In this document: positions 1 through 64,000 of the stretch, in pieces
Numbering within the stretch: position 1 is the first letter of the stretch
Layout of the letters: each line of letters opens with the position of its first letter
Made by a program: the position numbers and the translations under genes
Assembly (NCBI GenBank): GCA_017962235.1
Contig: JAGCVS010000009.1
Coordinates: 1 to 64,000, forward strand
DNA from: Bacteroidales bacterium
GTDB lineage: Bacteria > Bacteroidota > Bacteroidia > Bacteroidales > UBA932
Reading direction: 5' to 3'
DNA: 64,000 bases
Notes under the pieces: generated by a model
Databases searched by the model: none
The model's input: the letters and a program-made list of their open reading frames with translations, nothing else
What the model was told of the DNA's origin: nothing

Positions 1-1
1 G

Positions 2-1327
2 CCGGGTTCTCAGATAGAAGTCAAGCCCATCAGGGACTATGACGCATACGTCAACAAGACTCTGGATCTCAAGATTGTCAAGATCAACAACGAGTTCCGC
101 AATGTTGTCGTTTCTCACAAGGCTCTCGAAGAGGCTATGCTCGAGGCTCAGAAGGCTGAGCTCATCGGCAAGCTCGAGAAGGGTCAGGTCGTTGAGGGTG
201 TTGTCAAGAACATCACCAGCTACGGCGTATTCGTTGACCTGGGCGGTGTGGACGGTCTCGTACACATCACCGACCTTAGCTGGGGCCGCGTAAATCACCC
301 CGAAGAGGTCGTTCAGCTCGACGAGAAGATCAAGGTCGTTATTCTGGACTTCGACGAGGTCAAGAAGCGTATCGCCCTTGGTATCAAGCAGCTCTATCCT
401 CATCCTTGGGATGCACTCGATCCCAACCTCAAGGTAGGTGACAAGGTTAAGGGTAAAGTTGTGGTTATCGCAGATTACGGCGCATTCGTAGAGATTCAGC
501 CCGGTGTTGAGGGTCTGATTCACGTAAGCGAAATGAGCTGGAGCCTGCACCTGCGTTCTGCACAGGACTTCTTCAAGGTCGGCGACGAGGTTGAGGCAGT
601 TGTCCTCACCCTGGACCGCGAAGAGCGTAAGATCTCCCTGGGCGTTAAGCAGCTCAAGGAGGATCCTTGGCAGAGCATTGCAGAGAAATACCCTATCGGC
701 AGCAAGCATACCGCTACCGTTCGCAATATCACCAACTTTGGTGTGTTCGTAGAGCTTGACGAAGGCGTTGAGGGTCTGATTCACATCAGCGACCTGAGCT
801 GGACCAAGAAGATCAAACACCCCAGCGAGGTGGTTAACGTAGGCGACACCATCGAGGTTGTAGTTCTTGACATAGAACCCAACATCCGTCGTCTCAGCCT
901 GGGTCACAAGCAGCTCGAACCCAGCCCTTGGGAGGAGTACGAGAGTGTTTACACCCCCGGCAGCGTACACGAAGGCACTGTGGTATCCGCTACTGACAAG
1001 GGTGCTACCGTGGCACTCGCCAACGGCATCGAGGGCTTCGTAGTGGCTAAGGGTATGGCTAAGGAAGATGGCACCACCATTAAGGAAGGCGAAAAGCTTC
1101 CGTTCAAGGTGCTCGAGTTCAACAAGAACTCCCGCAAGCTCATCCTCTCCCACACCCGCACCTTCGAGGAGCCCAAGAAAGAGGAACAGGTAAAGGCACG
1201 CAACAGCGAAGAGGCTTCCACCGCAAAGGTTATGAAGCAGAACAACGCTGCAAACGAGGTCACCACTCTCGGCGACATCAGCGACCTGGCCGCTCTCAAG
1301 AGCGAAATGGAGGCAGCTGCAAAATAA
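2..1327 (+). CDS. rpsA: 30S ribosomal protein S1 (3' part)
   Basis: C-terminal 441 residues of ribosomal protein S1, which binds mRNA on the 30S subunit and helps start translation on structured messages. The reading frame is open from base 2, so the true start lies upstream of the window. At least four S1 OB-fold repeats are visible, each with the GVFV/GAFV...GLIH(I/V)S(D/E)(L/M)SW pattern, at about residues 60-130, 145-215, 230-305 and a degenerate one at 320-385. The tail is Lys/Glu-rich and ends in a short acidic helix. A strong terminator follows 24 nt after the stop. Assignment is secure; only the N-terminal repeats are missing. Confidence 0.96.
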   Translation, partial: PGSQIEVKPIRDYDAYVNKTLDLKIVKINNEFRNVVVSHKALEEAMLEAQKAELIGKLEKGQVVEGVVKNITSYGVFVDLGGVDGLVHITDLSWGRVNHPEEVVQLDEKIKVVILDFDEVKKRIALGIKQLYPHPWDALDPNLKVGDKVKGKVVVIADYGAFVEIQPGVEGLIHVSEMSWSLHLRSAQDFFKVGDEVEAVVLTLDREERKISLGVKQLKEDPWQSIAEKYPIGSKHTATVRNITNFGVFVELDEGVEGLIHISDLSWTKKIKHPSEVVNVGDTIEVVVLDIEPNIRRLSLGHKQLEPSPWEEYESVYTPGSVHEGTVVSATDKGATVALANGIEGFVVAKGMAKEDGTTIKEGEKLPFKVLEFNKNSRKLILSHTRTFEEPKKEEQVKARNSEEASTAKVMKQNNAANEVTTLGDISDLAALKSEMEAAAK

Positions 1328-1350
1328 GCAGCAGCCATCCTGCCTTAAAG

Positions 1351-1387
1351 AAAGGGGTGCCCCGGGAGGAGCACCCCTTTTCTTTTG
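1351..1387. terminator. bidirectional Rho-independent terminator after rpsA
   Basis: A perfect 10-bp stem (1351-1360 with 1371-1380, AAAGGGGTGC / GCACCCCTTT) with a 10-nt loop is followed by a T-rich stretch. The A-rich left flank provides U-runs for the opposite strand, so it can also end the converging lipoprotein gene. Confidence 0.9.
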
Positions 1388-1402
1388 CTATTGAGAGATA
1401 GA

Positions 1403-1852
1403 TTATCTTATGAAGGTGACGTCTTTGATGACCATGTTTCCTGTATTCAATTCGTCAAAGTAGATTTCATCGAGATCATCCGAAAATATACCGGTGCTGT
1501 ACACCGTCTCCTGGTCATCTTTGTCATCTCCAATCGTAAAGGGGATATTCAGTTCCGGGAAGCTGTATTCAGGAAAACTCCTTGAAGTAATCTGGCCCTG
1601 GCTGGTTATGCCTAAATCGGCGCTGAATTCATATATAAGCTTATATCCTTGCGATGAGAAGTGTATCTTCATCAAGCCCCCGTTAATCGTATGCTCACCG
1701 TCCATATAGCCATAAGAGACTTGCTTGCCAACCAGGTCGGCCTCCCAGGTGGTGCCTTTAAGCCAGCCGGAAGATTCAGTGCTGGGTATACAACTTGTCA
1801 GCGCCATTGCAGAAATAAACGCTGCAGCTATCAATAGTGTCAGTTTTTTCAT
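1403..1852 (-). CDS. small secreted lipoprotein, unknown function
   Basis: A 149-residue protein I do not recognise. It starts with a Lys-rich n-region and a hydrophobic h-region and ends in a lipobox (LTSC, Cys21), so it should be lipid-anchored in the envelope. The mature part is rich in Gly, Ser, Tyr and acidic residues with alternating hydrophobic positions, as expected of a small beta-sandwich or lipocalin-like domain. No catalytic motif is visible. It converges with rpsA across a terminator and is divergent from rnz. It appears to be monocistronic. Confidence 0.7.
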   Translation of the reverse strand: MKKLTLLIAAAFISAMALTSCIPSTESSGWLKGTTWEADLVGKQVSYGYMDGEHTINGGLMKIHFSSQGYKLIYEFSADLGITSQGQITSRSFPEYSFPELNIPFTIGDDKDDQETVYSTGIFSDDLDEIYFDELNTGNMVIKDVTFIR

Positions 1853-1872
1853 ATCTCATTGATTATTGCTAA

Positions 1873-1902
1873 GCAAATTTAGCACAAAAAGCGTAACTTA
1901 GC
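1873..1902. promoter_or_regulatory. divergent promoter -7 elements, lipoprotein / rnz
   Basis: The minus strand carries TAAATTTGC (1881 to 1873), an exact match to the Bacteroidota -7 element TAnnTTTG, 21 nt before the lipoprotein ATG. The plus strand carries TAACTTAGC (1894-1902), one mismatch from consensus, ending 7 nt before the rnz ATG. No convincing -33 TTTG was seen for either. Confidence 0.5.
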
Positions 1903-1909
1903 GCATAGT

Positions 1910-2824
1910 ATGGAATTTTCCCTGATAACCATGGGCACGGCCTCCGCCTCCGCCAACCCGGTGCGCCACACCAGCGCGCACGTGGTCACGGTGCACAATC
2001 ACCGCTTTCTGGTAGATTGCGGCGAAGGGTGCCAGATGTCGCTGCAGCAGTGCCACATCCCCTTCTCGTGGATAGACAACATCCTGATATCCCATCTGCA
2101 CGGCGACCATCTGTTCGGCATCTTTGGCCTGCTGAGCACCATGGCCATGCAGGGGCGCACCGCACCGCTGTACGTCTATGCGCCCGCCGGCTTCAAGGTG
2201 ATGCTGGACTTCTTTTACGACCAGTTTGCCGACGGTGTCAAATACGACATCAACTTCATGCCGCTGGAGATGAAGGAGAAGGAGCAGATCATAGAGATGC
2301 GCTCGCTGCGCGTATCCGCTTTCCCGCTGAACCACCGCGTGCCCACCTTCGGCTTCCTGTTTGAAGAGAAGATGCCGGCGCGCAATATCCGCAAGGAACT
2401 CATAGAGAGAGACAATCTCACGCTGGCGGAAATCGGGGCGCTGAAGAGGGGAGAAGATGTGCGCCGCGGCCGCAAGAAGCTGAAAGTGGAAGACTACACA
2501 TATATCCCGTACATCCCCCGCAAGCTGGCATACTGCTGCGATACGGCGCCGTTCCCAAGACTTACAGAGTGGATTCAGGGAGCCGATTTGATATACCACG
2601 ATTCCACCTACGCAGACGATTACGAAGACCACGCGCAGAAATACTGCCACTCAACCAGCCGTATGGCGGCCCGCACCGCACTGGAAGCAGGTGCAAAGCA
2701 GCTGATCCTGGGGCACTTCTCCGCCCGCTACCGCGACCTTGAGCCCATGCTCTCCCAGGCCCGCGAAGTCTTCCCCGAAACCTACTTGGCCGAAGAACAG
2801 CACAAGTACGAAATCCCCTTGTAA
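1910..2824 (+). CDS. rnz: ribonuclease Z
   Basis: A 304-residue metallo-beta-lactamase-fold endonuclease that trims the 3' trailer of tRNA precursors. The Zn-binding motif HLHGDH is at residues 62-67, preceded by the VDCGEGCQ strand (about 35-42). The C-terminal metal-binding histidine lies in GHFSARY, and YCCDTAPF and DLIYHDSTY are the expected central RNase Z segments. Length matches the short bacterial form (about 300 aa). The start follows a weak -7 box by only a few bases, implying a very short leader. It converges with mltG, with a possible terminator between them. Confidence 0.95.
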   Translation: MEFSLITMGTASASANPVRHTSAHVVTVHNHRFLVDCGEGCQMSLQQCHIPFSWIDNILISHLHGDHLFGIFGLLSTMAMQGRTAPLYVYAPAGFKVMLDFFYDQFADGVKYDINFMPLEMKEKEQIIEMRSLRVSAFPLNHRVPTFGFLFEEKMPARNIRKELIERDNLTLAEIGALKRGEDVRRGRKKLKVEDYTYIPYIPRKLAYCCDTAPFPRLTEWIQGADLIYHDSTYADDYEDHAQKYCHSTSRMAARTALEAGAKQLILGHFSARYRDLEPMLSQAREVFPETYLAEEQHKYEIPL

Positions 2825-2926
2825 CGAATGAATCGCCCGCCGGCATTGTTAGCAATCGCCATCAGGCGATAGCGAAGCGCGTGCGGGTAGGTTTGTAGAA
2901 TAGCCAGCGCGGAGCGGCGGGGTGTA

Positions 2927-2950
2927 GGGGCAGAGCCCCACTATTTTTTT
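2927..2950 (+). terminator. probable terminator after rnz
   Basis: A 5-bp GC stem (GGGGC 2927-2931 / GCCCC 2935-2939, loop AGA) is followed within 5 nt by seven T residues (2944-2950). The T-run overlaps the last codons of the converging mltG gene. The stem is short, so strength is uncertain. Confidence 0.5.
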
Positions 2951-3981
2951 GCATCCAGCGCGCTGTGGAAGCGGCGGGCGTTGGACATGTGTTCGGAGAG
3001 GGTGGCGGCAAAGCGGTGACGGCCATTGAAGCTGGCGTCGGCGCAGAAGTAGAGGTAGTTGTGGTGCTGATAGTTCAGCACTGCATCCACGGCCGCTTTG
3101 GTGGGGGTGGTGATGGGTCCCGGCGGCAGCCCGGGGTGCTTGTAGGTGTTGTAGGGTGAATCCACCTGCAGATGCCGGTTCAGGATGCGTCGCAGCGAGG
3201 GGTCGTTCACGGCATATTTCACCGTGGGGTCGGCCTGCAGCAGCATCCCCTTGCGCAGGCGGTTGATGTAAACCCCCGCAATCGCGGGCATTTCCGGCTC
3301 GTATTTGGTCTCTTCTATAACGATGGAGGCCAGCGTCATCACCTGCTCAGGCGTTAGGCCGGCGGCGCGCGCCTTAGCTTTGCGGGAATCGTTCCAGAAT
3401 GCGTTGTACTCCTTGCCGATGCGGTCCAGCAGCTGCAGCGGAGTCACGGTCCAGTAGACTTCGTATGTGTCGGGGATGAACATTCCCAGATAGGTCGCCT
3501 TGTTGAAGCCGTGGGACTCCATGATCTCGCGGTCGTTTATCGCCGCCATAATCTCGGTGGAATCGGCCTCCAGCTGGCGCGAAAGGGACGCCGCCATCTT
3601 GCCAAGGTCCCTGACGTGCGGCCGCACCATCAGCTTCACCGGGGTCTGCCATCCGTGGGAGAAGACCCTTTCTATCTGCTTGTTGTTGAGACCTCCCTGC
3701 AGTTCATAATGACCCGGCTTGAAAGTCTCGCTGAGTCCGGCACGGTTGGCGGCCCTTTTGAACGACTTTATGTTGGTCACGGCACCGCTGGCGGCCAGGG
3801 AATCCAGAAAGCCGGCATAATCTGTGCTGCGGTAAATGTTGACTGCCTGAGCACCGCCCACGCTGTTGCGCTTCAGCCACGTGAAGTAGAAGTCACAGGC
3901 GAACACCGCGAGCGCCACCGCAGCCACCAGAGCGACGGCGACAACAATCTTAAGCCCCTTGCTGTTCTTCTTACGTGCCAT
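2941..3981 (-). CDS. mltG: endolytic murein transglycosylase MltG (YceG)
   Basis: A 346-residue inner-membrane protein with one N-terminal membrane segment (about 11-29) and a periplasmic YceG domain. The family enzyme cleaves nascent glycan strands and sets peptidoglycan chain length. The ASIVIEET segment near residues 218-225 aligns with E. coli ASIIEKET, so Glu224 occupies the place of catalytic Glu218. The downstream INRLRKGMLLQADPTVKYA and YNTYKHPGLPPGPI blocks are typical of the family. The ATG overlaps the stop of the upstream glucosaminidase gene by one base (TAATG), so the two are translationally coupled cell-wall genes. Confidence 0.94.
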   Translation of the reverse strand: MARKKNSKGLKIVVAVALVAAVALAVFACDFYFTWLKRNSVGGAQAVNIYRSTDYAGFLDSLAASGAVTNIKSFKRAANRAGLSETFKPGHYELQGGLNNKQIERVFSHGWQTPVKLMVRPHVRDLGKMAASLSRQLEADSTEIMAAINDREIMESHGFNKATYLGMFIPDTYEVYWTVTPLQLLDRIGKEYNAFWNDSRKAKARAAGLTPEQVMTLASIVIEETKYEPEMPAIAGVYINRLRKGMLLQADPTVKYAVNDPSLRRILNRHLQVDSPYNTYKHPGLPPGPITTPTKAAVDAVLNYQHHNYLYFCADASFNGRHRFAATLSEHMSNARRFHSALDAKK

Positions 3982-4973
3982 TATTTCACTTTACGGAGGT
4001 TGATGATGGTGCCGGGCTCCGGCTCGCGGCCGGAACGCATGTTATTATACTTGTAGAGGTATTTCATCTTAACGGCGAATCGCTGCGACATCGATTTCAT
4101 GGTCTCGCCCTCTTCCACCACATGCTTTGCCAGGTCCTTGGAGCTCTGGGTGCGCTTGGGCTCCAGATAAACCACGGTGCCGGCGGGTATGGTGTGGTCT
4201 TTCTTCTCCTCGTTGTAGCGGAGCAGCTCCCGCTTGAACAGGTTGAACTCGCGCGCCAGCGAGGCGTAAGTCTCGGTGCCGGTGGCAATGATATACAGCA
4301 CGCCGTGTTTCTCGTAAAACTTATAGTCGATATAGACCTTGCCCAGGCTGTTGGGACGGAAGTTCAGGGGACGTTCCACCTCCCGCGGACGCTCCAGAGT
4401 GGATGGGGAGGGGGGCAACGCCGGTTCCGCAACCAGCTCGCCCTTTTCGTCTGAATCACTATCGCCTGCAAGGTCGTACTGATACAGCTTGTAGTCCTCA
4501 ATAATCTTTATCAGCTTCTCTGCATAAGAAGGGTCGGTGGCGTAGCCCGCCTTCTTTAGGCCGCGCGCCCAGCCGCGGTAATCGCCCGGTTCCAGGTCAA
4601 ACAGGAAGGAGTAGCGGTCGTTGTACCGCAAAAAGTCGGAATGGTCGCTGAAAGACTGTTCCGCGCTCTCGTAACGGCGAAAGCAATCGTTCTTGATATC
4701 GTCGTCGTGGTGCACCACCGGGCCGCTCCAGTTGCGGCACTTGATACCAAAGTGGTTATTCGCCTCCACCGCCAGACGCGACGTTCCGTTGGCCGATTCC
4801 AGGCACCCCTGCGCCAGGGTGATGCTGGCCGGCACGCCGCTGGCGGCCATCTGCTCCATGGCCACGTCCCGCCACTGACGGATGTACTTCTCGCGCATGT
4901 CGTCGCCCTGCAATGCGAGCGCCGGCATCAGCAGCAGTGCCACGGCAAATATCGTCCTGAAAAAGAATTTCAC
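3981..4973 (-). CDS. secreted GH73 glucosaminidase with LysM repeats
   Basis: A 330-residue exported peptidoglycan hydrolase. A signal peptide (about 1-21) precedes a mannosyl-glycoprotein endo-beta-N-acetylglucosaminidase-type domain (about 28-165); Glu59 in AQGCLESANG is the likely catalytic acid and NHFGIKC is a family landmark. A linker then leads to two LysM-like segments (about 219-268 and 281-330) that should bind glycan. It is co-transcribed with mltG, suggesting joint remodelling of cell-wall glycan. A minus-strand -7 box (5002 to 4994) lies 21 nt upstream of the ATG. Whether it cleaves mature wall or septal material cannot be told from sequence. Confidence 0.88.
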   Translation of the reverse strand: MKFFFRTIFAVALLLMPALALQGDDMREKYIRQWRDVAMEQMAASGVPASITLAQGCLESANGTSRLAVEANNHFGIKCRNWSGPVVHHDDDIKNDCFRRYESAEQSFSDHSDFLRYNDRYSFLFDLEPGDYRGWARGLKKAGYATDPSYAEKLIKIIEDYKLYQYDLAGDSDSDEKGELVAEPALPPSPSTLERPREVERPLNFRPNSLGKVYIDYKFYEKHGVLYIIATGTETYASLAREFNLFKRELLRYNEEKKDHTIPAGTVVYLEPKRTQSSKDLAKHVVEEGETMKSMSQRFAVKMKYLYKYNNMRSGREPEPGTIINLRKVK

Positions 4974-4993
4974 TTGAGAAATGAATAATTAGA

Positions 4994-5023
4994 GCAAATT
5001 TAATCAAAAAGTGGTAAATTGGC
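4994..5023. promoter_or_regulatory. divergent promoters, glucosaminidase / lemA
   Basis: The minus strand has TAAATTTGC (5002 to 4994), an exact -7 match. The plus strand has TAAATTGGC (5015-5023), one mismatch from TAnnTTTG, 33 nt before the lemA ATG. Confidence 0.45.
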
Positions 5024-5055
5024 AGTCGCAAACAGACAATTAACACCACTTAATT

Positions 5056-5598
5056 ATGATAGCAATACTTATTATCGTGGCCCTTCTGGTAGTCGTGGGG
5101 CTCTACATTTTCAAGACACAGCGCGAGCTGGTAAACCTGGACGAGATGGCCAACAACGCCTTCAACCAGATTTCCGTACAGCAGAACAGCCGTTGGGATG
5201 CAATCTCCAGCCTGGTGGCTATGACGGAGAAGTATTCCAAGCATGAGCACGACACTCTGGTAGAGGTTATCGGCCAGCGCGTAAAGGTCACCAACGTGGC
5301 TGAGGCAAACGCCCAGGACAGCGCTTTCTCTCAGGCCCTTGGCCGCCTGATTGCAGTGGGCGAGCAGTATCCTGAACTCAAGGCAGACGGCATGTTCAAG
5401 CAGACCATGGACTCCATCAACGAGTATGAGAACCTGGTGCGCACCAACCGTATGGTTTACAACGACTGCGTAACCAAGATGAACCGCATGGTACGCCAGT
5501 GGCCCAGCTCTTTTGTAGCAGGCCTGCTGCACTTTGGTCAGAGGGAGTACCTCGAGGTTCCCGATGCAAAGAAGGATATGCCCCCCATCAATGCTTAA
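5056..5598 (+). CDS. lemA: LemA family membrane protein
   Basis: A 180-residue protein with one N-terminal membrane helix (about 2-20) followed by the LemA helical bundle: VNLDEMANNAFNQISVQQNSR, then long amphipathic helices ending in LVRTNRMVYNDCVTKMNRMV and a conserved F...EYLEVPDA end. LemA proteins are widespread and membrane-anchored, with the bundle facing outside; their biochemical role is unknown. The stop codon overlaps that of the converging WbqC-like gene in a shared TTAA. Confidence 0.9.
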   Translation: MIAILIIVALLVVVGLYIFKTQRELVNLDEMANNAFNQISVQQNSRWDAISSLVAMTEKYSKHEHDTLVEVIGQRVKVTNVAEANAQDSAFSQALGRLIAVGEQYPELKADGMFKQTMDSINEYENLVRTNRMVYNDCVTKMNRMVRQWPSSFVAGLLHFGQREYLEVPDAKKDMPPINA

Positions 5599-6203
5599 AG
5601 CAGGGCGCCCGCCTCGGGACCTTCGCTGAACAGCAGGTCCAGTATGCTGAGATCGGGCAAAAAGCCGTGGCGGCCGGAGAATATCTGATAATACTCCTTG
5701 GGCTGCCAGAAAAAAGAATCCCGTTTGGGATGGACAGCGCTCCTGAGGTCGCACAGGCCTGCAGGGGCGCTTTCATAATCTGAGGTGAGCTGCAGCGGGG
5801 TGCGGATACCCATGAGCGACATCAGCTTCTGGGTGAGCTCCAGGTTCATGTCAAACAGGAACTCGTACTGCCGGCCCAGGATGGCGTCGATATCGTCCCA
5901 GTAATACTTATAAAACGGAGTTGGGCCGTATGCGGTGGCGATAGCGCGGCGGTGAAGGTGCAGCCAGTTCTTGCTGTAATCTATGCGGATGTCGCGGATA
6001 AAACGGCTGCCGGCATGTAGCACCGGCACCAGCAGCGTCTGTACGCCGTCAGGTGAATAAATCTTGCAACGGTTGCGGTACGATTGTTTCTGGAAGGTCT
6101 CGCACGCCTCCACATAAGCATCGGCAGAAGATGCGATGGCGGCGAAATACGACACCGGCGGCAGATATGCCGTGCTCAGCAGGATGCCGCTATTCGACTC
6201 CAC
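5595..6203 (-). CDS. WbqC-like family protein
   Basis: A 202-residue cytoplasmic protein of the WbqC-like family. Members are often found in surface-polysaccharide gene clusters and are thought to be enzymes of sugar or amino-sugar modification, but the reaction is not established. Family features seen are the N-terminal LLSTAYLPPVSYFAAIASS, the NRCKI segment, KNWLHLHRRAI and the FYKYYWDDI block. It begins 14 nt inside lpxA, so it is probably the last gene of the lpxD-lpxC-lpxA transcript. This placement supports an envelope-glycan role by context only. Confidence 0.8.
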   Translation of the reverse strand: MESNSGILLSTAYLPPVSYFAAIASSADAYVEACETFQKQSYRNRCKIYSPDGVQTLLVPVLHAGSRFIRDIRIDYSKNWLHLHRRAIATAYGPTPFYKYYWDDIDAILGRQYEFLFDMNLELTQKLMSLMGIRTPLQLTSDYESAPAGLCDLRSAVHPKRDSFFWQPKEYYQIFSGRHGFLPDLSILDLLFSEGPEAGALL

Positions 6204-6984
6204 TGCGCCTGCATATGCCGCGCTTGGAGGCGCGTATGAAATCTGTGATAACCTTGGCGTGCTTGCCGTCGGGATAAAGCTCGTCTATCACGCGCAGGGC
6301 GTCGGAGACATTGTTGTTCTCTTCGTAGATAATCTTGTAGACGGTCTTTATCTCCTCAATCTCGGCGTTGGTGAAGCCGCGGCGCCTGAGGCCTATGGCG
6401 TTGATTCCCTCATAAACGATGGGATGTCCTGCAGAGAGGATGTACGGCGGGATATCCTTGGCCACACCGCTGGCACCGCCCACCATGGCGTGGGTGCCGA
6501 TGTGGGTGAACTGATGCACCATGGTGCCGCCGCCCACTATTGCCCAGTCGTCCATGTCGGTCTCGCCCGCCAGGCCCACGTGGCTCACAACTATGCAGTG
6601 GTCGCCTATGCGGCAGTCGTGCGCGATATGGGCGTAGGACATAATCAGGCAGTCGTTGCCAATCTTGGTGAGACGCTTGCCGCTGGCTGCCGTGCCGCGG
6701 TTTATGGTGGCGCACTCACGGATGGTGGTGCGGTCGCCTATCTCCACCCATGTCTCTTCCCCGTCGAACTTCAGATCCTGAGGGATGGCCCCTATCACGG
6801 CTCCGGGGAACACCTGGCAGTCGCGTCCTAAGCGGACGTAATCGTATATGGTGGCGTTGGGGCCAATGTGGCAGCCGTCGCCAATTACTACGTTGGCTGC
6901 GATATAGCAGAAGGGTTCAATCACCACGTCCTTGCCAATCTTGGCGTCGGGGTGGATATATGACATGTTTTTAGCGTCCATCAT
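6190..6984 (-). CDS. lpxA: UDP-N-acetylglucosamine O-acyltransferase
   Basis: A 264-residue enzyme for the first step of lipid A synthesis, transfer of R-3-hydroxyacyl from ACP to UDP-GlcNAc. It is a left-handed parallel beta-helix built from hexapeptide repeats (about 8-190) with a helical C-terminal domain. The catalytic His lies in the YAHIAHDC segment near residue 120. The start ATG overlaps the lpxC stop (ATGA), so translation is coupled. An alternative start at Met7 would also fit. Confidence 0.96.
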   Translation of the reverse strand: MMDAKNMSYIHPDAKIGKDVVIEPFCYIAANVVIGDGCHIGPNATIYDYVRLGRDCQVFPGAVIGAIPQDLKFDGEETWVEIGDRTTIRECATINRGTAASGKRLTKIGNDCLIMSYAHIAHDCRIGDHCIVVSHVGLAGETDMDDWAIVGGGTMVHQFTHIGTHAMVGGASGVAKDIPPYILSAGHPIVYEGINAIGLRRRGFTNAEIEEIKTVYKIIYEENNNVSDALRVIDELYPDGKHAKVITDFIRASKRGICRRSGVE

Positions 6985-7889
6985 CAGTAAAGTAAGTCAG
7001 ATTCAAGCAATGATTTGCACACTGCAGTGTTAATGCGGTGCCCAGTTTTGCTCGCAATAATTGTGCCCTTCAGCGGAGCTCCCAGAAGGGCGAAATCTCC
7101 AATCATGTCAAGCATCTTGTGGCGGACAATCTCGTTGGGGAAATGGAGCTTCAGATTGTTGAGGTAGCCCTGATTTACCTGCAGCTCACCCACGCCGAAC
7201 AGGCTGCGCAGCCGCTCCAGGGTGTCGGGCTGCACGGGATGTTCCACAATCACGATGGCGTTGTCCACGTCGCCCCCCTTGATAAGCCCGCGGCTGGCCA
7301 GAAATTCCAGCTCGTGCAGGAAGCAGAAGGTGCGGCACGGCGCTATCTGGGTGGCATAATCTGTATCGGAAGAATACCTGAAGTTCTGCACCCCCAGCAC
7401 CTTGGAATTGAAATCCACTGTGAGCGACATTTCACACCGGTCTGTCGGAGTTATGTCTATTGCGGCGCCGGTGGCGGCATCTTCCCAGTGGAAGGGTTTG
7501 CGAATCGACAGATACCTGCGCGCAGCCGTCTGCTCTTCAATGCCGTCGGCAGAAATTGCGCGCACGTAGGGGAGGGCGCTGCCGTCCAGGATGGGCACCT
7601 CCGGCGCGTCCAGCTCCACCAGCATGTTGTCTATGCCCAGGCCCGCAGCGGCGCTCATCAGGTGCTCTATGGTGCTCACGGAGGCTCCGTTCTCTGAAAT
7701 GGTGGTGCCGCGGTCGGTGGTGGTTACATTGGTGGCCAGTGGGTGGATAATCGCCTCAGGGCCGATGTCGGTGCGGTGAAAGACTATGCCGCTGCCTGCC
7801 TCAGCGGGGCGGATGGTCATGGTCACGGGGGCGCCGGTGTGGAGCCCCTTGCCGGAGAATGTGTATGATTGTTTAAGAGTGTGCTGCAT
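6984..7889 (-). CDS. lpxC: UDP-3-O-acyl-GlcNAc deacetylase (stand-alone LpxC)
   Basis: A 301-residue Zn-dependent deacetylase, the committed step of lipid A synthesis. Both LpxC alpha/beta domains are present, with probable Zn ligands His76 (STIEHLMSA), His257 and Asp261 ([13 protein letters not shown]) and the active-site His284 (KTGHRINT). Many Bacteroidota carry LpxC fused to FabZ dehydratase in a protein of about 460 residues. Here the protein stops soon after the LpxC domain and lpxA follows at once, so no FabZ is encoded at this locus. It overlaps lpxD by 17 nt at its 5' end. Confidence 0.95.
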
Positions 7890-8907
7890 CGGTTTCTTTC
7901 TCCTCCGCTTTCTTGCCGTTCTTCTTGAATGCCGAATACGCGCGCATATACTCCATATAGGTCATCGCGGGATAGCCCATCAGGCTCTGCCCGGGGGTCT
8001 TCCAGTCTTTCATAAGGCCAGTCTTGGCGGCAAAGGTGGTGTGGTCCGCTATGGTTATGTGCCCGCCGATGCCGGCCTGCCCGCCAAATACGCAGTGCTC
8101 GCCGATATGGGCGCTGCCGGCAATGCCGGTCTGGGCCGCAATCACGGTGTCTGCACCAATCTCCACGTTGTGGGCCGTCATTATCAGATCGTCCAGCTTC
8201 ACGCCGCGGCGGATTATGGTAGAGCCCATGGTGGCGCGGTCAATGCAGGTGTTGGCGCCAATCTCCACATCGTCTTCAATCACCACGTTGCCAGTCTGCT
8301 GTATCTTCTTGTAAGTGCCGTCTTCCTGAGGGGCAAAGCCAAAGCCGTCGGCCCCTATCACGCAGCCGGAGTGCAGGATGCAGTTGTTGCCCACCACGCA
8401 GTCGTGGTAAATCTTCACGCCGGGGTAGATGAGAACATTGTCTCCTATGATGACATTTTCGCCGATAAATACCTGAGGATATATCTGGCAGTCGCGCCCC
8501 ACGCGGGCTCCCTTTTCCACCACGGTGAAATCACCCACGTAGGTGTTGCGGCCAACGCGGCCGCGAATGGTATGCCTGAAGCTGAAGAATCGGCCCAGAC
8601 GGTTCCCCTTGCGGCGGGAGCGCTTCAGTGAGGTGAACCACTCCAGAAGCTCAGCTACGGCGGCGTAAGCGTCATCTACCGCAATCAGGGTGGCGCTAAC
8701 CGGCTCCTTGGGGGTGAAGGTGCGGTTAATGAGCACTATGCCAGCCTTTGTGGTGTAGAGATACTTCTCATACTTGGGGTTGGCCAGAAAGCAGATATTG
8801 CCGCTCTTGCCGTACTCTATGCGCGCAGGAGAACTCACCAGGACATCGGGATTCCCGATTACCTCGCCGCCCAGCCGTTCCGCAATCTGTCTAGCTGAAA
8901 ATTTCAT
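7873..8907 (-). CDS. lpxD: UDP-3-O-(3-hydroxyacyl)glucosamine N-acyltransferase
   Basis: A 344-residue third enzyme of lipid A synthesis, adding the N-linked acyl chain. An N-terminal uridine-binding domain (about 1-100, ending in the AELLEWF helix) precedes a long left-handed beta-helix of hexapeptide repeats and a short C-terminal helix. The catalytic His is expected in the [22 protein letters not shown] stretch or its neighbours near residue 240. The gene leads the lpxD-lpxC-lpxA-wbqC operon and is divergent from rimP. The last 25 residues are charged and probably disordered. Confidence 0.95.
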
Positions 8908-8926
8908 TGCTGCGAAGGTAATAAAA

Positions 8927-8959
8927 TTTGGACAATAAACACAGAAGGACTATATTTGC
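8927..8959 (+). promoter_or_regulatory. rimP-nusA-infB promoter
   Basis: TTTG (8927-8930), a 20-nt spacer and TATATTTGC (8951-8959) match the Bacteroidota -33/-7 consensus exactly. The start of transcription is expected a few bases downstream, near 8963-8966, leaving a leader of about 40 nt before the rimP ATG. Confidence 0.8.
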
Positions 8960-8968
8960 ACGCGAATT

Positions 8969-9000
8969 CGAGGGGCTGGGTAAGTCCCTCGGTTTTTTTT
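8969..9000 (+). terminator. terminator-like hairpin in the rimP-nusA-infB leader
   Basis: CGAGGG (8969-8974) pairs with CCCTCG (8986-8991), extended by G-U pairs at both ends of the stem, and is followed by an uninterrupted run of eight T (8993-9000). This has the form of an intrinsic terminator but lies between the promoter and the rimP ATG (9005). It could therefore act as an attenuator of the operon, which encodes the termination factor NusA. No alternative antiterminator pairing is obvious. Confidence 0.65.
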
Positions 9001-9004
9001 AATT

Positions 9005-9466
9005 ATGAAGCAGGCAGACATATTAAGGGCAGCCGCTGAAGAATATGCGGCACAACACGGAATGTTTGTGATATCGGTGGAGATATCCAAAGACAACGAC
9101 GTGGACGTAACAGTGGATGCGGACAGCCGCGACATCACTCTGGACGACTGTGTTGGAATGACAGAGTTCATCCACTCCAAAGTTGACCGGGACGTTGAGG
9201 ACTACGCCCTCACAATCGGATCGGCGGGCCTAACTTCCCCCTTCAAAGTGCCGCGTCAGTGGCGCAAGGCGGTGGGCAGCGAGATCTGGCTCACCCGTCT
9301 TTCCGGAGAGCGCGTGCGCGCCACCGTTGTTTCTGCAGACGATGAGGGGGCGGAAGTCTCCTACCTGAAGAAGGCGGAGGGCAAGGGTGCCAAGGCCAAA
9401 GAGACCGTTACAGAACGCCTCGCTTACAGCGAAATCAAATCAGCAAAACCAATAATTAAATTCTAA
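9005..9466 (+). CDS. rimP: ribosome maturation factor RimP
   Basis: A 153-residue protein needed for late assembly of the 30S subunit. The N-terminal alpha/beta domain (about 1-75, with DVTVDADSRDITLDDCVGMT) and the C-terminal SH3-like barrel (about 80-153, starting after GSAGLTSPFKVPRQW) are both recognisable. It is the first gene of the rimP-nusA-infB operon, an order conserved across bacteria. The stop is 8 nt before nusA. No Shine-Dalgarno is visible: the ATG follows an oligo-T stretch. Confidence 0.93.
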   Translation: MKQADILRAAAEEYAAQHGMFVISVEISKDNDVDVTVDADSRDITLDDCVGMTEFIHSKVDRDVEDYALTIGSAGLTSPFKVPRQWRKAVGSEIWLTRLSGERVRATVVSADDEGAEVSYLKKAEGKGAKAKETVTERLAYSEIKSAKPIIKF

Positions 9467-9474
9467 ATACAATA

Positions 9475-10716
9475 ATGGAAGTAAATCTTGTCAGCACTTT
9501 CGCTGAATTCAAAGAGGGTAAGAACATTGACAGGCCCACGATGATGAGCGTCCTTGAAGAGGCGTTCCGCGCGCAGCTTGAAAAAATGTACGGAGAGGAT
9601 GCCAAGTTTGACATCGTGATCAACATAGACAAGGGTGACTTTGAGATATGGCGCACCCGCGAAGTGGTTGAGACAGTAGAGAATCCCGCAACTGAAATCT
9701 CCCTTGAAGAGGTCAGCAAGATAGACGACTCTTACGAGGTGGGCGAGGATTACACAGAGGAGGTCAAGCTCACCCAGTTTGGCCGCCGCGGTATCCTCAA
9801 CATCCGACAGAACCTCGCAGGCCGCATCATGGACCTGGAGAACGCAAACCTCTACAACCGCTACAAAGAGCGCATCGGCGAGATTATCGTAGGTCAGGTT
9901 CACCAGTCCTGGAAGAAAGAGACCATAATCCACGACGAGGAGAAGAACGAGCTGGTACTCCCCAAGACGGAGCAGATCCCCTCTGACTTCTTCCGTAAGG
10001 ACGACACCGTTAAGGCTATCATCACCAACGTGGAGATGAAGAACAACCGTCCCGTGATAACCCTGTCCCGTACCTCCAGCCTCTTTTTGGAGAAGCTGTT
10101 CGAGCAGGAGGTGCCCGAGATTTTCGACGGCCTTATCACCATCAAGAAGGTGGTCCGCATCCCCGGCGAGCGTGCCAAGGTGGCTGTTGAATCCTACGAC
10201 GACCGCATCGACCCCGTGGGCGCATGCGTGGGCGTGAAGGGTTCCCGTATCCACGGCATCGTGAAGGAGCTGCACAACGAGAATATCGACGTTATCAACT
10301 GGACCAACAACAAGCAGCTGCTCATCCAGCGCGCGCTCTCTCCCGCACGCATCTCCTCCATGGAGTTCGACGAGGCCAACAAGACCGTGAACGTATACCT
10401 GAAACCTTCAGAGGTATCGGTGGCTATCGGCAAGGGCGGCTGCAACATCAAGCTGGCCGGCATGCTGATAGATTACCAGATTGAGGCTTACCGCGAGGTG
10501 GACGAGGCCGAGGCTGCTGCAGAAGAAGAGGACGTATTGCTGGAGGACTTCAGCGACGAGATCGATCAGTGGATCATCGACGCTCTCAAGGCTATCGGTC
10601 TGGACACCGCCAAGAGCGTACTGGCACTCCCCGTAGAGGAAATCAGCCAGCGTGCAGACCTGGAAGACGAGACCGTAGAAGAGGTTCAGAGAATACTCCG
10701 TTCAGAATTTGAATAA
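9475..10716 (+). CDS. nusA: transcription termination/antitermination factor NusA
   Basis: A 413-residue RNA polymerase-binding factor that enhances pausing and intrinsic termination and takes part in antitermination. The N-terminal RNAP-binding domain (about 1-125) is followed by an S1 domain (about 130-200) and two KH domains (about 225-375); the motifs GVKGSRIHGIVKEL and IGKGGCNIKLAG carry the GxxG loops. An acidic linker precedes a C-terminal helix-hairpin-helix-like segment. Length is typical for Bacteroidota. It may regulate its own operon through the leader hairpin at 8969-9000 (inference). Confidence 0.96.
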   Translation: MEVNLVSTFAEFKEGKNIDRPTMMSVLEEAFRAQLEKMYGEDAKFDIVINIDKGDFEIWRTREVVETVENPATEISLEEVSKIDDSYEVGEDYTEEVKLTQFGRRGILNIRQNLAGRIMDLENANLYNRYKERIGEIIVGQVHQSWKKETIIHDEEKNELVLPKTEQIPSDFFRKDDTVKAIITNVEMKNNRPVITLSRTSSLFLEKLFEQEVPEIFDGLITIKKVVRIPGERAKVAVESYDDRIDPVGACVGVKGSRIHGIVKELHNENIDVINWTNNKQLLIQRALSPARISSMEFDEANKTVNVYLKPSEVSVAIGKGGCNIKLAGMLIDYQIEAYREVDEAEAAAEEEDVLLEDFSDEIDQWIIDALKAIGLDTAKSVLALPVEEISQRADLEDETVEEVQRILRSEFE

Positions 10717-10747
10717 AAAACCATACTATACAACGAGGGGATAACCA

Positions 10748-13459
10748 ATGGCAAAAATCCGAGCAAGCAAGGTAGTTAAAGAGTTCAACATCGCCCTTTC
10801 CACTCTGGTGGAATTCCTCAAGAAGAAAGGGATAGAGATCGAGTCCAACCCGGGCGCGGTGCTCTCTGAAGATGCGTACGCATTGGTAGAGAAAGAGTTC
10901 GCCAAAGAACACCTGCTCAAAGAGCAGTCCCGCAAGGTGGCTATCTCGGTCAAGGAGATTACAGAAAGCGACAAGGCAAAGGCTCCGGCAGAAGAGCCGG
11001 AAGAGCTTATCATAAAGACCAACGTGCTTGACAGCAAGCCCGTGGTTCCCAAGCCCGCCCCCGCGCCCAAGCCGGTAAAGGAGAAGCCCGCTCCGGCACC
11101 CGCCCCCGAACCGGCGGCAGAAGAGCAGTCCTCTCCTGCAATCAAGGTGTTGGACAAGATAGACCTGGACGCTCAGAAGAAGCCCGCCAAGAAGGCGGAG
11201 CCCAAGCCTCAGCCAACTGAGCCAAAACCCGCTCCGGCTGCGGAGAAACCCGCTCCCGCCACTGAGGAAGAAGAGGCGCCCAAGGTTCCCGAGAAGCCCG
11301 TGATAGAGCACATCGAGACAAAGGTAGAGAAGCTCAAAGGCCCCGAAATCATTGGCAAGATTAACCTTGAAGAGACCAAGCCCGCTCCCCGCGACAAGCA
11401 GCGCGACAAGAACAAGAAGCGCGAGCGCATCCACAAGCAGACTGCAAAGGTCGATATCAGCCAGAGCGCAAACTACGGCAAGGACGACTCCCGCAGCCGC
11501 CGCAACAAGAAGAACCAGCGCGACAACATAAGCAAGTTTGTCCGCCCTGAGACTGACGAGGACGAGGTTCAGCGCCAGATCAAGGAGACCTACGCACGTC
11601 TCACAGAGAGCCGCAGCAAGACCAAGGGCAGCAAGCACCGCCGCGAGAAGCGAGAAATCTTCGAGCAGCGTCAGGAGGAGGCCATGCAGCAGGAGGCACT
11701 CACCAGCAACGTGCTCAAAGTCACCGAGTTCGTTACCGTTAACGAGCTGGCCATAATGATGAACAACACCCCCGTAACCAAGGTTATCGAGGCCTGCATG
11801 AACCTGGGACAGATGGTATCCATCAACCAGCGTCTGGAGGCCGACGCCCTGGTGCTTGTGGCAGAGGAGTTCGGATACAAGATCGAGTTCACCACTGCCG
11901 GAGAGCAGGAGGCACTGGAGCAGGAGGAAGACCGTCCGGAAGACCTGGTACCGAGGCCCCCGATCATCACAGTGATGGGTCACGTTGACCATGGTAAGAC
12001 ATCATTGCTGGACTACATTCGCAAGTCCAACGTGATTGCCGGTGAGGCGGGCGGTATCACCCAGCACATCGGTGCATACAACGTGAAGCTGCCCGACGGC
12101 CGCCACATCACCTTCCTGGATACCCCGGGTCACGAAGCCTTCACCGCAATGCGTGCCCGCGGTGCCAAGCTCACCGACATTGCCATAATCATTATCGCAG
12201 CCGATGACGCCGTGATGCCCCAGACAATCGAGGCTATCAACCACGCGCAGGCTGCAGGCGTGCCCATGGTGTTCGCAATCAACAAGATAGACAAGCCCGG
12301 CGCTAACGGGGAGAAGATCCGCGAGCAGCTGGCCAACATGAATATCCTTGTAGAGGATTGGGGCGGCAAATACCAGTGCCAGGAGATATCCGCAAAGAAG
12401 GGTATCAACGTGGACAAACTGCTGGACAAGGTGCTGCTCGAGGCCGACATGCTGGAACTCAAGGCTAACCCCAACAAGCGCGCCGTGGGCAGCGTGGTAG
12501 AGTCCTCCCTGGACAAGGGCCGCGGCTATCTGGCCACCGTGCTGGTACAGGCCGGAACACTCCATGTGGGCGATGTGGTGCTGGCAGGCTGCTACACCGG
12601 CCGTGTGAAGGCTATGTTCAACGAACGTGGCGCCAAGATAACCGAGGCTGGTCCTTCCACCCCTGTATCGGTGCTCGGTCTCAACGGAGCCCCCACCGCA
12701 GGTGACACCATCAACGTTCTGGAAGACGAGAAAGAGGCCAAGGAGATTGCCAACAAGCGCGAGCAGCTGCTCCGCATGCAGGGTCTGCGCGCTCAGCAGC
12801 ACGTCACTCTGGAGGAGATCGGCCGCCGTATCGCCATCGGCAACTTCAAGGAGCTCAACATCATTGTCAAGGCCGATGTGGACGGTTCCATCGAAGCTCT
12901 GGCAGACTCCCTTATCAAGCTCTCCACAGAGGAGGTCAAGGTCAACGTTATCCACAAGGCTGTGGGTGCCATCTCGGAATCCGATGTATTGCTGGCAGTT
13001 GCGTCCAACGCCATCATCATCGGCTTCCAGGTGCGTCCTTCTTCCGACGCCCGCCGTCAGGCAGAGAAGGAAGGCATCGAGATCCGCCTCTACTCCGTCA
13101 TTTACGACGCCATCAACGAGGTCAAGGACGGTATCGAGGGTATGCTTGCTCCGGAAGAGAAGGAAGAGGTTACCGCAACCGCAGAGGTACGCGAGACCTT
13201 CAAGATATCCAAGGTGGGCACCATCGCCGGCTGTATGGTCAAGGAGGGCAAGCTCACCCGCACCGCGAAGGTGCGCGTGATCCGCGACGGTATCGTGGTC
13301 TACACCGGCGTGCTCGGCTCCCTGAAGCGTTTCAAAGACGATGTGAAGGAGGTCGCTGCAGGTTACGACTGTGGTATGAACATAGAGAACTTCAACGACA
13401 TCAAGGTGGGCGACGTGATAGAAGCCTACACCATTGTTCAGATCAAGAGGACCTTATAA
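10748..13459 (+). CDS. infB: translation initiation factor IF-2
   Basis: A 903-residue GTPase that places initiator tRNA on the 30S subunit. An IF2-N helical domain (about 2-55, [17 protein letters not shown]) is followed by a long Pro/Ala/Lys/Glu-rich disordered linker (about 75-300), a second IF2-N-like domain (about 315-375), and the G domain with G1 GHVDHGKT near residue 410, DTPGHE and NKID. Domains II-IV complete the protein. The stop lies in a TTATAA shared with the converging reductase gene. Confidence 0.97.
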
Positions 13460-14311
13460 CAGGCGCTTGTAGCGGCGCATGTTGCGCTCCAGAGCGCTCT
13501 GCCATGGCTCGGTTTCGATGCCGAAGTCGTGCTTGATTTTGGAACAGTCAAGATAAGAATATGCCGGACGGGTGGCCTTCTGAGGGTACCCGTCCGATTT
13601 TATATCCACCACGCGGCAACTGTTGCCGGCGCAGTGCATAATGGCGGCGGCAAACACGCTCCAGCTGGTCTCTCCGCAGCCGGTGTAGTGATAAATCTCG
13701 CCGCGGCGATTCCCGATATTGTCGATTATTCTAACGATGGCGCCCGCCAGCGAGTCTGCGGCGGTGGGGCAGCCTATCTGGTCGCACACTACGTTAACCA
13801 CGTCGCGCTGCGAGCCAAGGGTCGCCATGGTCTTCATGAAATTCTTCCCGAACGGGGAGTAGAGCCATGCGGTACGGACAATCACCCCTCGGCAGCCGCT
13901 CTTAATCATTGCCCGTTCCCCTTCAAGCTTGCTAGCGCCGTAAACGTTCAGCGGGGCGGGGGTGTCGCTCTCCCTGTAAGGGGTGCGGCGGTTGCCGTCA
14001 AACACATAGTCTGTAGAAATCTGGATTAGAGCTGCATCGGTCTTCAGAGCCGCCTCTGCAAGGGTTTTTACTCCGGTGGCGTTCACCGCGAAGCAGCGCT
14101 CGGCGTCATCTTCTGCCGCCTCTACGTTGGTGTAAGCGGCGCAGTTTACAATAGTGCCGATGCCGTTGGCGGCAATGAAACCCTCCACGGCGGCCGCGTT
14201 GCAGATGTCCAGCTCCGCATCGGTGGCTAAGACCCTCTTGCGACGCGCAAGCTTCTTCTGCAATTCTATTCCCAGCTGTCCGCCGGCCCCCGTTATCCAA
14301 ATCCCTTTCAT
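13454..14311 (-). CDS. rfbD: dTDP-4-dehydrorhamnose reductase-like protein
   Basis: A 285-residue extended short-chain dehydrogenase of the RmlD family, which makes dTDP-L-rhamnose for surface glycans using NAD(P)H. The Rossmann motif GAGGQLG (about 8-14) and the catalytic YGASK motif (about 128-132) are present, with STDYVFDG upstream. No other rhamnose genes flank it, so it may work with rmlABC elsewhere; a related sugar substrate cannot be excluded. Its stop overlaps that of infB by six bases. Confidence 0.85.
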
Positions 14312-14345
14312 TGAAATATTATTTCTTCTACAAAAGTAATATTTT

Positions 14346-14354
14346 TATCTTTGT
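14346..14354 (+). promoter_or_regulatory. promoter -7 element for DUF4290-ftsK-lolA
   Basis: TATCTTTGT matches TAnnTTTG and lies 23 nt before the DUF4290 ATG. A -33 TTTG at the expected spacing is not clear. Confidence 0.5.
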
Positions 14355-14377
14355 AAGTTACAAGGCATATTACGAAT

Positions 14378-15007
14378 ATGGATTACAATACATATAGAGA
14401 AAAGTTGATACTTCCCGAATACGGGAGGCATGTGCAGAAGATGATAGAGCATGTGAAGGGGATAGAAGACAAGCAGAAGCGCAACGAGCAGATACAGGCT
14501 GTGGTGAATGTAATGACGCTGCTCAACCCCTCGCTCCGTGAATATCCAGATTACAAGCGCAAGCTCTGGGACCATGTATACGTGATTGCGGGCTATGACA
14601 TTGACATAGACTCGCCGTACGAGGCTCCGACACCCGCCAAGGCGGCCACCAAGCCGGACCCCATCCCCATTGACAAGACCCCCATCAAGGCGAGCTGCTA
14701 CGGCCGCAACATAGAGAACATGATAGACCTCGTGGCCGGCATAGAAGACGAAACCGTGCGCAACGAGATGATACGCAACCTGGCCCGCTACATGCGCCAG
14801 CAGTACCTTATCTGGAACAAGGACAGCGTTGCAGACGAGACCATCCTCAAGGATATGGCTCAGCTCGCGCAGGGCAAGCTGGAGATCCCGGAGGGACTGG
14901 AGCTGGGCGCGGTGCACGGAGATTTCAACCGTCCGCGCGGCATCGATCCCCGTCAGGGCCAGTTTGGCAAGAAGAATAAGAAGAAGAAATACCGGAACAA
15001 CAACTAG
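14378..15007 (+). CDS. DUF4290 domain protein
   Basis: A 209-residue cytoplasmic protein of a Bacteroidota-restricted family of unknown function. It has two copies of a pattern GRxxxxMIxxVxGIEDxxxRNEQI/EMI (about 16-40 and 110-135), so it looks internally duplicated. Further landmarks are LWDHVYVIAGYDIDIDSPY and a very basic C-terminal tail (KKNKKKKYRNNN) that could bind nucleic acid. It is the first gene before ftsK, with only 2 nt between them, so a role tied to chromosome segregation or the divisome is possible by context. Confidence 0.85.
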   Translation: MDYNTYREKLILPEYGRHVQKMIEHVKGIEDKQKRNEQIQAVVNVMTLLNPSLREYPDYKRKLWDHVYVIAGYDIDIDSPYEAPTPAKAATKPDPIPIDKTPIKASCYGRNIENMIDLVAGIEDETVRNEMIRNLARYMRQQYLIWNKDSVADETILKDMAQLAQGKLEIPEGLELGAVHGDFNRPRGIDPRQGQFGKKNKKKKYRNNN

Positions 15008-15009
15008 CG

Positions 15010-17385
15010 ATGGCCACAACCAAGAAGAAGAAAAAGAAACAGGCGCGGCAGCCTTTCCTCACCTACGAGCGCAAGGTGGCCATCCGGATAATCCTGGGGC
15101 TGCTCCTGCTGGCCGTCACCGTGATGGTGACCGCATCGCTGGTATCGTATATCTTCACCTGGAAGGCAGACTACAGCATCCGCTCCAATCCCGACGCATG
15201 GCGCGAGTATGTAATCTCCAACAACGTGTGCGGCAAGGTCGGCTATCACATATCAGACTTCCTGATTGGCAGGCTGTTCGGTGTGGGTGCATACTGCATC
15301 CCGGTATTTTTGGCGGCGCTCACCGTGGGGTGCTTCCGCATCCGCAAGGTGCGCCTGCTGCGCTGCTTTGCCCTGTGTCTTTTCGGGGCGATAGTAATCT
15401 CCCTGATGGCCTCCTTCATAGCCGGTTTCTGGAACGACTTCGTACTCTCCACAGGCGCCGGCGGCTCCTACGGCTTCTTTGTGAACCAGTGGCTCAACGC
15501 CACCGTTGGCCGTCTGGGTGCGGGCCTGATCATCTCGCTGCTGTTCATACTGTGGCTCATGCTGTGCTCCGGCAAGGTGGCGCTGGCAATTGATAAGTTC
15601 ATATACAACTCGTTCCACCGTCCGCCCAAGCCCGTAAAGGAGCCGGAGTTTGAACATGACGAAGTGCTTCTTGGTGAGCCTGAAGACGAGCCGCTGACTC
15701 TGGTAGATGAGCCCCTGCAGCCTGCAGAAGAGCCGGAAGATGAACCCGGCGGAGAAGGGGAGGATATCATTGACCTCGCGGCCGATGCCCCGGAGAGCGG
15801 CGTGAAGATCACCGTGGAGAAGGGTGGTTACGACCCTGAAGCAAACATGGGTGAGGATGACATAGAGCATCTGTACAACCCTCGCTTGGACCTCTCCAAA
15901 TACGAATTTCCCTCAGTGTCCCTGCTGGACGATTATAAAGACAAGTGGTACGAGATCTCCATGGACGAGATGGAGCGCAACAAGAACCGCATTGTCCACA
16001 CTCTGGCAAGCTACAAGATTCGCGTAGAGAGCATCTCCGCCAAGAAGGGTCCCACAGTGACCCTGTACAAGATACGTTTGGCAGAGGGTACCCGCATCGC
16101 CCAGGTGAAGCGTCTGGAAGAGGATATCGCTATGTCGCTGGCCGCCAAGGGCGTCCGCGTGCTGGTGCTGGAGGGTGCCATCGGCATAGAGGTGGCCAAC
16201 GAGAAGCCCAGCGTGGTGCCTCTCAAGATGATTCTCAACTCGCCGCAGTATCGCGAAAAGAGCGCCAACATGGAACTCCCCGTGGCGCTAGGTATCACCG
16301 TTACCAACGAACCCTTCTTTCTGGATTTGGCCCGCATGCCGCACCTGCTGGTTGCCGGTGCCACCGGTATGGGTAAGTCGGTGGGTCTGAACGCCATAAT
16401 CGCATCGCTGCTGTATGCTAAGCATCCTTCAGAGATGAAGTTTGTGATGGTAGATCCCAAGAAGGTGGAGCTGGACTTCTACCAGGCGCTGGAGAAGCAT
16501 TTCCTGGCTGCGCTGCCCGATGCGGAAGAGGTGATTATCACCGATACCACAAAGGTGGTGCACACGCTCCGTTCCCTCTGCACGGAGATGGACGCCCGCT
16601 ACGATCTGTTGCGTGACGCCGGTGTGCGCAAGATCACAGAATACAACGAGAAGTTCCTCAACCGCAAGCTCAACCCGCTCAAGGGGCACAAATACCTGCC
16701 GTATATCGTGGTGGTTATAGACGAGTTCGCAGATCTGCTGATGACTGCCGGCCGCGAGGTGGAGGAGCCCATCGCCCGTCTGGCGCAGAAAGCCCGCGCC
16801 GTGGGCATCCATCTGGTTATCGCCACACAGCGTCCTACCACAGATGTCATCACCGGCACAATCAAGGCCAACTTCAACTCCCGTATCGCCTTCAAGGTGA
16901 ACAGCGGTGTGGACAGCAAGACCATCATAGACGCCTCCGGAGCGCAGCGCCTGATTGGACGCGGCGACATGCTGGTGCTCTATCCGGGCAGCGACCTGGT
17001 GCGCGTTCAGTGCGCCATGATAGACACCCCGGAGATAGAGCGCATCACCAGCTTCATAGGGCGACAGAGAGGCTACAGCCATGTATTCTGGCTGCCTGAA
17101 TATGTAGATGAGAGTGCCGACGATCTGGGCGGCGGCGCGGCCAGCCTCACCAAGCGCGACGCGCTGTTTGAAGAGGCCGCCAAGATACTGGTGCAGACCC
17201 AGCAGGGTTCCACATCCATGCTGCAGCGCAAGCTCAACTTGGGCTACAACCGCGCCGGCAGGCTCATGGACCAGCTGGAAGCGGCGGGCATAGTGGGCCC
17301 CGCCAACGGCAGCAAGAGCCGCGATGTGCTCATCACAGATTTCGACTCTCTGGACCGGATAATTGAGGCCCTGGACCACCAGTAG
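15010..17385 (+). CDS. ftsK: DNA translocase FtsK
   Basis: A 791-residue membrane-anchored motor that pumps chromosome ends through the division septum and activates XerCD at dif. The N-terminal part has four membrane segments (about 25-200) and an acidic linker (about 215-280). The RecA-like motor carries Walker A AGATGMGKS near residues 447-455 and Walker B VVVIDEFADLLM near 575. A C-terminal winged-helix gamma domain (about 720-790, STSMLQRKLNLGYNRAGRLM) should read KOPS sites. The linker is much shorter than in E. coli, as usual in the phylum. Confidence 0.97.
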   Translation: MATTKKKKKKQARQPFLTYERKVAIRIILGLLLLAVTVMVTASLVSYIFTWKADYSIRSNPDAWREYVISNNVCGKVGYHISDFLIGRLFGVGAYCIPVFLAALTVGCFRIRKVRLLRCFALCLFGAIVISLMASFIAGFWNDFVLSTGAGGSYGFFVNQWLNATVGRLGAGLIISLLFILWLMLCSGKVALAIDKFIYNSFHRPPKPVKEPEFEHDEVLLGEPEDEPLTLVDEPLQPAEEPEDEPGGEGEDIIDLAADAPESGVKITVEKGGYDPEANMGEDDIEHLYNPRLDLSKYEFPSVSLLDDYKDKWYEISMDEMERNKNRIVHTLASYKIRVESISAKKGPTVTLYKIRLAEGTRIAQVKRLEEDIAMSLAAKGVRVLVLEGAIGIEVANEKPSVVPLKMILNSPQYREKSANMELPVALGITVTNEPFFLDLARMPHLLVAGATGMGKSVGLNAIIASLLYAKHPSEMKFVMVDPKKVELDFYQALEKHFLAALPDAEEVIITDTTKVVHTLRSLCTEMDARYDLLRDAGVRKITEYNEKFLNRKLNPLKGHKYLPYIVVVIDEFADLLMTAGREVEEPIARLAQKARAVGIHLVIATQRPTTDVITGTIKANFNSRIAFKVNSGVDSKTIIDASGAQRLIGRGDMLVLYPGSDLVRVQCAMIDTPEIERITSFIGRQRGYSHVFWLPEYVDESADDLGGGAASLTKRDALFEEAAKILVQTQQGSTSMLQRKLNLGYNRAGRLMDQLEAAGIVGPANGSKSRDVLITDFDSLDRIIEALDHQ

Positions 17386-17438
17386 CCTTTGGCACTCATT
17401 TTGCCTTTTATGGGTAAAGAACCTTACACTGACAGATT

Positions 17439-17933
17439 ATGAAAAAGATATTCGCAATACTTTTAGCCCTGGCAGGCATCACCGCCGTATACGCACAGAA
17501 CGAGGCGGAGACCCTGTGGGGTGAACTCAAGAAGCAGGGACAGGTTTCCATGGATTTCTCCCTGAAGGGCACCGACCCGGAAGGGGTGGTAGTCTCTTCA
17601 GAGACCGGCAAGGCCTATATGCAGGGTGACTGCTACCGCATAGAATGCGGCGACATGCTTATCTGCTGCGACGGTACCTCCATGTGGCTCTACAACCGCG
17701 ACAGCGAGGAACTGGTGATTGACTGCGACGAGGCGCTCCCTTTCATGAAGGCCACCGACGTCAAGAAAGACCAGAAGGGCAACGTGAATGCCACCTATGT
17801 GGCAGACGACATCACCTTCAAGGTAAAGGTCTCCAACATCACCAATCCATCCGCCGCCTTCGCCCCGTCTTTCTTCGTGATAGACGTAAAATCCCTATCA
17901 GAGGATGTCATAGTGACAGACCTGAGAGACTGA
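17439..17933 (+). CDS. LolA-like periplasmic lipoprotein carrier
   Basis: A 164-residue exported protein with a signal peptide (about 1-19, ending VYAQ). The mature half-barrel has the LolA-type order: a strand-rich core, MQGDCYRIECGDMLICCDGTSMW, a hydrophobic stretch, and a C-terminal FFVIDVKSLSEDV. LolA carries lipoproteins from the inner to the outer membrane. Divergence is high, so the exact cargo role is inferred. It follows ftsK by 53 nt, a pairing often seen in Bacteroidota, and is ended by a strong terminator. Confidence 0.8.
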   Translation: MKKIFAILLALAGITAVYAQNEAETLWGELKKQGQVSMDFSLKGTDPEGVVVSSETGKAYMQGDCYRIECGDMLICCDGTSMWLYNRDSEELVIDCDEALPFMKATDVKKDQKGNVNATYVADDITFKVKVSNITNPSAAFAPSFFVIDVKSLSEDVIVTDLRD

Positions 17934-17950
17934 CGGGCTGCGAGCCGTCA

Positions 17951-17989
17951 AAAAAAGAATCCCGAGGCTTGACCCCGGGATTCTTTTTT
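17951..17989. terminator. strong bidirectional terminator
   Basis: A perfect 14-bp stem (17951-17964 with 17976-17989) carries A6 on the left arm and T6 on the right arm, with an 11-nt loop. It can terminate both the lolA-like gene and the converging kinase gene, whose stop codon overlaps the right arm. Confidence 0.92.
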
Positions 17990-19052
17990 ATGCGTTCTCT
18001 ATGAACGCCTTCATCTGAGGCACCTTGGCGCGGGCCGCCTCGAACAGCGCCCACTGGTTGCGTGTGCGCACCAGGTTGTGGTCGGCATACTTGATCTTGT
18101 AGTATGTGTCGCCGTTGATATAGTCTGTGAAGAAGCGCACTGCCTGCATGTAGGGGAACAGGCAAGCCGCGAACGGCAGGTTCTCTTTCTCCACGGGGGT
18201 GAGGAAGGTCGCGCCCTCCAGATAGCCCTTGGCAAACGCCTCAAAGATATCCATCTTGAAGTCTACCTTCTCCCATGCGGGGTCGTCCTCAGCCACGGTG
18301 TTGGCTGCGGTGCGCAAGAAGTCACCGAAGTCTGAGAATACAAAGCTGGGCATCAGGGTGTCCAGGTCAATCACGCAAAGGATGTTGCCGTCTTTGTCAA
18401 ACATCATGTTGTTCACCTTGGTGTCGCAATGGCAGATGCGTTTGGGAAGGGTCCCTTCGCGGTACATCCGCTCTGCCTTGCACATCTCCTGCTCAAAGGG
18501 GAGCATCTTTGCCAGAATCTCCTTCACCTCGGGTTCCGCCATTCGGCCGGCGGCATCGGCCTCCACAGCCTCGTGCAGCTGGCGGGCGCGCAGCTCCATG
18601 TTGTGGAAGTCGGGGATGGTCTCGCCCAGGGTGTCCGGGATATCGGCCAGCATCGCCTCAAAGTTGCCGAACGCCTTGCCTGCGAAGTATGAATACTTGG
18701 GGTCTACCGTCTCGTAGGTGAAGGCATCCTTGATAAACACGCTCACGCGCCAGTATGCCTGACCGTCAAACCAGTAGGTCTTGCCAGTCTCCTTGCAGGG
18801 GAGGAAGGTGAGCACCTTGCGGTCAATGTCGGGGTCGCCGGCAAGTTTGCGGCGGATATGGGCGGTGGCGCAGTCTATGTTGTGCTGCAGCAGGTCCACA
18901 TCCTTGAAAATGGAGTTGTTGATTTTCTGGAGAACGTAGTTGTCGGGTCCGTCGGTCTTTACCAGCAGCGTGTCGTTGATAAGTCCGTTGCCCAGAGGCT
19001 TGATTTCTGTGATGTTGCCCTTGATGGCAAAGTGTTTGACAATATCTTTCAT
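17988..19052 (-). CDS. APH-type small-molecule kinase (NahK-like)
   Basis: A 354-residue kinase of the aminoglycoside phosphotransferase fold. The catalytic loop ICHCDTKVNNMMF (about 219-231) and the metal-binding ILCVIDLDT (about 237-245) are intact. Bacteroidota homologues are usually annotated as aminoglycoside phosphotransferase or N-acetylhexosamine 1-kinase (NahK), which makes sugar-1-phosphates. Resistance is unlikely, because the gene sits among housekeeping genes. The neighbouring NUDIX gene lies 12 nt upstream on the same strand, so the two probably form an operon. The exact substrate cannot be read from the sequence. Confidence 0.8.
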   Translation of the reverse strand: MKDIVKHFAIKGNITEIKPLGNGLINDTLLVKTDGPDNYVLQKINNSIFKDVDLLQHNIDCATAHIRRKLAGDPDIDRKVLTFLPCKETGKTYWFDGQAYWRVSVFIKDAFTYETVDPKYSYFAGKAFGNFEAMLADIPDTLGETIPDFHNMELRARQLHEAVEADAAGRMAEPEVKEILAKMLPFEQEMCKAERMYREGTLPKRICHCDTKVNNMMFDKDGNILCVIDLDTLMPSFVFSDFGDFLRTAANTVAEDDPAWEKVDFKMDIFEAFAKGYLEGATFLTPVEKENLPFAACLFPYMQAVRFFTDYINGDTYYKIKYADHNLVRTRNQWALFEAARAKVPQMKAFIENA

Positions 19053-19064
19053 ATCTGATAATAA

Positions 19065-19673
19065 TTATTGTTCTGCTGCAAAGACGTCGCGGACAGAGGG
19101 CCAGGCGCTCTTCAGAAGCCTTTTCAGGCGCCAGGGACCGCACCAGGCGGCCTTCACAATGTCCTCTTCTGTCTGGACCTTCACCGATTCTTCCTTCTCC
19201 AGGGTCATGGCAAACCAGTGCGACTCTTTAAGTACAAAGTTACTCTTGTTGTGGTAGGTGTGATAGGTGGTGCATATCGGGGCGCCGAGCTTCAGGGAAA
19301 CCAGGCCCGTCTCTTCCTGTACCTCGCGCAGGGCGCACTGCTCCAGGGTTTCGCCCGCCTCCTGATGTCCCTTGGGCATGTCCCACGCCCTGCGGCGCCA
19401 GAAAAGGAGCGCGCGTCCACGGCGGTTGCGGATAAGTCCGCCGGCAGCGACCTCCACCTTCAGGGCGGAAATCAGCTGCGCAAACGCGGCGTCGGGGTCG
19501 CCCGCCTCAACCACCAGCGAATCGATGTCGTCCGCCTTCTCAAACCAGAAGGGGAGCTGACTCAGGTCGTCTGAAGGCTGCGCCGCATAGTACACAATAT
19601 CGGAACTGAGGTCTTCCCATGTCCCGGCCGGTACCACGCAAATGCTTCTGTCCCCGAAATATACTTTGTACAT
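19065..19673 (-). CDS. NUDIX hydrolase
   Basis: A 202-residue protein with an intact Nudix box at residues 102-124 (Gly102, Glu108, Arg116-Glu117, Glu120-Glu121, Gly123). The 80-residue N-terminal part is an additional domain of unknown function. Such enzymes hydrolyse nucleoside diphosphates linked to another group, and the substrate is unknown. It is first in a two-gene unit with the NahK-like kinase, hinting at nucleotide-sugar or sugar-phosphate housekeeping. A degenerate copy of its C-terminal tail seems to persist at 23591-23653. Confidence 0.9.
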   Translation of the reverse strand: MYKVYFGDRSICVVPAGTWEDLSSDIVYYAAQPSDDLSQLPFWFEKADDIDSLVVEAGDPDAAFAQLISALKVEVAAGGLIRNRRGRALLFWRRRAWDMPKGHQEAGETLEQCALREVQEETGLVSLKLGAPICTTYHTYHNKSNFVLKESHWFAMTLEKEESVKVQTEEDIVKAAWCGPWRLKRLLKSAWPSVRDVFAAEQ

Positions 19674-19680
19674 AATTACA

Positions 19681-19707
19681 CAAATTTAACTAAAATCACT
19701 AAATTTG
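19681..19707. promoter_or_regulatory. divergent promoters, NUDIX / pyrE
   Basis: Both strands carry TAAATTTG: minus at 19688 to 19681, which ends 7 nt before the NUDIX ATG, and plus at 19700-19707, 23 nt before the pyrE ATG. Confidence 0.55.
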
Positions 19708-19730
19708 AGAGATTTTAACAGAAGAAAGTT

Positions 19731-20366
19731 ATGATTAGTACAGAAAAGCAGGTTGCCAAATATCTGCTGGAGATAGGGGCCGTGCAGTTGCGTCCGGAAG
19801 AGCCGTTCACCTGGGCTTCCGGCTGGAAGTCGCCCATCTATTGCGACAATCGCAAGATTCTCTCCTATCCCGAAATCCGCTCTAAAGTCTGCGATTATGT
19901 GGTGCAGACCATAAACGAACATTTCAAGAACGTGGATGTGATTGCCGGTGTGGCCACCGGAGCTATCGCCATGGGCGCCCTTGTGGCCGACCGCATGGGC
20001 AAGCCGTTCATATATATCCGCCCCAAGCCCAAGGACCATGGTCTGGAGAACCAGATAGAGGGCGTTTTCAACCGCGGCGACCGCGTGATTGTGATTGAGG
20101 ACCTCATCTCCACCGGCACCAGCAGTCTCAGCAGTGCAACCGCCCTGACTGCGGCGGGCTGTATTGTAGACGGCATGGTGGCAATCTTCTCTTACAACTT
20201 CCCCGGCGCAAGGCGTGCGTTTGAATACAACACCAGTCTGGAACTCTATACCCTATCTAACTACGACGCTTTGATAGAGACCGCCGTAGAGAAAAAGATG
20301 ATATCCGAGAAAGATTTGGAGACGCTGCGCGACTGGCGCTTCCATCCTGATACCTGGGGAGTATAG
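19731..20366 (+). CDS. pyrE: orotate phosphoribosyltransferase
   Basis: A 211-residue enzyme joining orotate and PRPP to give OMP in pyrimidine synthesis. The PRPP-binding motif VIVIEDLISTGTSS is at about residues 118-131, with the flexible-loop lysines in YIRPKPKDHG just upstream. Length is typical. The next gene begins 2 nt after the stop, making a tight pyrE-SRPBCC-methylase operon. Confidence 0.96.
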   Translation: MISTEKQVAKYLLEIGAVQLRPEEPFTWASGWKSPIYCDNRKILSYPEIRSKVCDYVVQTINEHFKNVDVIAGVATGAIAMGALVADRMGKPFIYIRPKPKDHGLENQIEGVFNRGDRVIVIEDLISTGTSSLSSATALTAAGCIVDGMVAIFSYNFPGARRAFEYNTSLELYTLSNYDALIETAVEKKMISEKDLETLRDWRFHPDTWGV

Positions 20367-20368
20367 CC

Positions 20369-20833
20369 ATGTCGGAGACTCACATAAGCGGCAAGCAGGT
20401 GCTGATTGACAGGCAGCCGGCGGTGCTTTACAGTGCCCTGAGCGACTTGAGCGCCCTGGTAGAGAAGATTCCTGCGGACAAACGCACCGCCATCACCGCC
20501 ACTGCGGATACAATCTCCGCCAGCGTGCAGGGGTTCAACCTGGGGATGCGGGTGGCTGAGCGCAACCCCTTCAGCCGGGTAACCTTCTGCCAGATGGACG
20601 GCACCCCGATAGATTTCCGTATACAGGCCTGCTTCGATACCGTAGACGTTCCGGATAAACCCGATGCGGACTGCATGACCCGCTTCCATCTGGAACTTGA
20701 CGCACAGCTGAACGGAATGCTGAAGATTATGCTGGGCAACAAGCTCCAGGGGCTACTGGATAACCTTACCGACACCATTGCGGCGGCGGCAGAGGGACGC
20801 ACCCCTGACATGACCATGAGCAGTTTTATCTAG
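20369..20833 (+). CDS. SRPBCC / polyketide-cyclase-like protein
   Basis: A 154-residue START-like protein. The N-terminal pattern, with a strand (KQVLIDRQPAVLYSALSDL) then helix and six further strands ending in a long C-terminal helix (GMLKIMLGNKLQGLLDNLTDTIAAA), matches the helix-grip fold that binds small hydrophobic ligands. No catalytic residue is recognisable. It lies between pyrE and an RNA methylase in one operon, and its function is unknown. Confidence 0.75.
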   Translation: MSETHISGKQVLIDRQPAVLYSALSDLSALVEKIPADKRTAITATADTISASVQGFNLGMRVAERNPFSRVTFCQMDGTPIDFRIQACFDTVDVPDKPDADCMTRFHLELDAQLNGMLKIMLGNKLQGLLDNLTDTIAAAAEGRTPDMTMSSFI

Positions 20834-20837
20834 GCCC

Positions 20838-22187
20838 ATGGCGGTCTTTCCAAAAGAATTCACAGAGAGCACCCGCGCCATATTCGGCGGCGCGGCGCAG
20901 ACGGTTCTGGATGCACTTGCCTCAGGTGAGAGCGTGACAGCCGTGCGCGCCAACCCCGCCAAGATAAGTGCCGCCGATTTGCACGGCCGCTTCGAGGCGG
21001 AGGGGGAGGCTATCCCCTGGTGCCGCGATGCCTTCTGGCTGGATTCCCGCCCCCTTTTTTCACTCGACCCGCTGCTTCACGCCGGAGCTTATTACGTGCA
21101 GGACCCCTCCGCGATGTTCGTGGGGAGCCTGGCCGGCCGGTTGATTGAGGCAGAGAGCAAACCCCTGAGGATACTTGACCTGTGCGCTGCCCCCGGCGGC
21201 AAGTCCACCGCCATCGCTGCCGCCCTGCGGGAGAAGGACCTGCTGGTGGCCAACGAGGTGATTGGCAGCCGCGCCACAATCCTGGCTGAGAACATGGTGA
21301 AGTGGGGGAGTGCACAAACTGTGGTTACCAACAACGACCCCAAGGACTTCAGCCGCACCCCAGGCTGGTTTGATATACTGGTGGCCGATGTCCCCTGCAG
21401 CGGCGAGGGAATGTTCCGCAAGGAGCCCAAGGCGGTGGAAGAGTGGTCGCCGGAGAATGTGAACCTGTGCGCCGCCCGCCAGAGACGCATAATTGCCGAC
21501 GCCTGGGACTCCCTCAGGCAAGGCGGCTGCCTGATATATTCCACCTGCACCTTCAACCGCTTTGAGAATGACGATAACGCTCAGTGGATATGCGCACAGC
21601 TGGGCGCTGAAACAGTCGATATCGACATAAACGACGCTCCCGGCGCAATAAAGACCGCCGCCGGCGTGCAGTTCGCTCCCGGACTGGTGCGCGGAGAGGG
21701 GCAGTACGTGGCGCTTCTCAGAAAGACGGCCCCCGCGCCCAGGCAATCATTATTCAAGCCTTCCCGTTCGTTCAAAAAGGCCGCCAGCGAATGCCTGAAA
21801 GAGGGTATGGACTGCTGGTATGCCGATACCTCGGCCGGCACTCTAATCAAAGGTTATCCGCACTCACAGGCCGCCGATATCCGCTTCCTGGAAGAGAAGC
21901 TGCGCGTACTGCGCAGCGGCGTGGCGGTGGCGCTGGTAAAGGGGCGAGACCTGGTGCCGCAGGCCGATCTGGCCCTGAGCACGGCCTTCAGGCGCGAATG
22001 CATGCCGGCGGTGGAGCTCACAACAGAGCAGGCGCTCGACTTCCTCCGCACAAAGCCCCTGCAACTTCCAGACGCCCCCAAGGGGTTCGTGACGGTACAA
22101 TACGAACAACTGCCGATAGGTTTCGTTAAAAACATCGGCAGTCGTGCAAACAATCTTTTCCCCCAGGCGTGGCGCCTAAGAATGTAG
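20838..22187 (+). CDS. rRNA (cytosine-C5)-methyltransferase, RsmF-like
   Basis: A 449-residue RNA m5C methylase. The SAM-binding motif DLCAAPGGKS (about 114-123), the DVPCSGEGMF motif (about 182-191) with one key Cys, and the YSTCTFN motif (about 233-239) with the catalytic Cys are all intact. The C-terminal 160 residues resemble the PUA-containing extension of RsmF, which modifies 16S rRNA in E. coli. Target position is inferred from the family. It is the third gene of the pyrE operon. Confidence 0.88.
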   Translation: MAVFPKEFTESTRAIFGGAAQTVLDALASGESVTAVRANPAKISAADLHGRFEAEGEAIPWCRDAFWLDSRPLFSLDPLLHAGAYYVQDPSAMFVGSLAGRLIEAESKPLRILDLCAAPGGKSTAIAAALREKDLLVANEVIGSRATILAENMVKWGSAQTVVTNNDPKDFSRTPGWFDILVADVPCSGEGMFRKEPKAVEEWSPENVNLCAARQRRIIADAWDSLRQGGCLIYSTCTFNRFENDDNAQWICAQLGAETVDIDINDAPGAIKTAAGVQFAPGLVRGEGQYVALLRKTAPAPRQSLFKPSRSFKKAASECLKEGMDCWYADTSAGTLIKGYPHSQAADIRFLEEKLRVLRSGVAVALVKGRDLVPQADLALSTAFRRECMPAVELTTEQALDFLRTKPLQLPDAPKGFVTVQYEQLPIGFVKNIGSRANNLFPQAWRLRM

Positions 22188-22244
22188 CATTAGGATAGAT
22201 TCGCGTATTTTCTTATCTTTATGCATAATTAATCCAATCTAGTT

Positions 22245-23576
22245 ATGCAAAGAAGAGACTTTATCCGTTTTTCGGCGCTAGGTGCAGCAGCTGCAGCACT
22301 GCCACTGGGCGCATACGGCGCAGAGCCGGCCAAAAGCAAGAAAACATCCAAGAATGCCAAGGTACAACTGGGTTTCATAGGCCTGGGGCAGCAGGGAATG
22401 TATCTGCTGAGCAGTTTCATTTCTATGGACGATGTCCGTGTACTTGCCGGGTGTGATGTCTATGATGTCAAGCGCGACCGCTTTGTCCGCCGGGTAAAGG
22501 AGAAATATGGAGCAAAGGCCAAAGTTGATGTTTATGAAGACTATCAGGACCTGCTCTCGCGGCCCGACATCGATGCCGTGGTGATTGCGGTGCCTGACCA
22601 TCAGCACGCCATTATTGCCATCGCAGCCTGCAAGGCGGGCAAGGATGTATATCTCGAGAAGCCGGCCACTCTCACCATTTATGAGGGCCAGCAGTTGCAG
22701 AAAGCCGTGCGCAAACACTGCAGGATACTCCAGGTGGGAAGCCAGCAGCGTTCCAGTATGGAATTCATCACTGCGGCAAATATGGCCCGCGAGGGTATGC
22801 TGGGCAAGATTCAGAAAGTGAAAGTGTATGTCGGCCGCAACGATGTCAACACCGCGACCGGTGCGCCTATGCCCTGCAAGCTGCCGCATATGGAGGTTCC
22901 CGCAGGCCTGAACTGGGACAAGTGGCTCGGCCCTCTGCCGGAGTCGGTTTATTATCATTCCGACCTTGATCCCGTGATCACTCCAGAGCAGGACGAGCAG
23001 CTCTGGGGCGCCTGGCGCTGGTACAAGCCCAGCGGCGGCGGCCTAATGACCGACTGGGGTGCACATATGTTTGACATTGCACAGTGGATGCTGGGCAAAG
23101 ACGGCAGCGGTCCCGTTGAGGTAATCCCTCCCGGATACAGCTACTATGACCACCTCACTTACAAATACGACAACGGTGTGATTGTGTCGGAAGAGCCGTA
23201 CAACGAGCGTCACAGCCAGGGCGTTATGATTTACGGCGAGGAAGGATGGATCAAGGTTTCACGCGGCAGCTATGAGGCTTCCGACCCTAAATTCAATATG
23301 AAAGAGTCTTTGGGTGAGGAGGACATCCCTTACGAGGCCCGCGGCGGTCATCACCGCAACTTCATCAATTCCGTGCTGAGCCGCATCGACCCCAATGTCC
23401 CCATCGAGGTGGGTCACTCTTCGTGCACTGTCTGCAATCTGGGCAATATCGCTATGGAGCTGAACCGGCCCGTACAGTGGAACCCCATCGTGCAGAAATT
23501 CATGCACGATGAAGAAGCCACCAAGCTGATGCACTACCAGTACCGCCCCGGCTACGAGCATCTGCTGGACGTATAG
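22245..23576 (+). CDS. Tat-exported Gfo/Idh/MocA oxidoreductase
   Basis: A 443-residue NAD(P)-dependent sugar or cyclitol dehydrogenase-like protein. A twin-arginine signal (RRDF at residues 3-6, then an Ala-rich h-region) suggests folded export with bound cofactor. The Rossmann motif GFIGLGQQG (about 42-50), AVPDHQHA and the EKPATLT motif with the catalytic Lys follow, then GGGLMTDWGAHMFD in the C-terminal domain. Substrate is unknown. Some exported relatives act as NAD-dependent glycosidases (GH109), but I see no proof of that here. It converges with the glycan-uptake operon and may process its products. Confidence 0.85.
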   Translation: MQRRDFIRFSALGAAAAALPLGAYGAEPAKSKKTSKNAKVQLGFIGLGQQGMYLLSSFISMDDVRVLAGCDVYDVKRDRFVRRVKEKYGAKAKVDVYEDYQDLLSRPDIDAVVIAVPDHQHAIIAIAACKAGKDVYLEKPATLTIYEGQQLQKAVRKHCRILQVGSQQRSSMEFITAANMAREGMLGKIQKVKVYVGRNDVNTATGAPMPCKLPHMEVPAGLNWDKWLGPLPESVYYHSDLDPVITPEQDEQLWGAWRWYKPSGGGLMTDWGAHMFDIAQWMLGKDGSGPVEVIPPGYSYYDHLTYKYDNGVIVSEEPYNERHSQGVMIYGEEGWIKVSRGSYEASDPKFNMKESLGEEDIPYEARGGHHRNFINSVLSRIDPNVPIEVGHSSCTVCNLGNIAMELNRPVQWNPIVQKFMHDEEATKLMHYQYRPGYEHLLDV

Positions 23577-23590
23577 CCGGCGGCCGGGCT

Positions 23591-23653
23591 TCAGGCCTCG
23601 AAAACTTCCCGTATAGAAGGCCAGGCACGAGACCGACCTTGCCCGCTGAATAA
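23591..23653 (-). pseudogene. fossil C-terminal tail of a NUDIX-type gene
   Basis: The minus strand is open for about 20 codons ending in TGA at 23591-23593 and reads ...SRAWPSIREVFEA-stop. This closely resembles the last residues of the intact NUDIX protein at 19065 (KSAWPSVRDVFAAEQ-stop), sharing AWPS(V/I)R(D/E)VF. In-frame TAA codons just upstream break the frame. I read it as the residue of a deleted NUDIX gene left between the oxidoreductase and the glycan locus. Confidence 0.5.
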
Positions 23654-23659
23654 TGATTA

Positions 23660-25447
23660 TTATTGGTTATATGTCGTCTTGAAATAGTGGAAGAAGTTGT
23701 AGGGATCCAGGACCTCTATGTCCAAATCGGGACGAAGGGTACGGAGCTGGTTCACTGCGTTGATGATTTTGCCGGGGCCCACCCATATTACGCGGAACAT
23801 GTAGTATCGGGGGGTCGGGTCAGAGGTTTTGGATATCACCTTGGAAACTCCAGCAGCAAGATTTTCCGGCTGACTGCCCATCCCGCAGACGGAATTGTTG
23901 AGGTTAAAGACAGGCATAGTATTGTTCCATACATGATTGACCAGCCCTGTGCCGCCTCCGTGATAATTCATCACAATAGTTGCCATACCGTCCGGCGAGA
24001 ACTCCATAAAGGCGTTTTTTACGGCCTCGGAGGGCTGACTCTGGTCCAGCACCATTGGGGAGATGCTTATGTCGCACATGACGTAGTACTTCTTGTTGTG
24101 CTCCACAAAAAGTGGCAGGTATTGCTCTTGGATGCGGTTGGGGTTTATGTAGCCGGCACAGCTGGCATCGGCGCCGAACCAGTCGGCGTCGGTCTTGGTA
24201 GACCATATATACTGCATTATGTCGGGCAACTTGTCTATCAGGTTGGGGTTTATGCCCCAGATTACAGGGATAGAGCCACGGTTGTCATCGTTCCAGATGC
24301 CGTTGAGCATATACTCCCACAGCGGGCCGGCCCCGTCGTAGTCGGCCAGCTGGAACAGCAGATAGGTTTTTCCATCCTGAGGCTGACCCAATTGCGGCCG
24401 TCCCTGCTTCATTGGTTTGAAAGGCGCATTGCTGTGGAATGACATATTGTAAACCTCGCCTGGGCCGGTGTCCATATAAACATTGTATGGAGATGCTATC
24501 CAGACTGATTCCCACTCTGTGGCAACCTGGCCGTGCGCGCCGCCCAGCCCATCTATTTCGGAGTATTTTTTCTTGCTGAAAAAGCCGTTCAGGCAGGTCA
24601 TATGCTGCCCTGCCGTCTGCCTCAGGTAAGACTCCAGAATACGTATGTAGGTGGCCTTGTCCGTGCCCAGCGGCTGTGACGCATCGTCGCGTGGCGCTTC
24701 GTCTTCCCAAGGGGACAGGTCAAATACAAAGCCACGCTCTTTGACCGCAAAATCGCGGCAGTAGGTGTATTCCAGATTGCCCACGGGGCGGTTGTAGCGG
24801 GAATCCTCGTAAAGGAAAGACTGTGTGGTGCTGCAGAGTCCCTTGTCCAGATAATTATCTATGGCCCAGCGGTAGGCGTCGTTTTTGGCGCTCCCGCTAA
24901 GGCTGCCGTCAAATTGGCTGCGGAAGTCGTGCAGGATGGCCAGGCCATACTCGGCGGCGTATTTTTCTGCCTGCTCGGGAGAGAACACTATGCCATCCTC
25001 GACGCCTGCCATTGTGGTGGCGACATTGATGGTTGCCGGCACGTCCGGGTCATAGATGATGACTCCCTTGATCACGTTTTTGCCCAGGCGCAACAGCTCC
25101 CCGAAACTCTCGAGCTTGACCTGCTGCCTGCCTTCCAGCCAGCCTCCCGGCTTGGAAAACATCTCTATCCACTGGCTTGTCTTGTTTGTATTGGCTCCGT
25201 AGAGGTACATCACTGGCCCCTGGCGGTTGAGAATGCCCTGCAGGGTGGAGGCCGCCACGCACTCATCGTAACAGCCAGGAGTGAGGGAGTTGGATAGGGC
25301 GTATGTGTATATGGTATTTTCTGCCAGCGGTATAACGCTGGTTTCAACATCCTGCTCCGGCTCGGGGTCGGGCGTCATCTTGATCTTGTCGCACTGAACC
25401 GACAAGAGTATGAGTGCAGAAAGCAGAAACATTCTAGAAATCTTCAT
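23660..25447 (-). CDS. GxGYxYP-family lipoprotein (putative glycoside hydrolase)
   Basis: A 595-residue lipoprotein (lipobox ending at Cys19). The order of segments matches the GxGYxYP family: N-terminal TLQGILNRQGPVMYL, the VIWGINPNL strand, and the signature region near 430-436, which here reads CAGYINP, so the named motif is degenerate at its ends. The fold is thought to contain a barrel and the family is listed as putative glycoside hydrolases, but activity is unproven. It starts 14 nt inside the DUF3823 gene and is the last gene of the fecR-susC-susD operon. It is probably exposed on the outer membrane. Confidence 0.82.
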   Translation of the reverse strand: MKISRMFLLSALILLSVQCDKIKMTPDPEPEQDVETSVIPLAENTIYTYALSNSLTPGCYDECVAASTLQGILNRQGPVMYLYGANTNKTSQWIEMFSKPGGWLEGRQQVKLESFGELLRLGKNVIKGVIIYDPDVPATINVATTMAGVEDGIVFSPEQAEKYAAEYGLAILHDFRSQFDGSLSGSAKNDAYRWAIDNYLDKGLCSTTQSFLYEDSRYNRPVGNLEYTYCRDFAVKERGFVFDLSPWEDEAPRDDASQPLGTDKATYIRILESYLRQTAGQHMTCLNGFFSKKKYSEIDGLGGAHGQVATEWESVWIASPYNVYMDTGPGEVYNMSFHSNAPFKPMKQGRPQLGQPQDGKTYLLFQLADYDGAGPLWEYMLNGIWNDDNRGSIPVIWGINPNLIDKLPDIMQYIWSTKTDADWFGADASCAGYINPNRIQEQYLPLFVEHNKKYYVMCDISISPMVLDQSQPSEAVKNAFMEFSPDGMATIVMNYHGGGTGLVNHVWNNTMPVFNLNNSVCGMGSQPENLAAGVSKVISKTSDPTPRYYMFRVIWVGPGKIINAVNQLRTLRPDLDIEVLDPYNFFHYFKTTYNQ

Positions 25448-26654
25448 AGAAACGTATATTATCTATTTTTAGTGTAGCGTCGCTGTTGAGCCGTGTGTGA
25501 TAGAGCCGGAAATAATTGACCGCAGTCAGGTCGATGTTCCCGCCTGTTTTGCGCGCACCGGCCATGGAAAGCCTGATGTTGTTCCAGCCGGGCCTGAGCT
25601 TGAGGTCATCGGCCAGGAAGGTCCAGTGCAGCTCGCCTACGTCGGCCTTGCCGCCGCTGGTAATCTCTATCTGGGCATCGCCCAGCCCCCAGCCGAATGC
25701 GTTCAGGTCGGCAACGTACAGGTCAAAGGCCAGCACGCCGTCCTCCAGGCTTACCTGGGTATCTACCGGTGTGCTCAGGGCCTTTTCAAAGAATAGCAGG
25801 GCGTTCTTCGGCACGGTGGTGCTCAGGCAGGCATTCCCCTGGGTCTTGTCGGAGGTGTCCACAGCCAGCGTTCCCTGACTCTTCCAGCCGTCAAGGCTTT
25901 CGCATTCGTCAAAGAAAACGCCGGGGCGGGAAGTATCATCTACAAATTCTCCGATATTGATTTTTACGGTCGGGGCATAATTGTAGAGGGCGCCGGAATA
26001 AGAAGAACGGGCTCCCAGCCTGAAATAATACTCCTTGTTCTCTTTAAAATAACTGCTGTTGTCGGCCACGTCTATGCCAATCTTGAATCCCCTTGTGGGG
26101 AGCACGCCGCTGTTAACGGTTTTGATTTTCGAAACAGAGTTGACAGTGCTGCCGACGCTGGCCTGGTCGCTGGCGAACAGGGCTATCTCTGCCACCGCAT
26201 CGAGCGTGGTGGGCTCCAGGTTGAAGGTGGCCAGAACGGTGTTGGCCTCTTTGGTAATTGAAACATTCCGGAAGCGGATGTAGGGCGTCACATAGAAATC
26301 CAACTGTGTCTGGCCGGAAATATATATCTGCTGCGCATCCACGGGCAAGAAATTGCGCTTGTCCGGCTGTATGGTGTAAGTGCCTTCGTAAAGCCTGGTG
26401 TTGCGGTAGCTGCCGTCGTTTTTGACCACAAGATATGTGGGGGTAGGGTCGGTGTAGCCGTGCTCGATGAGCTTTAAGGTGGTTCCGCTCACAATGTCGC
26501 CGGGCACAGGCTCTCCGGTAGATACGTCTATTATGCTCCCATAGAGGGTGGCATCGGGTTCCTGGTAGGTGTCAAGCTGGAACAGGGAGCAGGATGCGAG
26601 GGCTGGCAGCGCTAGCGCCGCTGACGCAAAGATATTTACGATAGTGTGTCTCAT
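25434..26654 (-). CDS. DUF3823 glycan-locus surface lipoprotein
   Basis: A 406-residue lipoprotein with the lipobox LASC after about 22 residues from the chosen Met. Met at 26654 gives a standard signal; the ATG at 26666 would add four residues and overlap susD. The first 210 residues match DUF3823 (LDTYQEPDATLYGSIIDVSTGEPV, then YIRFRNVSITKEANT), found in SusE/F-position proteins. The last 190 residues form a beta-rich module (FFDECESLDGWKSQGTL... LKIDNIRFYEDF) resembling a concanavalin-like or carbohydrate-binding jelly roll. A likely role is to hold glycan at the cell surface beside SusCD. Confidence 0.82.
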   Translation of the reverse strand: MRHTIVNIFASAALALPALASCSLFQLDTYQEPDATLYGSIIDVSTGEPVPGDIVSGTTLKLIEHGYTDPTPTYLVVKNDGSYRNTRLYEGTYTIQPDKRNFLPVDAQQIYISGQTQLDFYVTPYIRFRNVSITKEANTVLATFNLEPTTLDAVAEIALFASDQASVGSTVNSVSKIKTVNSGVLPTRGFKIGIDVADNSSYFKENKEYYFRLGARSSYSGALYNYAPTVKINIGEFVDDTSRPGVFFDECESLDGWKSQGTLAVDTSDKTQGNACLSTTVPKNALLFFEKALSTPVDTQVSLEDGVLAFDLYVADLNAFGWGLGDAQIEITSGGKADVGELHWTFLADDLKLRPGWNNIRLSMAGARKTGGNIDLTAVNYFRLYHTRLNSDATLKIDNIRFYEDF

Positions 26655-26659
26655 AGCTT

Positions 26660-28552
26660 TTACCATTGGGGGTTCTGGATGCAGCCGTTGCTGGCGGTTC
26701 CCGGGATGGCGAGGTAGTAGTTCTTGTTCTCCCAGGTATGCGGAACTTCTTTGAGCACGACCTTGCGCACAAAAATGTATTTTGGAGGGCTCACCCGCAA
26801 ATCGAGCAGCGGGTCCAGGGCTTTGCGGCTGCCGGAGGCAAAGACTTTCTGGAATTCCCTGCGTCGTATCAGCGTCCAGAAACGGTCGTTTTCGAAAGCG
26901 AGTTCGACTCTGCGCTCGCGCTGGATGTTGTCGCTGGTCAACTCTATGTCGGTGGTGTGTCCGGCCCTGCGCCTGGTGGCGTTCAGGCAGCGCCGGGCCA
27001 GGGCAGGATCGCCTTCTCCGCTCTCGAACACGGCTTCGGCGTAGCTCAGCAATACCTCGGCATATCGCATAATCGGGTAGGAGTTGGTGTTCTTGCCCAG
27101 CTCGTTTTCTTTGAGCTCCTTTGTAGAAAGAAACTTCTTATAGCAGAAGCCGGTGCGTGTCATCACAAAGTGCTGGCTCTGGTCAAAGCCCGAATAGTCG
27201 TCGCTGGAGGCGGCGCCATACTGGTAGTAGGTCTTGTCGCCTACGGTAATGGAGGTGTTGCTGCTGCCTTCGTAGGTGGCGGAGCCATTGCGTGCCACAT
27301 AACCCGCCTGGATGGTGATGGTCTTGTCGCGGAAAGTCGTTCCCGGCAGTATGCAGGTGGCCCACAGCCGGGCATCCTTCCCTTCGAAAATCTGGCTCGG
27401 CGTGTCAAAGTGCAGATAGTCGTGGCCGGCTTTGAAACCGTCGTAGTCGCTCACATTGCCGTCGCTGCGGGTTATGATGGTCCCGTCGCGGCCCGGATAG
27501 GCGTAGTATTCGTAGGCGTCCACAAGATCCAGGACAGGGTTCATACGCCCGGAGTGGGGCGCGCTCAGGCGGGTCTGATTGCTGTTGCACCAGAACTCAT
27601 AGCTGTGGCAGGCCACAACCTCGGCATCTCCGTAGGAGTATATGAACATATTCTCCTGCGGGGCGACGGAAGGGTCGCTGAAAAGCGTAATCAGGTTTTT
27701 CTGCGCGTCTTGCGGCGATTCCGGAGCCGGCTTGTACAGGCCAAAGAGACCACTGCTGATAACTTCTTCGCAAGCTTTGATGCACTGCAAGTAGTAGCCG
27801 TTGGCATCGGAAGGACTCATATGTATCAGCCCGAGTTCCACGGCTTCGCCCTCCAGCCCGTCCTTAGCCCCGTATTTGGCTATCGAGGCGGCAAACAAGG
27901 CGGCGCGGGCCTTCATTGCCAGGGCCAGATATTTTGTGGCGCGGCGTGCATCGGCTCCGGTGCGTATCTGCGGCAGGCTGGCAGCGGCCAGGTCAAACTC
28001 TTCCATAATAAAGTCCCAGGTCTCTTTCTCCGTGCTGCGGGGAACCTTGAGCTGCTCCGCATCGGGAGTGTATTCCTGGAACTCCCTTATAATTGGCACG
28101 CCGCCATAGCGCTTGGCCAGGGCAAAATAGCCGAAGGCGCGCAAAAAATGGGCTTCTGCTTCTATCTGCGTGCGTTGCTCGTCGCCTAGGCCGTTGATAT
28201 TCTCTGCCTGCTGGAGCAGATAATTCACATCGCGAAGGAAACCGTAGTCCCACCAGTGGGAAACGTCTATGTTGTTGCCCTGGGAGTTTATGGCATTGTC
28301 GGTGAACTGGTCCTGATAGAAGCCGACAGTGTTTGCCGTGCCCTTGTGGAAGGCTGTACCCGAGAAGCCGAACTCTTCGAACGGGGCCTGCCAGTAGAGA
28401 TTGGCCATCCAGGAGCGGACCCCCTCTTCGCTGGAGAGTATCCTGGAAGAACTTATTCTGTCGGTCGGCTCCAGGTCCCAGGCATTCTTGCAGGAGGCGA
28501 GGGCGGCCGAGGCGAGCAGCAGGGCAATGATGATAATATGATAGCGTCTCAT
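26660..28552 (-). CDS. SusD/RagB-family glycan-binding lipoprotein
   Basis: A 630-residue outer-membrane lipoprotein (lipobox LASC, Cys21). SusD hallmarks include the N-terminal LEPTDRISSSRILSSEEGV, TPR-like helical stretches (EAHFLRAFGYFALAKRYGGVPII), YPIMRYAEVLLSYAEA and the RRVELAFENDRFWTLIRRRE block near the C-terminus. It caps the SusC pore and captures oligosaccharide. It lies 5 nt downstream of susC. Confidence 0.95.
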   Translation of the reverse strand: MRRYHIIIIALLLASAALASCKNAWDLEPTDRISSSRILSSEEGVRSWMANLYWQAPFEEFGFSGTAFHKGTANTVGFYQDQFTDNAINSQGNNIDVSHWWDYGFLRDVNYLLQQAENINGLGDEQRTQIEAEAHFLRAFGYFALAKRYGGVPIIREFQEYTPDAEQLKVPRSTEKETWDFIMEEFDLAAASLPQIRTGADARRATKYLALAMKARAALFAASIAKYGAKDGLEGEAVELGLIHMSPSDANGYYLQCIKACEEVISSGLFGLYKPAPESPQDAQKNLITLFSDPSVAPQENMFIYSYGDAEVVACHSYEFWCNSNQTRLSAPHSGRMNPVLDLVDAYEYYAYPGRDGTIITRSDGNVSDYDGFKAGHDYLHFDTPSQIFEGKDARLWATCILPGTTFRDKTITIQAGYVARNGSATYEGSSNTSITVGDKTYYQYGAASSDDYSGFDQSQHFVMTRTGFCYKKFLSTKELKENELGKNTNSYPIMRYAEVLLSYAEAVFESGEGDPALARRCLNATRRRAGHTTDIELTSDNIQRERRVELAFENDRFWTLIRRREFQKVFASGSRKALDPLLDLRVSPPKYIFVRKVVLKEVPHTWENKNYYLAIPGTASNGCIQNPQW

Positions 28553-28557
28553 GTCTG

Positions 28558-31500
28558 TCAGAAAGTTAAGTTCAGATTGATGGTGTAGCTGCGGTTCAGG
28601 GGATATACCCAGCCGGCGCTGTCGCTGCCTTCCGACCGCTCCGGGTCAAAGGCTTTCACAAAAGAGTCGCATATTGTGAGCAGGTTGTAGCCGCTCAGGC
28701 TCACGCGGGCGTTGCTCAGGCCCACGCGCGACACCAGCTGTTTGGGAAGGGTGTAGCCCAGTTCAACCGACTTGAGGCGCACGAAGGAGGCGTCGCGCCG
28801 CCAGCGGTCGCTCACATTGTACATCGCACCTCCGTTGTTGCTGCGGTCGCGTATGGCAGGCCAGGTCCCGGGCACCCATCCGCTATTTGGATCGCTGTTG
28901 TCTGCCAGACGCCATCGGTCAAAGAAATAGGCTGGGGTGTTGGCATCGCCCCAGAGAGGCTGGGCATAATAGTATGTATAGCGGACGGTGTAGAGCGCGG
29001 CGCCCTGGAAGTGCAGCGAAAGGTCAAAGTCCCTCCAGCGGGAGGCCAGCGACGCACCGTAGTAAATCTTGGGTGTGCCGTTGGTGGTCTGCGGGGTCAT
29101 GTCATATTCATTGATTATGCCGTCTTCGTTCACGTCCACATACTTGAAGTCGCCGGGGAGTTCGCCGGCATTGCCGTATTGGCCGTCCTGGACGGCCCAG
29201 GCCTGGATATCTTCTTCGCTTTGGAACTGTCCGGCGTACTGGTACATCCAGACTATGTCGGTGGCGCGGCCCTCGCTGCCGTTTCGGTAGCGGTTATAGC
29301 TGCTGGTGTAGGGCGCGTGCTCCCGATATACCCACATCGAGCGGGCAAAATTGACATTGGCAGAGGCGGTGAGCCGCCAGTCGGAGCTGATTTTCTTGTC
29401 AAATGTGGTGGAGAGTTCTATGCCTTGCACGCGGTCTGTGTCCAGGTTTTCCTGAGGCAGGTCCGCCCCGAAGGTGTTCGGAAGCGTATTGGTACGGGTG
29501 GCCAGCAGGCCGCGGCGGTTGCGCAGGTAATACTCGGCCGTCAGGCTCAGGGCGTTGTCCAGAAAGCCCAGGTCCAGGCCAAAGTTGAACATCCGTGACT
29601 TGTACCAGGTCAGGTTGGGGTTGGTCACGCCGGGGGCCTTGCTTCCGAAGGTCCAGCTTCCGGTGTCGGAAAACACAAAGCCGCCTTCGTTTAGGGAGAA
29701 TCCGCCTATGTACTGGAAGGCATTGCCGGCATCCTGCCCAAGTTCACCGTAGGAAAAGCGCAGTTTGCAGTTGGAAACAAAGGGAATTGACTGCCTGAAG
29801 AAATCCTCTTCACTGGCCCGCCATCCTATGGAATACACCGGGAAAAATGCCCAGCGGTGAGAAGGATGGTAACGGTAGGACCCGTCGTAGCGTGCGGCGA
29901 ACTCAAACATGTACTTGCCTTTGTAGTCGTAGGTCAGGCGGCCCAGCAGGGACTTGAACATTGTCTCGGATTCGCTGCCGCCGGTCGCCTGGCCGTCTGT
30001 GTCGCCATATTGTATAATGTCCATGGTATAGAACGAATACTTTCGGCTCAGGCCGGCATTCTTGTTAAAGCTGCTGCCCTGTTCCCACACAAGCGTAGCT
30101 CCGGCATGGTGGTGCTCGGCAAATGTGTCGTGCCAGCTCAGCTGGGCCTGGAAACGCAGTGCATAATTGTTTATCCAGGCCTCGTTCAGTTCCGAAGTAC
30201 CACTGTTCCAGGTGTGGGTGTAAATATCGTTCTCGCTGTCATAATTGTAGAGGTTGTAGCTCAGCCCCATATTCTTTGACACAGTGGTGTAGTTGTCGTA
30301 AGCGGCCACACCCTTCAGCTGCAGGTTTTTCACCCAGGGGCAGTTCCAGATGAGCGAGCCCTTGACCTTGTAGCTGCGGATGCGGTGCTTCACATAGCCC
30401 GAATAGTCAGTGTCGGAGGCGGCGAGGGGGTTGATGACCTGGCCGTCATAGACATAGGCATAATAGTCGGGATTTCCGTTGGCATAGGGCTGGTGTATGG
30501 GTGCCTCGCCAATTGCACCGCGCATCAGGTTGGTCAGGGATGTGGACGGGGCGTCGTTGTGCTCTATGATGCCGCTGAAATCCACCTCGGCGGATATGTC
30601 CCTGCTGACTTTTGCAGAGGTGTTGGCGCGGAAGGAGTACTTCTCGTAGTTGATTGTGTTCAAGCGCAGTATGCCCGGCTCGTTGTTGTAGCCGAGGGAA
30701 GCGTAGAACTTGATAATGTCGTTGCCGCCGCTGGCAGAGATGTTGTGATACTGGTCGATGGTAAAGTCCTTCATCATGGTCGAGTACCAGTCCACGCTCT
30801 CGTAGCCGGGCGCTCCTATGCGGTAGTTTTCGAGCTGCTCCGCGGTGTATGGGAGCGGCTGGCCGCCATTGGCCGCCTGGTCGTTGAGAATGCTGGCATA
30901 CTGATAGGCATTCATCATCGTGGGCATCTCGGAAGGATGGCTCAGGGTGATGGAGCCGTTGTAGCTCAGGCGCATCTTGCCGGCCTGGCCGCGCTTGGTG
31001 GTGACCAGTATCACGCCGTTGCTGGCATTCATGCCGTAGATGGCAGCCGAGCCGTCCTTGAGCACGGAAATGCTCTCAATGTCTTCCGGGTCAAGCTTTT
31101 GGAATTCTGTGGTAGAAGATACTGCCGTACCGTCTATTATCACAAGCGGGGTGCCGAAGCCGCGCACATTGATGCTTGAGGCATAAGAGCCGGGAGCGCC
31201 GCTGGTCTGACGTATCTGCAGGCCGGGTATCTTGCCCTGAACCCTCTGGGCCAGCGAAGTGTGGGTGGTGGTGAGAGCCTCTTCGCCCTTGAGAGTGCTC
31301 ACGGAGGTGGTCAGTTTGCCGCGCATCTGTGTGCCATAGCCCACAACCACGGCTTCTTCCAGGCTCTGCAGGTCGTCCTGAAGGGTAAACACACTCCCGG
31401 TAATGGCCTTCGAGGCAGGGATACGTAGGGTCTTGAAACCCAGGCAGACCACTTCGTACTCGCCGCCTTCGCTCTGTGGCAGGGAGAACTTCCCGTCGAG

Positions 31501-31944
31501 TCCGGTCACAGCCACCTCGCTCTTGCGATTAAGGTTCATTATGGCTGCGCCGATGACCGGCGCTCCGGAAGCATCTACGATGGTACCGGAAAAGCCCCGG
31601 GCGCTCTGCCGCGGATCTTCCTGCCGCCCTTGCTGAGGCTTGTCTTTGGTGAGTATGATGCTGCCGGCGTTGATCTTGCAGCTGATCGACAGCGGTTTGA
31701 AGAGCCGGTCAACCACCTTTTGAATATCCTCTCCATCGGCGTGCAGGCTGACCTTGGCGCTTTCGTCAAGGGTGCCGCTGGAGTAGAAAAAGTGGTAGCC
31801 GGTTTCGCGCTGGATAGTCTCCATCACTTCCAGTAGAGGCCGCTTGTCGACGTGGATTGTCACAGTGCGCTGCTGAGCTCCCGCCTGAAAGGTCGCGGCC
31901 AGCAGGAACATTAGCACGGAGAGTATGGTTGCAGCATTCTTCAT
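28558..31944 (-). CDS. SusC/RagA TonB-dependent transporter with STN domain
   Basis: A 1128-residue outer-membrane importer. A signal peptide (about 1-24) is followed by an STN signalling domain (about 27-100), a carboxypeptidase-regulatory-like domain (about 117-190), the TonB box EAVVVGYGTQ (197-206), a plug (about 210-335) and a large beta-barrel ending in an aromatic C-terminal strand (INLNLTF). The STN domain indicates that substrate binding is signalled across the membrane to the adjacent FecR and the ECF sigma factor. It begins 1 nt after the fecR stop. Confidence 0.96.
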   Translation of the reverse strand: MKNAATILSVLMFLLAATFQAGAQQRTVTIHVDKRPLLEVMETIQRETGYHFFYSSGTLDESAKVSLHADGEDIQKVVDRLFKPLSISCKINAGSIILTKDKPQQGRQEDPRQSARGFSGTIVDASGAPVIGAAIMNLNRKSEVAVTGLDGKFSLPQSEGGEYEVVCLGFKTLRIPASKAITGSVFTLQDDLQSLEEAVVVGYGTQMRGKLTTSVSTLKGEEALTTTHTSLAQRVQGKIPGLQIRQTSGAPGSYASSINVRGFGTPLVIIDGTAVSSTTEFQKLDPEDIESISVLKDGSAAIYGMNASNGVILVTTKRGQAGKMRLSYNGSITLSHPSEMPTMMNAYQYASILNDQAANGGQPLPYTAEQLENYRIGAPGYESVDWYSTMMKDFTIDQYHNISASGGNDIIKFYASLGYNNEPGILRLNTINYEKYSFRANTSAKVSRDISAEVDFSGIIEHNDAPSTSLTNLMRGAIGEAPIHQPYANGNPDYYAYVYDGQVINPLAASDTDYSGYVKHRIRSYKVKGSLIWNCPWVKNLQLKGVAAYDNYTTVSKNMGLSYNLYNYDSENDIYTHTWNSGTSELNEAWINNYALRFQAQLSWHDTFAEHHHAGATLVWEQGSSFNKNAGLSRKYSFYTMDIIQYGDTDGQATGGSESETMFKSLLGRLTYDYKGKYMFEFAARYDGSYRYHPSHRWAFFPVYSIGWRASEEDFFRQSIPFVSNCKLRFSYGELGQDAGNAFQYIGGFSLNEGGFVFSDTGSWTFGSKAPGVTNPNLTWYKSRMFNFGLDLGFLDNALSLTAEYYLRNRRGLLATRTNTLPNTFGADLPQENLDTDRVQGIELSTTFDKKISSDWRLTASANVNFARSMWVYREHAPYTSSYNRYRNGSEGRATDIVWMYQYAGQFQSEEDIQAWAVQDGQYGNAGELPGDFKYVDVNEDGIINEYDMTPQTTNGTPKIYYGASLASRWRDFDLSLHFQGAALYTVRYTYYYAQPLWGDANTPAYFFDRWRLADNSDPNSGWVPGTWPAIRDRSNNGGAMYNVSDRWRRDASFVRLKSVELGYTLPKQLVSRVGLSNARVSLSGYNLLTICDSFVKAFDPERSEGSDSAGWVYPLNRSYTINLNLTF

Positions 31945-31945
31945 A

Positions 31946-32956
31946 TCAATAGACCTCCATTATTTTGCGGCCGCTGCCGTCATTATTTTCCAGAGTCTTG
32001 AAGCGTATCCCGTCGGCAAGTTCAAAGTCCCGGAGTATAGTCTGCAGGCTCTCGTCGCCCAGATTGCCGGTATAGCGCTTGCCTGCCAGGGCCTTGTTCT
32101 TGATTGTGAAGTTCACACAAAAACGATTGCCTATCTGCCGCAAGGCCTCTTCCAGAGGAGTGTCGCGGAAGGCAAATCCGCCTTCTTTCCAGGCCAGGGT
32201 TCCGCTGATGTCAGCCGGAGCAATTTCCACAGCCCTTGTCTCCGGCGCAAGTGTAGCGCACTGTCCCGGCCTTAAGGCTGCGGTTTTGCTCTCGCCGGCA
32301 GCATCTCTCCAGAGCAAATTGATCCCGCCTTCTTCTAGCCATGTCCTCGTTTTGCGGCCCGGCAGGTTGTAGGCGTCCACATTGAATCGGGTGCCGGTCA
32401 CTTGTATGTCTATTTCGTGGGTATGTACAATAAACGGATGTTGCTTGTCGTGCGCAATGTCGAAGAAAGCTTCGCCGTCCAGCTCTACTTCACGCTTGCT
32501 TTTGCCAAAGCTGCCCGGATAGGAGAGTGTGCTGTTGGCATTCAGCTGCACGGTGCTTCCGTCAGGCAGAGTGATGTTGGAAATCATACCTGTGACGGTG
32601 CGTAGTTGCACCATTGCCGGTTCGCTTTCCCTCTGGCCGGACAGCCTGTGCAAGAGCATTCCGGCGGCCAATACTACAGGGATAAGCAGGGCTGCAGCCA
32701 CGTTGCGCGCAAGCATCAGTGTTTTTTTGTTCCAGCCTGCGGCAATCCTGGACTGAGTCTTTTTCAGGGCAGCCTCTGCGTCGAAGCGCTTTGGGGCCCC
32801 GGCAGTGTCGGCGGCAAAGCAGATGTTGTAAATCTCCTGGGCGTGCAGCCTGTTTTCCTCGGCCTCACGCAGCCAGGCGGCCAGGGTGTCTATCTCTTCT
32901 GCAGATAGTTCTCCGTTGTGCCATCGGACAAGCATCGTGTCGTAATCGCGAGTCAT
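31946..32956 (-). CDS. FecR-type anti-sigma factor
   Basis: A 336-residue inner-membrane regulator. The cytoplasmic N-terminus (about 1-80), which should bind the sigma factor, contains WHNGELSAEEIDTLAAWL. One membrane segment spans about 83-104. The periplasmic FecR domain (about 115-215, ITLPDGSTVQLNANSTLSYP, EVELDGEAFFDI) and a C-terminal DUF4974 domain (about 255-330) follow and should contact the STN domain of SusC. It is the first gene of the minus-strand operon and divergent from its presumed sigma factor. Confidence 0.93.
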   Translation of the reverse strand: MTRDYDTMLVRWHNGELSAEEIDTLAAWLREAEENRLHAQEIYNICFAADTAGAPKRFDAEAALKKTQSRIAAGWNKKTLMLARNVAAALLIPVVLAAGMLLHRLSGQRESEPAMVQLRTVTGMISNITLPDGSTVQLNANSTLSYPGSFGKSKREVELDGEAFFDIAHDKQHPFIVHTHEIDIQVTGTRFNVDAYNLPGRKTRTWLEEGGINLLWRDAAGESKTAALRPGQCATLAPETRAVEIAPADISGTLAWKEGGFAFRDTPLEEALRQIGNRFCVNFTIKNKALAGKRYTGNLGDESLQTILRDFELADGIRFKTLENNDGSGRKIMEVY

Positions 32957-32993
32957 CGAATCCTATTTTTGTTTTATTATTTAGACATTTAAT

Positions 32994-33026
32994 GGGGAAA
33001 AATTCCCCGAAAATTGTCATTTTTGT
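32994..33026. promoter_or_regulatory. palindrome and -7 box between fecR and sigma gene
   Basis: GGGGAA-AAA-TTCCCC (32994-33008) is a perfect inverted repeat in the 85-bp divergent gap. CATTTTTGT (33018-33026), one mismatch from TAnnTTTG, follows and lies 15 nt before the sigma-factor ATG. The palindrome occupies the place of the -33 element and may bind a regulator or sigma factor. Confidence 0.45.
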
Positions 33027-33041
33027 ATAGACTGATTATTT

Positions 33042-33593
33042 ATGGAAACATCCGACCGGGAAGCATTATTGCTCAAAAGGCTCCGCAAGGGCAGCAGGGA
33101 CGCATTCGAGACCCTGTTCCGCTTGTACTATGCCCCTTTGTGCGTGCACGCTTCCCACTATGTCGGAGACCAGGATGCAGAAAACATCGTGCAGGACCTG
33201 ATGGCGCATCTGTGGGAAAACCGTCGCCGCCTGGAGATCAGCACTTCGCTTCGTGCATATCTATACAAGGCAGTGCGCAACCGTGCGCTCACGCTGCTGG
33301 CCCGCAGCAAGACTGCCGGCAAGGTGCTGGACAACATAGGCCGCTCCATGGATTTTTATTTCCTGCCACCGTCCTGCCCGTTTGACGAGCTTATGTCAAT
33401 GTTTGAAAAGGCAATGAGTAAACTGCCCGAAGAAGTGCGCGAAGCCTTCTTGCAAAGCCGATTCGAAGGCAAGACCTATAAAGAAATAGCCGCAGAAGCC
33501 AATGTGAGCGTCAAGATTATCGACCACCGCATCCAGAAGGCCGTGACCCACCTGCGGCGCCAGATGGCCTTCCTGCTTCCCAATCCGGCCTGA
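33042..33593 (+). CDS. ECF RNA polymerase sigma-70 factor
   Basis: A 183-residue extracytoplasmic-function sigma factor. Region 2 (about 18-85) contains DAFETLFRLYYAPLC and ENIVQDLMAHLWENR. Region 4 (about 115-170) carries the helix-turn-helix KTYKEIAAEANVSVKIIDHRI. The neighbouring fecR and STN-type susC point to a trans-envelope cascade that induces the glycan locus when substrate is present. Unusually, it is transcribed away from fecR. Its stop is 5 nt from that of the converging GH88 gene. Confidence 0.94.
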   Translation: METSDREALLLKRLRKGSRDAFETLFRLYYAPLCVHASHYVGDQDAENIVQDLMAHLWENRRRLEISTSLRAYLYKAVRNRALTLLARSKTAGKVLDNIGRSMDFYFLPPSCPFDELMSMFEKAMSKLPEEVREAFLQSRFEGKTYKEIAAEANVSVKIIDHRIQKAVTHLRRQMAFLLPNPA

Positions 33594-33598
33594 CGAAT

Positions 33599-34765
33599 TT
33601 ATCTGCCAAGGCGAATCAGGGCTTCCAGAAAATAATAATCGGCATAGCTGAGCGGGACATCCACTTCTCCGCCGCCAGGCAGGTTGCCCACGCTGTGACG
33701 CAGCAGAAAGTTGCCGTTGCCCTCTGTGGCAAAGTATTCTTCAGAAGCAAGGGTGCGTACCTGGTGCAGTGCCATCCTGTGGCATCTGCGGGCCAGTTTG
33801 CTGTCTGCAGTCAGACCCGAAAGTTCTGCAAAGGCAGAGGCCATTATCGCGCCGGCAGAGGCGTCGCGATACGTCTCGGGAATCGCCGGGTCGTCAAAGT
33901 CCCAGTATGGGACGCCGTCTTTGGGCAGGCGTTTCAGCAGCATCTCTGCGATGTTTTCTGCCCGGGTCAGAAACGCTGTCTGCCCAGTCTCCCTATACAT
34001 CATTGTGTAGCCGTAAAGCGCCCAGGCTTGCCCCCGGGCCCAGGCGGAGTCGTCGCTGTAGCCCTGGCGGGTGCACTTGAAGTCCACATCACCGCTCTGA
34101 GGGTCATAGGCCACCACGTGCCAGGTGGTGTAGTCATTCCTGAAATGATTTTTCATTGTGGTATTCGCGTGGCACACAGCAATATCTTTCAACGAGTCGG
34201 CACCAAAAAGCTTTGCTGCAGTAGTCAGAAGTTCCAGATTCATCATATTGTCTATAATGACCGTGAATTTTGACTCCCTGAACTCGCCCCAGCTCAGGGT
34301 GCAGCCCACCTGCGGGTTAAACCTTGCCGCAAGATTTTCGGCACCGGCCTTTATTGCAGGCAGGAAGCAACTGTCGCGGGTTATTCTCCAGGCATTGCCA
34401 AAGCTGCAGCCAATCATAAAGCCTATGTCGTGGCCCACATTGTACTGCGGCAGAGAGGTGAGTTCCAGCGTGCGCCGGCTGGCAATCTCCAGCAGTTTTT
34501 CATTTCCGGTGTACTCATACGCCTGCCAGGCTGTGCCGGCAAAAAAGCCGCTGGTCCAAGCCCTTATGCCGGCGTCCTTCACCTGCTCGTTTTCAAAGGT
34601 GCGGGGTGACATGCCTTGTGCGACCCGGGCGTCCATATCTATGATTTGCTGCACCGCAATGGGAAAGACCCTTTTGGAAATATGCTCTGCACTCTCGCTG
34701 CAGGAAAGTGTTACGGTCGCTGTAATGAAAAGCAGAATAAAGAAAACAAATGTCTTGTCAGTCAT
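33599..34765 (-). CDS. GH88 unsaturated glucuronyl hydrolase, lipoprotein
   Basis: A 388-residue alpha/alpha-barrel enzyme with a lipobox-like signal (Cys22). Catalytic candidates are Asp113 (GHDIGF) and Asp172 (IIDNMMN), spaced as in the Bacillus enzyme (Asp88/Asp149). The SDDSAWARGQAWALYG motif and VDVPLSYADYYFLEAL end are typical. The family removes the 4,5-unsaturated uronic acid that polysaccharide lyases leave on oligosaccharides from glycosaminoglycans or similar uronates. No lyase or sulfatase is in the window. It lies beside the sigma/SusCD locus but in the opposite direction to the sigma gene. Confidence 0.88.
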   Translation of the reverse strand: MTDKTFVFFILLFITATVTLSCSESAEHISKRVFPIAVQQIIDMDARVAQGMSPRTFENEQVKDAGIRAWTSGFFAGTAWQAYEYTGNEKLLEIASRRTLELTSLPQYNVGHDIGFMIGCSFGNAWRITRDSCFLPAIKAGAENLAARFNPQVGCTLSWGEFRESKFTVIIDNMMNLELLTTAAKLFGADSLKDIAVCHANTTMKNHFRNDYTTWHVVAYDPQSGDVDFKCTRQGYSDDSAWARGQAWALYGYTMMYRETGQTAFLTRAENIAEMLLKRLPKDGVPYWDFDDPAIPETYRDASAGAIMASAFAELSGLTADSKLARRCHRMALHQVRTLASEEYFATEGNGNFLLRHSVGNLPGGGEVDVPLSYADYYFLEALIRLGR

Positions 34766-34819
34766 AGCCGGATATGTATTTCGATATAAAGACTGTCAAA
34801 ACACATATTTTCCCCATAA

Positions 34820-34856
34820 AAAACCTCCCCGCAATTCGAAGCAGCGGAGAGGTTTT
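34820..34856. terminator. bidirectional terminator after the CoA-transferase gene
   Basis: Arms 34820-34832 and 34844-34856 pair for 12 of 13 positions (AAAACCTC then CCGC against GCGG then GAGGTTTT, with one C/A mismatch). A-rich sequence on the left gives a T6 run on the minus strand, after the CoA-transferase gene. Confidence 0.85.
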
Positions 34857-34872
34857 GTATTAAGGCTAAACC

Positions 34873-36177
34873 TTATTTCACCAGCTGGTAGTGAGGGCCG
34901 AAGCGCTCGAAAGCGGCGCGGTCCAGCTCTTCGCGGTGGTCGGGATGAGCCACGCTGATGATGGCCTTGGCGCGCTCCTGGAGCGATTTGCCGTAGAGAT
35001 CCACAGCGCCGTATTCGGTCACCAGATAGTGGATGTGTGCGCGGGTGGTCACCACGCCGGCACCCAGGGTCAGGGTGGGAGCGATCTTGCTGATGCCCTT
35101 GTTGGTCACTGAAGGCATTGCGATGATGGCCTTGCCGCCCTGGCTGAGCGATGCACCGTAGGTGAAGTCGATCTGGCCGCCGACACCGCTGTAGAACTTG
35201 GTGCCAAGGCTGTCGGCGCAAACCTGGCCGGTGAGGTCAACCTGCAGTGCAGAGTTGATGGCGGTCATCTTGGGGTTCTTTGCGATAACGAACGGGTCGT
35301 TGGTGTAGCCCACGTCCATCATAGCCACCATGGGGTTGTCGTCTATGAAGTCATAGACTTCCTGGCTTCCCATCAGGAAGGTGGAGACCATCTTGCCGGG
35401 GTCGGTAGCCTTGCATGCACCTGTGATGACACCTTTCTCTACCAGCGGCAGCACGCCGTCGGCAAACATCTCGGTGTGGATACCCAGGTCCTTGTGATTT
35501 CCGAGCTGTGCCAGCACTGCGTTGGGGATGGCGCCGATGCCCATCTGCAGGCAGGCGCCGTCTTCTACCAGAGCCGCGCAGTTCTTGCCAATTGCGGTCT
35601 CGATCTCGTTGGGCTGGGTGAAGGTGGCGGGTTCCAGCGGAGTGTTGTCCTCCACAAACAAGTCAATCTTGCTCAGCGGGATGATGGCCTGGCCCCAGGA
35701 ACGGGGAACGTGCTTGTTTACCACTGCGACTACGGTTTTGGCGCACTCTATAGCTGCCAAAGTTGCATCTACGCTGGTACCCAGAGACACGAAACCGTGC
35801 TTGTCCGGAGGGCACACCTGAATCATTGCCACGTCGCAGGGGAGTGCGCCGCAGCGGTACAGCTTCTGGGTCTCGCTCAGGTGCACTGGAATGTAGTCTG
35901 CATATCCTGCCTGAACCCCCTTGCGCACGTTTGCGCCCACAAAGAAAGCCTGGTGGAAAAAGATTCCGGAGTACTTCTCATCCGTGTAGGGTGCGGGGCC
36001 CTCTGTGTGAAGGTGGTGGATAAACACATTCTTGAGCTCACCGGCGTCTGCACGGCGGCAGAGAGCCTGGATGAGTACCTGCGGAGCGCTTGCCACAGAA
36101 CTGAAATGGACATGGTCGCCGCTCTTGACAACTTTGACGGCCTCGTCCGCGCTGATAAACTTAATCTCCTTGTTCAT
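34873..36177 (-). CDS. acetyl-CoA hydrolase/CoA-transferase family protein
   Basis: A 434-residue class I CoA-transferase. Glu236 in GIHTEMFADGV is the expected thioester-forming residue, and GGQIDFTYGASLSQGGKAII is the second family landmark. Related enzymes use acetate, succinate, butyrate or 4-hydroxybutyrate as partners; in fermentative Bacteroidales a role in making acetate or succinate from acyl-CoA is likely. It is a single gene ended by a strong terminator and divergent from mazG. Confidence 0.9.
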   Translation of the reverse strand: MNKEIKFISADEAVKVVKSGDHVHFSSVASAPQVLIQALCRRADAGELKNVFIHHLHTEGPAPYTDEKYSGIFFHQAFFVGANVRKGVQAGYADYIPVHLSETQKLYRCGALPCDVAMIQVCPPDKHGFVSLGTSVDATLAAIECAKTVVAVVNKHVPRSWGQAIIPLSKIDLFVEDNTPLEPATFTQPNEIETAIGKNCAALVEDGACLQMGIGAIPNAVLAQLGNHKDLGIHTEMFADGVLPLVEKGVITGACKATDPGKMVSTFLMGSQEVYDFIDDNPMVAMMDVGYTNDPFVIAKNPKMTAINSALQVDLTGQVCADSLGTKFYSGVGGQIDFTYGASLSQGGKAIIAMPSVTNKGISKIAPTLTLGAGVVTTRAHIHYLVTEYGAVDLYGKSLQERAKAIISVAHPDHREELDRAAFERFGPHYQLVK

Positions 36178-36195
36178 CTATTTAGTGATTATGAT

Positions 36196-36204
36196 TACTT
36201 TTGT
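36196..36204 (+). promoter_or_regulatory. mazG promoter -7 element
   Basis: TACTTTTGT matches TAnnTTTG. It overlaps the first possible ATG of the frame (36191), which argues that translation starts at the next one (36227). Confidence 0.5.
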
Positions 36205-36226
36205 GCAGCGAAGATACAAAATAACG

Positions 36227-37054
36227 ATGAATAGAGAAAAACAATTGGAGGCCTTCAACCGCCTGCTGGACGTGATGGACACTTTGAGGGAAAAGTGCCC
36301 CTGGGACCGCAAGCAGACCATAGATTCGCTGCGCCCCAACACCATAGAGGAGGTCTACGAGCTCTCCGACGCCATACTTGCCCACGACATGCACAACATC
36401 TCCAAGGAGCTGGGCGACGTGCTGCTGCACATAGTGTTCTACTCCAAGATCGGGAGCGAGCAGGGCAAGTTTGACATTGGCGATGTGTGCAACCAGATTT
36501 GCGACAAGCTGATATTCCGCCACCCGCACGTCTATCCCCCCAAGGAGGACGGCAGTCAGTTGGCCAAGGAATCCTCCGGTGCCACCAATGCAGACCAGGT
36601 GATCAAGAACTGGGAGCAGCTCAAGCGGCAGGAGAAGGACGGCAACAAAACCGTGCTCAGCGGCGTCCCCGGCGGCCTGCCCCCGTTGATCAAGGCATAC
36701 CGCATGCAGGATAAGGCCCGCGCCGTGGGCTTTGACTGGGAGAAGAAAGAGGATGTATGGGATAAGGTAGACGAGGAGATAGGCGAGCTACGCGAGGCTC
36801 TGGCGGCCGTTGGAGAAGACGGCGAGGGGCTTAACAAGGCGCAGGGCGAGCTGGGCGACCTTCTGTTCGCCATTGTGAATGCTTCCCGCCTGTACAAGCT
36901 AAACCCCGATACGGCTCTGGAGACCACCTGCAACAAGTTCCGCAGCCGCTTCACATACGTAGAGCTCAAGGCCCGCGAGATGGGGCGCGACCTCAAGGAC
37001 ATGACCCTTGCGGAGATGGACGCCCTCTGGGAGGAGGCCAAAAAATCGGAATAA
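36227..37054 (+). CDS. mazG: nucleoside triphosphate pyrophosphohydrolase MazG
   Basis: A 275-residue all-alpha NTP pyrophosphatase with two MazG repeats: the first at about 20-100 (CPWDRKQTIDSLRPNTIEEVYEL and ELGDVLLHIVFYSKIG) and the second at about 165-250 (VDEEIGELREAL, GELGDLLFAIVNASRLY). It hydrolyses NTPs or dNTPs to monophosphates and PPi and can lower alarmone levels in some bacteria. The ATG at 36227 is chosen because a promoter overlaps the earlier in-frame ATG. tcdA follows after 2 nt. Confidence 0.94.
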   Translation: MNREKQLEAFNRLLDVMDTLREKCPWDRKQTIDSLRPNTIEEVYELSDAILAHDMHNISKELGDVLLHIVFYSKIGSEQGKFDIGDVCNQICDKLIFRHPHVYPPKEDGSQLAKESSGATNADQVIKNWEQLKRQEKDGNKTVLSGVPGGLPPLIKAYRMQDKARAVGFDWEKKEDVWDKVDEEIGELREALAAVGEDGEGLNKAQGELGDLLFAIVNASRLYKLNPDTALETTCNKFRSRFTYVELKAREMGRDLKDMTLAEMDALWEEAKKSE

Positions 37055-37056
37055 TC

Positions 37057-37779
37057 ATGGCTGAAGAGTGGCAGACGCGTACCGCGCTCCTGATGGGCGA
37101 AGAGACCCTGGGGCGGCTTTCCCGCAGCACGGTGGCTGTGGTGGGAGTGGGCGGTGTGGGCGCCTATGCCGCGGAGATGATTGCCCGCGCCGGAGTGGGC
37201 CATCTGATTCTTCTGGACTGCGACGTGGTATCGCCCTCAGATAAGAACCGTCAGCTGCTGGCAACCGATTCCGCGATGGGCCGCGTAAAGGTTGAGGTGA
37301 TGGAGGCGCGCCTGAAAGATATCAATCCCGCCGTCCAGATTACCAAGATAGAGGATTATCTCACGGAGGATAATGTCCCGCAGCTGCTGGGCGGCTTCAA
37401 AATCGACTTTCTGGTGGATGCCATAGACACTCTCGCCCCCAAGCTGGCGCTGATAGAGTATTGCGTGAAAAGCGGCATCGCCCACGTGAGTTCCATGGGC
37501 AGCGGCGCCAAATACGACGCCACCAAGGTGAGCCTGGTGGACCTCAGCAAATCTTACAACTGTCCGCTGGCGTACATCGTGCGCAAAAAGCTTCGCAAGC
37601 GGGGCATAGAGAAGGGGTTCAAGGTGGTTTTCAGCGAGGAGCTTCCGGAGCGCGAGGCCATCGTTGAGGATGCCGGCCGCAACAAAAAATCTCAGGTGGG
37701 CACCGTCTCTTACATGCCGGCGGTGTTCGGCTGCGTGTGCGCTCAGGCCGCAATTGATTTCCTCAGGAAAAATCACTAA
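37057..37779 (+). CDS. tcdA: tRNA threonylcarbamoyladenosine dehydratase
   Basis: A 240-residue E1-like (ThiF/MoeB) ATPase. TcdA converts t6A to its cyclic form at tRNA position 37. The ATP site GVGGVGAYAAEMIARAG (about 30-46), DCDVVSPSDKNRQLL and DAIDTLAPKLALIEYC are conserved, and SSMGSGAKYDAT is a TcdA landmark. It lacks the extra domains of ubiquitin-activating enzymes. It is in an operon with mazG, and prfA begins 24 nt after its stop. Confidence 0.92.
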   Translation: MAEEWQTRTALLMGEETLGRLSRSTVAVVGVGGVGAYAAEMIARAGVGHLILLDCDVVSPSDKNRQLLATDSAMGRVKVEVMEARLKDINPAVQITKIEDYLTEDNVPQLLGGFKIDFLVDAIDTLAPKLALIEYCVKSGIAHVSSMGSGAKYDATKVSLVDLSKSYNCPLAYIVRKKLRKRGIEKGFKVVFSEELPEREAIVEDAGRNKKSQVGTVSYMPAVFGCVCAQAAIDFLRKNH

Positions 37780-37803
37780 CTTCGCGCACTTTTTCAGACG
37801 ATT

Positions 37804-38895
37804 ATGGCAGAGAACAAACTATTGGAGAAACTGGAAGACCTCAAGGTGAAGTATGCTTCGCTGCAGAGTCAGCTCGCCGATCCGGAACTGATCAGCGATA
37901 TGAAGCGCTTTGTGCAGGTCAATAAGGAATATAAAGAGCTGGAGCCCATCATTGCAGCGGGCGCAGAATACCGCCGTCAGGTTGAGAGCCTGGATATCGC
38001 CAAGGAGATTCTCCTGAACGAGAAGGACCCCGACCTTCGTGAGATGGCCAAGATGGAGGCGGCCGAGATAGAGGAGCGTCTCCCCAAGATGGAGGAGGAT
38101 ATCAAGCTGTTGCTCATCCCCGCCGACCCTGAAGACGATAAGAACGCCATCCTTGAAATCCGCGGCGGCACCGGCGGCGACGAGGCTGCCATTTTTGCCG
38201 GCGACCTGTTCCGCATGTACACCAAATATTGCGAGAAAAAGGGCTGGCGCATGGAGGTTAACAGTTTCAGCGAGGGCGCCATGGGCGGCTACAAAGAGGT
38301 CGTCTGCAAAATCTCCGGAGAGAAGGTATACGGCACTCTGAAATATGAGAGCGGCGTGCACCGCGTGCAGCGCGTCCCGCAAACCGAGACCCAGGGCCGC
38401 GTGCACACATCCGCGGCTTCCGTGGCAGTGCTGCCGGAGGCGGATGAGTTCGATGTGGAGCTCAATATGAACGATATCCGCAAGGATACTTACTGTGCTT
38501 CCGGCCCCGGCGGCCAGTGCGTGAACACCACTTATTCCGCCGTCCGCCTGACCCACATCCCCACCGGTCTGGTTGTCCAGTGCCAGGACCAGAAGTCTCA
38601 GATAAAGAACTTTGAAAAAGCTCTGGAAGAGCTCCGTACCCGTCTGTACAACTTCGAGTATCAGAAGTACATGAGCGAGATTGCCGCCAAGCGCAAGACC
38701 CTTGTCTCCACCGGCGACCGCAGCGCCAAGATCCGCACCTACAACTATCCTCAGAGCCGTGTCACCGACCATCGTATCGGCTATACCATGTACAATCTCC
38801 CCGTATTCATGGACGGTGAGATACAGGAACTCATAGACCAGCTGCAAATCGCAGAGAACGCAGAGCGTCTGAAAGCCGCCGGCGAAGAGGAATAA
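37804..38895 (+). CDS. prfA: peptide chain release factor 1
   Basis: A 363-residue release factor that recognises UAA and UAG. The GGQ motif is at residues 236-238, and the anticodon-mimicking PxT tripeptide is PQT at 192-194, which marks RF1 rather than RF2. No programmed frameshift is present. The stop TAA directly abuts the ATG of the next gene (TAAATG), so that gene is translationally coupled to prfA. Confidence 0.96.
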   Translation: MAENKLLEKLEDLKVKYASLQSQLADPELISDMKRFVQVNKEYKELEPIIAAGAEYRRQVESLDIAKEILLNEKDPDLREMAKMEAAEIEERLPKMEEDIKLLLIPADPEDDKNAILEIRGGTGGDEAAIFAGDLFRMYTKYCEKKGWRMEVNSFSEGAMGGYKEVVCKISGEKVYGTLKYESGVHRVQRVPQTETQGRVHTSAASVAVLPEADEFDVELNMNDIRKDTYCASGPGGQCVNTTYSAVRLTHIPTGLVVQCQDQKSQIKNFEKALEELRTRLYNFEYQKYMSEIAAKRKTLVSTGDRSAKIRTYNYPQSRVTDHRIGYTMYNLPVFMDGEIQELIDQLQIAENAERLKAAGEEE

Positions 38896-39540
38896 ATGCG
38901 CAAATACGGTACCTGTTTCTTCGAGCAGTATGCTCAGATTACCCTGGCCACACTGCTGGGGGATGAGTTTGACCGCCTGGAGAACAAAGACCGACCCGAC
39001 CTTCAAAGCCCCGACGGCCACAGCCTTGGCATAGAGGTTACCCGCGCCATGGACGAGAGCAAGAATGCAGAGAACGAGCTCTTACTGGACATGGCGGGCG
39101 TCACCGGCAGCCGCAAATACAAGGATACCCTCGAAGAGATTCTGGAGAACGGTTATGCCTTCGGTCTGGACGAAGGCGGCCGCATCGGTGTAAAGGAGGT
39201 GCTCTACTGGAAAATGGCCCTCCCCATGCGCCGCATCCTTGAGAGCAAAGTCTCCAAGGTGGGCAACGGCTTCTACGGCCAGTTTGACAAAATGGGGCTC
39301 TTCGTGTTCAGCAAAGAAGATCTGGAAGAGGTAGACGCCATCAAAACCATGAACTTCACCATCGGCTTGCAGAAATACCAGCAGAACCGCTACAACCGCC
39401 TCTATCTGGCCGATGTCAACGACCTGTTTGTCTGCAACCTTGACGACGGCCTGCAAGCCACCTCCCGCCTGAGCCGCTATCCCATCTCCCAAGCCCAGCG
39501 CACCTACTTCTACCACCAGGCCCTCGCCCGCCAGGAGTAA
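38896..39540 (+). CDS. unknown protein with possible PD-(D/E)XK-like motif
   Basis: A 214-residue cytoplasmic protein I cannot assign. An N-terminal helix (EQYAQITLATLLGDEFDRL) is followed by DRPDLQSPDGHSLGIEVTRA (about 32-51). The pattern Pro-Asp ... Gly-Ile-Glu-Val-Thr resembles the PD-(D/E)XK nuclease core with Thr in the Lys position. The remainder is mixed helix and strand, with a basic KYQQNRYNRLYLAD stretch. It is coupled to prfA (adjacent stop and start), and downstream lies the accessory patch. Nuclease function is a hypothesis based on one motif. Confidence 0.6.
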   Translation: MRKYGTCFFEQYAQITLATLLGDEFDRLENKDRPDLQSPDGHSLGIEVTRAMDESKNAENELLLDMAGVTGSRKYKDTLEEILENGYAFGLDEGGRIGVKEVLYWKMALPMRRILESKVSKVGNGFYGQFDKMGLFVFSKEDLEEVDAIKTMNFTIGLQKYQQNRYNRLYLADVNDLFVCNLDDGLQATSRLSRYPISQAQRTYFYHQALARQE

Positions 39541-39556
39541 AGATTTCTCGAAGGCT

Positions 39557-39588
39557 CTTGCACATTAGAAAAGAGTTATTACCTTTGT
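39557..39588 (+). repeat. 31-bp direct repeat copy 1, contains a promoter
   Basis: The sequence 39557-39587 matches 41371-41401 at 28 of 31 positions. Each copy has CTTG, a 19-nt spacer and TACCTTTG, which fits the Bacteroidota -33/-7 promoter. It lies just after the prfA-linked gene, at the left edge of the accessory patch. Confidence 0.75.
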
Positions 39589-39592
39589 GGTG

Positions 39593-39690
39593 GAATCGTC
39601 ACGAGGAATTCGGAAAGGGTTGACAACCCTCTCAAATCTTGATTTGATACGAGCCTCATCTAAAAGTCGCAGCCTAGGCGGCTTTTATTG
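39593..39690 (+). ncRNA. candidate small RNA with three hairpins
   Basis: Downstream of the repeat-borne promoter no plus-strand gene follows. Instead there are three successive inverted repeats: AGGGTTG-A-CAACCCT (39616-39630), TCAAATC-TT-GATTTGA (39632-39647) and a terminator-like AAAAGTCGC/GCGGCTTTT stem (39662-39670 with 39678-39686). This would give a transcript of about 95 nt. The last hairpin also lies at the 3' end of the converging 143-aa gene. No known RNA family is recognised. Confidence 0.4.
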
Positions 39691-40091
39691 TTTATCATAC
39701 GTACGCCTGGAACGGTAATACAGTATTGAATACAATCACCAGTGTTCTTATGAACGCCAACGGTTAACTTAATACTGCCGTGCATGAGAATGACAATGTT
39801 GGAGAATTGTTTCTGATTTTTGTCATACTGTTTCTTGGGTTTCTTCTCATAGTATTTGGCCTTCTTTAAGATCTCAGTTAACTGCAATACAGCTGCAGTG
39901 GACTCATATGTGCCGGATGCGTGGCCTACTGTTTCGTTTATTGAAAGATACTTTACGTATATAAACCTCTTTAGCGATACATTCCACACCCGTTTTTCAG
40001 GATTAGACATTATCCACTTAGCATAAAAATCTTTGATGATTTGTTTACGGGCCTTGATATCTTCCCGACTATTACCCTTCGGAATCTCCAT
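39660..40091 (-). CDS. unknown 143-aa protein, mobile-element type
   Basis: A basic protein I do not recognise with certainty. The N-terminus is helical and charged (MEIPKGNSREDIKARKQIIKDFY). The middle reads SINETVGHASGTYES followed by a helix (AAVLQLTEILKKAKYY), and the C-terminal half has strands IVILMHGSIKLTVGVH and IQYCITVPG. This helix-then-strands order with a conserved His recalls the barnase/RelE-like (BECR) domains attached to phage and conjugative polyvalent proteins. That link is an impression from the pattern only. Base composition is AT-richer than the surrounding housekeeping genes, suggesting transfer. Confidence 0.5.
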   Translation of the reverse strand: MEIPKGNSREDIKARKQIIKDFYAKWIMSNPEKRVWNVSLKRFIYVKYLSINETVGHASGTYESTAAVLQLTEILKKAKYYEKKPKKQYDKNQKQFSNIVILMHGSIKLTVGVHKNTGDCIQYCITVPGVRMINNKSRLGCDF

Positions 40092-40439
40092 ACTGCTATT
40101 TGTTTGCCCTAAAGCTATATCAACTAAACGTCAATGAAGGGACAGAATCTCAAATTGTGACGAATGCCCGAAATTCTTTCTGATTTCAAAAACGGATGTA
40201 CGTTTTCGTGATGGCTCCGCTCCGTTGGCAGTAATGCTTCTGGCAATCGCGGGCTTTTCAGACCGGCTGAACACCGCTCAGAAAAGTCCACTTCCGTCCC
40301 GCGCCCCTCCGCCCCTTCTCCAAATCGACCATATACCTAAGTCGATTTGGAGTGGGGTACTATATTGCCCAAAGCATTCTGCCAGCCTCCGCGTATTTCT
40401 TTTATCGACTTTTCATAAATGGTATTAAGTATAAATAGA
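40092..40439. other. non-coding stretch with a 12-bp inverted repeat
   Basis: About 350 bp with no convincing gene; the short plus-strand frame at 40225-40428 has no recognisable protein. It contains a perfect inverted repeat, CTCCAAATCGAC (40318-40329) and GTCGATTTGGAG (40341-40352), with an 11-nt loop but no T-run on either side. An imperfect CTTTTC...GAAAAG repeat lies near 40255-40288. The first half is probably decayed mobile-element sequence. Confidence 0.5.
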
Positions 40440-40448
40440 TAAATTTGC
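40440..40448 (+). promoter_or_regulatory. promoter -7 element for the DUF2971 gene
   Basis: TAAATTTGC is an exact -7 match ending 23 nt before the chosen ATG at 40472. It overlaps the TTG that opens the longer frame, so that start is unlikely. Confidence 0.55.
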
Positions 40449-40471
40449 GTAGTAACTACAACTACAATATA

Positions 40472-41269
40472 ATGATGGGTAATGGCAAGTTATACAAGTA
40501 TTTAGATGCGGATGGTGGACTGATGATGCTTCAACGTGGCAATCTGCAGTTCACTAATGCGACGCGCTTGAATGACCCTTTCGATTGTCATCCTGCTCTT
40601 TTTGATTTCTCCCACGCCCCCGAGAATCCATACAATTGGCCACCGAAAGAATTCCTGGTTGAGAAAGGGGAAACGGATACAGAGAACGTGCGCAATAGTG
40701 CGTGGATTTGCAGCCTTTCAAAGATTCATAACTCCCTGATGATGTGGAGCTATTATGGAAATCACAAGGGCGTATGTGTCGGTCTGGATATGGAGAAAGC
40801 ACATAAATACCTCTCACAGATTGTTTGTAAGATTTTTATTGGCGCACAGGAAATGGAGGTTCAATACCGAGATGTGATTGACAAACCTGATTATTTTCAT
40901 AATTTCGAAGACCTTTTTCGTTACCAATTGTCCACCAAAGCAAAAGCATGGGAACACGAACAGGAGGTGAGACTGTTGCTTATGGATCCTTCATCGGACG
41001 GTGGGGCTGGACACCCTTGCTATGCTCAAATGACATTGCCAAATGAGCCCAAGAGTAGGAAAGAGTTTATTGATTGGAGGGAAGTGCGTGCATATACACG
41101 TTTGGGCGGTGAATGCTTTGATTCGCTATACTTAGGCGTCAAGATTGAACCAGAAAAACGCGATAGTATTATTGCGGAGGCACGTGCATGCAATCCAGGA
41201 ATAAAGATATATCAAATGTCCATTGATCCGGATGCGTTTAGACTGAAAGAATCATTAATCAATGAATGA
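40472..41269 (+). CDS. DUF2971 domain protein
   Basis: A 265-residue cytoplasmic protein. The family pattern is clear: LYKYLDADGGLMMLQRGNLQFTN then RLNDPFDCHP near the N-terminus, SLSKIHNSLMMWSYYGNHKGVCVGLD in the middle, and LYLGVKIEPEKRDSIIA near the end. DUF2971 has no established activity; its members are scattered, often in variable genomic regions. Here it stands alone behind its own promoter in the AT-rich patch, which points to acquisition by transfer. A defence or stress role is possible but unsupported by the sequence. Confidence 0.85.
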   Translation: MMGNGKLYKYLDADGGLMMLQRGNLQFTNATRLNDPFDCHPALFDFSHAPENPYNWPPKEFLVEKGETDTENVRNSAWICSLSKIHNSLMMWSYYGNHKGVCVGLDMEKAHKYLSQIVCKIFIGAQEMEVQYRDVIDKPDYFHNFEDLFRYQLSTKAKAWEHEQEVRLLLMDPSSDGGAGHPCYAQMTLPNEPKSRKEFIDWREVRAYTRLGGECFDSLYLGVKIEPEKRDSIIAEARACNPGIKIYQMSIDPDAFRLKESLINE

Positions 41270-41370
41270 GTAGTAGAAGTCTCTGAGAAGGCACATAAGG
41301 TGAAATTCATGTGTCTACACAGGCAGGATATCTTGATGGGGTCTATGGGAATAAAGTACTCGCGAAGACG

Positions 41371-41402
41371 CTTGTGCATTAGAAAAGAGTTCTTACCTTT
41401 GC
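41371..41402 (+). repeat. 31-bp direct repeat copy 2, contains a promoter
   Basis: This is the second copy of the repeat at 39557, again CTTG (41371-41374), 19 nt and TACCTTTGC (41394-41402). Transcription from it would run antisense into the truncated gene fragment at 41393-41779. The two copies bracket the 143-aa gene and the DUF2971 gene. Confidence 0.75.
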
Positions 41403-41779
41403 TGTACGGAAGATGTAGGGGAGTTCATGCGGGAAGGTGTATGTGTGCCGCTTAGTTCATCACCTTGCGATTCCTCAACAGTCTCGGCAGGCTGTTTATC
41501 CGTAGTATGGCGGGTATATATTTCTTCCTTATTAGCGCCGTGGGAAATCTTAAAGACTCCTGCGGTTTTTGTTTTCCAGTAGGTACCGTTGTTAGACAAC
41601 TCTACCATTAGCGAATGGTTGTGTTTGTCTGAGAACTGAAGGATGAATGTTTGACGTCCCTTCCGACATTTACCTTTTTTGATTACAGTGTAATTCCTGG
41701 CAACCACCTCGACGAACTGTACAACTGATTCATATCCTGCTTTTTTAATTTGCCGATTGGCGGGAGAATGTGTAAATTA
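41393..41779 (-). pseudogene. 5'-truncated gene fragment (polyvalent-protein C-terminus?)
   Basis: The minus frame is open from just after TAA at 41777-41779 to the stop at 41393 but has no ATG; the only start codon is a GTG at 41707, giving 104 residues. Reading through from the frame's upstream limit gives KKAGYESVVQFVEVVARNY, then QTFILQFSDKHNHSLMVEL and NNGTYWKTKTAGVFKIS. This looks like one continuous domain cut at its 5' end. The style resembles C-terminal parts of large phage or conjugative-element proteins (impression, unverified). It ends inside repeat copy 2. I read it as a remnant. Confidence 0.5.
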
Positions 41780-41785
41780 GCAGTT

Positions 41786-42187
41786 ATGAGAGCCAGACTG
41801 ATACTTATCTTATTGCTGTTGTCGGTGTCCGGGAGTGTGTTCGGGCAGAGGATCAGTGACGGCAATTATTCCACGATAGGGTACATTAAGAGTGACGGTA
41901 CGGTGCAGAGTGCCAGCTATACCACAATCGGGCACATTAATCTGGACGGGAAGGTGCAGAACGCCAATTATTCTACGATTGGTTATATAAAGAGCGACGG
42001 CACTGTGCAGAATGCCAATTACTCTACGGTTGGCTATATTAAGGACGACGGCAGGGTGCAGGATGCGAGCTACAGGACCATCGGGCATGTGAAGGATGGC
42101 AGGATTCAGAATGCGAACTACCGCACGATTGCGCACTATTCCGGCGTGAAGGACAGGTGGGCGGCATTCTTTGTATTTTTCTGGTAG
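41786..42187 (+). CDS. secreted five-repeat beta-flower-type protein
   Basis: A 133-residue exported protein with a signal peptide (about 1-21, SVFGQ). The mature part is five near-identical repeats of 16-17 residues, consensus NYSTIGYIKSDGTVQNA, plus a partial sixth, ending in an aromatic tail (WAAFFVFFW). This pattern matches what NCBI names 5-fold beta-flower proteins, small closed beta structures of unknown role. The start at 41786 is preferred because a -7-like TAAATTAGC (41773-41781) precedes it. The aromatic tail may contact the membrane. Confidence 0.75.
   Translation: MRARLILILLLLSVSGSVFGQRISDGNYSTIGYIKSDGTVQSASYTTIGHINLDGKVQNANYSTIGYIKSDGTVQNANYSTVGYIKDDGRVQDASYRTIGHVKDGRIQNANYRTIAHYSGVKDRWAAFFVFFW
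41863..42114 (+). repeat. 51-bp tandem repeat inside the beta-flower gene
   Basis: There are five coding units: four of 51 bp and one of 48 bp. Units three and four are the most alike at DNA level, suggesting recent duplication or recombination. Copy number may vary between strains. Confidence 0.8.
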
Positions 42188-42202
42188 CTTGTCCTGAGCT
42201 TG

Positions 42203-42328
42203 TTACTTGCGGGCGGCGCGGACAAGTTCCAGGTCAAAGGTCTGGATGAGGGAGGTGAGTTCCAGGCGGGAGTCGGGGAAGAGGGTCTGGAGTGAATCTT
42301 GCAGGGTGGTTTTCAGATTTGTTTTCAT
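42203..42328 (-). CDS. 41-aa small protein
   Basis: A short protein beginning MKTNLKTTLQDSLQTLFPD and ending LELVRAARK, predicted as two amphipathic helices. The start at 42328 is chosen because an exact -7 box, TATCTTTGC (42358 to 42350), lies 22 nt upstream; the longer frame to 42388 would start before that promoter. No family is recognised. It could be a small regulator or structural peptide. Coding is supported only by the promoter placement. Confidence 0.4.
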   Translation of the reverse strand: MKTNLKTTLQDSLQTLFPDSRLELTSLIQTFDLELVRAARK

Positions 42329-42349
42329 GGTTTCCTGTTTTTGTTTGAT

Positions 42350-42387
42350 GCAAAGATATGGCGCCATGTGTGTCAAATCGTGACACA
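42350..42387 (-). promoter_or_regulatory. promoter with operator-like palindrome
   Basis: A minus-strand TATCTTTGC (42358 to 42350) is followed upstream by the inverted repeat TGTGTCA-AATCG-TGACACA (42369-42387). The palindrome covers the place of the -33 element of the 41-aa gene and is 26 nt upstream of the plus-strand -7 box TAACTTTGT (42413-42421) of the divergent lipoprotein gene. It could be the site of a dimeric regulator, and resembles CRP/FNR-type symmetry. Confidence 0.5.
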
Positions 42388-42439
42388 TGGAATAAGTTTG
42401 TTCAAAAAAGAATAACTTTGTGTAAAAGTTTTTGAAGAC

Positions 42440-43108
42440 ATGAGAAGGATACTTATTGTTCTTTTGGCGGCGGTGGCGCTCACTTCTTGCGCAACTGCTC
42501 GCTATTATTCAGAGTTTTCTCCCGCTGCTGCGGCAAATGAGATGGTGCTGCTGGAGCCGGTGGCGACTCACTTCTATATGGACGAGAATGACCGGGAGCA
42601 ATATAGCGATTCCCTTACCGTGGTAGCGGAGAGCCGGATGGTGGATGCGGCGAATCAGCTGGGACTGCCGGTGAACTGCATGATGGAGCTGGACGATGCG
42701 CAGCGCAATGAGGCGATTGCTTTTATGCAGTACCTGATTTCCAGGGACAATGCAGCAAAGGGTGAGGTGCCGATTCCCGGGATTCTGGACGATATGCTTG
42801 AGAGTTCAGGCTACAGATATGGTCTGATTCTTTTTGAAGACGGCATGAACCGCGACAAGGGCAGTTATATCCGCGATGCCGTGATTGGCCTGACTGTGGG
42901 CATATTCCTGGCTGTGGTAACGATGGGTCTGTTTACCACATATCTCTATCCGATGTCGGCCATATCAACCACCCATGCGGCCATACTGGATTCCGTTACG
43001 GACAAGGTCGTCTATTACAATTATGAGCAGATAGAGGCGCTGGACCCTCTAAAGCCGGCGTACGTTACCAAGCAGGTGAGGGAAGTGATGGAAGACTTCC
43101 TGAAGTAA
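42440..43108 (+). CDS. lipoprotein with internal membrane segment
   Basis: A 222-residue lipoprotein (lipobox LTSC, Cys17) of unknown family. The mature part begins with a predicted alpha/beta region (EMVLLEPVATHFYMDEND...), and residues about 148-172 are strongly hydrophobic (VIGLTVGIFLAVVTMGLFTTYLY). The tail STTHAAILDSVTDKVVYYNYEQIEALDPL resembles envelope lipoproteins that assemble at the outer membrane. It is transcribed from its own -7 box, and its stop is 3 nt from the converging rmuC stop. Confidence 0.7.
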   Translation: MRRILIVLLAAVALTSCATARYYSEFSPAAAANEMVLLEPVATHFYMDENDREQYSDSLTVVAESRMVDAANQLGLPVNCMMELDDAQRNEAIAFMQYLISRDNAAKGEVPIPGILDDMLESSGYRYGLILFEDGMNRDKGSYIRDAVIGLTVGIFLAVVTMGLFTTYLYPMSAISTTHAAILDSVTDKVVYYNYEQIEALDPLKPAYVTKQVREVMEDFLK

Positions 43109-43111
43109 GAG

Positions 43112-44563
43112 TTACTCTTCTGAAGATACCTCCTCGAACTGAGTGTTGACAATCAAATCGTCGCCAGGTTCGGGGAGAGCTTTTTTACTGGGGACACCCA
43201 GCCTTTTGACCTGGTTTGCGGAGACAAGTATGCTGTTGCCGGTTTCGCCCAGTTTGAGCTTGCCGTCTGAATATGCCTTCTGCGCATCTTCCAGCTTCTT
43301 GCCCAGGACTGCGTAGTATTTGGTGAAATCTGCCACGCGGTCTATCATGCGGCTGGCGGCGTCTATGATCTTCTGCTGGTTGCGCACCTGCTCTACATTG
43401 CGCCAGCCAAGGGTGATCATGCGCACGAAGGGGAGGATGGTCTCTTCACTGGTAACCAGCACCTTCTTGTCGTATGCGTCGCGCCAGATCTTGGGGTCGT
43501 CTTCATAAGCCAGCTGGAGGGCGGAATAGCTGGGGATGAACATTATAACGAAATCGGTCATGCGGTGGCCCGGCTTGAGGTAGCGGCTGTAGTCCTTGCC
43601 GCTGAGGTTCTTCACCTGGGTGCGGATGGCCTCCACGTTGCGGCGGCGGGCGTCCTGACGCTCCGCATCCGTCTTAGCCTCAAGATAATCTGAATAGGCC
43701 GCCAGCGATACCTTGGAATCCACGGCGATGTCCTGATTGTCTGCAAAGTGCAGGATGAAATCGGGCCGCATTGCCTTCTGGGAATCTTCGTTCTTGATAA
43801 CGAAGCCCAGCTCGTCGCGCAGCGTCTCCTCTTTGTCAAAGTCGCGCCCCTCTGCCATACCTTCGCTTGTGAGCAGGTTGAGCAGGATGGTCTCGCCCCA
43901 GCACCCCTGGTATTTCTTGTTGCCGCGCATCGCCTCCGCAAGGTTGTCCGCCTTGTCACCTATGGACTTTGTCTGGTCTTCCAGCTGCTTCACCGCCTTC
44001 TCAAAGTTTTCCTTGAGGGTGGCGCTGGTTTCCGTCTGCGTCTTCTTATTCTCTTCAAAGGCGCTCTTCATATCGGTGATGTCCTTGCCCAGGCTCTTGG
44101 TGATGCTCTCGAAGTTCTCCCGGGCGCGCTTGTCCAACTCCGCCTCGCGTTGCTTGAGCAGCTTCTCCGTCTGTGCGGTGAGCTCCGCCTTGAGGCTCTC
44201 CGCCTGCGCCTTGAGCGCCTCCTTGTGGGATGCGCGTATATCATCGAGGTTCTTTTCGTAGTTGCGGGCCATCTGCGCTATGAGCTCGTCCTTCACCTTG
44301 ATTTGCTGCTCTGTGGAGGTGCGCACACCCTCAAGGGCGGCCTGGCTGAGCTTTAGCTTGGAGTCCAGGTCGTTGATAGAGGCATCGGCCTCCTTCTGCA
44401 GTTTTTCGCGTTTGCCGCGCTCCACCAGCATGGTGATAAGCACAGCAATGGCCACTGCAACCAGCGCTGCGATTACGATTATCCTTATGAAGGGCATGAT
44501 CACGGCATCCACCCCTTTTTGGACCAGATTGCCGCCGGTGCCGAGTAAAAACGTCATGTACAT
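43112..44563 (-). CDS. rmuC: DNA recombination protein RmuC
   Basis: A 483-residue protein with an N-terminal membrane helix (about 22-46), a long coiled coil (about 50-215) and a C-terminal RmuC nuclease-like domain (about 220-440): GCWGETILLNLL, RPDFILHFADNQDIAVDSKVSLAAY and MFIPSYSALQLAYEDD. RmuC limits inversion between short repeats; the conserved D...D.K core suggests a restriction-enzyme-like fold. It lies 3 nt downstream of the DUF4293-like gene on the same strand. Confidence 0.94.
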   Translation of the reverse strand: MYMTFLLGTGGNLVQKGVDAVIMPFIRIIVIAALVAVAIAVLITMLVERGKREKLQKEADASINDLDSKLKLSQAALEGVRTSTEQQIKVKDELIAQMARNYEKNLDDIRASHKEALKAQAESLKAELTAQTEKLLKQREAELDKRARENFESITKSLGKDITDMKSAFEENKKTQTETSATLKENFEKAVKQLEDQTKSIGDKADNLAEAMRGNKKYQGCWGETILLNLLTSEGMAEGRDFDKEETLRDELGFVIKNEDSQKAMRPDFILHFADNQDIAVDSKVSLAAYSDYLEAKTDAERQDARRRNVEAIRTQVKNLSGKDYSRYLKPGHRMTDFVIMFIPSYSALQLAYEDDPKIWRDAYDKKVLVTSEETILPFVRMITLGWRNVEQVRNQQKIIDAASRMIDRVADFTKYYAVLGKKLEDAQKAYSDGKLKLGETGNSILVSANQVKRLGVPSKKALPEPGDDLIVNTQFEEVSSEE

Positions 44564-44566
44564 AGG

Positions 44567-45007
44567 CTACTTTTTTAACTTCTTACCCATCTTCTTGTGA
44601 AAGTCGCGGGCAATGACGTCGGTGGCGTCGCGCCAGCTGTGGGTGATGGCCAGAAAGTGCAGGGTGATGCACACGAACGGGAAGAGGGTATAGAGGGTGA
44701 AGGTGTAGGCGCTTTTGAGCTGGAAGAAGGCCACCACAAGCCAAATCTGGTATCCCAGCAGGATGAGCATGTTGATTATGCAGACCCTTACCTGAAGGAT
44801 GTACTGCTTCTTATAGAAGATGGCGGCGATGGCCAGCGCCGCGGTGATGAACGTGAACACCAGGAACTGGATGTGCTCCGTGAATTTGATGGAATAGCGC
44901 ATCCCCTCTGCATCATAGCCGTAGCACATCTCCGACCAGAAGAGGGTGATGATAAGGAAGGCGCTTATGCCAAGCAGCACGTTCTGCATCCGGGGCCAGG
45001 TGATCAT
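44567..45007 (-). CDS. DUF4293-like four-helix membrane protein
   Basis: A 146-residue membrane protein with four hydrophobic segments (about 7-27, 46-66, 75-97 and 103-125) and a basic C-terminal tail (KKMGKKLKK). The arrangement and the MITWPRMQNVLLGI start match DUF4293, a Bacteroidota family of unknown role. The start at 45007 is chosen over 45043 because the -7 box TACTTTTGT (45039 to 45031) lies between them. It is probably co-transcribed with rmuC. Confidence 0.7.
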   Translation of the reverse strand: MITWPRMQNVLLGISAFLIITLFWSEMCYGYDAEGMRYSIKFTEHIQFLVFTFITAALAIAAIFYKKQYILQVRVCIINMLILLGYQIWLVVAFFQLKSAYTFTLYTLFPFVCITLHFLAITHSWRDATDVIARDFHKKMGKKLKK

Positions 45008-45026
45008 ATACGGGTCGCTCAATGGT

Positions 45027-45059
45027 TTTGACAAAAGTAACAAAATAAATTATATTTGG
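45027..45059. promoter_or_regulatory. divergent promoters, DUF4293-like gene / transglutaminase-like gene
   Basis: On the plus strand, TTTG (45027-45030), a 20-nt spacer and TATATTTGG (45051-45059) match consensus. On the minus strand, TACTTTTGT (45039 to 45031) matches the -7 box. The two promoters interleave, so the two genes may compete for RNA polymerase. Confidence 0.7.
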
Positions 45060-45062
45060 GAC

Positions 45063-45953
45063 GTGGAACAGCTATCGTACATAATCGATCTTTACCGTGA
45101 CCCCGACCCGGCGGTGGCGGCGGCTCTGGATACCTACTTTCTGGAAGGCGGCCCGGATGCGCTGGAGGAGCTTAAGACCCACTGGCACAACGAGCTGTCT
45201 CCGGAGCGCAAGGCGGTGATGGGGGAGATGCTGGCCCGATTCAACAAGAAGGCGGTGATACGTCGGCTAAAGGAGATCACCGCGCAGTGCAGTGGCGGGG
45301 AGTGCCACATGCTGGAGGCGGGCTATCTGGCCGCTTCGCTTACAGATGCGACCCTGCGGCGGGAAGATTACATGTCCAGAGTGGTGCCGGTTGTGGTGGC
45401 GGCGATGGCGGAGATTTCCGACTCCAAGACGGCGGTAGAGAATGTGAACCTGCTGAACCACGTGTTCTATTTCAACTACGGCTTCTCTGCCCTGAATCCG
45501 TTTGACATGACGCTGCAGGGGTCGCTGCTGATGAGCGTGCTGGAAACGCGCAAGGGGAGCCCGTTCGCCCTCTCGCTGCTCTATTTCATAGTGGCGCAGG
45601 CAGTGGGGCTGCCGGTGTATCCGCTGTGCTTCACGGGGGGATTCGTGCCGGTGTATGTAGAGAACGGCAAGGTACTGTTCAACATAAACGTCTTCCATAA
45701 GGGGGAGATATTCCTTGAGAACAACGTCAGCAAGTTGGTAAAGAACCAGGCCTCCGCACTTGGTGTGAATGTGGATATAGGGGAGCCCGAGGTGCGCCGG
45801 GACGCCTCCATACTGGTGATGTATCTGGAATATCTGCAGATGCTCTATTCGAACGCCGGCGATTCTGTGGCGCAGATGGATATAGACGATGCCATCGCCG
45901 CCCTGGGCGGGAAACGCTTCCTCACGATAGAAGAGGACGATGACAACTGGTAG
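45063..45953 (+). CDS. transglutaminase-like protein (SirB1 type)
   Basis: A 296-residue cytoplasmic protein of the Transglut_core2/SirB1 type. The helical N-terminal half ends in the core segment ETRKGSPFALSLLYFIVAQAVGLPVYPLC, then strands VPVYVENGKVLFNINVFHKGEIF. The usual catalytic Cys is not seen, so enzyme activity is doubtful. Translation is taken from GTG at 45063, which begins 4 nt after the -7 box; the message may be leaderless. Upstream codons would lie before the promoter. The stop TAG abuts the stop of the converging TPR gene (TAGCTA). Confidence 0.8.
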   Translation: MEQLSYIIDLYRDPDPAVAAALDTYFLEGGPDALEELKTHWHNELSPERKAVMGEMLARFNKKAVIRRLKEITAQCSGGECHMLEAGYLAASLTDATLRREDYMSRVVPVVVAAMAEISDSKTAVENVNLLNHVFYFNYGFSALNPFDMTLQGSLLMSVLETRKGSPFALSLLYFIVAQAVGLPVYPLCFTGGFVPVYVENGKVLFNINVFHKGEIFLENNVSKLVKNQASALGVNVDIGEPEVRRDASILVMYLEYLQMLYSNAGDSVAQMDIDDAIAALGGKRFLTIEEDDDNW

Positions 45954-47954
45954 CTACTGCTGCTCTTCGCTGCAGTACTTCTTGATTACGCTGTAGGCCT
46001 CGGAGATGCCCAGCTCGCCCGCCTTGCTGATATCCATGCACCCTTTTTCCTTGTCTTTGAGGAATATCTGTACCAAGCCGCGGTTGTAGTAGGCTTCGCC
46101 TATGTAGGGGAACAGGCTGAGCGCCTTGGTATAGTTCACCACCGCCGTGGGCAGGTCGTCTGAGAGACAGTAGAGGTTGCCCAGGTTGTAATACACATAC
46201 GGGAAGTCGGGAGCCAGGGTGCTGGCGCGCAGCATGTCGTCTATGGCGGCGCTGTAGTCGTATGTGGTGGTGGCGTGGTCCTTTACCACGGTTTTGGCGG
46301 TGTTGCCGGTATTGTCCATGGTGAGGGTCTGCACGCTGCTCTCCATGCTGGATATGAAATCTGTCATCTCAGCCTGTAGCACGGCGCGGTTGATATAAAG
46401 GAACGGGTTGGTGCCGTCCATGTCTATGGCCACGCTGTAGCTTTCCAGAGCGTTGTTGAAGCGGCTGGACTCTGTTTCAAGCATGCCCTTGGCAAAGCTT
46501 ACGTACTGGGAGCCCTTTCCCCTGCGGATCTGTTCCGACAGCGGCTCCAACCGTTTTGTCGCATTCAGGTCGGGGGCCGATTTGGCCGATACGAACTGCG
46601 ATTTCACGGGGAGTGCGGCCAGGAAATTGTCCAGCTTCTCGTACAGCAGCTTGCCCTTTATGGTGGAGATGCTCTCCGCGGCGTCGGCTTTCTCATGAGG
46701 CACAAACTGGAACATCGGCTTGAGCTTGATGTCCACGTCGCGGTACTGCAGCAGCTCGTTGTTGAAGTTCTTCTTGGCAAAGTCGGCGTCCAGCGCCAGC
46801 AGCGAATTGAACTTCTTGGTTGTGTCGGCAAAGGCCTCGTAGCCCTCGTCCGTGGAGGTCTTCACCTGATATTCGCGCACCTTGCGCTGGGCGATGTCCC
46901 AGTCGCTCTTGGATTCAGACATGCGGCCCAGCATCGACTTGGCGTAGGAGCGGTTCATGTAGGCCTTGGCAAAATCGGGGTAGAGCTCTATGGCGCGGTC
47001 GTAGTCGCGCACCGCCTGGGAATACTTGCCCTGCTGCATGAACATCGCGGCGCGGTTGAAGTAGGCCAGCACGTTGTCCGGGTTGATGTTTATCACGCGG
47101 TCCAGGTCGTCCACCGCCTTTTCCGGCTCACCTACCTGGGCGTATATCAGGGCGCGGTTGTAAAGGGTAAGGGCGTTGCCCGGCTCCTGTGCAAGTACGG
47201 CGTTGAGGTCTTCAATGGCGCTGTTCCACTCCTTCTTCTCGTATTTGAGAATCGCGCGGTTGAAATAGGCGAGGGTGTTCTCGCGGTCCAGCTTGATGGC
47301 CCGGTCCAGGTCTGCGATGGCCTCGTCGTACTTCTCCTGCAGGGCGTAGATACGGGAGCGGCGCACGAATCCTTCAGGGTCCTGGTTGTTGAGTTCGATG
47401 GCCTTGTTGTAATCGGCAAAGGCTTTCAGGGTATCGCCCAGAAAGAGGTACGATGCCCCGCGGTTGAGGTAGGCGCTGCTCTCGCCCGGCTCCTTACGGA
47501 TAAAGCTGTTGAAATCGTCCACAGCCTTGTCAAACTGTTGCGAAAGGAAGTAGGTCACGCCGCGGCTGAAATAGATGCCGGTGTTGCCGGGGCGCAGCTC
47601 GGAGGCTTCCTGCAGGTCTTCCAGCGCCTCTTCATATCGCCCCAGACGGCTGCGTGTGATGGCGCGGTAGTGGTATGCGAAAGTGTATAGCGGGTTGCGC
47701 TTGAGACTCAGGTCAAAGTCGCGCTCAGCGCCGTTCAAATCGCCCAGATTGTACTTGGCGATGCCGCGGAAGAAGAACGCCTCGGGCCCCACGGTGTCTA
47801 TGCGGGAGAGGATGTTGAAGTTCTCTATGGCCAGAGAATACTTGCCGTCCGATAGCGCCTGCCGCCCCGCATAATAGAAGTGGGAGGGGTCGTACTGCGC
47901 CCGGCAGATGCCGGAGACAGCCAGCAGCGCAACTATGAAGGCAAAGCGTTTCAT
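45954..47954 (-). CDS. exported TPR-repeat protein
   Basis: A 666-residue exported protein with a signal peptide (about 1-19). At least ten tetratricopeptide repeats in tandem (about 25-370) carry the pattern G..Y...AI.D...AI..(N/D)P......NRA. A central non-TPR region (about 385-480) is followed by further TPR units to the end (about 490-640). It is a scaffold for protein contacts in the periplasm; partners are unknown. The ATG overlaps the stop of the M23/LysM peptidase gene by one base, implying a joint function in cell-wall work. Confidence 0.88.
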   Translation of the reverse strand: MKRFAFIVALLAVSGICRAQYDPSHFYYAGRQALSDGKYSLAIENFNILSRIDTVGPEAFFFRGIAKYNLGDLNGAERDFDLSLKRNPLYTFAYHYRAITRSRLGRYEEALEDLQEASELRPGNTGIYFSRGVTYFLSQQFDKAVDDFNSFIRKEPGESSAYLNRGASYLFLGDTLKAFADYNKAIELNNQDPEGFVRRSRIYALQEKYDEAIADLDRAIKLDRENTLAYFNRAILKYEKKEWNSAIEDLNAVLAQEPGNALTLYNRALIYAQVGEPEKAVDDLDRVININPDNVLAYFNRAAMFMQQGKYSQAVRDYDRAIELYPDFAKAYMNRSYAKSMLGRMSESKSDWDIAQRKVREYQVKTSTDEGYEAFADTTKKFNSLLALDADFAKKNFNNELLQYRDVDIKLKPMFQFVPHEKADAAESISTIKGKLLYEKLDNFLAALPVKSQFVSAKSAPDLNATKRLEPLSEQIRRGKGSQYVSFAKGMLETESSRFNNALESYSVAIDMDGTNPFLYINRAVLQAEMTDFISSMESSVQTLTMDNTGNTAKTVVKDHATTTYDYSAAIDDMLRASTLAPDFPYVYYNLGNLYCLSDDLPTAVVNYTKALSLFPYIGEAYYNRGLVQIFLKDKEKGCMDISKAGELGISEAYSVIKKYCSEEQQ

Positions 47955-48904
47955 TACCTCACGCGCAGGGTCTCGCCAATGCGGAGTATCTTGGTGGATT
48001 TGATGCCGTTAAGCTGGCAGATCTTGTTCACGGTGGTGCCGTACTTGAGCGCTATGCGGCCCAGGGTGTCGCCGCTGCGCACTTTGTAGTACTGGGCTTC
48101 GCTGGCGGCCTTGGACTCCTTGTCTGTCTGGCCGTAATGCGAGTAGATGCTGAAATAATCCTTCTTGAGGCAGATGGTGGGGGCGCGAAGCTCGCCGCGC
48201 TCGAAATCCACGATGCGTTCCGGGTCGAAAGCCTGCCCCTTGTATCGAGTCTCAAAGTGGAGATGGGGACCGGAGCTGCGGCCGGTGCTGCCGCCAAGGC
48301 CGATAACCTCACCGGCGCGGACCTGCTCGCCAGCCTCTACAAGACGCTGTGAGAGGTGGCCGTAATAGGTCTCCAGACCGTTGGAGTGACGCAGGATAAT
48401 CAGGTTGCCGTAGCCGCCGGTGCGTACGCCGGTGGATACCCTCACCACGCCGTCGAACGCGGCCCGGATGGTGTCACCCCTGTCCAAAGGGATGTCCACC
48501 CCTTTGTGGGGGCGCGAACGGCGCATCTTGAACTTGGAGAACACCTTCCCCTTGAAGGGGACGCAGAAAGCGTGGGTCTCGTCTACCAGGCAGAGGTCCA
48601 CCTCCGCGGGGATGCTCCCCTCCGGATAGCGGGCGTGCAGCGCCTCGTAATCGAAGTAGTCGTCGTATACCGCGGTGCTGTCAATGCCGGGGCGGGCGTA
48701 TGTTAGATATTCCCAGGTCTGGTTGTCAAACAGGATTATATCCACATACTTGTCGTCTGTGTGTATGGTGTCGATGGGTATTTTTATCTCCCTGGTGCAG
48801 CGCTTGATTTCGTACGGTACAAGCCTGTATTGCTGGCCGGGCAGCTGGGCCAATGCGGGGCATGCCAGTGCCAGAAGTATCAGGATTATATATGCTTTTC
48901 TCAT
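47954..48904 (-). CDS. M23 endopeptidase with C-terminal LysM
   Basis: A 316-residue exported protein. A signal peptide (about 1-19, CPALAQ) is followed by a peptidase M23 domain (about 120-230) with HKGVDIPLDRGD and GPHLHFE supplying the Zn ligands and the second-shell residues, and GHLS between them. A LysM module lies at the C-terminus (about 268-314, YYKVRSGDTLGRIALKYGTTV). Both motif sets are intact, so it should cleave peptidoglycan cross-links. The start at 48904 is used because the longer frame reads antisense through tRNA-Gly. Confidence 0.93.
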   Translation of the reverse strand: MRKAYIILILLALACPALAQLPGQQYRLVPYEIKRCTREIKIPIDTIHTDDKYVDIILFDNQTWEYLTYARPGIDSTAVYDDYFDYEALHARYPEGSIPAEVDLCLVDETHAFCVPFKGKVFSKFKMRRSRPHKGVDIPLDRGDTIRAAFDGVVRVSTGVRTGGYGNLIILRHSNGLETYYGHLSQRLVEAGEQVRAGEVIGLGGSTGRSSGPHLHFETRYKGQAFDPERIVDFERGELRAPTICLKKDYFSIYSHYGQTDKESKAASEAQYYKVRSGDTLGRIALKYGTTVNKICQLNGIKSTKILRIGETLRVR

Positions 48905-48924
48905 AGGAGCGTATTCAAACAGAA

Positions 48925-48950
48925 CAAGTCCGTTGCCGTGGACGGACTTG
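48925..48950 (-). terminator. hairpin after tRNA-Gly
   Basis: A perfect 9-bp stem CAAGTCCGT/ACGGACTTG with an 8-nt loop lies directly downstream of the tRNA on the minus strand and ahead of the M23 gene. The following TTCTGTTT is a weak U-tract, so partial read-through into the peptidase operon is plausible. Confidence 0.6.
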
Positions 48951-48957
48951 CGATTAT

Positions 48958-49033
48958 TGGAGCGGAAGACGGGTCTCGAACCCGCGACCTTCGGCTTGGG
49001 AAGCCAACGCTCTACCAACTGAGCTACTCCCGC
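48958..49033 (-). tRNA. tRNA-Gly (anticodon CCC)
   Basis: The minus strand folds as a complete cloverleaf: acceptor GCGGGAG/CTTCCGC with one G-U pair, a D-arm GCTCAGTTGGTAGAGC, anticodon stem TTGGC/GCCGA with loop TTCCCAA, and a T-arm GCGGGTTCGAGACCCGT. Discriminator T and an encoded CCA end the gene. The anticodon loop gives CCC, decoding GGG glycine codons. Confidence 0.95.
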
Positions 49034-49128
49034 GATTATCTTCGAAAATCACTGGCGATTTTGGCGGCACCTCGGAAAAGCAAGTTTGCTTGCTTTTCGC
49101 TCGGCTTGCACAAAAACTCCCGCGATTA
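49026..49128. repeat. tRNA 5'-end duplication flanking a paired-hairpin insert
   Basis: The 13-bp sequence ACTCCCGCGATTA occurs at 49026-49038, overlapping the 5' end of tRNA-Gly, and again at 49116-49128. The 77 bp between the copies contain two hairpins: AAAATC-ACTGGC-GATTTT (about 49046-49063) and the perfect GAAAAGCAAG-TTTG-CTTGCTTTTC (49075-49098). This looks like a small inserted repeat element with a target duplication, or a scar of integration at the tRNA. Confidence 0.55.
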
Positions 49129-49151
49129 ACTGAGACAAAATTAGTACCATT

Positions 49152-49183
49152 TTTGAATTATTCAAAACTATTGGTAACTTTAC
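49152..49183 (+). promoter_or_regulatory. galK-galM promoter
   Basis: TTTG (49152-49155), a 19-nt spacer and TAACTTTAC (49175-49183) form a near-consensus promoter, with one mismatch in the -7 box. The galK leader is about 40 nt. Confidence 0.65.
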
Positions 49184-49225
49184 AAGGATATCCTTTTGGA
49201 ATTACATTAATAATATTTTTACGAT

Positions 49226-50398
49226 ATGTTAAAACCTAAAAAAGTCATCGACGCTTTCAAGAAGAATTTCCCCGGCGCCAAATTCAGCTATTTTACATCT
49301 CCCGGCCGTATCAACCTGATTGGAGAGCATACCGATTATAACGGCGGTTTCGTGCTCCCCGCAGCTGTGGACAAAGGCATCAGCCTGGCCATCGCTCCCA
49401 ACGGCACAACCAAGGTGAACGCCTTCTCAATGGATTACAACGAGAAGATTTCATTTGACATCAACGACCCCAAGAAGCCGGCTCAGCAGTGGGCTTGCTA
49501 CATTTACGGCGTGGTTCAGGAGATGAAAGAGCGCGGCGCCGCTCCCGGCGGCTTTGACTGTGCATTTGGCGGCGACGTCCCCCTGGGCGCAGGTATGTCT
49601 TCTTCCGCAGCTCTAGAGAGCGTGTTCGGTTTTGCAATCAACTCCCTGTTCAAGCTCGGTTTCAAACGCGAGCAGCTGGCTAAGATAGGACAGATGACAG
49701 AGCACCACTATGTGGGCGTTAACTGCGGCATCATGGACCAGTTCGCATCCCTGATGGGTAAGGAGGGGAAGGTTATCCGTCTGGACTGCCGTTCGCTGAG
49801 CTACAAGCGCGTGCCGTTCAACCCCAAGGGCTACAAGATTGTCCTGATCGATACCATGGTCAAGCACAACCTCGCTTCCGGCGAATACAACATCCGCCGC
49901 GCACAGTGCGAGGCAGGTGTGGCTGCAATCAAGAAGGACCATCCCGAGGTGGAACTCCTCCGCGACGTTCCCCCGGCACTGCTGGAGCAGTACAAAGACA
50001 AGCTGGACCCCATGGTTTACAAGCGCTGCTCTTTTGTGGTTAAGGAGTCTCCGCGTCTGCTGGCAGGCTGCCGCGACCTGGCAAAGAACGACATCCCCGC
50101 ATTCGGCAAGAAGATGTTCGAGACCCACGACGGCCTCAGCAAAGATTACGGCGTGAGCTGCGAAGAGCTTGACTTCATTGTGGATGTGGCACACAAGTGC
50201 AAAGGCGTTGTGGGTGCCCGCATGATGGGCGGCGGCTTTGGCGGTTGCGTTATCGCAATCGTGCGCAGCGGCGATGCCAAGGCATATATCGAGGCCGTTC
50301 AGAAGGCATACAAGAAGAAATTCAATCTCGATCCGCGCGTTATCAACGTGGCAATTTCAGACGGTGCTAAGAGATGGAACGTCCGCAAGCTCAAATAA
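49226..50398 (+). CDS. galK: galactokinase
   Basis: A 390-residue GHMP kinase converting galactose to galactose-1-phosphate. The N-terminal signature GRINLIGEHTDYNGGFVLP (about 28-46), the ATP loop PLGAGMSSSAALE (about 118-130) and the C-terminal GARMMGGGFGGC are all intact. It is first in an operon with galM, which overlaps its last 25 bases in another frame. No galT or galE follows in this window. Confidence 0.96.
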   Translation: MLKPKKVIDAFKKNFPGAKFSYFTSPGRINLIGEHTDYNGGFVLPAAVDKGISLAIAPNGTTKVNAFSMDYNEKISFDINDPKKPAQQWACYIYGVVQEMKERGAAPGGFDCAFGGDVPLGAGMSSSAALESVFGFAINSLFKLGFKREQLAKIGQMTEHHYVGVNCGIMDQFASLMGKEGKVIRLDCRSLSYKRVPFNPKGYKIVLIDTMVKHNLASGEYNIRRAQCEAGVAAIKKDHPEVELLRDVPPALLEQYKDKLDPMVYKRCSFVVKESPRLLAGCRDLAKNDIPAFGKKMFETHDGLSKDYGVSCEELDFIVDVAHKCKGVVGARMMGGGFGGCVIAIVRSGDAKAYIEAVQKAYKKKFNLDPRVINVAISDGAKRWNVRKLK

Positions 50399-51396
50399 AA
50401 CACATCGAGATAACAAACGCTGCCGGCAACCGGGTTGTACTGAGCAACCTCGGTGCCGGTATCGTTTCTATTGAGGTGCCCGACGCAGCCGGCGTGCGGG
50501 ATAACATCGTGCTCACATACTCCAAGCCGGAGGACTGGTATATAGATGGCCCCTGCGCCGGCAAGATTCCCGGCCGCTACGCCAACCGTATCGCGGCGGG
50601 CAAGTTCTCCCTGGGCGGGAAGGAGTATTCCCTGGCGATTAACAACGGCCCCAACCACCTGCACGGCGGCCCCGGCGAGCAGTGCTTCGCCAATCGCGTG
50701 TGGGATGCAGAACCCTTTGAGGGGGGCGTGCGCTTCATGCTGCACAGTCCCGACGGCGATGCCGGATACCCAGGCGCGCTGGACATACAGGCCGTGTATA
50801 CCTTTGACGATGAGAACGTGCTGCGGCTGGAGATATCGGCAGTGACCGATGCCCCCACCGTGGTGAATCTCACCAACCACGCGTACTTCAACCTCCGCGG
50901 CGAGAAGCATTTTGGAGGCGACGGCGTGCGCAGCCATATGCTTAAACTTTACGCGTCCCGCTTTTTGCCGGGCGATTCCACTTTGATACCCTACGGCGAG
51001 ATGGCCCCCGTGGCTGGAACGCCCATGGATTTCACCGTGGCGAAGCCGATTGGCCGCGACCTTGAGGCCGATTTTGAGCCTTTGAAGTTCGGCAAGGGAT
51101 ACGACCACTGCTGGTGCATAGACGGCTACGACGGCACTCTGCGCCCCGCTGCAGAACTCACTTGCGCCGGCCGCAAGGTGGAACTGTTCACCAATCAGCC
51201 CGGCGTACAGGTTTACACCGGCAACTGGCTCACCGGCTGCCCCGACGCCCCTACCGGCTACAAGTATAAGGATTACGACTGCGTGGCCATGGAGTGCCAG
51301 GCATTCCCCGACAGCCCCAACAAGCTGCAGTTCCCCTTCAGGCCTCTCCTCCCGGGCGAGACCTACCTGAACATTATCGAATGGAGGTTTAGCTAA
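50374..51396 (+). CDS. galM: aldose 1-epimerase (galactose mutarotase)
   Basis: A 340-residue beta-sandwich enzyme interconverting alpha- and beta-anomers of galactose ahead of GalK. Expected landmarks are GRYANRIAAGKFSL, the catalytic-region NNGPNHLHGGP and NLTNHAYFNL (His residues), and VYTGNWL with the C-terminal AMECQAFPDSPNK where the catalytic Glu lies. Translation starts within the end of galK, so the two are coupled. Its stop shares CTAA with the converging methyltransferase gene. Confidence 0.94.
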   Translation: MERPQAQIKHIEITNAAGNRVVLSNLGAGIVSIEVPDAAGVRDNIVLTYSKPEDWYIDGPCAGKIPGRYANRIAAGKFSLGGKEYSLAINNGPNHLHGGPGEQCFANRVWDAEPFEGGVRFMLHSPDGDAGYPGALDIQAVYTFDDENVLRLEISAVTDAPTVVNLTNHAYFNLRGEKHFGGDGVRSHMLKLYASRFLPGDSTLIPYGEMAPVAGTPMDFTVAKPIGRDLEADFEPLKFGKGYDHCWCIDGYDGTLRPAAELTCAGRKVELFTNQPGVQVYTGNWLTGCPDAPTGYKYKDYDCVAMECQAFPDSPNKLQFPFRPLLPGETYLNIIEWRFS

Positions 51397-52016
51397 TTTT
51401 TGACAGCTACAGTAAGGCCGTCGCGCAAGGGCAGCATCAGGCACTCAGCGCGACGGTCTGCTTTTATCGCCTCGTTGAAAGCCTTTATGCTGCGGCTCTG
51501 GGGGTCGTGGGCATCTTCCGTTACCTTTCCATCCCAGAGGGTATTGTCCGCTATAATCACGCCGCCGGGGCGCACTTTGTTTATTATCAGCTCCCAGAAC
51601 TGCGGATAGAACCGCTTGTTGGCGTCGATGTATACCAGGTCGTAGGTGGCGGTCAGGGCGGGGATTATCTCCAGCGCGTCGCCAAGGTGCAGGTCCACGC
51701 TGCCGCTGATGCCCGCCTTGGCGTAGCCTTCGCGGATTATATCCTCAAGCTCGTCGTTGATCTCTATGGCGTCTATGGTGCCGCCGGCGGCCAATCCTTC
51801 TGCCAGACATACGGTGGAATAGCCGGTGAACACCCCCACCTCCAGGATGTGCTGCGGGCGCATCATCCTTGAGAAGACGCTTAGCAGTCCCCCCACTTCG
51901 CCGCCGGAGAGCATCCTGGCGTGGCTGGTGCGCAGATGGGTCTGGCGTTCTATCCAGTCCAGGGCGTCGCTTTGGGGCAGGGTGGAGTGCTGCCGGCAGT
52001 ATTCTTCAATGGTCAT
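51393..52016 (-). CDS. class I SAM-dependent O-methyltransferase
   Basis: A 207-residue enzyme of the catechol/caffeoyl-CoA O-methyltransferase type. The SAM motif ILEVGVFTGYSTVCLAEGL (about 57-75), the metal-binding YDLVYIDANKRFYPQFWE (about 126-143) and the VIIADNTLWDGKV region match the family. The acceptor is unknown and may be a small phenolic or another metabolite. It is 3 nt downstream of the M16 peptidase gene and co-transcribed with it. Confidence 0.9.
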   Translation of the reverse strand: MTIEEYCRQHSTLPQSDALDWIERQTHLRTSHARMLSGGEVGGLLSVFSRMMRPQHILEVGVFTGYSTVCLAEGLAAGGTIDAIEINDELEDIIREGYAKAGISGSVDLHLGDALEIIPALTATYDLVYIDANKRFYPQFWELIINKVRPGGVIIADNTLWDGKVTEDAHDPQSRSIKAFNEAIKADRRAECLMLPLRDGLTVAVKN

Positions 52017-52019
52017 GGC

Positions 52020-53252
52020 TTATCGGTATATAAGTCTGCAGAGCTTGTCTTCTGCGAATATCTCCTGCGCCACCCGCTGCAGCTGCTCGCTGGTGACAGC
52101 TTCTAGCTTCTTGCGGAACAGCTCCGGGTTGGGGTATTCGCCGCCGCGGAGGATGCTGCGCCCTATGGAGAGCGCCTGCGCCTCGCCATATTCGCTGGCA
52201 ATGGCGTTCTGGGCCAGCATCTGCTTCTTGGCCGCCTTGAGCGCTGGCTCGCTCAGAGGTTCTTCGCGAACCTTCTTGAGCTCCTTGAGCACCAGGGCGA
52301 TGCACTTGTCCACGTTGCTCTTGTCGCAGCCAAAGTAGATTACGGAGACGCCGGCGGTGGAGTAGCGCACGTAGGATGCGTCGATATGGTATACCAGCGC
52401 CTTTTTCTCGCGCAGCGAGCTGTTCAGCCGGGAGTTGCTGGCGGGGCCGCCCAGGATGTTGGTGAGCAGCGAGAGGGCAATGCGGTCCGGATGGCCGAAC
52501 GGGTATGCCTTGGAGCCGATTATGCAGTTGGCCTGGTGAAACTTGCGCACCTTGTCTATGTTGAACATGTTCTCCGCAGGCTTGCGGTTAACGGCTGCGG
52601 GGGCCTTTCGACCCGTGAAGTAGGGGGTGTATTTCTCCAGCAGCTTCTCTACGGTTGCCAGCACGGTTTCCTGCTCAAAGTCGCCTACCACCACAAAGCT
52701 CATGTTGTGGGGCACGTAGCGCTCGTGTACAAAGGCGCGTATGTCGTCTGAAGTGATGCCCTTCAGGGAGGCGGCGGTGCCCAGGATGGTGCGGGAGAGG
52801 GGATGCCCCTTGAAAAGCTGCTTCTCGTAATCCTCGAATATGAAGTCGGAGGGGTTGTCCAGGCACATATTTATCTCGTCCGCAACCACGTTCTTCTCTT
52901 TCTCCAGTTCGTCCTCGTCAAAGAGGGAGGTGAACACAATTTCAAACGAGAGGTCTATCGCCTTGGCTATATCCTCTTTGAGCACTGTGCAGTAAACAAC
53001 TGTCTCTTCTTTTGCGGTGTAGGCGTTCATGTCGCCGCCCACCTTCTCCAGCCGGTCGTTGATGCTGCGGGCAGATCGTTTCTCCGTGCCGCGGAATATC
53101 ATGTGCTCCGTAAGGTGCGCCAGACCATGCTTTCCGGCGGGCTCGTTGGCGGTGCCGGCCTTGATGCAGAGGGCGCAATATGCCACGGAAGAGGAGGTCT
53201 TCTTGAAGGCGACCTTCATCCCGCTTTTTAATGTGAATATCTGATTGTCCAT
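52020..53252 (-). CDS. M16-family zinc peptidase
   Basis: A 410-residue pitrilysin-type protein. The inverted Zn motif HLTEH is at residues 46-50, and the downstream Glu ligand lies near 120-127 in the DELEKEKNVVADEIN segment, so the active-site half is present. The second half shows the inactive M16 C-terminal pattern (ILGGPASNSRLNSSLREKKALVY). There is no signal peptide, so it is cytoplasmic or processed otherwise. The ATG at 53252 is preferred: a -7 box (53278 to 53270) overlaps the earlier TTG start. Confidence 0.92.
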   Translation of the reverse strand: MDNQIFTLKSGMKVAFKKTSSSVAYCALCIKAGTANEPAGKHGLAHLTEHMIFRGTEKRSARSINDRLEKVGGDMNAYTAKEETVVYCTVLKEDIAKAIDLSFEIVFTSLFDEDELEKEKNVVADEINMCLDNPSDFIFEDYEKQLFKGHPLSRTILGTAASLKGITSDDIRAFVHERYVPHNMSFVVVGDFEQETVLATVEKLLEKYTPYFTGRKAPAAVNRKPAENMFNIDKVRKFHQANCIIGSKAYPFGHPDRIALSLLTNILGGPASNSRLNSSLREKKALVYHIDASYVRYSTAGVSVIYFGCDKSNVDKCIALVLKELKKVREEPLSEPALKAAKKQMLAQNAIASEYGEAQALSIGRSILRGGEYPNPELFRKKLEAVTSEQLQRVAQEIFAEDKLCRLIYR

Positions 53253-53269
53253 ATTCCGAAATAAGGAGT

Positions 53270-53300
53270 GCAAAATTACTCAAATAATTGTTACTTTTGT
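53270..53300. promoter_or_regulatory. divergent promoters, M16 peptidase / dnaX
   Basis: The minus strand has TAATTTTGC (53278 to 53270) and the plus strand TACTTTTGT (53292-53300), both exact TAnnTTTG matches. The dnaX ATG lies only 5 nt beyond its box. Confidence 0.65.
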
Positions 53301-53305
53301 ACGAT

Positions 53306-55111
53306 ATGGCACAATTCATAGTATCTGCACGGAAATACAGGCCTGCCACCTTTGAGAAGCTGATAGGCCAGGAGAATATAGCCCGCACCCTCAAGAATTC
53401 CATCCTGAGCGGCCAGCTGGCTCACGCGTACCTGTTCTGCGGCCCCCGCGGCGTGGGCAAGACCAGTTGCGCCCGCATATTTGCGAAGACCATAAACTGC
53501 AGCAATCCCGGGCCCGACATGGAGCCGTGCGGGCAGTGCGAATCGTGCCGCTCGTTTGCCGAGGGGCGCTCTTACTGCATCCATGAGCTGGACGCAGCCA
53601 GCAACAACTCGGTGGACGACATCCGCAACCTTACAGACCAGGTGCGCATCCCGCCGCAGATAGGGCGCTACAGCGTGTATATCATAGACGAGGTGCACAT
53701 GCTCTCGCAGGCCGCCTTCAACGCCTTCCTGAAGACTCTTGAGGAACCGCCGGAGTATGCGATATTCATTCTCGCCACCACGGAGAAGCACAAGATTCTC
53801 CCCACGATTCTCTCCCGCTGCCAGACATACGATTTCAACCGCATCCGGGTGGAGGACATCGTGCGCAACCTCAAGGACATCGCGGCGCAGGAGAATGTCA
53901 CCATCAGCGACGACGCTTTGCACATCATTGCCCAGAAGGCAGACGGCGCCATGCGCGACGCCCTCACACTGTTTGACCAGACGGTGGCGTTCTGCGGCTC
54001 TGATATATCATACGAGCAGGTCATCGGCATACTGAACGTGCTGGACTATGACTATTACTTCCGCCTGACCGACATGCTGCTCGCGGGCGATTTTGCATCG
54101 GCCCTGGTGCTGTTTGACGAGATTCTTTCAAAGGGGTTCAACGCCCTCCATTTCATATCGGGACTCAGCTCCCACCTGCGCGATCTGATTGTGTGCAAGA
54201 TGAGCACCTCCCGCAGCCTGCTGGAGATGGCTCCCACCATCGCCGCCAAATACGACCAGTACAGCGCCCGCTGTTCCATGGGCTTCCTGTACCAGGCGCT
54301 GGAGATTTCATCTTCATGCGAGGCGTCTTACAAGGCTTCCGGCAATCCGCGCCTGCTGATAGAGTTCGCGCTGATCAAGATGGCAAGGTTGTCCGACCCG
54401 TCGCTGGCACAGCCGGCGGTGGCTGCCCCGCAACCGGCGGTAGCCGCACAACCCAAGGCTGCCGCAGTGCAACCGGCGCCTCAGCCCGCTCCGGCGGCAC
54501 CTGCACCGGCAGCATCGGCACCCGCGGCAAAACCGGCTCCCAATCCGGCACCGGCACCGGAACCAGCTCCTCAGCTCGCCGCACAGCCAGAGCCCGCACC
54601 CAAACCGGAGCCCGCTCCCAAGCCGGCTGCCGCCCCGTCATTCTCCAAGACCTCCATCCTGGGGCTGATGTCGGAGGTATCGGCAGAGCCTGTTGCAAAG
54701 GAAGAGAGCGAAACTAAGGCAGAGGTGGAAGAGGCCAAGCCGGAGATTACTCCGGAATATCTGGAGCGTGCATGGGCGGAGTTCCTGCAGAAGATAGAAA
54801 AGCCCAACCTGAAGGCGGCTCTGTCTGTGAACAAGCCGGAGTATTCTGCAGAGGATAATGCCGTGACCCAGTTTGTGGCAAGCGAGTTGCAGAAGAACTG
54901 GATAATTGAGAAGCAACTGTTCGATTTGCAGGGCAAGCTCCAGAAGGCGCTGAACCGCAGCGGTGTGAGGTTGAAGATAGAGGTCCTGCCCCAGGCTCCC
55001 GCAAAGTCCGATGCAGAGCCCTACATGCCCACCGAGATGGCCAAGGCCATGATAAAGGACTCCGAACAGATGGAGAACTTCAGCCGCGAATTTGAACTTG
55101 AGGTTTCGTAA
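53306..55111 (+). CDS. dnaX: DNA polymerase III subunit gamma/tau
   Basis: A 601-residue clamp-loader subunit. The AAA+ module has Walker [10 protein letters not shown] near 45-53, four Cys of the Zn site (NCSNPG...CGQCESC) and Walker [10 protein letters not shown] near 118-126, followed by the three-helix collar to about residue 365. An extremely Ala/Pro-rich linker (about 375-455) leads to a C-terminal tau-type domain (about 485-600). No slippery A-run is seen, so only one form is likely. Start is the ATG just after a -7 box. lptB follows after 11 nt. Confidence 0.95.
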
Positions 55112-55122
55112 ACAGCATCATT

Positions 55123-55881
55123 ATGAAATTATACACAGAGAATCTTGTCAAGAAATACGGCATGCGCACCGTGGTAAAGGGTGCCTCCATAGAAGTGGAG
55201 CAGGGGGAGATTGTGGGTCTGCTGGGCCCCAACGGTGCCGGTAAGACCACCAGTTTCTATATGATGACCGGCCTGGTGAAGCCCAATGCCGGCAAGATAT
55301 TCCTGGGCGATGAAGAGATAACCCACCTGCCCATGTACCGCAGGGCGCAGAAGGGACTGGGCTATCTGGCACAGGAGGCGTCGGTGTTCCGCCGCATGAG
55401 CGTAGAAGACAACATTGTTTCTGTGATGGAGATGAACCATATCCCCAAGGCTGTGCGCGAAGAGCGCCTGGAGCAGCTTATCACCGAGTTTGGTCTGGGC
55501 AAGGTGCGCAAGAGCCTCGGTATCCAGCTTTCGGGCGGTGAGCGGCGCCGCTGCGAGATTGCCCGCGCGCTGGCCACCAACCCCAAGTTCATCCTTCTGG
55601 ACGAGCCGTTCGCAGGTGTGGACCCCATCGCGGTGGAGGATATCCAGCATATCATTGCACATCTGAAAACGCGCAACATCGGCATCGTGATCACAGACCA
55701 CAACGTGCACGAGACGCTGGCCATTACAGACCGCGCCTATCTGCTCTATGACGGTGAGATTCTTGAGAGCGGCACTCCGGAGCAGCTGGCTGCAAACCCC
55801 GACGTTCGCCGCAAATATCTGGGGCAGAACTTCGAGCTCCGCAAAGCGGTGCTCCACAAGAGACCCGGAGAAGAGGTCTAG
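55123..55881 (+). CDS. lptB: LPS export ABC transporter ATPase
   Basis: A 252-residue ATPase driving extraction of lipopolysaccharide from the inner membrane with LptFG. Walker [10 protein letters not shown] (about 36-44), the signature LSGGERRR (about 138-145), Walker [14 protein letters not shown] (about 159-171) and the H-loop in DHNVHE are intact. The LptB-specific [16 protein letters not shown] is present. Its stop overlaps that of the next, converging gene in a shared CTAG. Confidence 0.94.
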
Positions 55882-56141
55882 TCTTTTCCCTTAGGATTTA
55901 CGTTACATCCGCTGCAGGCTGTGCAACCCAGATCGGCACAGTCAGGGTTGGCCTTGCCGTGCTTCTTGCCCCACAGGCGCAGTTCCTCTTCCTTGGCGCA
56001 CACCACGCCCCGCTTGCGCAGCTCCTTGTTATGGGCAATCTCGCCGTCGGGGAACTTGCCGTCTTTGCGGAAGAGGATGTTGAAGCACATCCCCAGCACG
56101 CACAGCGCCACCACGGCTATGGCCAGCAGGAATGTCTTCAT
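55878..56141 (-). CDS. Cys-rich single-span membrane mini-protein
   Basis: An 87-residue protein with one N-terminal membrane helix (about 3-23) followed by [19 protein letters not shown] and a cysteine cluster in the C-terminus ([12 protein letters not shown]). A short FP...HN..LRKRGI.C module after a membrane helix recurs in small Bacteroidota membrane proteins of unknown function; the CxxxxCxxCxxC tail could bind Fe-S or Zn. It precedes neither a transporter nor a known redox gene here; nadE is 4 nt upstream on the same strand. Confidence 0.7.
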
Positions 56142-56145
56142 GGTG

Positions 56146-56985
56146 TTACAGGCACTTGAAAGCGGGTGCGAGCGGATGGCTGCCCACCGTGAGCATGGGA
56201 GGTATCTGCATCACCTTGAAGCTGGAGGCGCGGCGCAGCTTGATAGCGCGGGCGGCAGCTTCGCGGTCAGGGAACGAATCCAGCACCTGCTCTTCTGTGA
56301 GACCCTCTTCGTTAAGGGCGTGCAGCACGCGATCCAGGACCTCGTATTCCGGAAGGGAGTCGCTGTCCTTCTGTCCGGGACGCAACTCCGCGGAGGGGGC
56401 TTTGGTGATGATGTGCTCCGGGATGCGTTCTCCGTTGCGGTTTATGTACCGGCACAGTTCGTATACCTGCAGTTTGTACAGGTCGGCAATCACCATTATG
56501 GCGCCGGCCAGGTCGCCGTACAGGGTGCCGTAGCCGGTGGAGAGTTCGCTCTTGTTGGATGTGTTCAGCACCAGCGCGTCGTAGCGGTTGGAGTAGGCCA
56601 TCAGAATCAGGGCGCGGATGCGGGCCTGCAGGTTTTCCTGGGTGGTGTCCCAGCGGCCGTCGGCAAAAAAGTGCTCCATGGCGCCCATGGCGCTGTCATA
56701 TATCTTCCCGATGGGGATGGTCTCGCTGCTGATGCCAAGGTCGGCCGCCAGCTGCTCCGAGTCGGACACAGAATGACCGGTGGAGAACTCGCTGGGCATG
56801 AGTATGCCGTGCACGTTCTCCGCCCCCAGGGCATCCGCCGCCAGTGCCGCCACCAGCGCCGAATCCACGCCGCCGGAGAGTCCCAGCACCGCCCTTTTCT
56901 TGCCGGCTCCCTTGAAGTAATCGCGGATCTTGCCGGTGAGAATGGCGTGCACCTGCTCTATCGATATTGAAGGCTCCAGAATCAT
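56146..56985 (-). CDS. nadE: NH3-dependent NAD synthetase
   Basis: A 279-residue enzyme that amidates nicotinate adenine dinucleotide to NAD. The PP-loop GLSGGVDSALV (about 34-44) and the TSNKSELSTGYGTLYGD region for deamido-NAD binding are typical, and no glutaminase domain is attached, so ammonia is the likely nitrogen source. Its ATG overlaps the prs stop (ATGA), linking NAD synthesis to PRPP supply. Confidence 0.94.
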   Translation of the reverse strand: MILEPSISIEQVHAILTGKIRDYFKGAGKKRAVLGLSGGVDSALVAALAADALGAENVHGILMPSEFSTGHSVSDSEQLAADLGISSETIPIGKIYDSAMGAMEHFFADGRWDTTQENLQARIRALILMAYSNRYDALVLNTSNKSELSTGYGTLYGDLAGAIMVIADLYKLQVYELCRYINRNGERIPEHIITKAPSAELRPGQKDSDSLPEYEVLDRVLHALNEEGLTEEQVLDSFPDREAAARAIKLRRASSFKVMQIPPMLTVGSHPLAPAFKCL

Positions 56986-57935
56986 CAGAAAATGAATGTG
57001 TCGCTTATCGGGCGGTTATTGTATACCTTGGTGATGATGTCGGCGAATATGTTGGCCACGCTGAGCACCTTGAACTTGGAGGTATCCTCGCCCTCCTTGG
57101 GCCTCAGAGGAATGGTGTCGGATACTATGAACTCCTCTATGGCAGAGGCGCTTATCCTCTCGTATGCATTGCCGGAGAGAACCGGGTGGGTGCACACGGC
57201 GCGCACGCTCACGGCACCTTTTTCCTTGAGCATGTCGGCGCACTTGGTAATGGTGCCGGCGGTGTCCACCATATCGTCTACAATAACCACGTTGCGACCC
57301 TCAACATCGCCTATGGCGGTCATGGAACCCACCACGTTTGGCTTCTCACGCGACTTGTGGCAGATGATCATGGGCACGCCAAGTATGCGGGAGTATGCGT
57401 TGGCCCTCTTTGCGCCGCCCATGTCGGGGGAGGCGATGGAGAGGTTCTCCAGCTTCAGGTCCCTCAGATAGGGGAGGAAGATGCTGCTGGCGTATATGTG
57501 GTCTACCGGAACGTCAAAGAAGCCCTGTATCTGGTCTGCATGCAGGTCGCAGGTCATCACGCGGTCGCAGCCCGCAGCCACCAGCAGGTTGGCCACAAGC
57601 TTGGCGCCGATGCTCACGCGCGGACGGTCCTTGCGGTCCTGACGGGCCCAGCCAAAGTAGGGGATAACGGCAATCACCTTGTGTGCCGATGCCCTGCGCG
57701 CTGCGTCTATCATGAGCAGCAGTTCAAAGATATTCTCTGTGGGAGGGAAGGTAGACTGCACAATGAACACGGTGGCTCCGCGCACGCTCTCGTCGAATGC
57801 GGGCTGGAATTCACCGTCGCTGAAAGTGGTCACCTTTGAATTGCCGAGCTCCACCCCCAGGTTGAGGGCTATCTTCTCTGCAAGATACTTGCTGCCGCGG
57901 CAGGAGAAAATCTTTAACTTGTGGTCGTATTCCAT
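56985..57935 (-). CDS. prs: ribose-phosphate pyrophosphokinase
   Basis: A 316-residue enzyme making PRPP from ribose-5-phosphate and ATP. The PRPP-loop VVIVDDMVDTAGTITKC (about 216-232) and the ATP-site segment PYFGWARQDRKDRPR (about 93-107) are conserved. It shares an operon with nadE, which uses a product of PRPP metabolism; the 12-nt gap to the upstream engB suggests the three genes may be co-transcribed. Confidence 0.95.
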   Translation of the reverse strand: MEYDHKLKIFSCRGSKYLAEKIALNLGVELGNSKVTTFSDGEFQPAFDESVRGATVFIVQSTFPPTENIFELLLMIDAARRASAHKVIAVIPYFGWARQDRKDRPRVSIGAKLVANLLVAAGCDRVMTCDLHADQIQGFFDVPVDHIYASSIFLPYLRDLKLENLSIASPDMGGAKRANAYSRILGVPMIICHKSREKPNVVGSMTAIGDVEGRNVVIVDDMVDTAGTITKCADMLKEKGAVSVRAVCTHPVLSGNAYERISASAIEEFIVSDTIPLRPKEGEDTSKFKVLSVANIFADIITKVYNNRPISDTFIF

Positions 57936-57947
57936 AATTCAGATATG

Positions 57948-58559
57948 TTATGAGGGTTGATTATCAAGGTCTTTGAGAATCTGTGAGATATAATCCAGTA
58001 TGGCATCCTTGCCAGTCCCTTTCTCGGAGGATGTGGCAAATATCTCCGGCAGGGGGTCCCAGTACCGGCCAATCTCCGTCTTGGTCTTGTCTATGCGGGT
58101 GGCCAGCGCTCCGCTGCCCAGCTTGTCGCACTTGGTGAGCACAATGGCGAACGGCACCCCCCTGCGCCCCAGCGAAAGGAGGAACTCCATGTCGTTCTTT
58201 AGCATGTCGTGGCGGCAGTCAATCAGCACGAACAGCAGTGCCAGATCGGAGCTGTTGTCTATGTAATCGTCTATCATGGCGGCCAGATGGTCGCGGTGCG
58301 CCTTTGACACCTGTGCATAGCCGTATCCCGGCAGGTCCACCAGATACCAGCTGTCGTTTATCATAAAGTGGTTTATGCACTGGGTCTTGCCCGGCTTTGA
58401 AGAGGTATGTGCCAGTGAGGAATTGCCGGTGAGGCAGTTGATGAGCGACGATTTGCCCACATTAGAGCGGCCGATAAAGGCGAATTCCCTTTTAGCAGGG
58501 GTTGGTCTGCCTGAAGCTGAGACACAGCTTGCGACATATACCGCCTTTGTGATTTTCAT
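57948..58559 (-). CDS. engB: ribosome-assembly GTPase EngB (YsxC/YihA)
   Basis: A 203-residue GTPase for 50S subunit maturation. G1 GRSNVGKSS (about 29-37), G3 DLPGYG, G4 LTKCDKL and G5 SSEKG are all recognisable. The start at 58559 is chosen because homologues begin M.I..A.(F/Y)V; an upstream ATG at 58571 would be almost at the transcription start predicted from the -7 box at 58586 to 58578. Confidence 0.93.
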   Translation of the reverse strand: MKITKAVYVASCVSASGRPTPAKREFAFIGRSNVGKSSLINCLTGNSSLAHTSSKPGKTQCINHFMINDSWYLVDLPGYGYAQVSKAHRDHLAAMIDDYIDNSSDLALLFVLIDCRHDMLKNDMEFLLSLGRRGVPFAIVLTKCDKLGSGALATRIDKTKTEIGRYWDPLPEIFATSSEKGTGKDAILDYISQILKDLDNQPS

Positions 58560-58577
58560 AGCGCCGCGCATTTAGTT

Positions 58578-58586
58578 ACAAAAGTA
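58578..58586 (-). promoter_or_regulatory. engB promoter -7 element
   Basis: The minus strand has TACTTTTGT, an exact TAnnTTTG match, about 18 nt before the chosen engB ATG. Confidence 0.5.
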
Positions 58587-58654
58587 CAAAAAAAGTTTTG
58601 CACGTGACTATCATTCAAATGCTCTTTTTTTCGTAAATTGCAAAAATTGCGCGT

Positions 58655-59827
58655 ATGATGGAAGAAACCGTATATACTCTGCAGCAACTGCTCTCCGAGG
58701 TGAAGGGGGCGGTGGATTCCGCATTCCCGGTGGCGGTGTGGGTCAAGGGGGAAATACAGGGGCTTAGCGTGAACCGCAGCGGTCACTGCTACATGAGCCT
58801 GATAGAGAAAAATGTCCTCACCGGGGCGCTTCTGGCAGAGGTGAGGGCCATTATCTGGAGCTCCCGCTACCGCACGCTGGCCACCCGCTTCACGGAAGAG
58901 ACGGGCCGCGGCATAGAGGACGGGATGAGCATCCTGGCGCTGGCCACGGTGCAGTATTCCGAGCTGTACGGGCTCTCTCTGATTATTGAGGACATAGATT
59001 CCGCGTTCACCGCCGGCGAAGCCTTTTTGCAGCGTCAGCGCACCATCAACCGTCTCACTCAGGAGGGGATGATGGATCTGAACGCTCGGGTGCCCATGCG
59101 CCCTCTGCCGCGCCGTCTGGCGGTGATATCTGCTTCAACCGCGGCGGGTTACGGCGACTTTATGGAGCATTTGCATAACAACCCGTACGGCTTCAAGTTC
59201 GTAAGCGAGCTGTTCCCCGCACCCATGCAGGGCGTCGAGGCTCCGGCGGGCATCATCGCGGCTCTGGAGGCTGTGGCGGCGCGTCAGGACGAATTCGACG
59301 CGGTGCTGATGTTGCGCGGCGGCGGTTCCGCAACGGATCTGGCCTGCTTTGACGATTATGACCTGGCGCTCAATATCGCCCAGTTCCCGCTGCCGGTGCT
59401 CACCGCCATCGGGCACGAGCGGGACGTGCATGTGGCGGACATGGTCGCCTTTGAGCATCTCAAGACCCCCACGGCGCTGGCAGACTATTTTGTGGATATC
59501 TTTGCACAGGAAGACTATGCGCTCCAGACCCTCGCCGGCAGGCTGTCGCTGGCGGTGCGCACCAAGGCAGCGGGGCAGAGACAGCGGCTGGACGCTCTTA
59601 CGGCCCGCATCAGGGGGGCGGTGAGCCTGCTTGTGCAACAGCAGCGCAGCAAGGTCCAGATGCTGGAATACAAGGTGGGGGCGCTGAATCCCGCAAGCAT
59701 CCTTGCAAAGGGTTTCTCGCTTACGCTGAAAGATGGCCGCAGGGTCACCTCGGCAAAATCCCTTAAAGCGGGCGATGACATATCCATCGTCCTGTCAGAC
59801 GGCAACGTAAAAGGCAAAGTACAGTAA
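58655..59827 (+). CDS. xseA: exodeoxyribonuclease VII large subunit
   Basis: A 390-residue catalytic subunit of the single-strand exonuclease VII. An N-terminal OB-fold domain (about 1-100) precedes the catalytic core with SASTAAGYGDF (about 147-157), the MLRGGGSATDL motif (about 219-229) and IGHERD with its Asp near 253. A coiled-coil region and short C-terminal ASILAKGFSL follow. xseB begins 1 nt after the stop. Confidence 0.94.
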   Translation: MMEETVYTLQQLLSEVKGAVDSAFPVAVWVKGEIQGLSVNRSGHCYMSLIEKNVLTGALLAEVRAIIWSSRYRTLATRFTEETGRGIEDGMSILALATVQYSELYGLSLIIEDIDSAFTAGEAFLQRQRTINRLTQEGMMDLNARVPMRPLPRRLAVISASTAAGYGDFMEHLHNNPYGFKFVSELFPAPMQGVEAPAGIIAALEAVAARQDEFDAVLMLRGGGSATDLACFDDYDLALNIAQFPLPVLTAIGHERDVHVADMVAFEHLKTPTALADYFVDIFAQEDYALQTLAGRLSLAVRTKAAGQRQRLDALTARIRGAVSLLVQQQRSKVQMLEYKVGALNPASILAKGFSLTLKDGRRVTSAKSLKAGDDISIVLSDGNVKGKVQ

Positions 59828-59828
59828 T

Positions 59829-60029
59829 ATGAAAGATAAACTCACATACAAAGAGGCGCTGGAGCAGCTTGAGGCTCTGGTAGAGAAGATTGAGAACCCC
59901 GACCATCCGCTGGACACCATCCAGAGTGAGGTGGAGCAGGCCATGCAGCTGGTGGAATACTGCAAGAAGTGCCTTGCCGGCACGGAAAAGGAACTCACCG
60001 ACATAATCGATAAAAAAGCAGGCTTATGA
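59829..60029 (+). CDS. xseB: exodeoxyribonuclease VII small subunit
   Basis: A 66-residue alpha-helical partner of XseA: LTYKEALEQLEALVEKIENPDHPLD, then a second helix with an intervening turn. Length and spacing are typical for the family. The stop overlaps the glgB ATG (ATGA). Confidence 0.9.
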   Translation: MKDKLTYKEALEQLEALVEKIENPDHPLDTIQSEVEQAMQLVEYCKKCLAGTEKELTDIIDKKAGL

Positions 60030-62002
60030 TATACGACAACGATCCCTGGCTGAAGCCCTACAAAGGTGCGATTGACGCCCGTAAGAAGCGCATCCTGGCG
60101 GCGCGCAAGGCGATTGCCGCAAACGGCGGTTCGCTGTATGCGGCGGTGAACAACCATCTGTTTTACACGCTGCACTGCGAAGATGGCTTCAGGGTGTTCA
60201 GGGAGTGGGCTCCCACAGCCTCCAGGATTTATCTGATTGGAGAGTTCAACGGCTGGAAGAAAGACGAGCGCTATGCCCTTCAGCCCACCGGCGGCGGCAA
60301 CTGGGAGTTGCGTGTCCCGGCTGCAGAGGTGCCTCACGGAACTCTCTACAAATGGTTTGTGGAGTGGCCCGGCGGGGGCGGGGAGAGAATACCGGCCTAT
60401 GCTACCCGCTGCGTGCAGGACCCTGTGACAAAGGTGTTCTCCGCACAGGTATGGGAGCCGGATAAGCCCTATCAGTGGCGCAGCAGCGGCAGCATAAAGA
60501 TTGACAATCCGCTGATATATGAGACTCACATCGGCATGAGCGGCGAGAAGGAAGAGGTGGCATCGTTCGAGAGCTTCCGCAAGGAGGTGCTGTCGCGCAT
60601 CATAGACCTGGGATACAACACCATCCAGATAATGGCGCTGCAGGAGCATCCCTATTACGGCTCCTTCGGCTATCAGGTCTCCAACTTCTTTGCCCTCTCC
60701 AGCCGCTACGGCACTCCGGAGGAGTTCAAGGCGCTGGTAGATGACGCGCACCGGGCGGGCATCGCGGTAATCATGGATATCGTCCATTCGCATGCGGTGA
60801 AGAACGAGGCGGAGGGGCTCAGTCGTCTGGACGGCTCGCTCACCACCTATTTCCATGCCGGCGACCGCGGTAACCACCCCGCGTGGGACTCCCGCTGCTT
60901 TGATTACGGAAAGAGCCAGACGCAGTTCTTTTTGCTCTCCAACTGCAAGTACTGGATGGAGGAGTATCATCTGGACGGCTTCCGCTTTGACGGGGTCACC
61001 AGCATGCTCTATCTGGACCACGGTCTGGGCCGCGACTTTGGCGACTATGAGCAGTATTTCAACGGTGGGGTAGACGAGGACGCAGTGACCTATCTGGCGC
61101 TGGCCAACATCCTCATCAAGGAGGTCAATCCCGATTCCATCACCATCGCGGAGGATATGAGCGGCATGGCGGGCCTGGCCGCTCCCATAGCAGACGGCGG
61201 CGTAGGCTTTGACTACCGCATGAGCATGGGCGTGCCCGACATGTGGATAAAGATTATCAAGGAGACCGACGACCACGACTGGAAGATGGGCTCCCTATGG
61301 TACGAACTTACCAACAAGCGCGCCGACGAGCGCACGGTGAGCTATGCGGAGTGCCACGATCAGGCGCTGGTGGGGGATAAGACCATAATCTTCCGCCTGA
61401 TAGACAAGGAGATGTATTACTCCATGGACAAGGCGACCCAGAACCAGATTGTGGACCGCGGCCTGGCGCTGCACAAGATGATACGTCTGGTCACTCTGGC
61501 CACCGCCGGTAACGGCTACCTGAACTTCATGGGCAACGAGTTTGGCCACCCGGAGTGGATAGACTTCCCCCGTGAAGGGAACGGCTGGTCTTATGCGCAT
61601 GCCCGCCGCCTGTGGAGCATCAGCGATCGGGACGATTTGCACTACAAGGCGCTGCGCGAGTTTGACAAGGACATGATACACCTGTTCTCAGAGCAGAAAC
61701 TCCTTTCCAAGGGGCATTACTGCTGGTGTGCAGACGACGCCTCCCAGGTGCTGGCATTCACCCGCGGCGACTATCTGTTTGTGTTCAACTTCAATCCGGA
61801 GCGCTCTTTCCCCGACTATGCATTCCCGGTGCCGGAGGGGAGCTGGCAGGTGGTGCTGGACAGCGACAGCGCCCGCTACGACGGCTTTGGCCGCAACGAC
61901 AGCAGCATTGTGCACAGCACCCTTACAAACCGGAAGGGAGAACAGCTGTTGCAGCTGTATCTCCCTTCGCGTACGGTTCAGGTGCTTAAGAAACTCTCCT
62001 AA
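60026..62002 (+). CDS. glgB: 1,4-alpha-glucan branching enzyme (eukaryote-like)
   Basis: A 658-residue glycogen branching enzyme. The N-terminal NDPWLKPYKGAI, the CBM48 module (about 50-120, EFNGWKKDERYAL) and the GH13 barrel with the nucleophile Asp in GFRFDGVTSM, the acid Glu in TIAEDMSG and the C-terminal all-beta domain are present. The order and the DP.LKPY start match the eukaryotic (GH13_8) branch rather than the E. coli type. It is translationally coupled to xseB, an unusual neighbour. Its stop interlocks with the converging thioredoxin-fold gene. Confidence 0.92.
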   Translation: MIYDNDPWLKPYKGAIDARKKRILAARKAIAANGGSLYAAVNNHLFYTLHCEDGFRVFREWAPTASRIYLIGEFNGWKKDERYALQPTGGGNWELRVPAAEVPHGTLYKWFVEWPGGGGERIPAYATRCVQDPVTKVFSAQVWEPDKPYQWRSSGSIKIDNPLIYETHIGMSGEKEEVASFESFRKEVLSRIIDLGYNTIQIMALQEHPYYGSFGYQVSNFFALSSRYGTPEEFKALVDDAHRAGIAVIMDIVHSHAVKNEAEGLSRLDGSLTTYFHAGDRGNHPAWDSRCFDYGKSQTQFFLLSNCKYWMEEYHLDGFRFDGVTSMLYLDHGLGRDFGDYEQYFNGGVDEDAVTYLALANILIKEVNPDSITIAEDMSGMAGLAAPIADGGVGFDYRMSMGVPDMWIKIIKETDDHDWKMGSLWYELTNKRADERTVSYAECHDQALVGDKTIIFRLIDKEMYYSMDKATQNQIVDRGLALHKMIRLVTLATAGNGYLNFMGNEFGHPEWIDFPREGNGWSYAHARRLWSISDRDDLHYKALREFDKDMIHLFSEQKLLSKGHYCWCADDASQVLAFTRGDYLFVFNFNPERSFPDYAFPVPEGSWQVVLDSDSARYDGFGRNDSSIVHSTLTNRKGEQLLQLYLPSRTVQVLKKLS

Positions 62003-63108
62003 AGGTTCGCGGCAACTATCTTTTCGATTTCGGCCGGGTCGTAGATGTCCTTGGCCAGGATGTCGCATTCTCGGCTGATGATGAACATGGTGGGGATGGA
62101 GTTCAGGTTGTATGCGGCAACTGCCGGAGAAACCAGCCCCAGCCCGTCGTTCACGCAGGTCCAGGGGAGCTTCTGGTTGCGGACGGAGGCGGCCCATGCG
62201 GTCTTGTCCTCGTCTACGCATACCTGATAGATTTCAAAGCCCTTGCTGTGATACTTCTCGTATACGGGAACCATCTCCAGGTTGAACATCTTGTGCTCGT
62301 CCTGTGCGATGCTCCAGAAAGAGAGCAGGATAACGTTGCCAAACATGTCGCTCAGCAGATGCTCCTTGCCGTCAAAGTCGGTCATCTTGATCTCGGGCAG
62401 GCCATACACGGCGTTGGAGATCTTCTCTTCCAGCTCGTCTGCATTGCGGCGCATGTCAATGGCCTTTGACACAGCGTTCACGAATTCGTTGTCGGGATAC
62501 TTCTGAACCAGCGAGTCGCGCACCGAGGTGAAGATGTAGACATCTGTGGGCTCCTGGAATACGTACAGCTGGTCGTTGAACTTCTGGAACAGGGCTGCTG
62601 CTGATGTTATGGAGAAGGGGTTGCCCACCACCTGGCGCAGCATGGCCCGCTTGTGGTCTATGTAAATCCTGGAGAGCTGGAGGTTCATGTCCTCCGGCTC
62701 TTCTGCCAGAACCCTTTCCATCTGTGCTTTGCTGGCGGCCAGCAGGGAATCCATCTGCATGAGCAGGCGGCTGTCTTCAGAACCTGCCACACTGTAGCGG
62801 CCAAGGGTGTCTGCGCTAACGCTGATGCGCTCTTTGTCGGCAGCTACCACGCCGGCCAGCTTGGTGCCGTTGTGATAGAAATAATAGAAGGCGGGATTCA
62901 CCTTGTCGCGCAATTCCAGCTTGCATTTCAGGTGTCCGTTGCCGTTAGTGGCAAGGCTGTCTATGAAAGAGAGGCGGTTATAGTCCAGACGATAGAGTTC
63001 CACGTTGGTGGCGACGCCCTCTTTGAGGTCCAGGTTTACCACGGCGCCCGGCTTGCTGCACGATACCACAGCCAGCAGCGCAATCAGCGGGAAGATGATT
63101 CTTTTCAT
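61999..63108 (-). CDS. TlpA-like thioredoxin-fold lipoprotein without CXXC
   Basis: A 369-residue lipoprotein (lipobox VVSC, Cys17). Residues about 20-115 form a DUF4369-like beta domain, followed by a helical middle part and a C-terminal thioredoxin fold (about 245-369). The place of the WCGPC active site reads FWSIAQDEHKM, with no cysteine, while the cis-Pro loop IPTMFII remains. It should therefore not act as a thiol-disulfide reductase and may be a binding or structural protein. The start at 63108 removes 59 unlikely residues. Confidence 0.82.
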   Translation of the reverse strand: MKRIIFPLIALLAVVSCSKPGAVVNLDLKEGVATNVELYRLDYNRLSFIDSLATNGNGHLKCKLELRDKVNPAFYYFYHNGTKLAGVVAADKERISVSADTLGRYSVAGSEDSRLLMQMDSLLAASKAQMERVLAEEPEDMNLQLSRIYIDHKRAMLRQVVGNPFSITSAAALFQKFNDQLYVFQEPTDVYIFTSVRDSLVQKYPDNEFVNAVSKAIDMRRNADELEEKISNAVYGLPEIKMTDFDGKEHLLSDMFGNVILLSFWSIAQDEHKMFNLEMVPVYEKYHSKGFEIYQVCVDEDKTAWAASVRNQKLPWTCVNDGLGLVSPAVAAYNLNSIPTMFIISRECDILAKDIYDPAEIEKIVAANL

Positions 63109-63113
63109 GGCTG

Positions 63114-63512
63114 CTATTTGTTGAATTCGGCTGCGATAGCGGCTGCGACCACTTTGAATCGCTCCGGAGTGAGGGATTTCTTCTCTGCGCGGAAATCCAT
63201 GTCGCTCTCTTTCTGCAGGGGAACCAGATGAATGTGTGCGTGAGGCACCTCCATGCCCAGCACGGCTACCCCTACGCGCTTGCATGGGATGGCGCGCTTG
63301 ATGGCTTCCGCCACCTTCTTGGCGAATGCGGTAAGGCCGGCGTAGGTCTCATCGTCCAGGTCAAAGATGTAATCCACCTCTTTCTTGGGAATCACCAGAG
63401 TGTGCCCCTCAACCATGGGGTTGATGTCCAGGAATGCAAAGTAGTTTTCGTCTTCTGCAACTTTGTAAGAGGGTATCTCACCCGCTGCAATCTTTGAAAA
63501 TATGGTTGCCAT
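63114..63512 (-). CDS. HIT-family nucleotide hydrolase
   Basis: A 132-residue protein with the histidine triad HAHIHLVPL (about 98-106) and the TLVIPKKEVDYIFDLDD segment. Such proteins hydrolyse nucleoside phosphoramidates or dinucleoside polyphosphates; the exact substrate is unknown. It is 3 nt downstream of greA. Confidence 0.92.
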   Translation of the reverse strand: MATIFSKIAAGEIPSYKVAEDENYFAFLDINPMVEGHTLVIPKKEVDYIFDLDDETYAGLTAFAKKVAEAIKRAIPCKRVGVAVLGMEVPHAHIHLVPLQKESDMDFRAEKKSLTPERFKVVAAAIAAEFNK

Positions 63513-63515
63513 GGC

Positions 63516-63986
63516 TTAGATGCTTATGTCAAGGATTTCGAATTGCATGAGTCCGGAGGGAACCTGTACGTCCACGGTCTCGCCCTTGCGGTGTCCCAGC
63601 AGGGCCTTTGCGATGGGGGTGCCCACAGCCAGCTTGCCTTCGCGGAAGTTGGCCTCTGTCTCACCCACGATGGTGTATTCCATCACCGCGCCGTTCTTGG
63701 TATTTTTGATTCTGACCTTGTTGAGCATCTGCACCGTATCGGTGTTGAGCTTGCTCTCGTCTATGACCCTCGCGGTGGCAAGCATGTCCTGCAGCTTGCT
63801 TATCTTGAGCTCCAGCAGGCCCTGAGCCTCGCGGGCTGCGTCATATTCTGCATTCTCGCTCAGGTCGCCCTTGTCGCGTGCCTCCGCAATCGCCTTGGAT
63901 ATCACCGGGCGCTCTGCAATAGCCTCTGCCAGCTGCTGTTTGAGGTCATCCAGACCTTTCTGTGTCAAATAGTGTATTTCTGCCAT
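63516..63986 (-). CDS. greA: transcript cleavage factor GreA
   Basis: A 156-residue factor that restarts backtracked RNA polymerase. The N-terminal coiled coil (about 8-75) has the AEARDKGDLSENAEYDAA tip with acidic residues that deliver Mg2+. The C-terminal FKBP-like domain (about 80-156) contains EGKLAVGTPIAKALLGHRKGE. Length is typical. Only 14 nt of upstream sequence are in the window. Confidence 0.96.
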   Translation of the reverse strand: MAEIHYLTQKGLDDLKQQLAEAIAERPVISKAIAEARDKGDLSENAEYDAAREAQGLLELKISKLQDMLATARVIDESKLNTDTVQMLNKVRIKNTKNGAVMEYTIVGETEANFREGKLAVGTPIAKALLGHRKGETVDVQVPSGLMQFEILDISI

Positions 63987-64000
63987 TTCGATAAAAAATT

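Follow-up and report, generated by a model that had tools for sequence, protein, structure and literature searches.

A terminator hairpin conserved in the rimP-nusA-infB leader of Bacteroidota, probably a form of the rimP/nusA leader attenuator

The rimP-nusA-infB operon in the window (the whole 64,000-nt stretch of Bacteroidales DNA analysed here) begins with a short leader in which promoter, hairpin and U-tract follow each other in this order. The arrangement is conserved phylum-wide in Bacteroidota, lacks an antiterminator and stays attached to nusA in operons without rimP. We regard it as probably the Bacteroidota form of the rimP/nusA leader attenuator, in which termination set by NusA would limit transcription of its own operon.

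The leader in the window

Promoter elements, hairpin, U-tract and genes of the operon are located as follows.

8927 to 8930, plus strand: -33 promoter element TTTG, read from the sequence, with a 20 nt spacer to the -7 box
8951 to 8958, plus strand: -7 promoter element TATATTTG of the rimP-nusA-infB operon, read from the sequence
8968 to 8992, plus strand: terminator hairpin UCGAGGGGCU-GGGUA-AGUCCCUCGG, 10 pairs, loop GGGUA, from terminator scan and fold
8993 to 9000, plus strand: U-tract, eight T in the DNA, from the sequence; expected termination point
9005 to 9466, plus strand: rimP, first gene of the operon, Pfam RimP_N with 23.3 bits (cut-off 22.7)
9475 to 10716, plus strand: nusA, Pfam NusA_N and KH_5
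10748 to 13459, plus strand: infB (IF2), downstream in the same operon, Pfam IF-2 and GTP_EFTU

The promoter of Bacteroidota has the form TTTG-N19-21-TAnnTTTG, and the spacing at the rimP leader fits. The succession given in a first-pass annotation of this DNA, TTTG-N20-TATATTTG followed by a GC stem, eight U and the rimP ATG, was confirmed directly in the sequence. The distance between promoter and stem is short, as claimed, but with 9 nt separating the -7 box and the stem it lies slightly below the proposed 10–15 nt. Behind the U-tract, AATT leads to the rimP ATG at 9005, placing the start codon 4 nt past the U-tract and 12 nt past the end of the stem. The stem, GGGGCU..AGUCCC, folds with −17 kcal/mol (z = −4.7 against 200 dinucleotide shuffles), and in a mechanical scan the hairpin ranks as the top terminator-like site of the first 20 kb. 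A short RNA of about 36–40 nt is predicted to be released from this leader.

The neighbour upstream of rimP is lpxD (identified by Pfam), which is divergently oriented, and the hairpin therefore cannot be its 3' terminator. On both strands of positions 8908 to 8958 the lpxD and rimP promoters appear back to back and overlapping; AAGGTAATAAAATTTG within this stretch is conserved in close relatives of the window genus. On the minus strand, about 8 nt separate the end of a box of the TAnnTTCG type, TACCTTCG, from the lpxD ATG, so that the lpxD mRNA would be nearly leaderless.

Conservation, covariation and variants of the hairpin

Upstream regions of rimP were gathered from the genus, family, order, class and phylum of the window (n = 194) and scored for a terminator with at least 6 pairs, at least 4 of them G-C, and at least 5 T of 8. 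Such a terminator occurs in 24 of 25 leaders of the genus, 19 of 23 of the family, 65 of 70 of the order, 45 of 48 of the class and 21 of 28 of the phylum. In total, 174 of the 194 Bacteroidota leaders carry it, compared with 0.7–3.7% of dinucleotide shuffles, in accordance with the earlier expectation that hairpin and U-run upstream of rimP would be conserved in relatives. Carriers include Bacteroides caecigallinarum, Phocaeicola coprophilus and Pedobacter, as well as Mucilaginibacter, Marinilabilia and Parapedobacter. Downstream of rimP, nusA is found in 191 of 194 loci, the other three having too little downstream sequence.

The genomic background was estimated from the source genome (a 2.07-Mb assembly in 22 contigs, 99% complete), of which 20 stretches of up to 20 kb each, from 20 of the 22 contigs, were used together with the window. 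Upstream regions of divergent genes contained a terminator in 5 of 80 cases, with rimP scoring highest. The remaining four have their hairpin before the promoter box or after a tRNA, so that it belongs to an upstream unit; among the 80 sampled regions, a hairpin between promoter and start codon is seen at rimP alone. These four regions are what could be put forward for a hairpin that arose by chance or ends an upstream gene. Apart from the orientation of lpxD, however, the gene upstream of rimP is divergent in 105 of 162 Bacteroidia loci, and a TAnnTT[TC]G box lies at most 60 nt upstream of the hairpin in 146 of 153 Bacteroidia leaders; the next interval upstream, taken as control, contains the box in 12 of 173. 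Chance and an upstream-gene terminator were rejected on conservation and position, and their probability is practically nil.

A multi-gene regulon sharing the hairpin motif is unsupported as well. The best hits of model R1 in the order are mostly located at rimP, and those elsewhere are weaker, resemble ordinary terminators and often occur on both strands. The model misses the copy in the window, which departs from the order consensus in stem and loop.

A GRGR..YCYC core with 6–11 nt between the arms is shared by 156 Bacteroidia leaders. The usual stem at order level is AUAGGGGAC-nnnn-GUCCCCUAUUUUAUUA, that of the window genus GAGGGGCU-GGGUA-AGUCCCUC. In hairpins of unequal loop length MAFFT placed no gaps in the loop; because the register of the arms was lost in this way, covariation was counted on 32 leaders with equal loops. 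In these, 95% of the cells are paired, a value that drops to 37–62% when the partner is slid. Changes on both sides of a pair amount to 27 cells versus 9.7 in shuffles, with none of 500 shuffles reaching as high.

The U-tract is conserved too, 150 of the 156 Bacteroidia leaders having 6 or more T among the 10 nt that follow the C block. At order and class level the tail consensus reads CCCC-U-N-UUUU-(A/U)-UU, often with an interruption of the U-run at the A/U position. From the end of the U-tract to the start codon the median distance is 10 nt, and the predicted short RNA has a median length of 44 nt across relatives. When the upstream leader was searched for an antiterminator, just one of 146 leaders contained 5 nt or more complementary to the 5' arm, so that none is possible in the other 145. 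Together with the shortness of the leader before the hairpin, this supports the previously suggested simple attenuator that works without antiterminator. The underlying assignment of an intrinsic terminator in the 5' leader is strongly supported by conservation, covariation, the conserved U-tract and the position between promoter and start codon.

Outside the class Bacteroidia the stem sequence differs, for example GUGGGG-GAU-CCCCAC or UUCGCCCC..GGGCGA, while hairpin and U-run are kept. Seven of these loci (L119, L123, L124, L126, L131, L132 and L134) show the reversed polarity CGCCC..GGGCG before a strong U-run; judged by these letters, the stem is replaced and the putative terminator retained. 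A stem that is swapped while hairpin and U-run persist is what selection on termination predicts. The converse is seen in three loci of the same family (L037, L040, L045), where the GGGGAC..GUCCCC hairpin is kept and the U-tract is poor (UUAUCGC, UUAUUGC). In some species conservation thus appears stronger for the stem than for the entire terminator, and the hairpin may have a role besides termination.

Such weak U-tracts, and the conservation of GGGGAC..GUCCCC beyond what termination requires, are in line with a hairpin that serves mainly as a 5' mRNA stabiliser, as a protein-binding or translation element or as the body of a small RNA, the U-tract being incidental. We consider this highly improbable in view of the U-tract conserved in nearly all Bacteroidia leaders and of the stem replacement with retained hairpin and U-run outside the class. 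The excess conservation nevertheless counts against a plain attenuator. Since the stem is kept beyond the needs of termination, even where the U-tract is weakened, GGGGAC..GUCCCC might instead be a specific recognition site, for the KH/S1 surface of NusA or for another factor, rather than a generic terminator. We think this unlikely; if it applied, NusA would sense its own leader by sequence plus U-tract, within about 40 nt that have remained attached to nusA throughout the phylum.

Further variants were noted at order level. L075, L077 and L164 have GAGGGGGCAAUNNUGUCCCCUCGUUUUUUUC in common; their inner stem contains a G-U wobble and their U-run is followed by a C, which suggests that stem variants are specific to lineages. 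In L139, L161, L316 and L317 the gene immediately preceding rimP or nusA encodes tRNA-Gln (TTG), an arrangement reminiscent of metY upstream of rimP in E. coli. Here, one transcript may cover both tRNA-Gln and the operon, with the hairpin between the two.

Operons without rimP and the proposed control by NusA

A search for nusA was made in the genomes that had given no rimP match. Three of them did contain rimP, in the usual arrangement; at 17 nusA loci nothing resembling rimP precedes nusA. The term rimP-less refers here to absence from the nusA operon, as a six-frame profile search also missed the rimP of the window genome itself. The promoter-hairpin-U leader stands directly before nusA in 13 of the 17 rimP-less operons, or in 15 with relaxed settings, against a shuffle rate of 0.5%; these cases come from at least eight families, and the hairpin usually follows the TAnnTT[TC]G box by 15–31 nt. 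As a control, the stretch before nusA in rimP-containing operons carries a terminator in 1 of 163 cases. The leader therefore follows nusA and not rimP. In one genus of the same family the order is divergent lpxD, promoter, GAGGACCUUGGUCCUC-U6 and nusA, which is what a loss of rimP from between leader and nusA would leave.

As the leader stays with nusA when the operon has no rimP, NusA is indirectly supported as the controlled or controlling gene. A requirement for RimP feedback was rejected for the same reason. Since infB follows nusA in 14 of the 17 operons, IF2 is not separable from NusA by this comparison.

For the attenuator we propose the following course. Transcription would start about 5 nt before the hairpin, and RNA polymerase would reach the intrinsic terminator within about 40 nt, with no antiterminator as an alternative. 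A fraction of the polymerases would stop and release the short RNA, whereas the remainder would read into rimP-nusA-infB. By strengthening intrinsic termination, NusA would set the stopping fraction; more NusA would mean more stopping and less transcript of the nusA operon. Termination in vivo, its partial nature and the NusA concentration as the controlling quantity are what we infer, and a NusA dependence of the leader is suggested by analogy to B. subtilis.

A terminator that acts constitutively and in part would lower operon expression by a fixed factor without feedback of any kind. No sensor or antiterminator is present in the leaders, and the strong stem and U8 of the window genus would terminate unaided. 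The terminator of the window, with this stem and U8, does not look suboptimal, which is a point against NusA dependence. On the other hand, a weaker promoter could achieve the same fixed effect, and retention across the phylum, including before nusA in rimP-less operons, is hard to reconcile with fixed tuning. Most intrinsic terminators of B. subtilis are NusA-stimulated (PMC12288461), making some response to NusA likely. Constitutive termination is in our view an unlikely explanation.

Control of the terminator by a different operon product or process, namely IF2, RimP or ribosome initiation disturbing the hairpin, appears very unlikely. It would profit from the closeness of the start codon behind the U-tract, from the retention of infB in rimP-less operons and from the mention of RimP as a candidate regulator in PMC2965389. 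RimP, however, is dispensable for the leader, which persists without it, and the ribosome site is transcribed only after the terminator has been passed, too late to act on the same transcript.

With the NusA-set attenuator as the preferred reading, NusA autoregulation becomes directly testable in Bacteroidota, a phylum in which termination factors are little studied and for which the leader of about 40 nt offers a compact test bed. The rimP-less operons set nusA apart from rimP as the object of control. Such autoregulation by a leader terminator has been shown in Bacillus and is suspected elsewhere; a minimal, antiterminator-free form across Bacteroidota, including gut genera, supports the idea of an old and general control of the termination machinery.

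Comparison with known systems

The rimP-leader was described in 2010 by Naville and Gautheret as the most ubiquitous attenuator, consisting of a GGGc..gCCC hairpin and a T-stretch 4–130 nt from the gene start, without antiterminator; NusA was proposed as its best candidate regulator (PMC2965389). Firmicutes and Gammaproteobacteria are named in the main text, Bacteroidota are not. The leader of the window shares with this description the position directly upstream of rimP-nusA-infB and the G-rich 5' and C-rich 3' arms, a polarity that is reversed in some other classes. Its T8 after the stem and the 12 nt to the start codon fall within the description, as does the lack of a visible antiterminator, a complement being present in only the one of 146 leaders. 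The Bacteroidia stem, GGGGAC..GUCCCC, is longer than the published motif.

Autoregulation of nusA through its leader in B. subtilis was reportedly established by Mondal et al. in 2016. In B. subtilis the nusA (ylxS) operon is autoregulated by NusA-stimulated termination in the 5' leader according to PMC12288461, citing its reference 34, with readthrough governed by the level of NusA. Both cases share a leader intrinsic terminator before the same operon, known in Bacteroidota from sequence. With about 180 nt (PMC2965389) the B. subtilis leader is longer than the roughly 40 nt of Bacteroidota, and its NusA dependence was demonstrated, whereas that of the Bacteroidota leader is presumed. A tie to nusA itself, as expected for an autoregulated leader of the B. 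subtilis type, is seen in the 13 rimP-less operons. NusA-dependent terminators typically have suboptimal, distally interrupted U-tracts, and distal interruptions are also frequent in NusG-dependent ones (PMC8060035); the order and class consensus is often similar, with A at the seventh tail position.

The gammaproteobacterial rimP leader RF01770 is different. With 102 nt and a tandem upstream terminator it is unlike the Bacteroidota leader; it scores 102 bits in E. coli K-12, where the element closes with GGGC-UUUA-GGCCC-U7 immediately before rimP. Its covariance model gave no match in the window or in 11 Bacteroidota loci, nor did any relevant Rfam family match the window or 11 relatives at a relaxed threshold. 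Rfam contains no Bacteroidota model for the rimP leader, and a covariance model of the present leader would supply one.

The first-pass annotation knew of no such leader in Bacteroidota, which is not quite right. A structured 5' element upstream of rimP is listed for Flavobacterium psychrophilum, conserved in Flavobacteriaceae and without Rfam hit (PMC9723704). It concerns the same gene and phylum, with the 5' transcript region seen experimentally, and is very likely the same element; the text gives no mechanism, terminator, extent beyond the family or link to nusA. Neither nusA nor rimP is mentioned in the main texts of published B. theta transcriptome papers or of large comparative RNA surveys.

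The kind of system is already known, from the rimP-leader and from NusA autoregulation by a leader terminator in B. subtilis. What is new, as far as can be seen from the literature, is the spread of the leader throughout the phylum Bacteroidota, a consensus supported by covariation, and its attachment to nusA where the operon lacks rimP. The Bacteroidota leader fits the broad rimP-leader family rather than RF01770 and, as far as can be told from its sequence, would work like the leader of B. subtilis.
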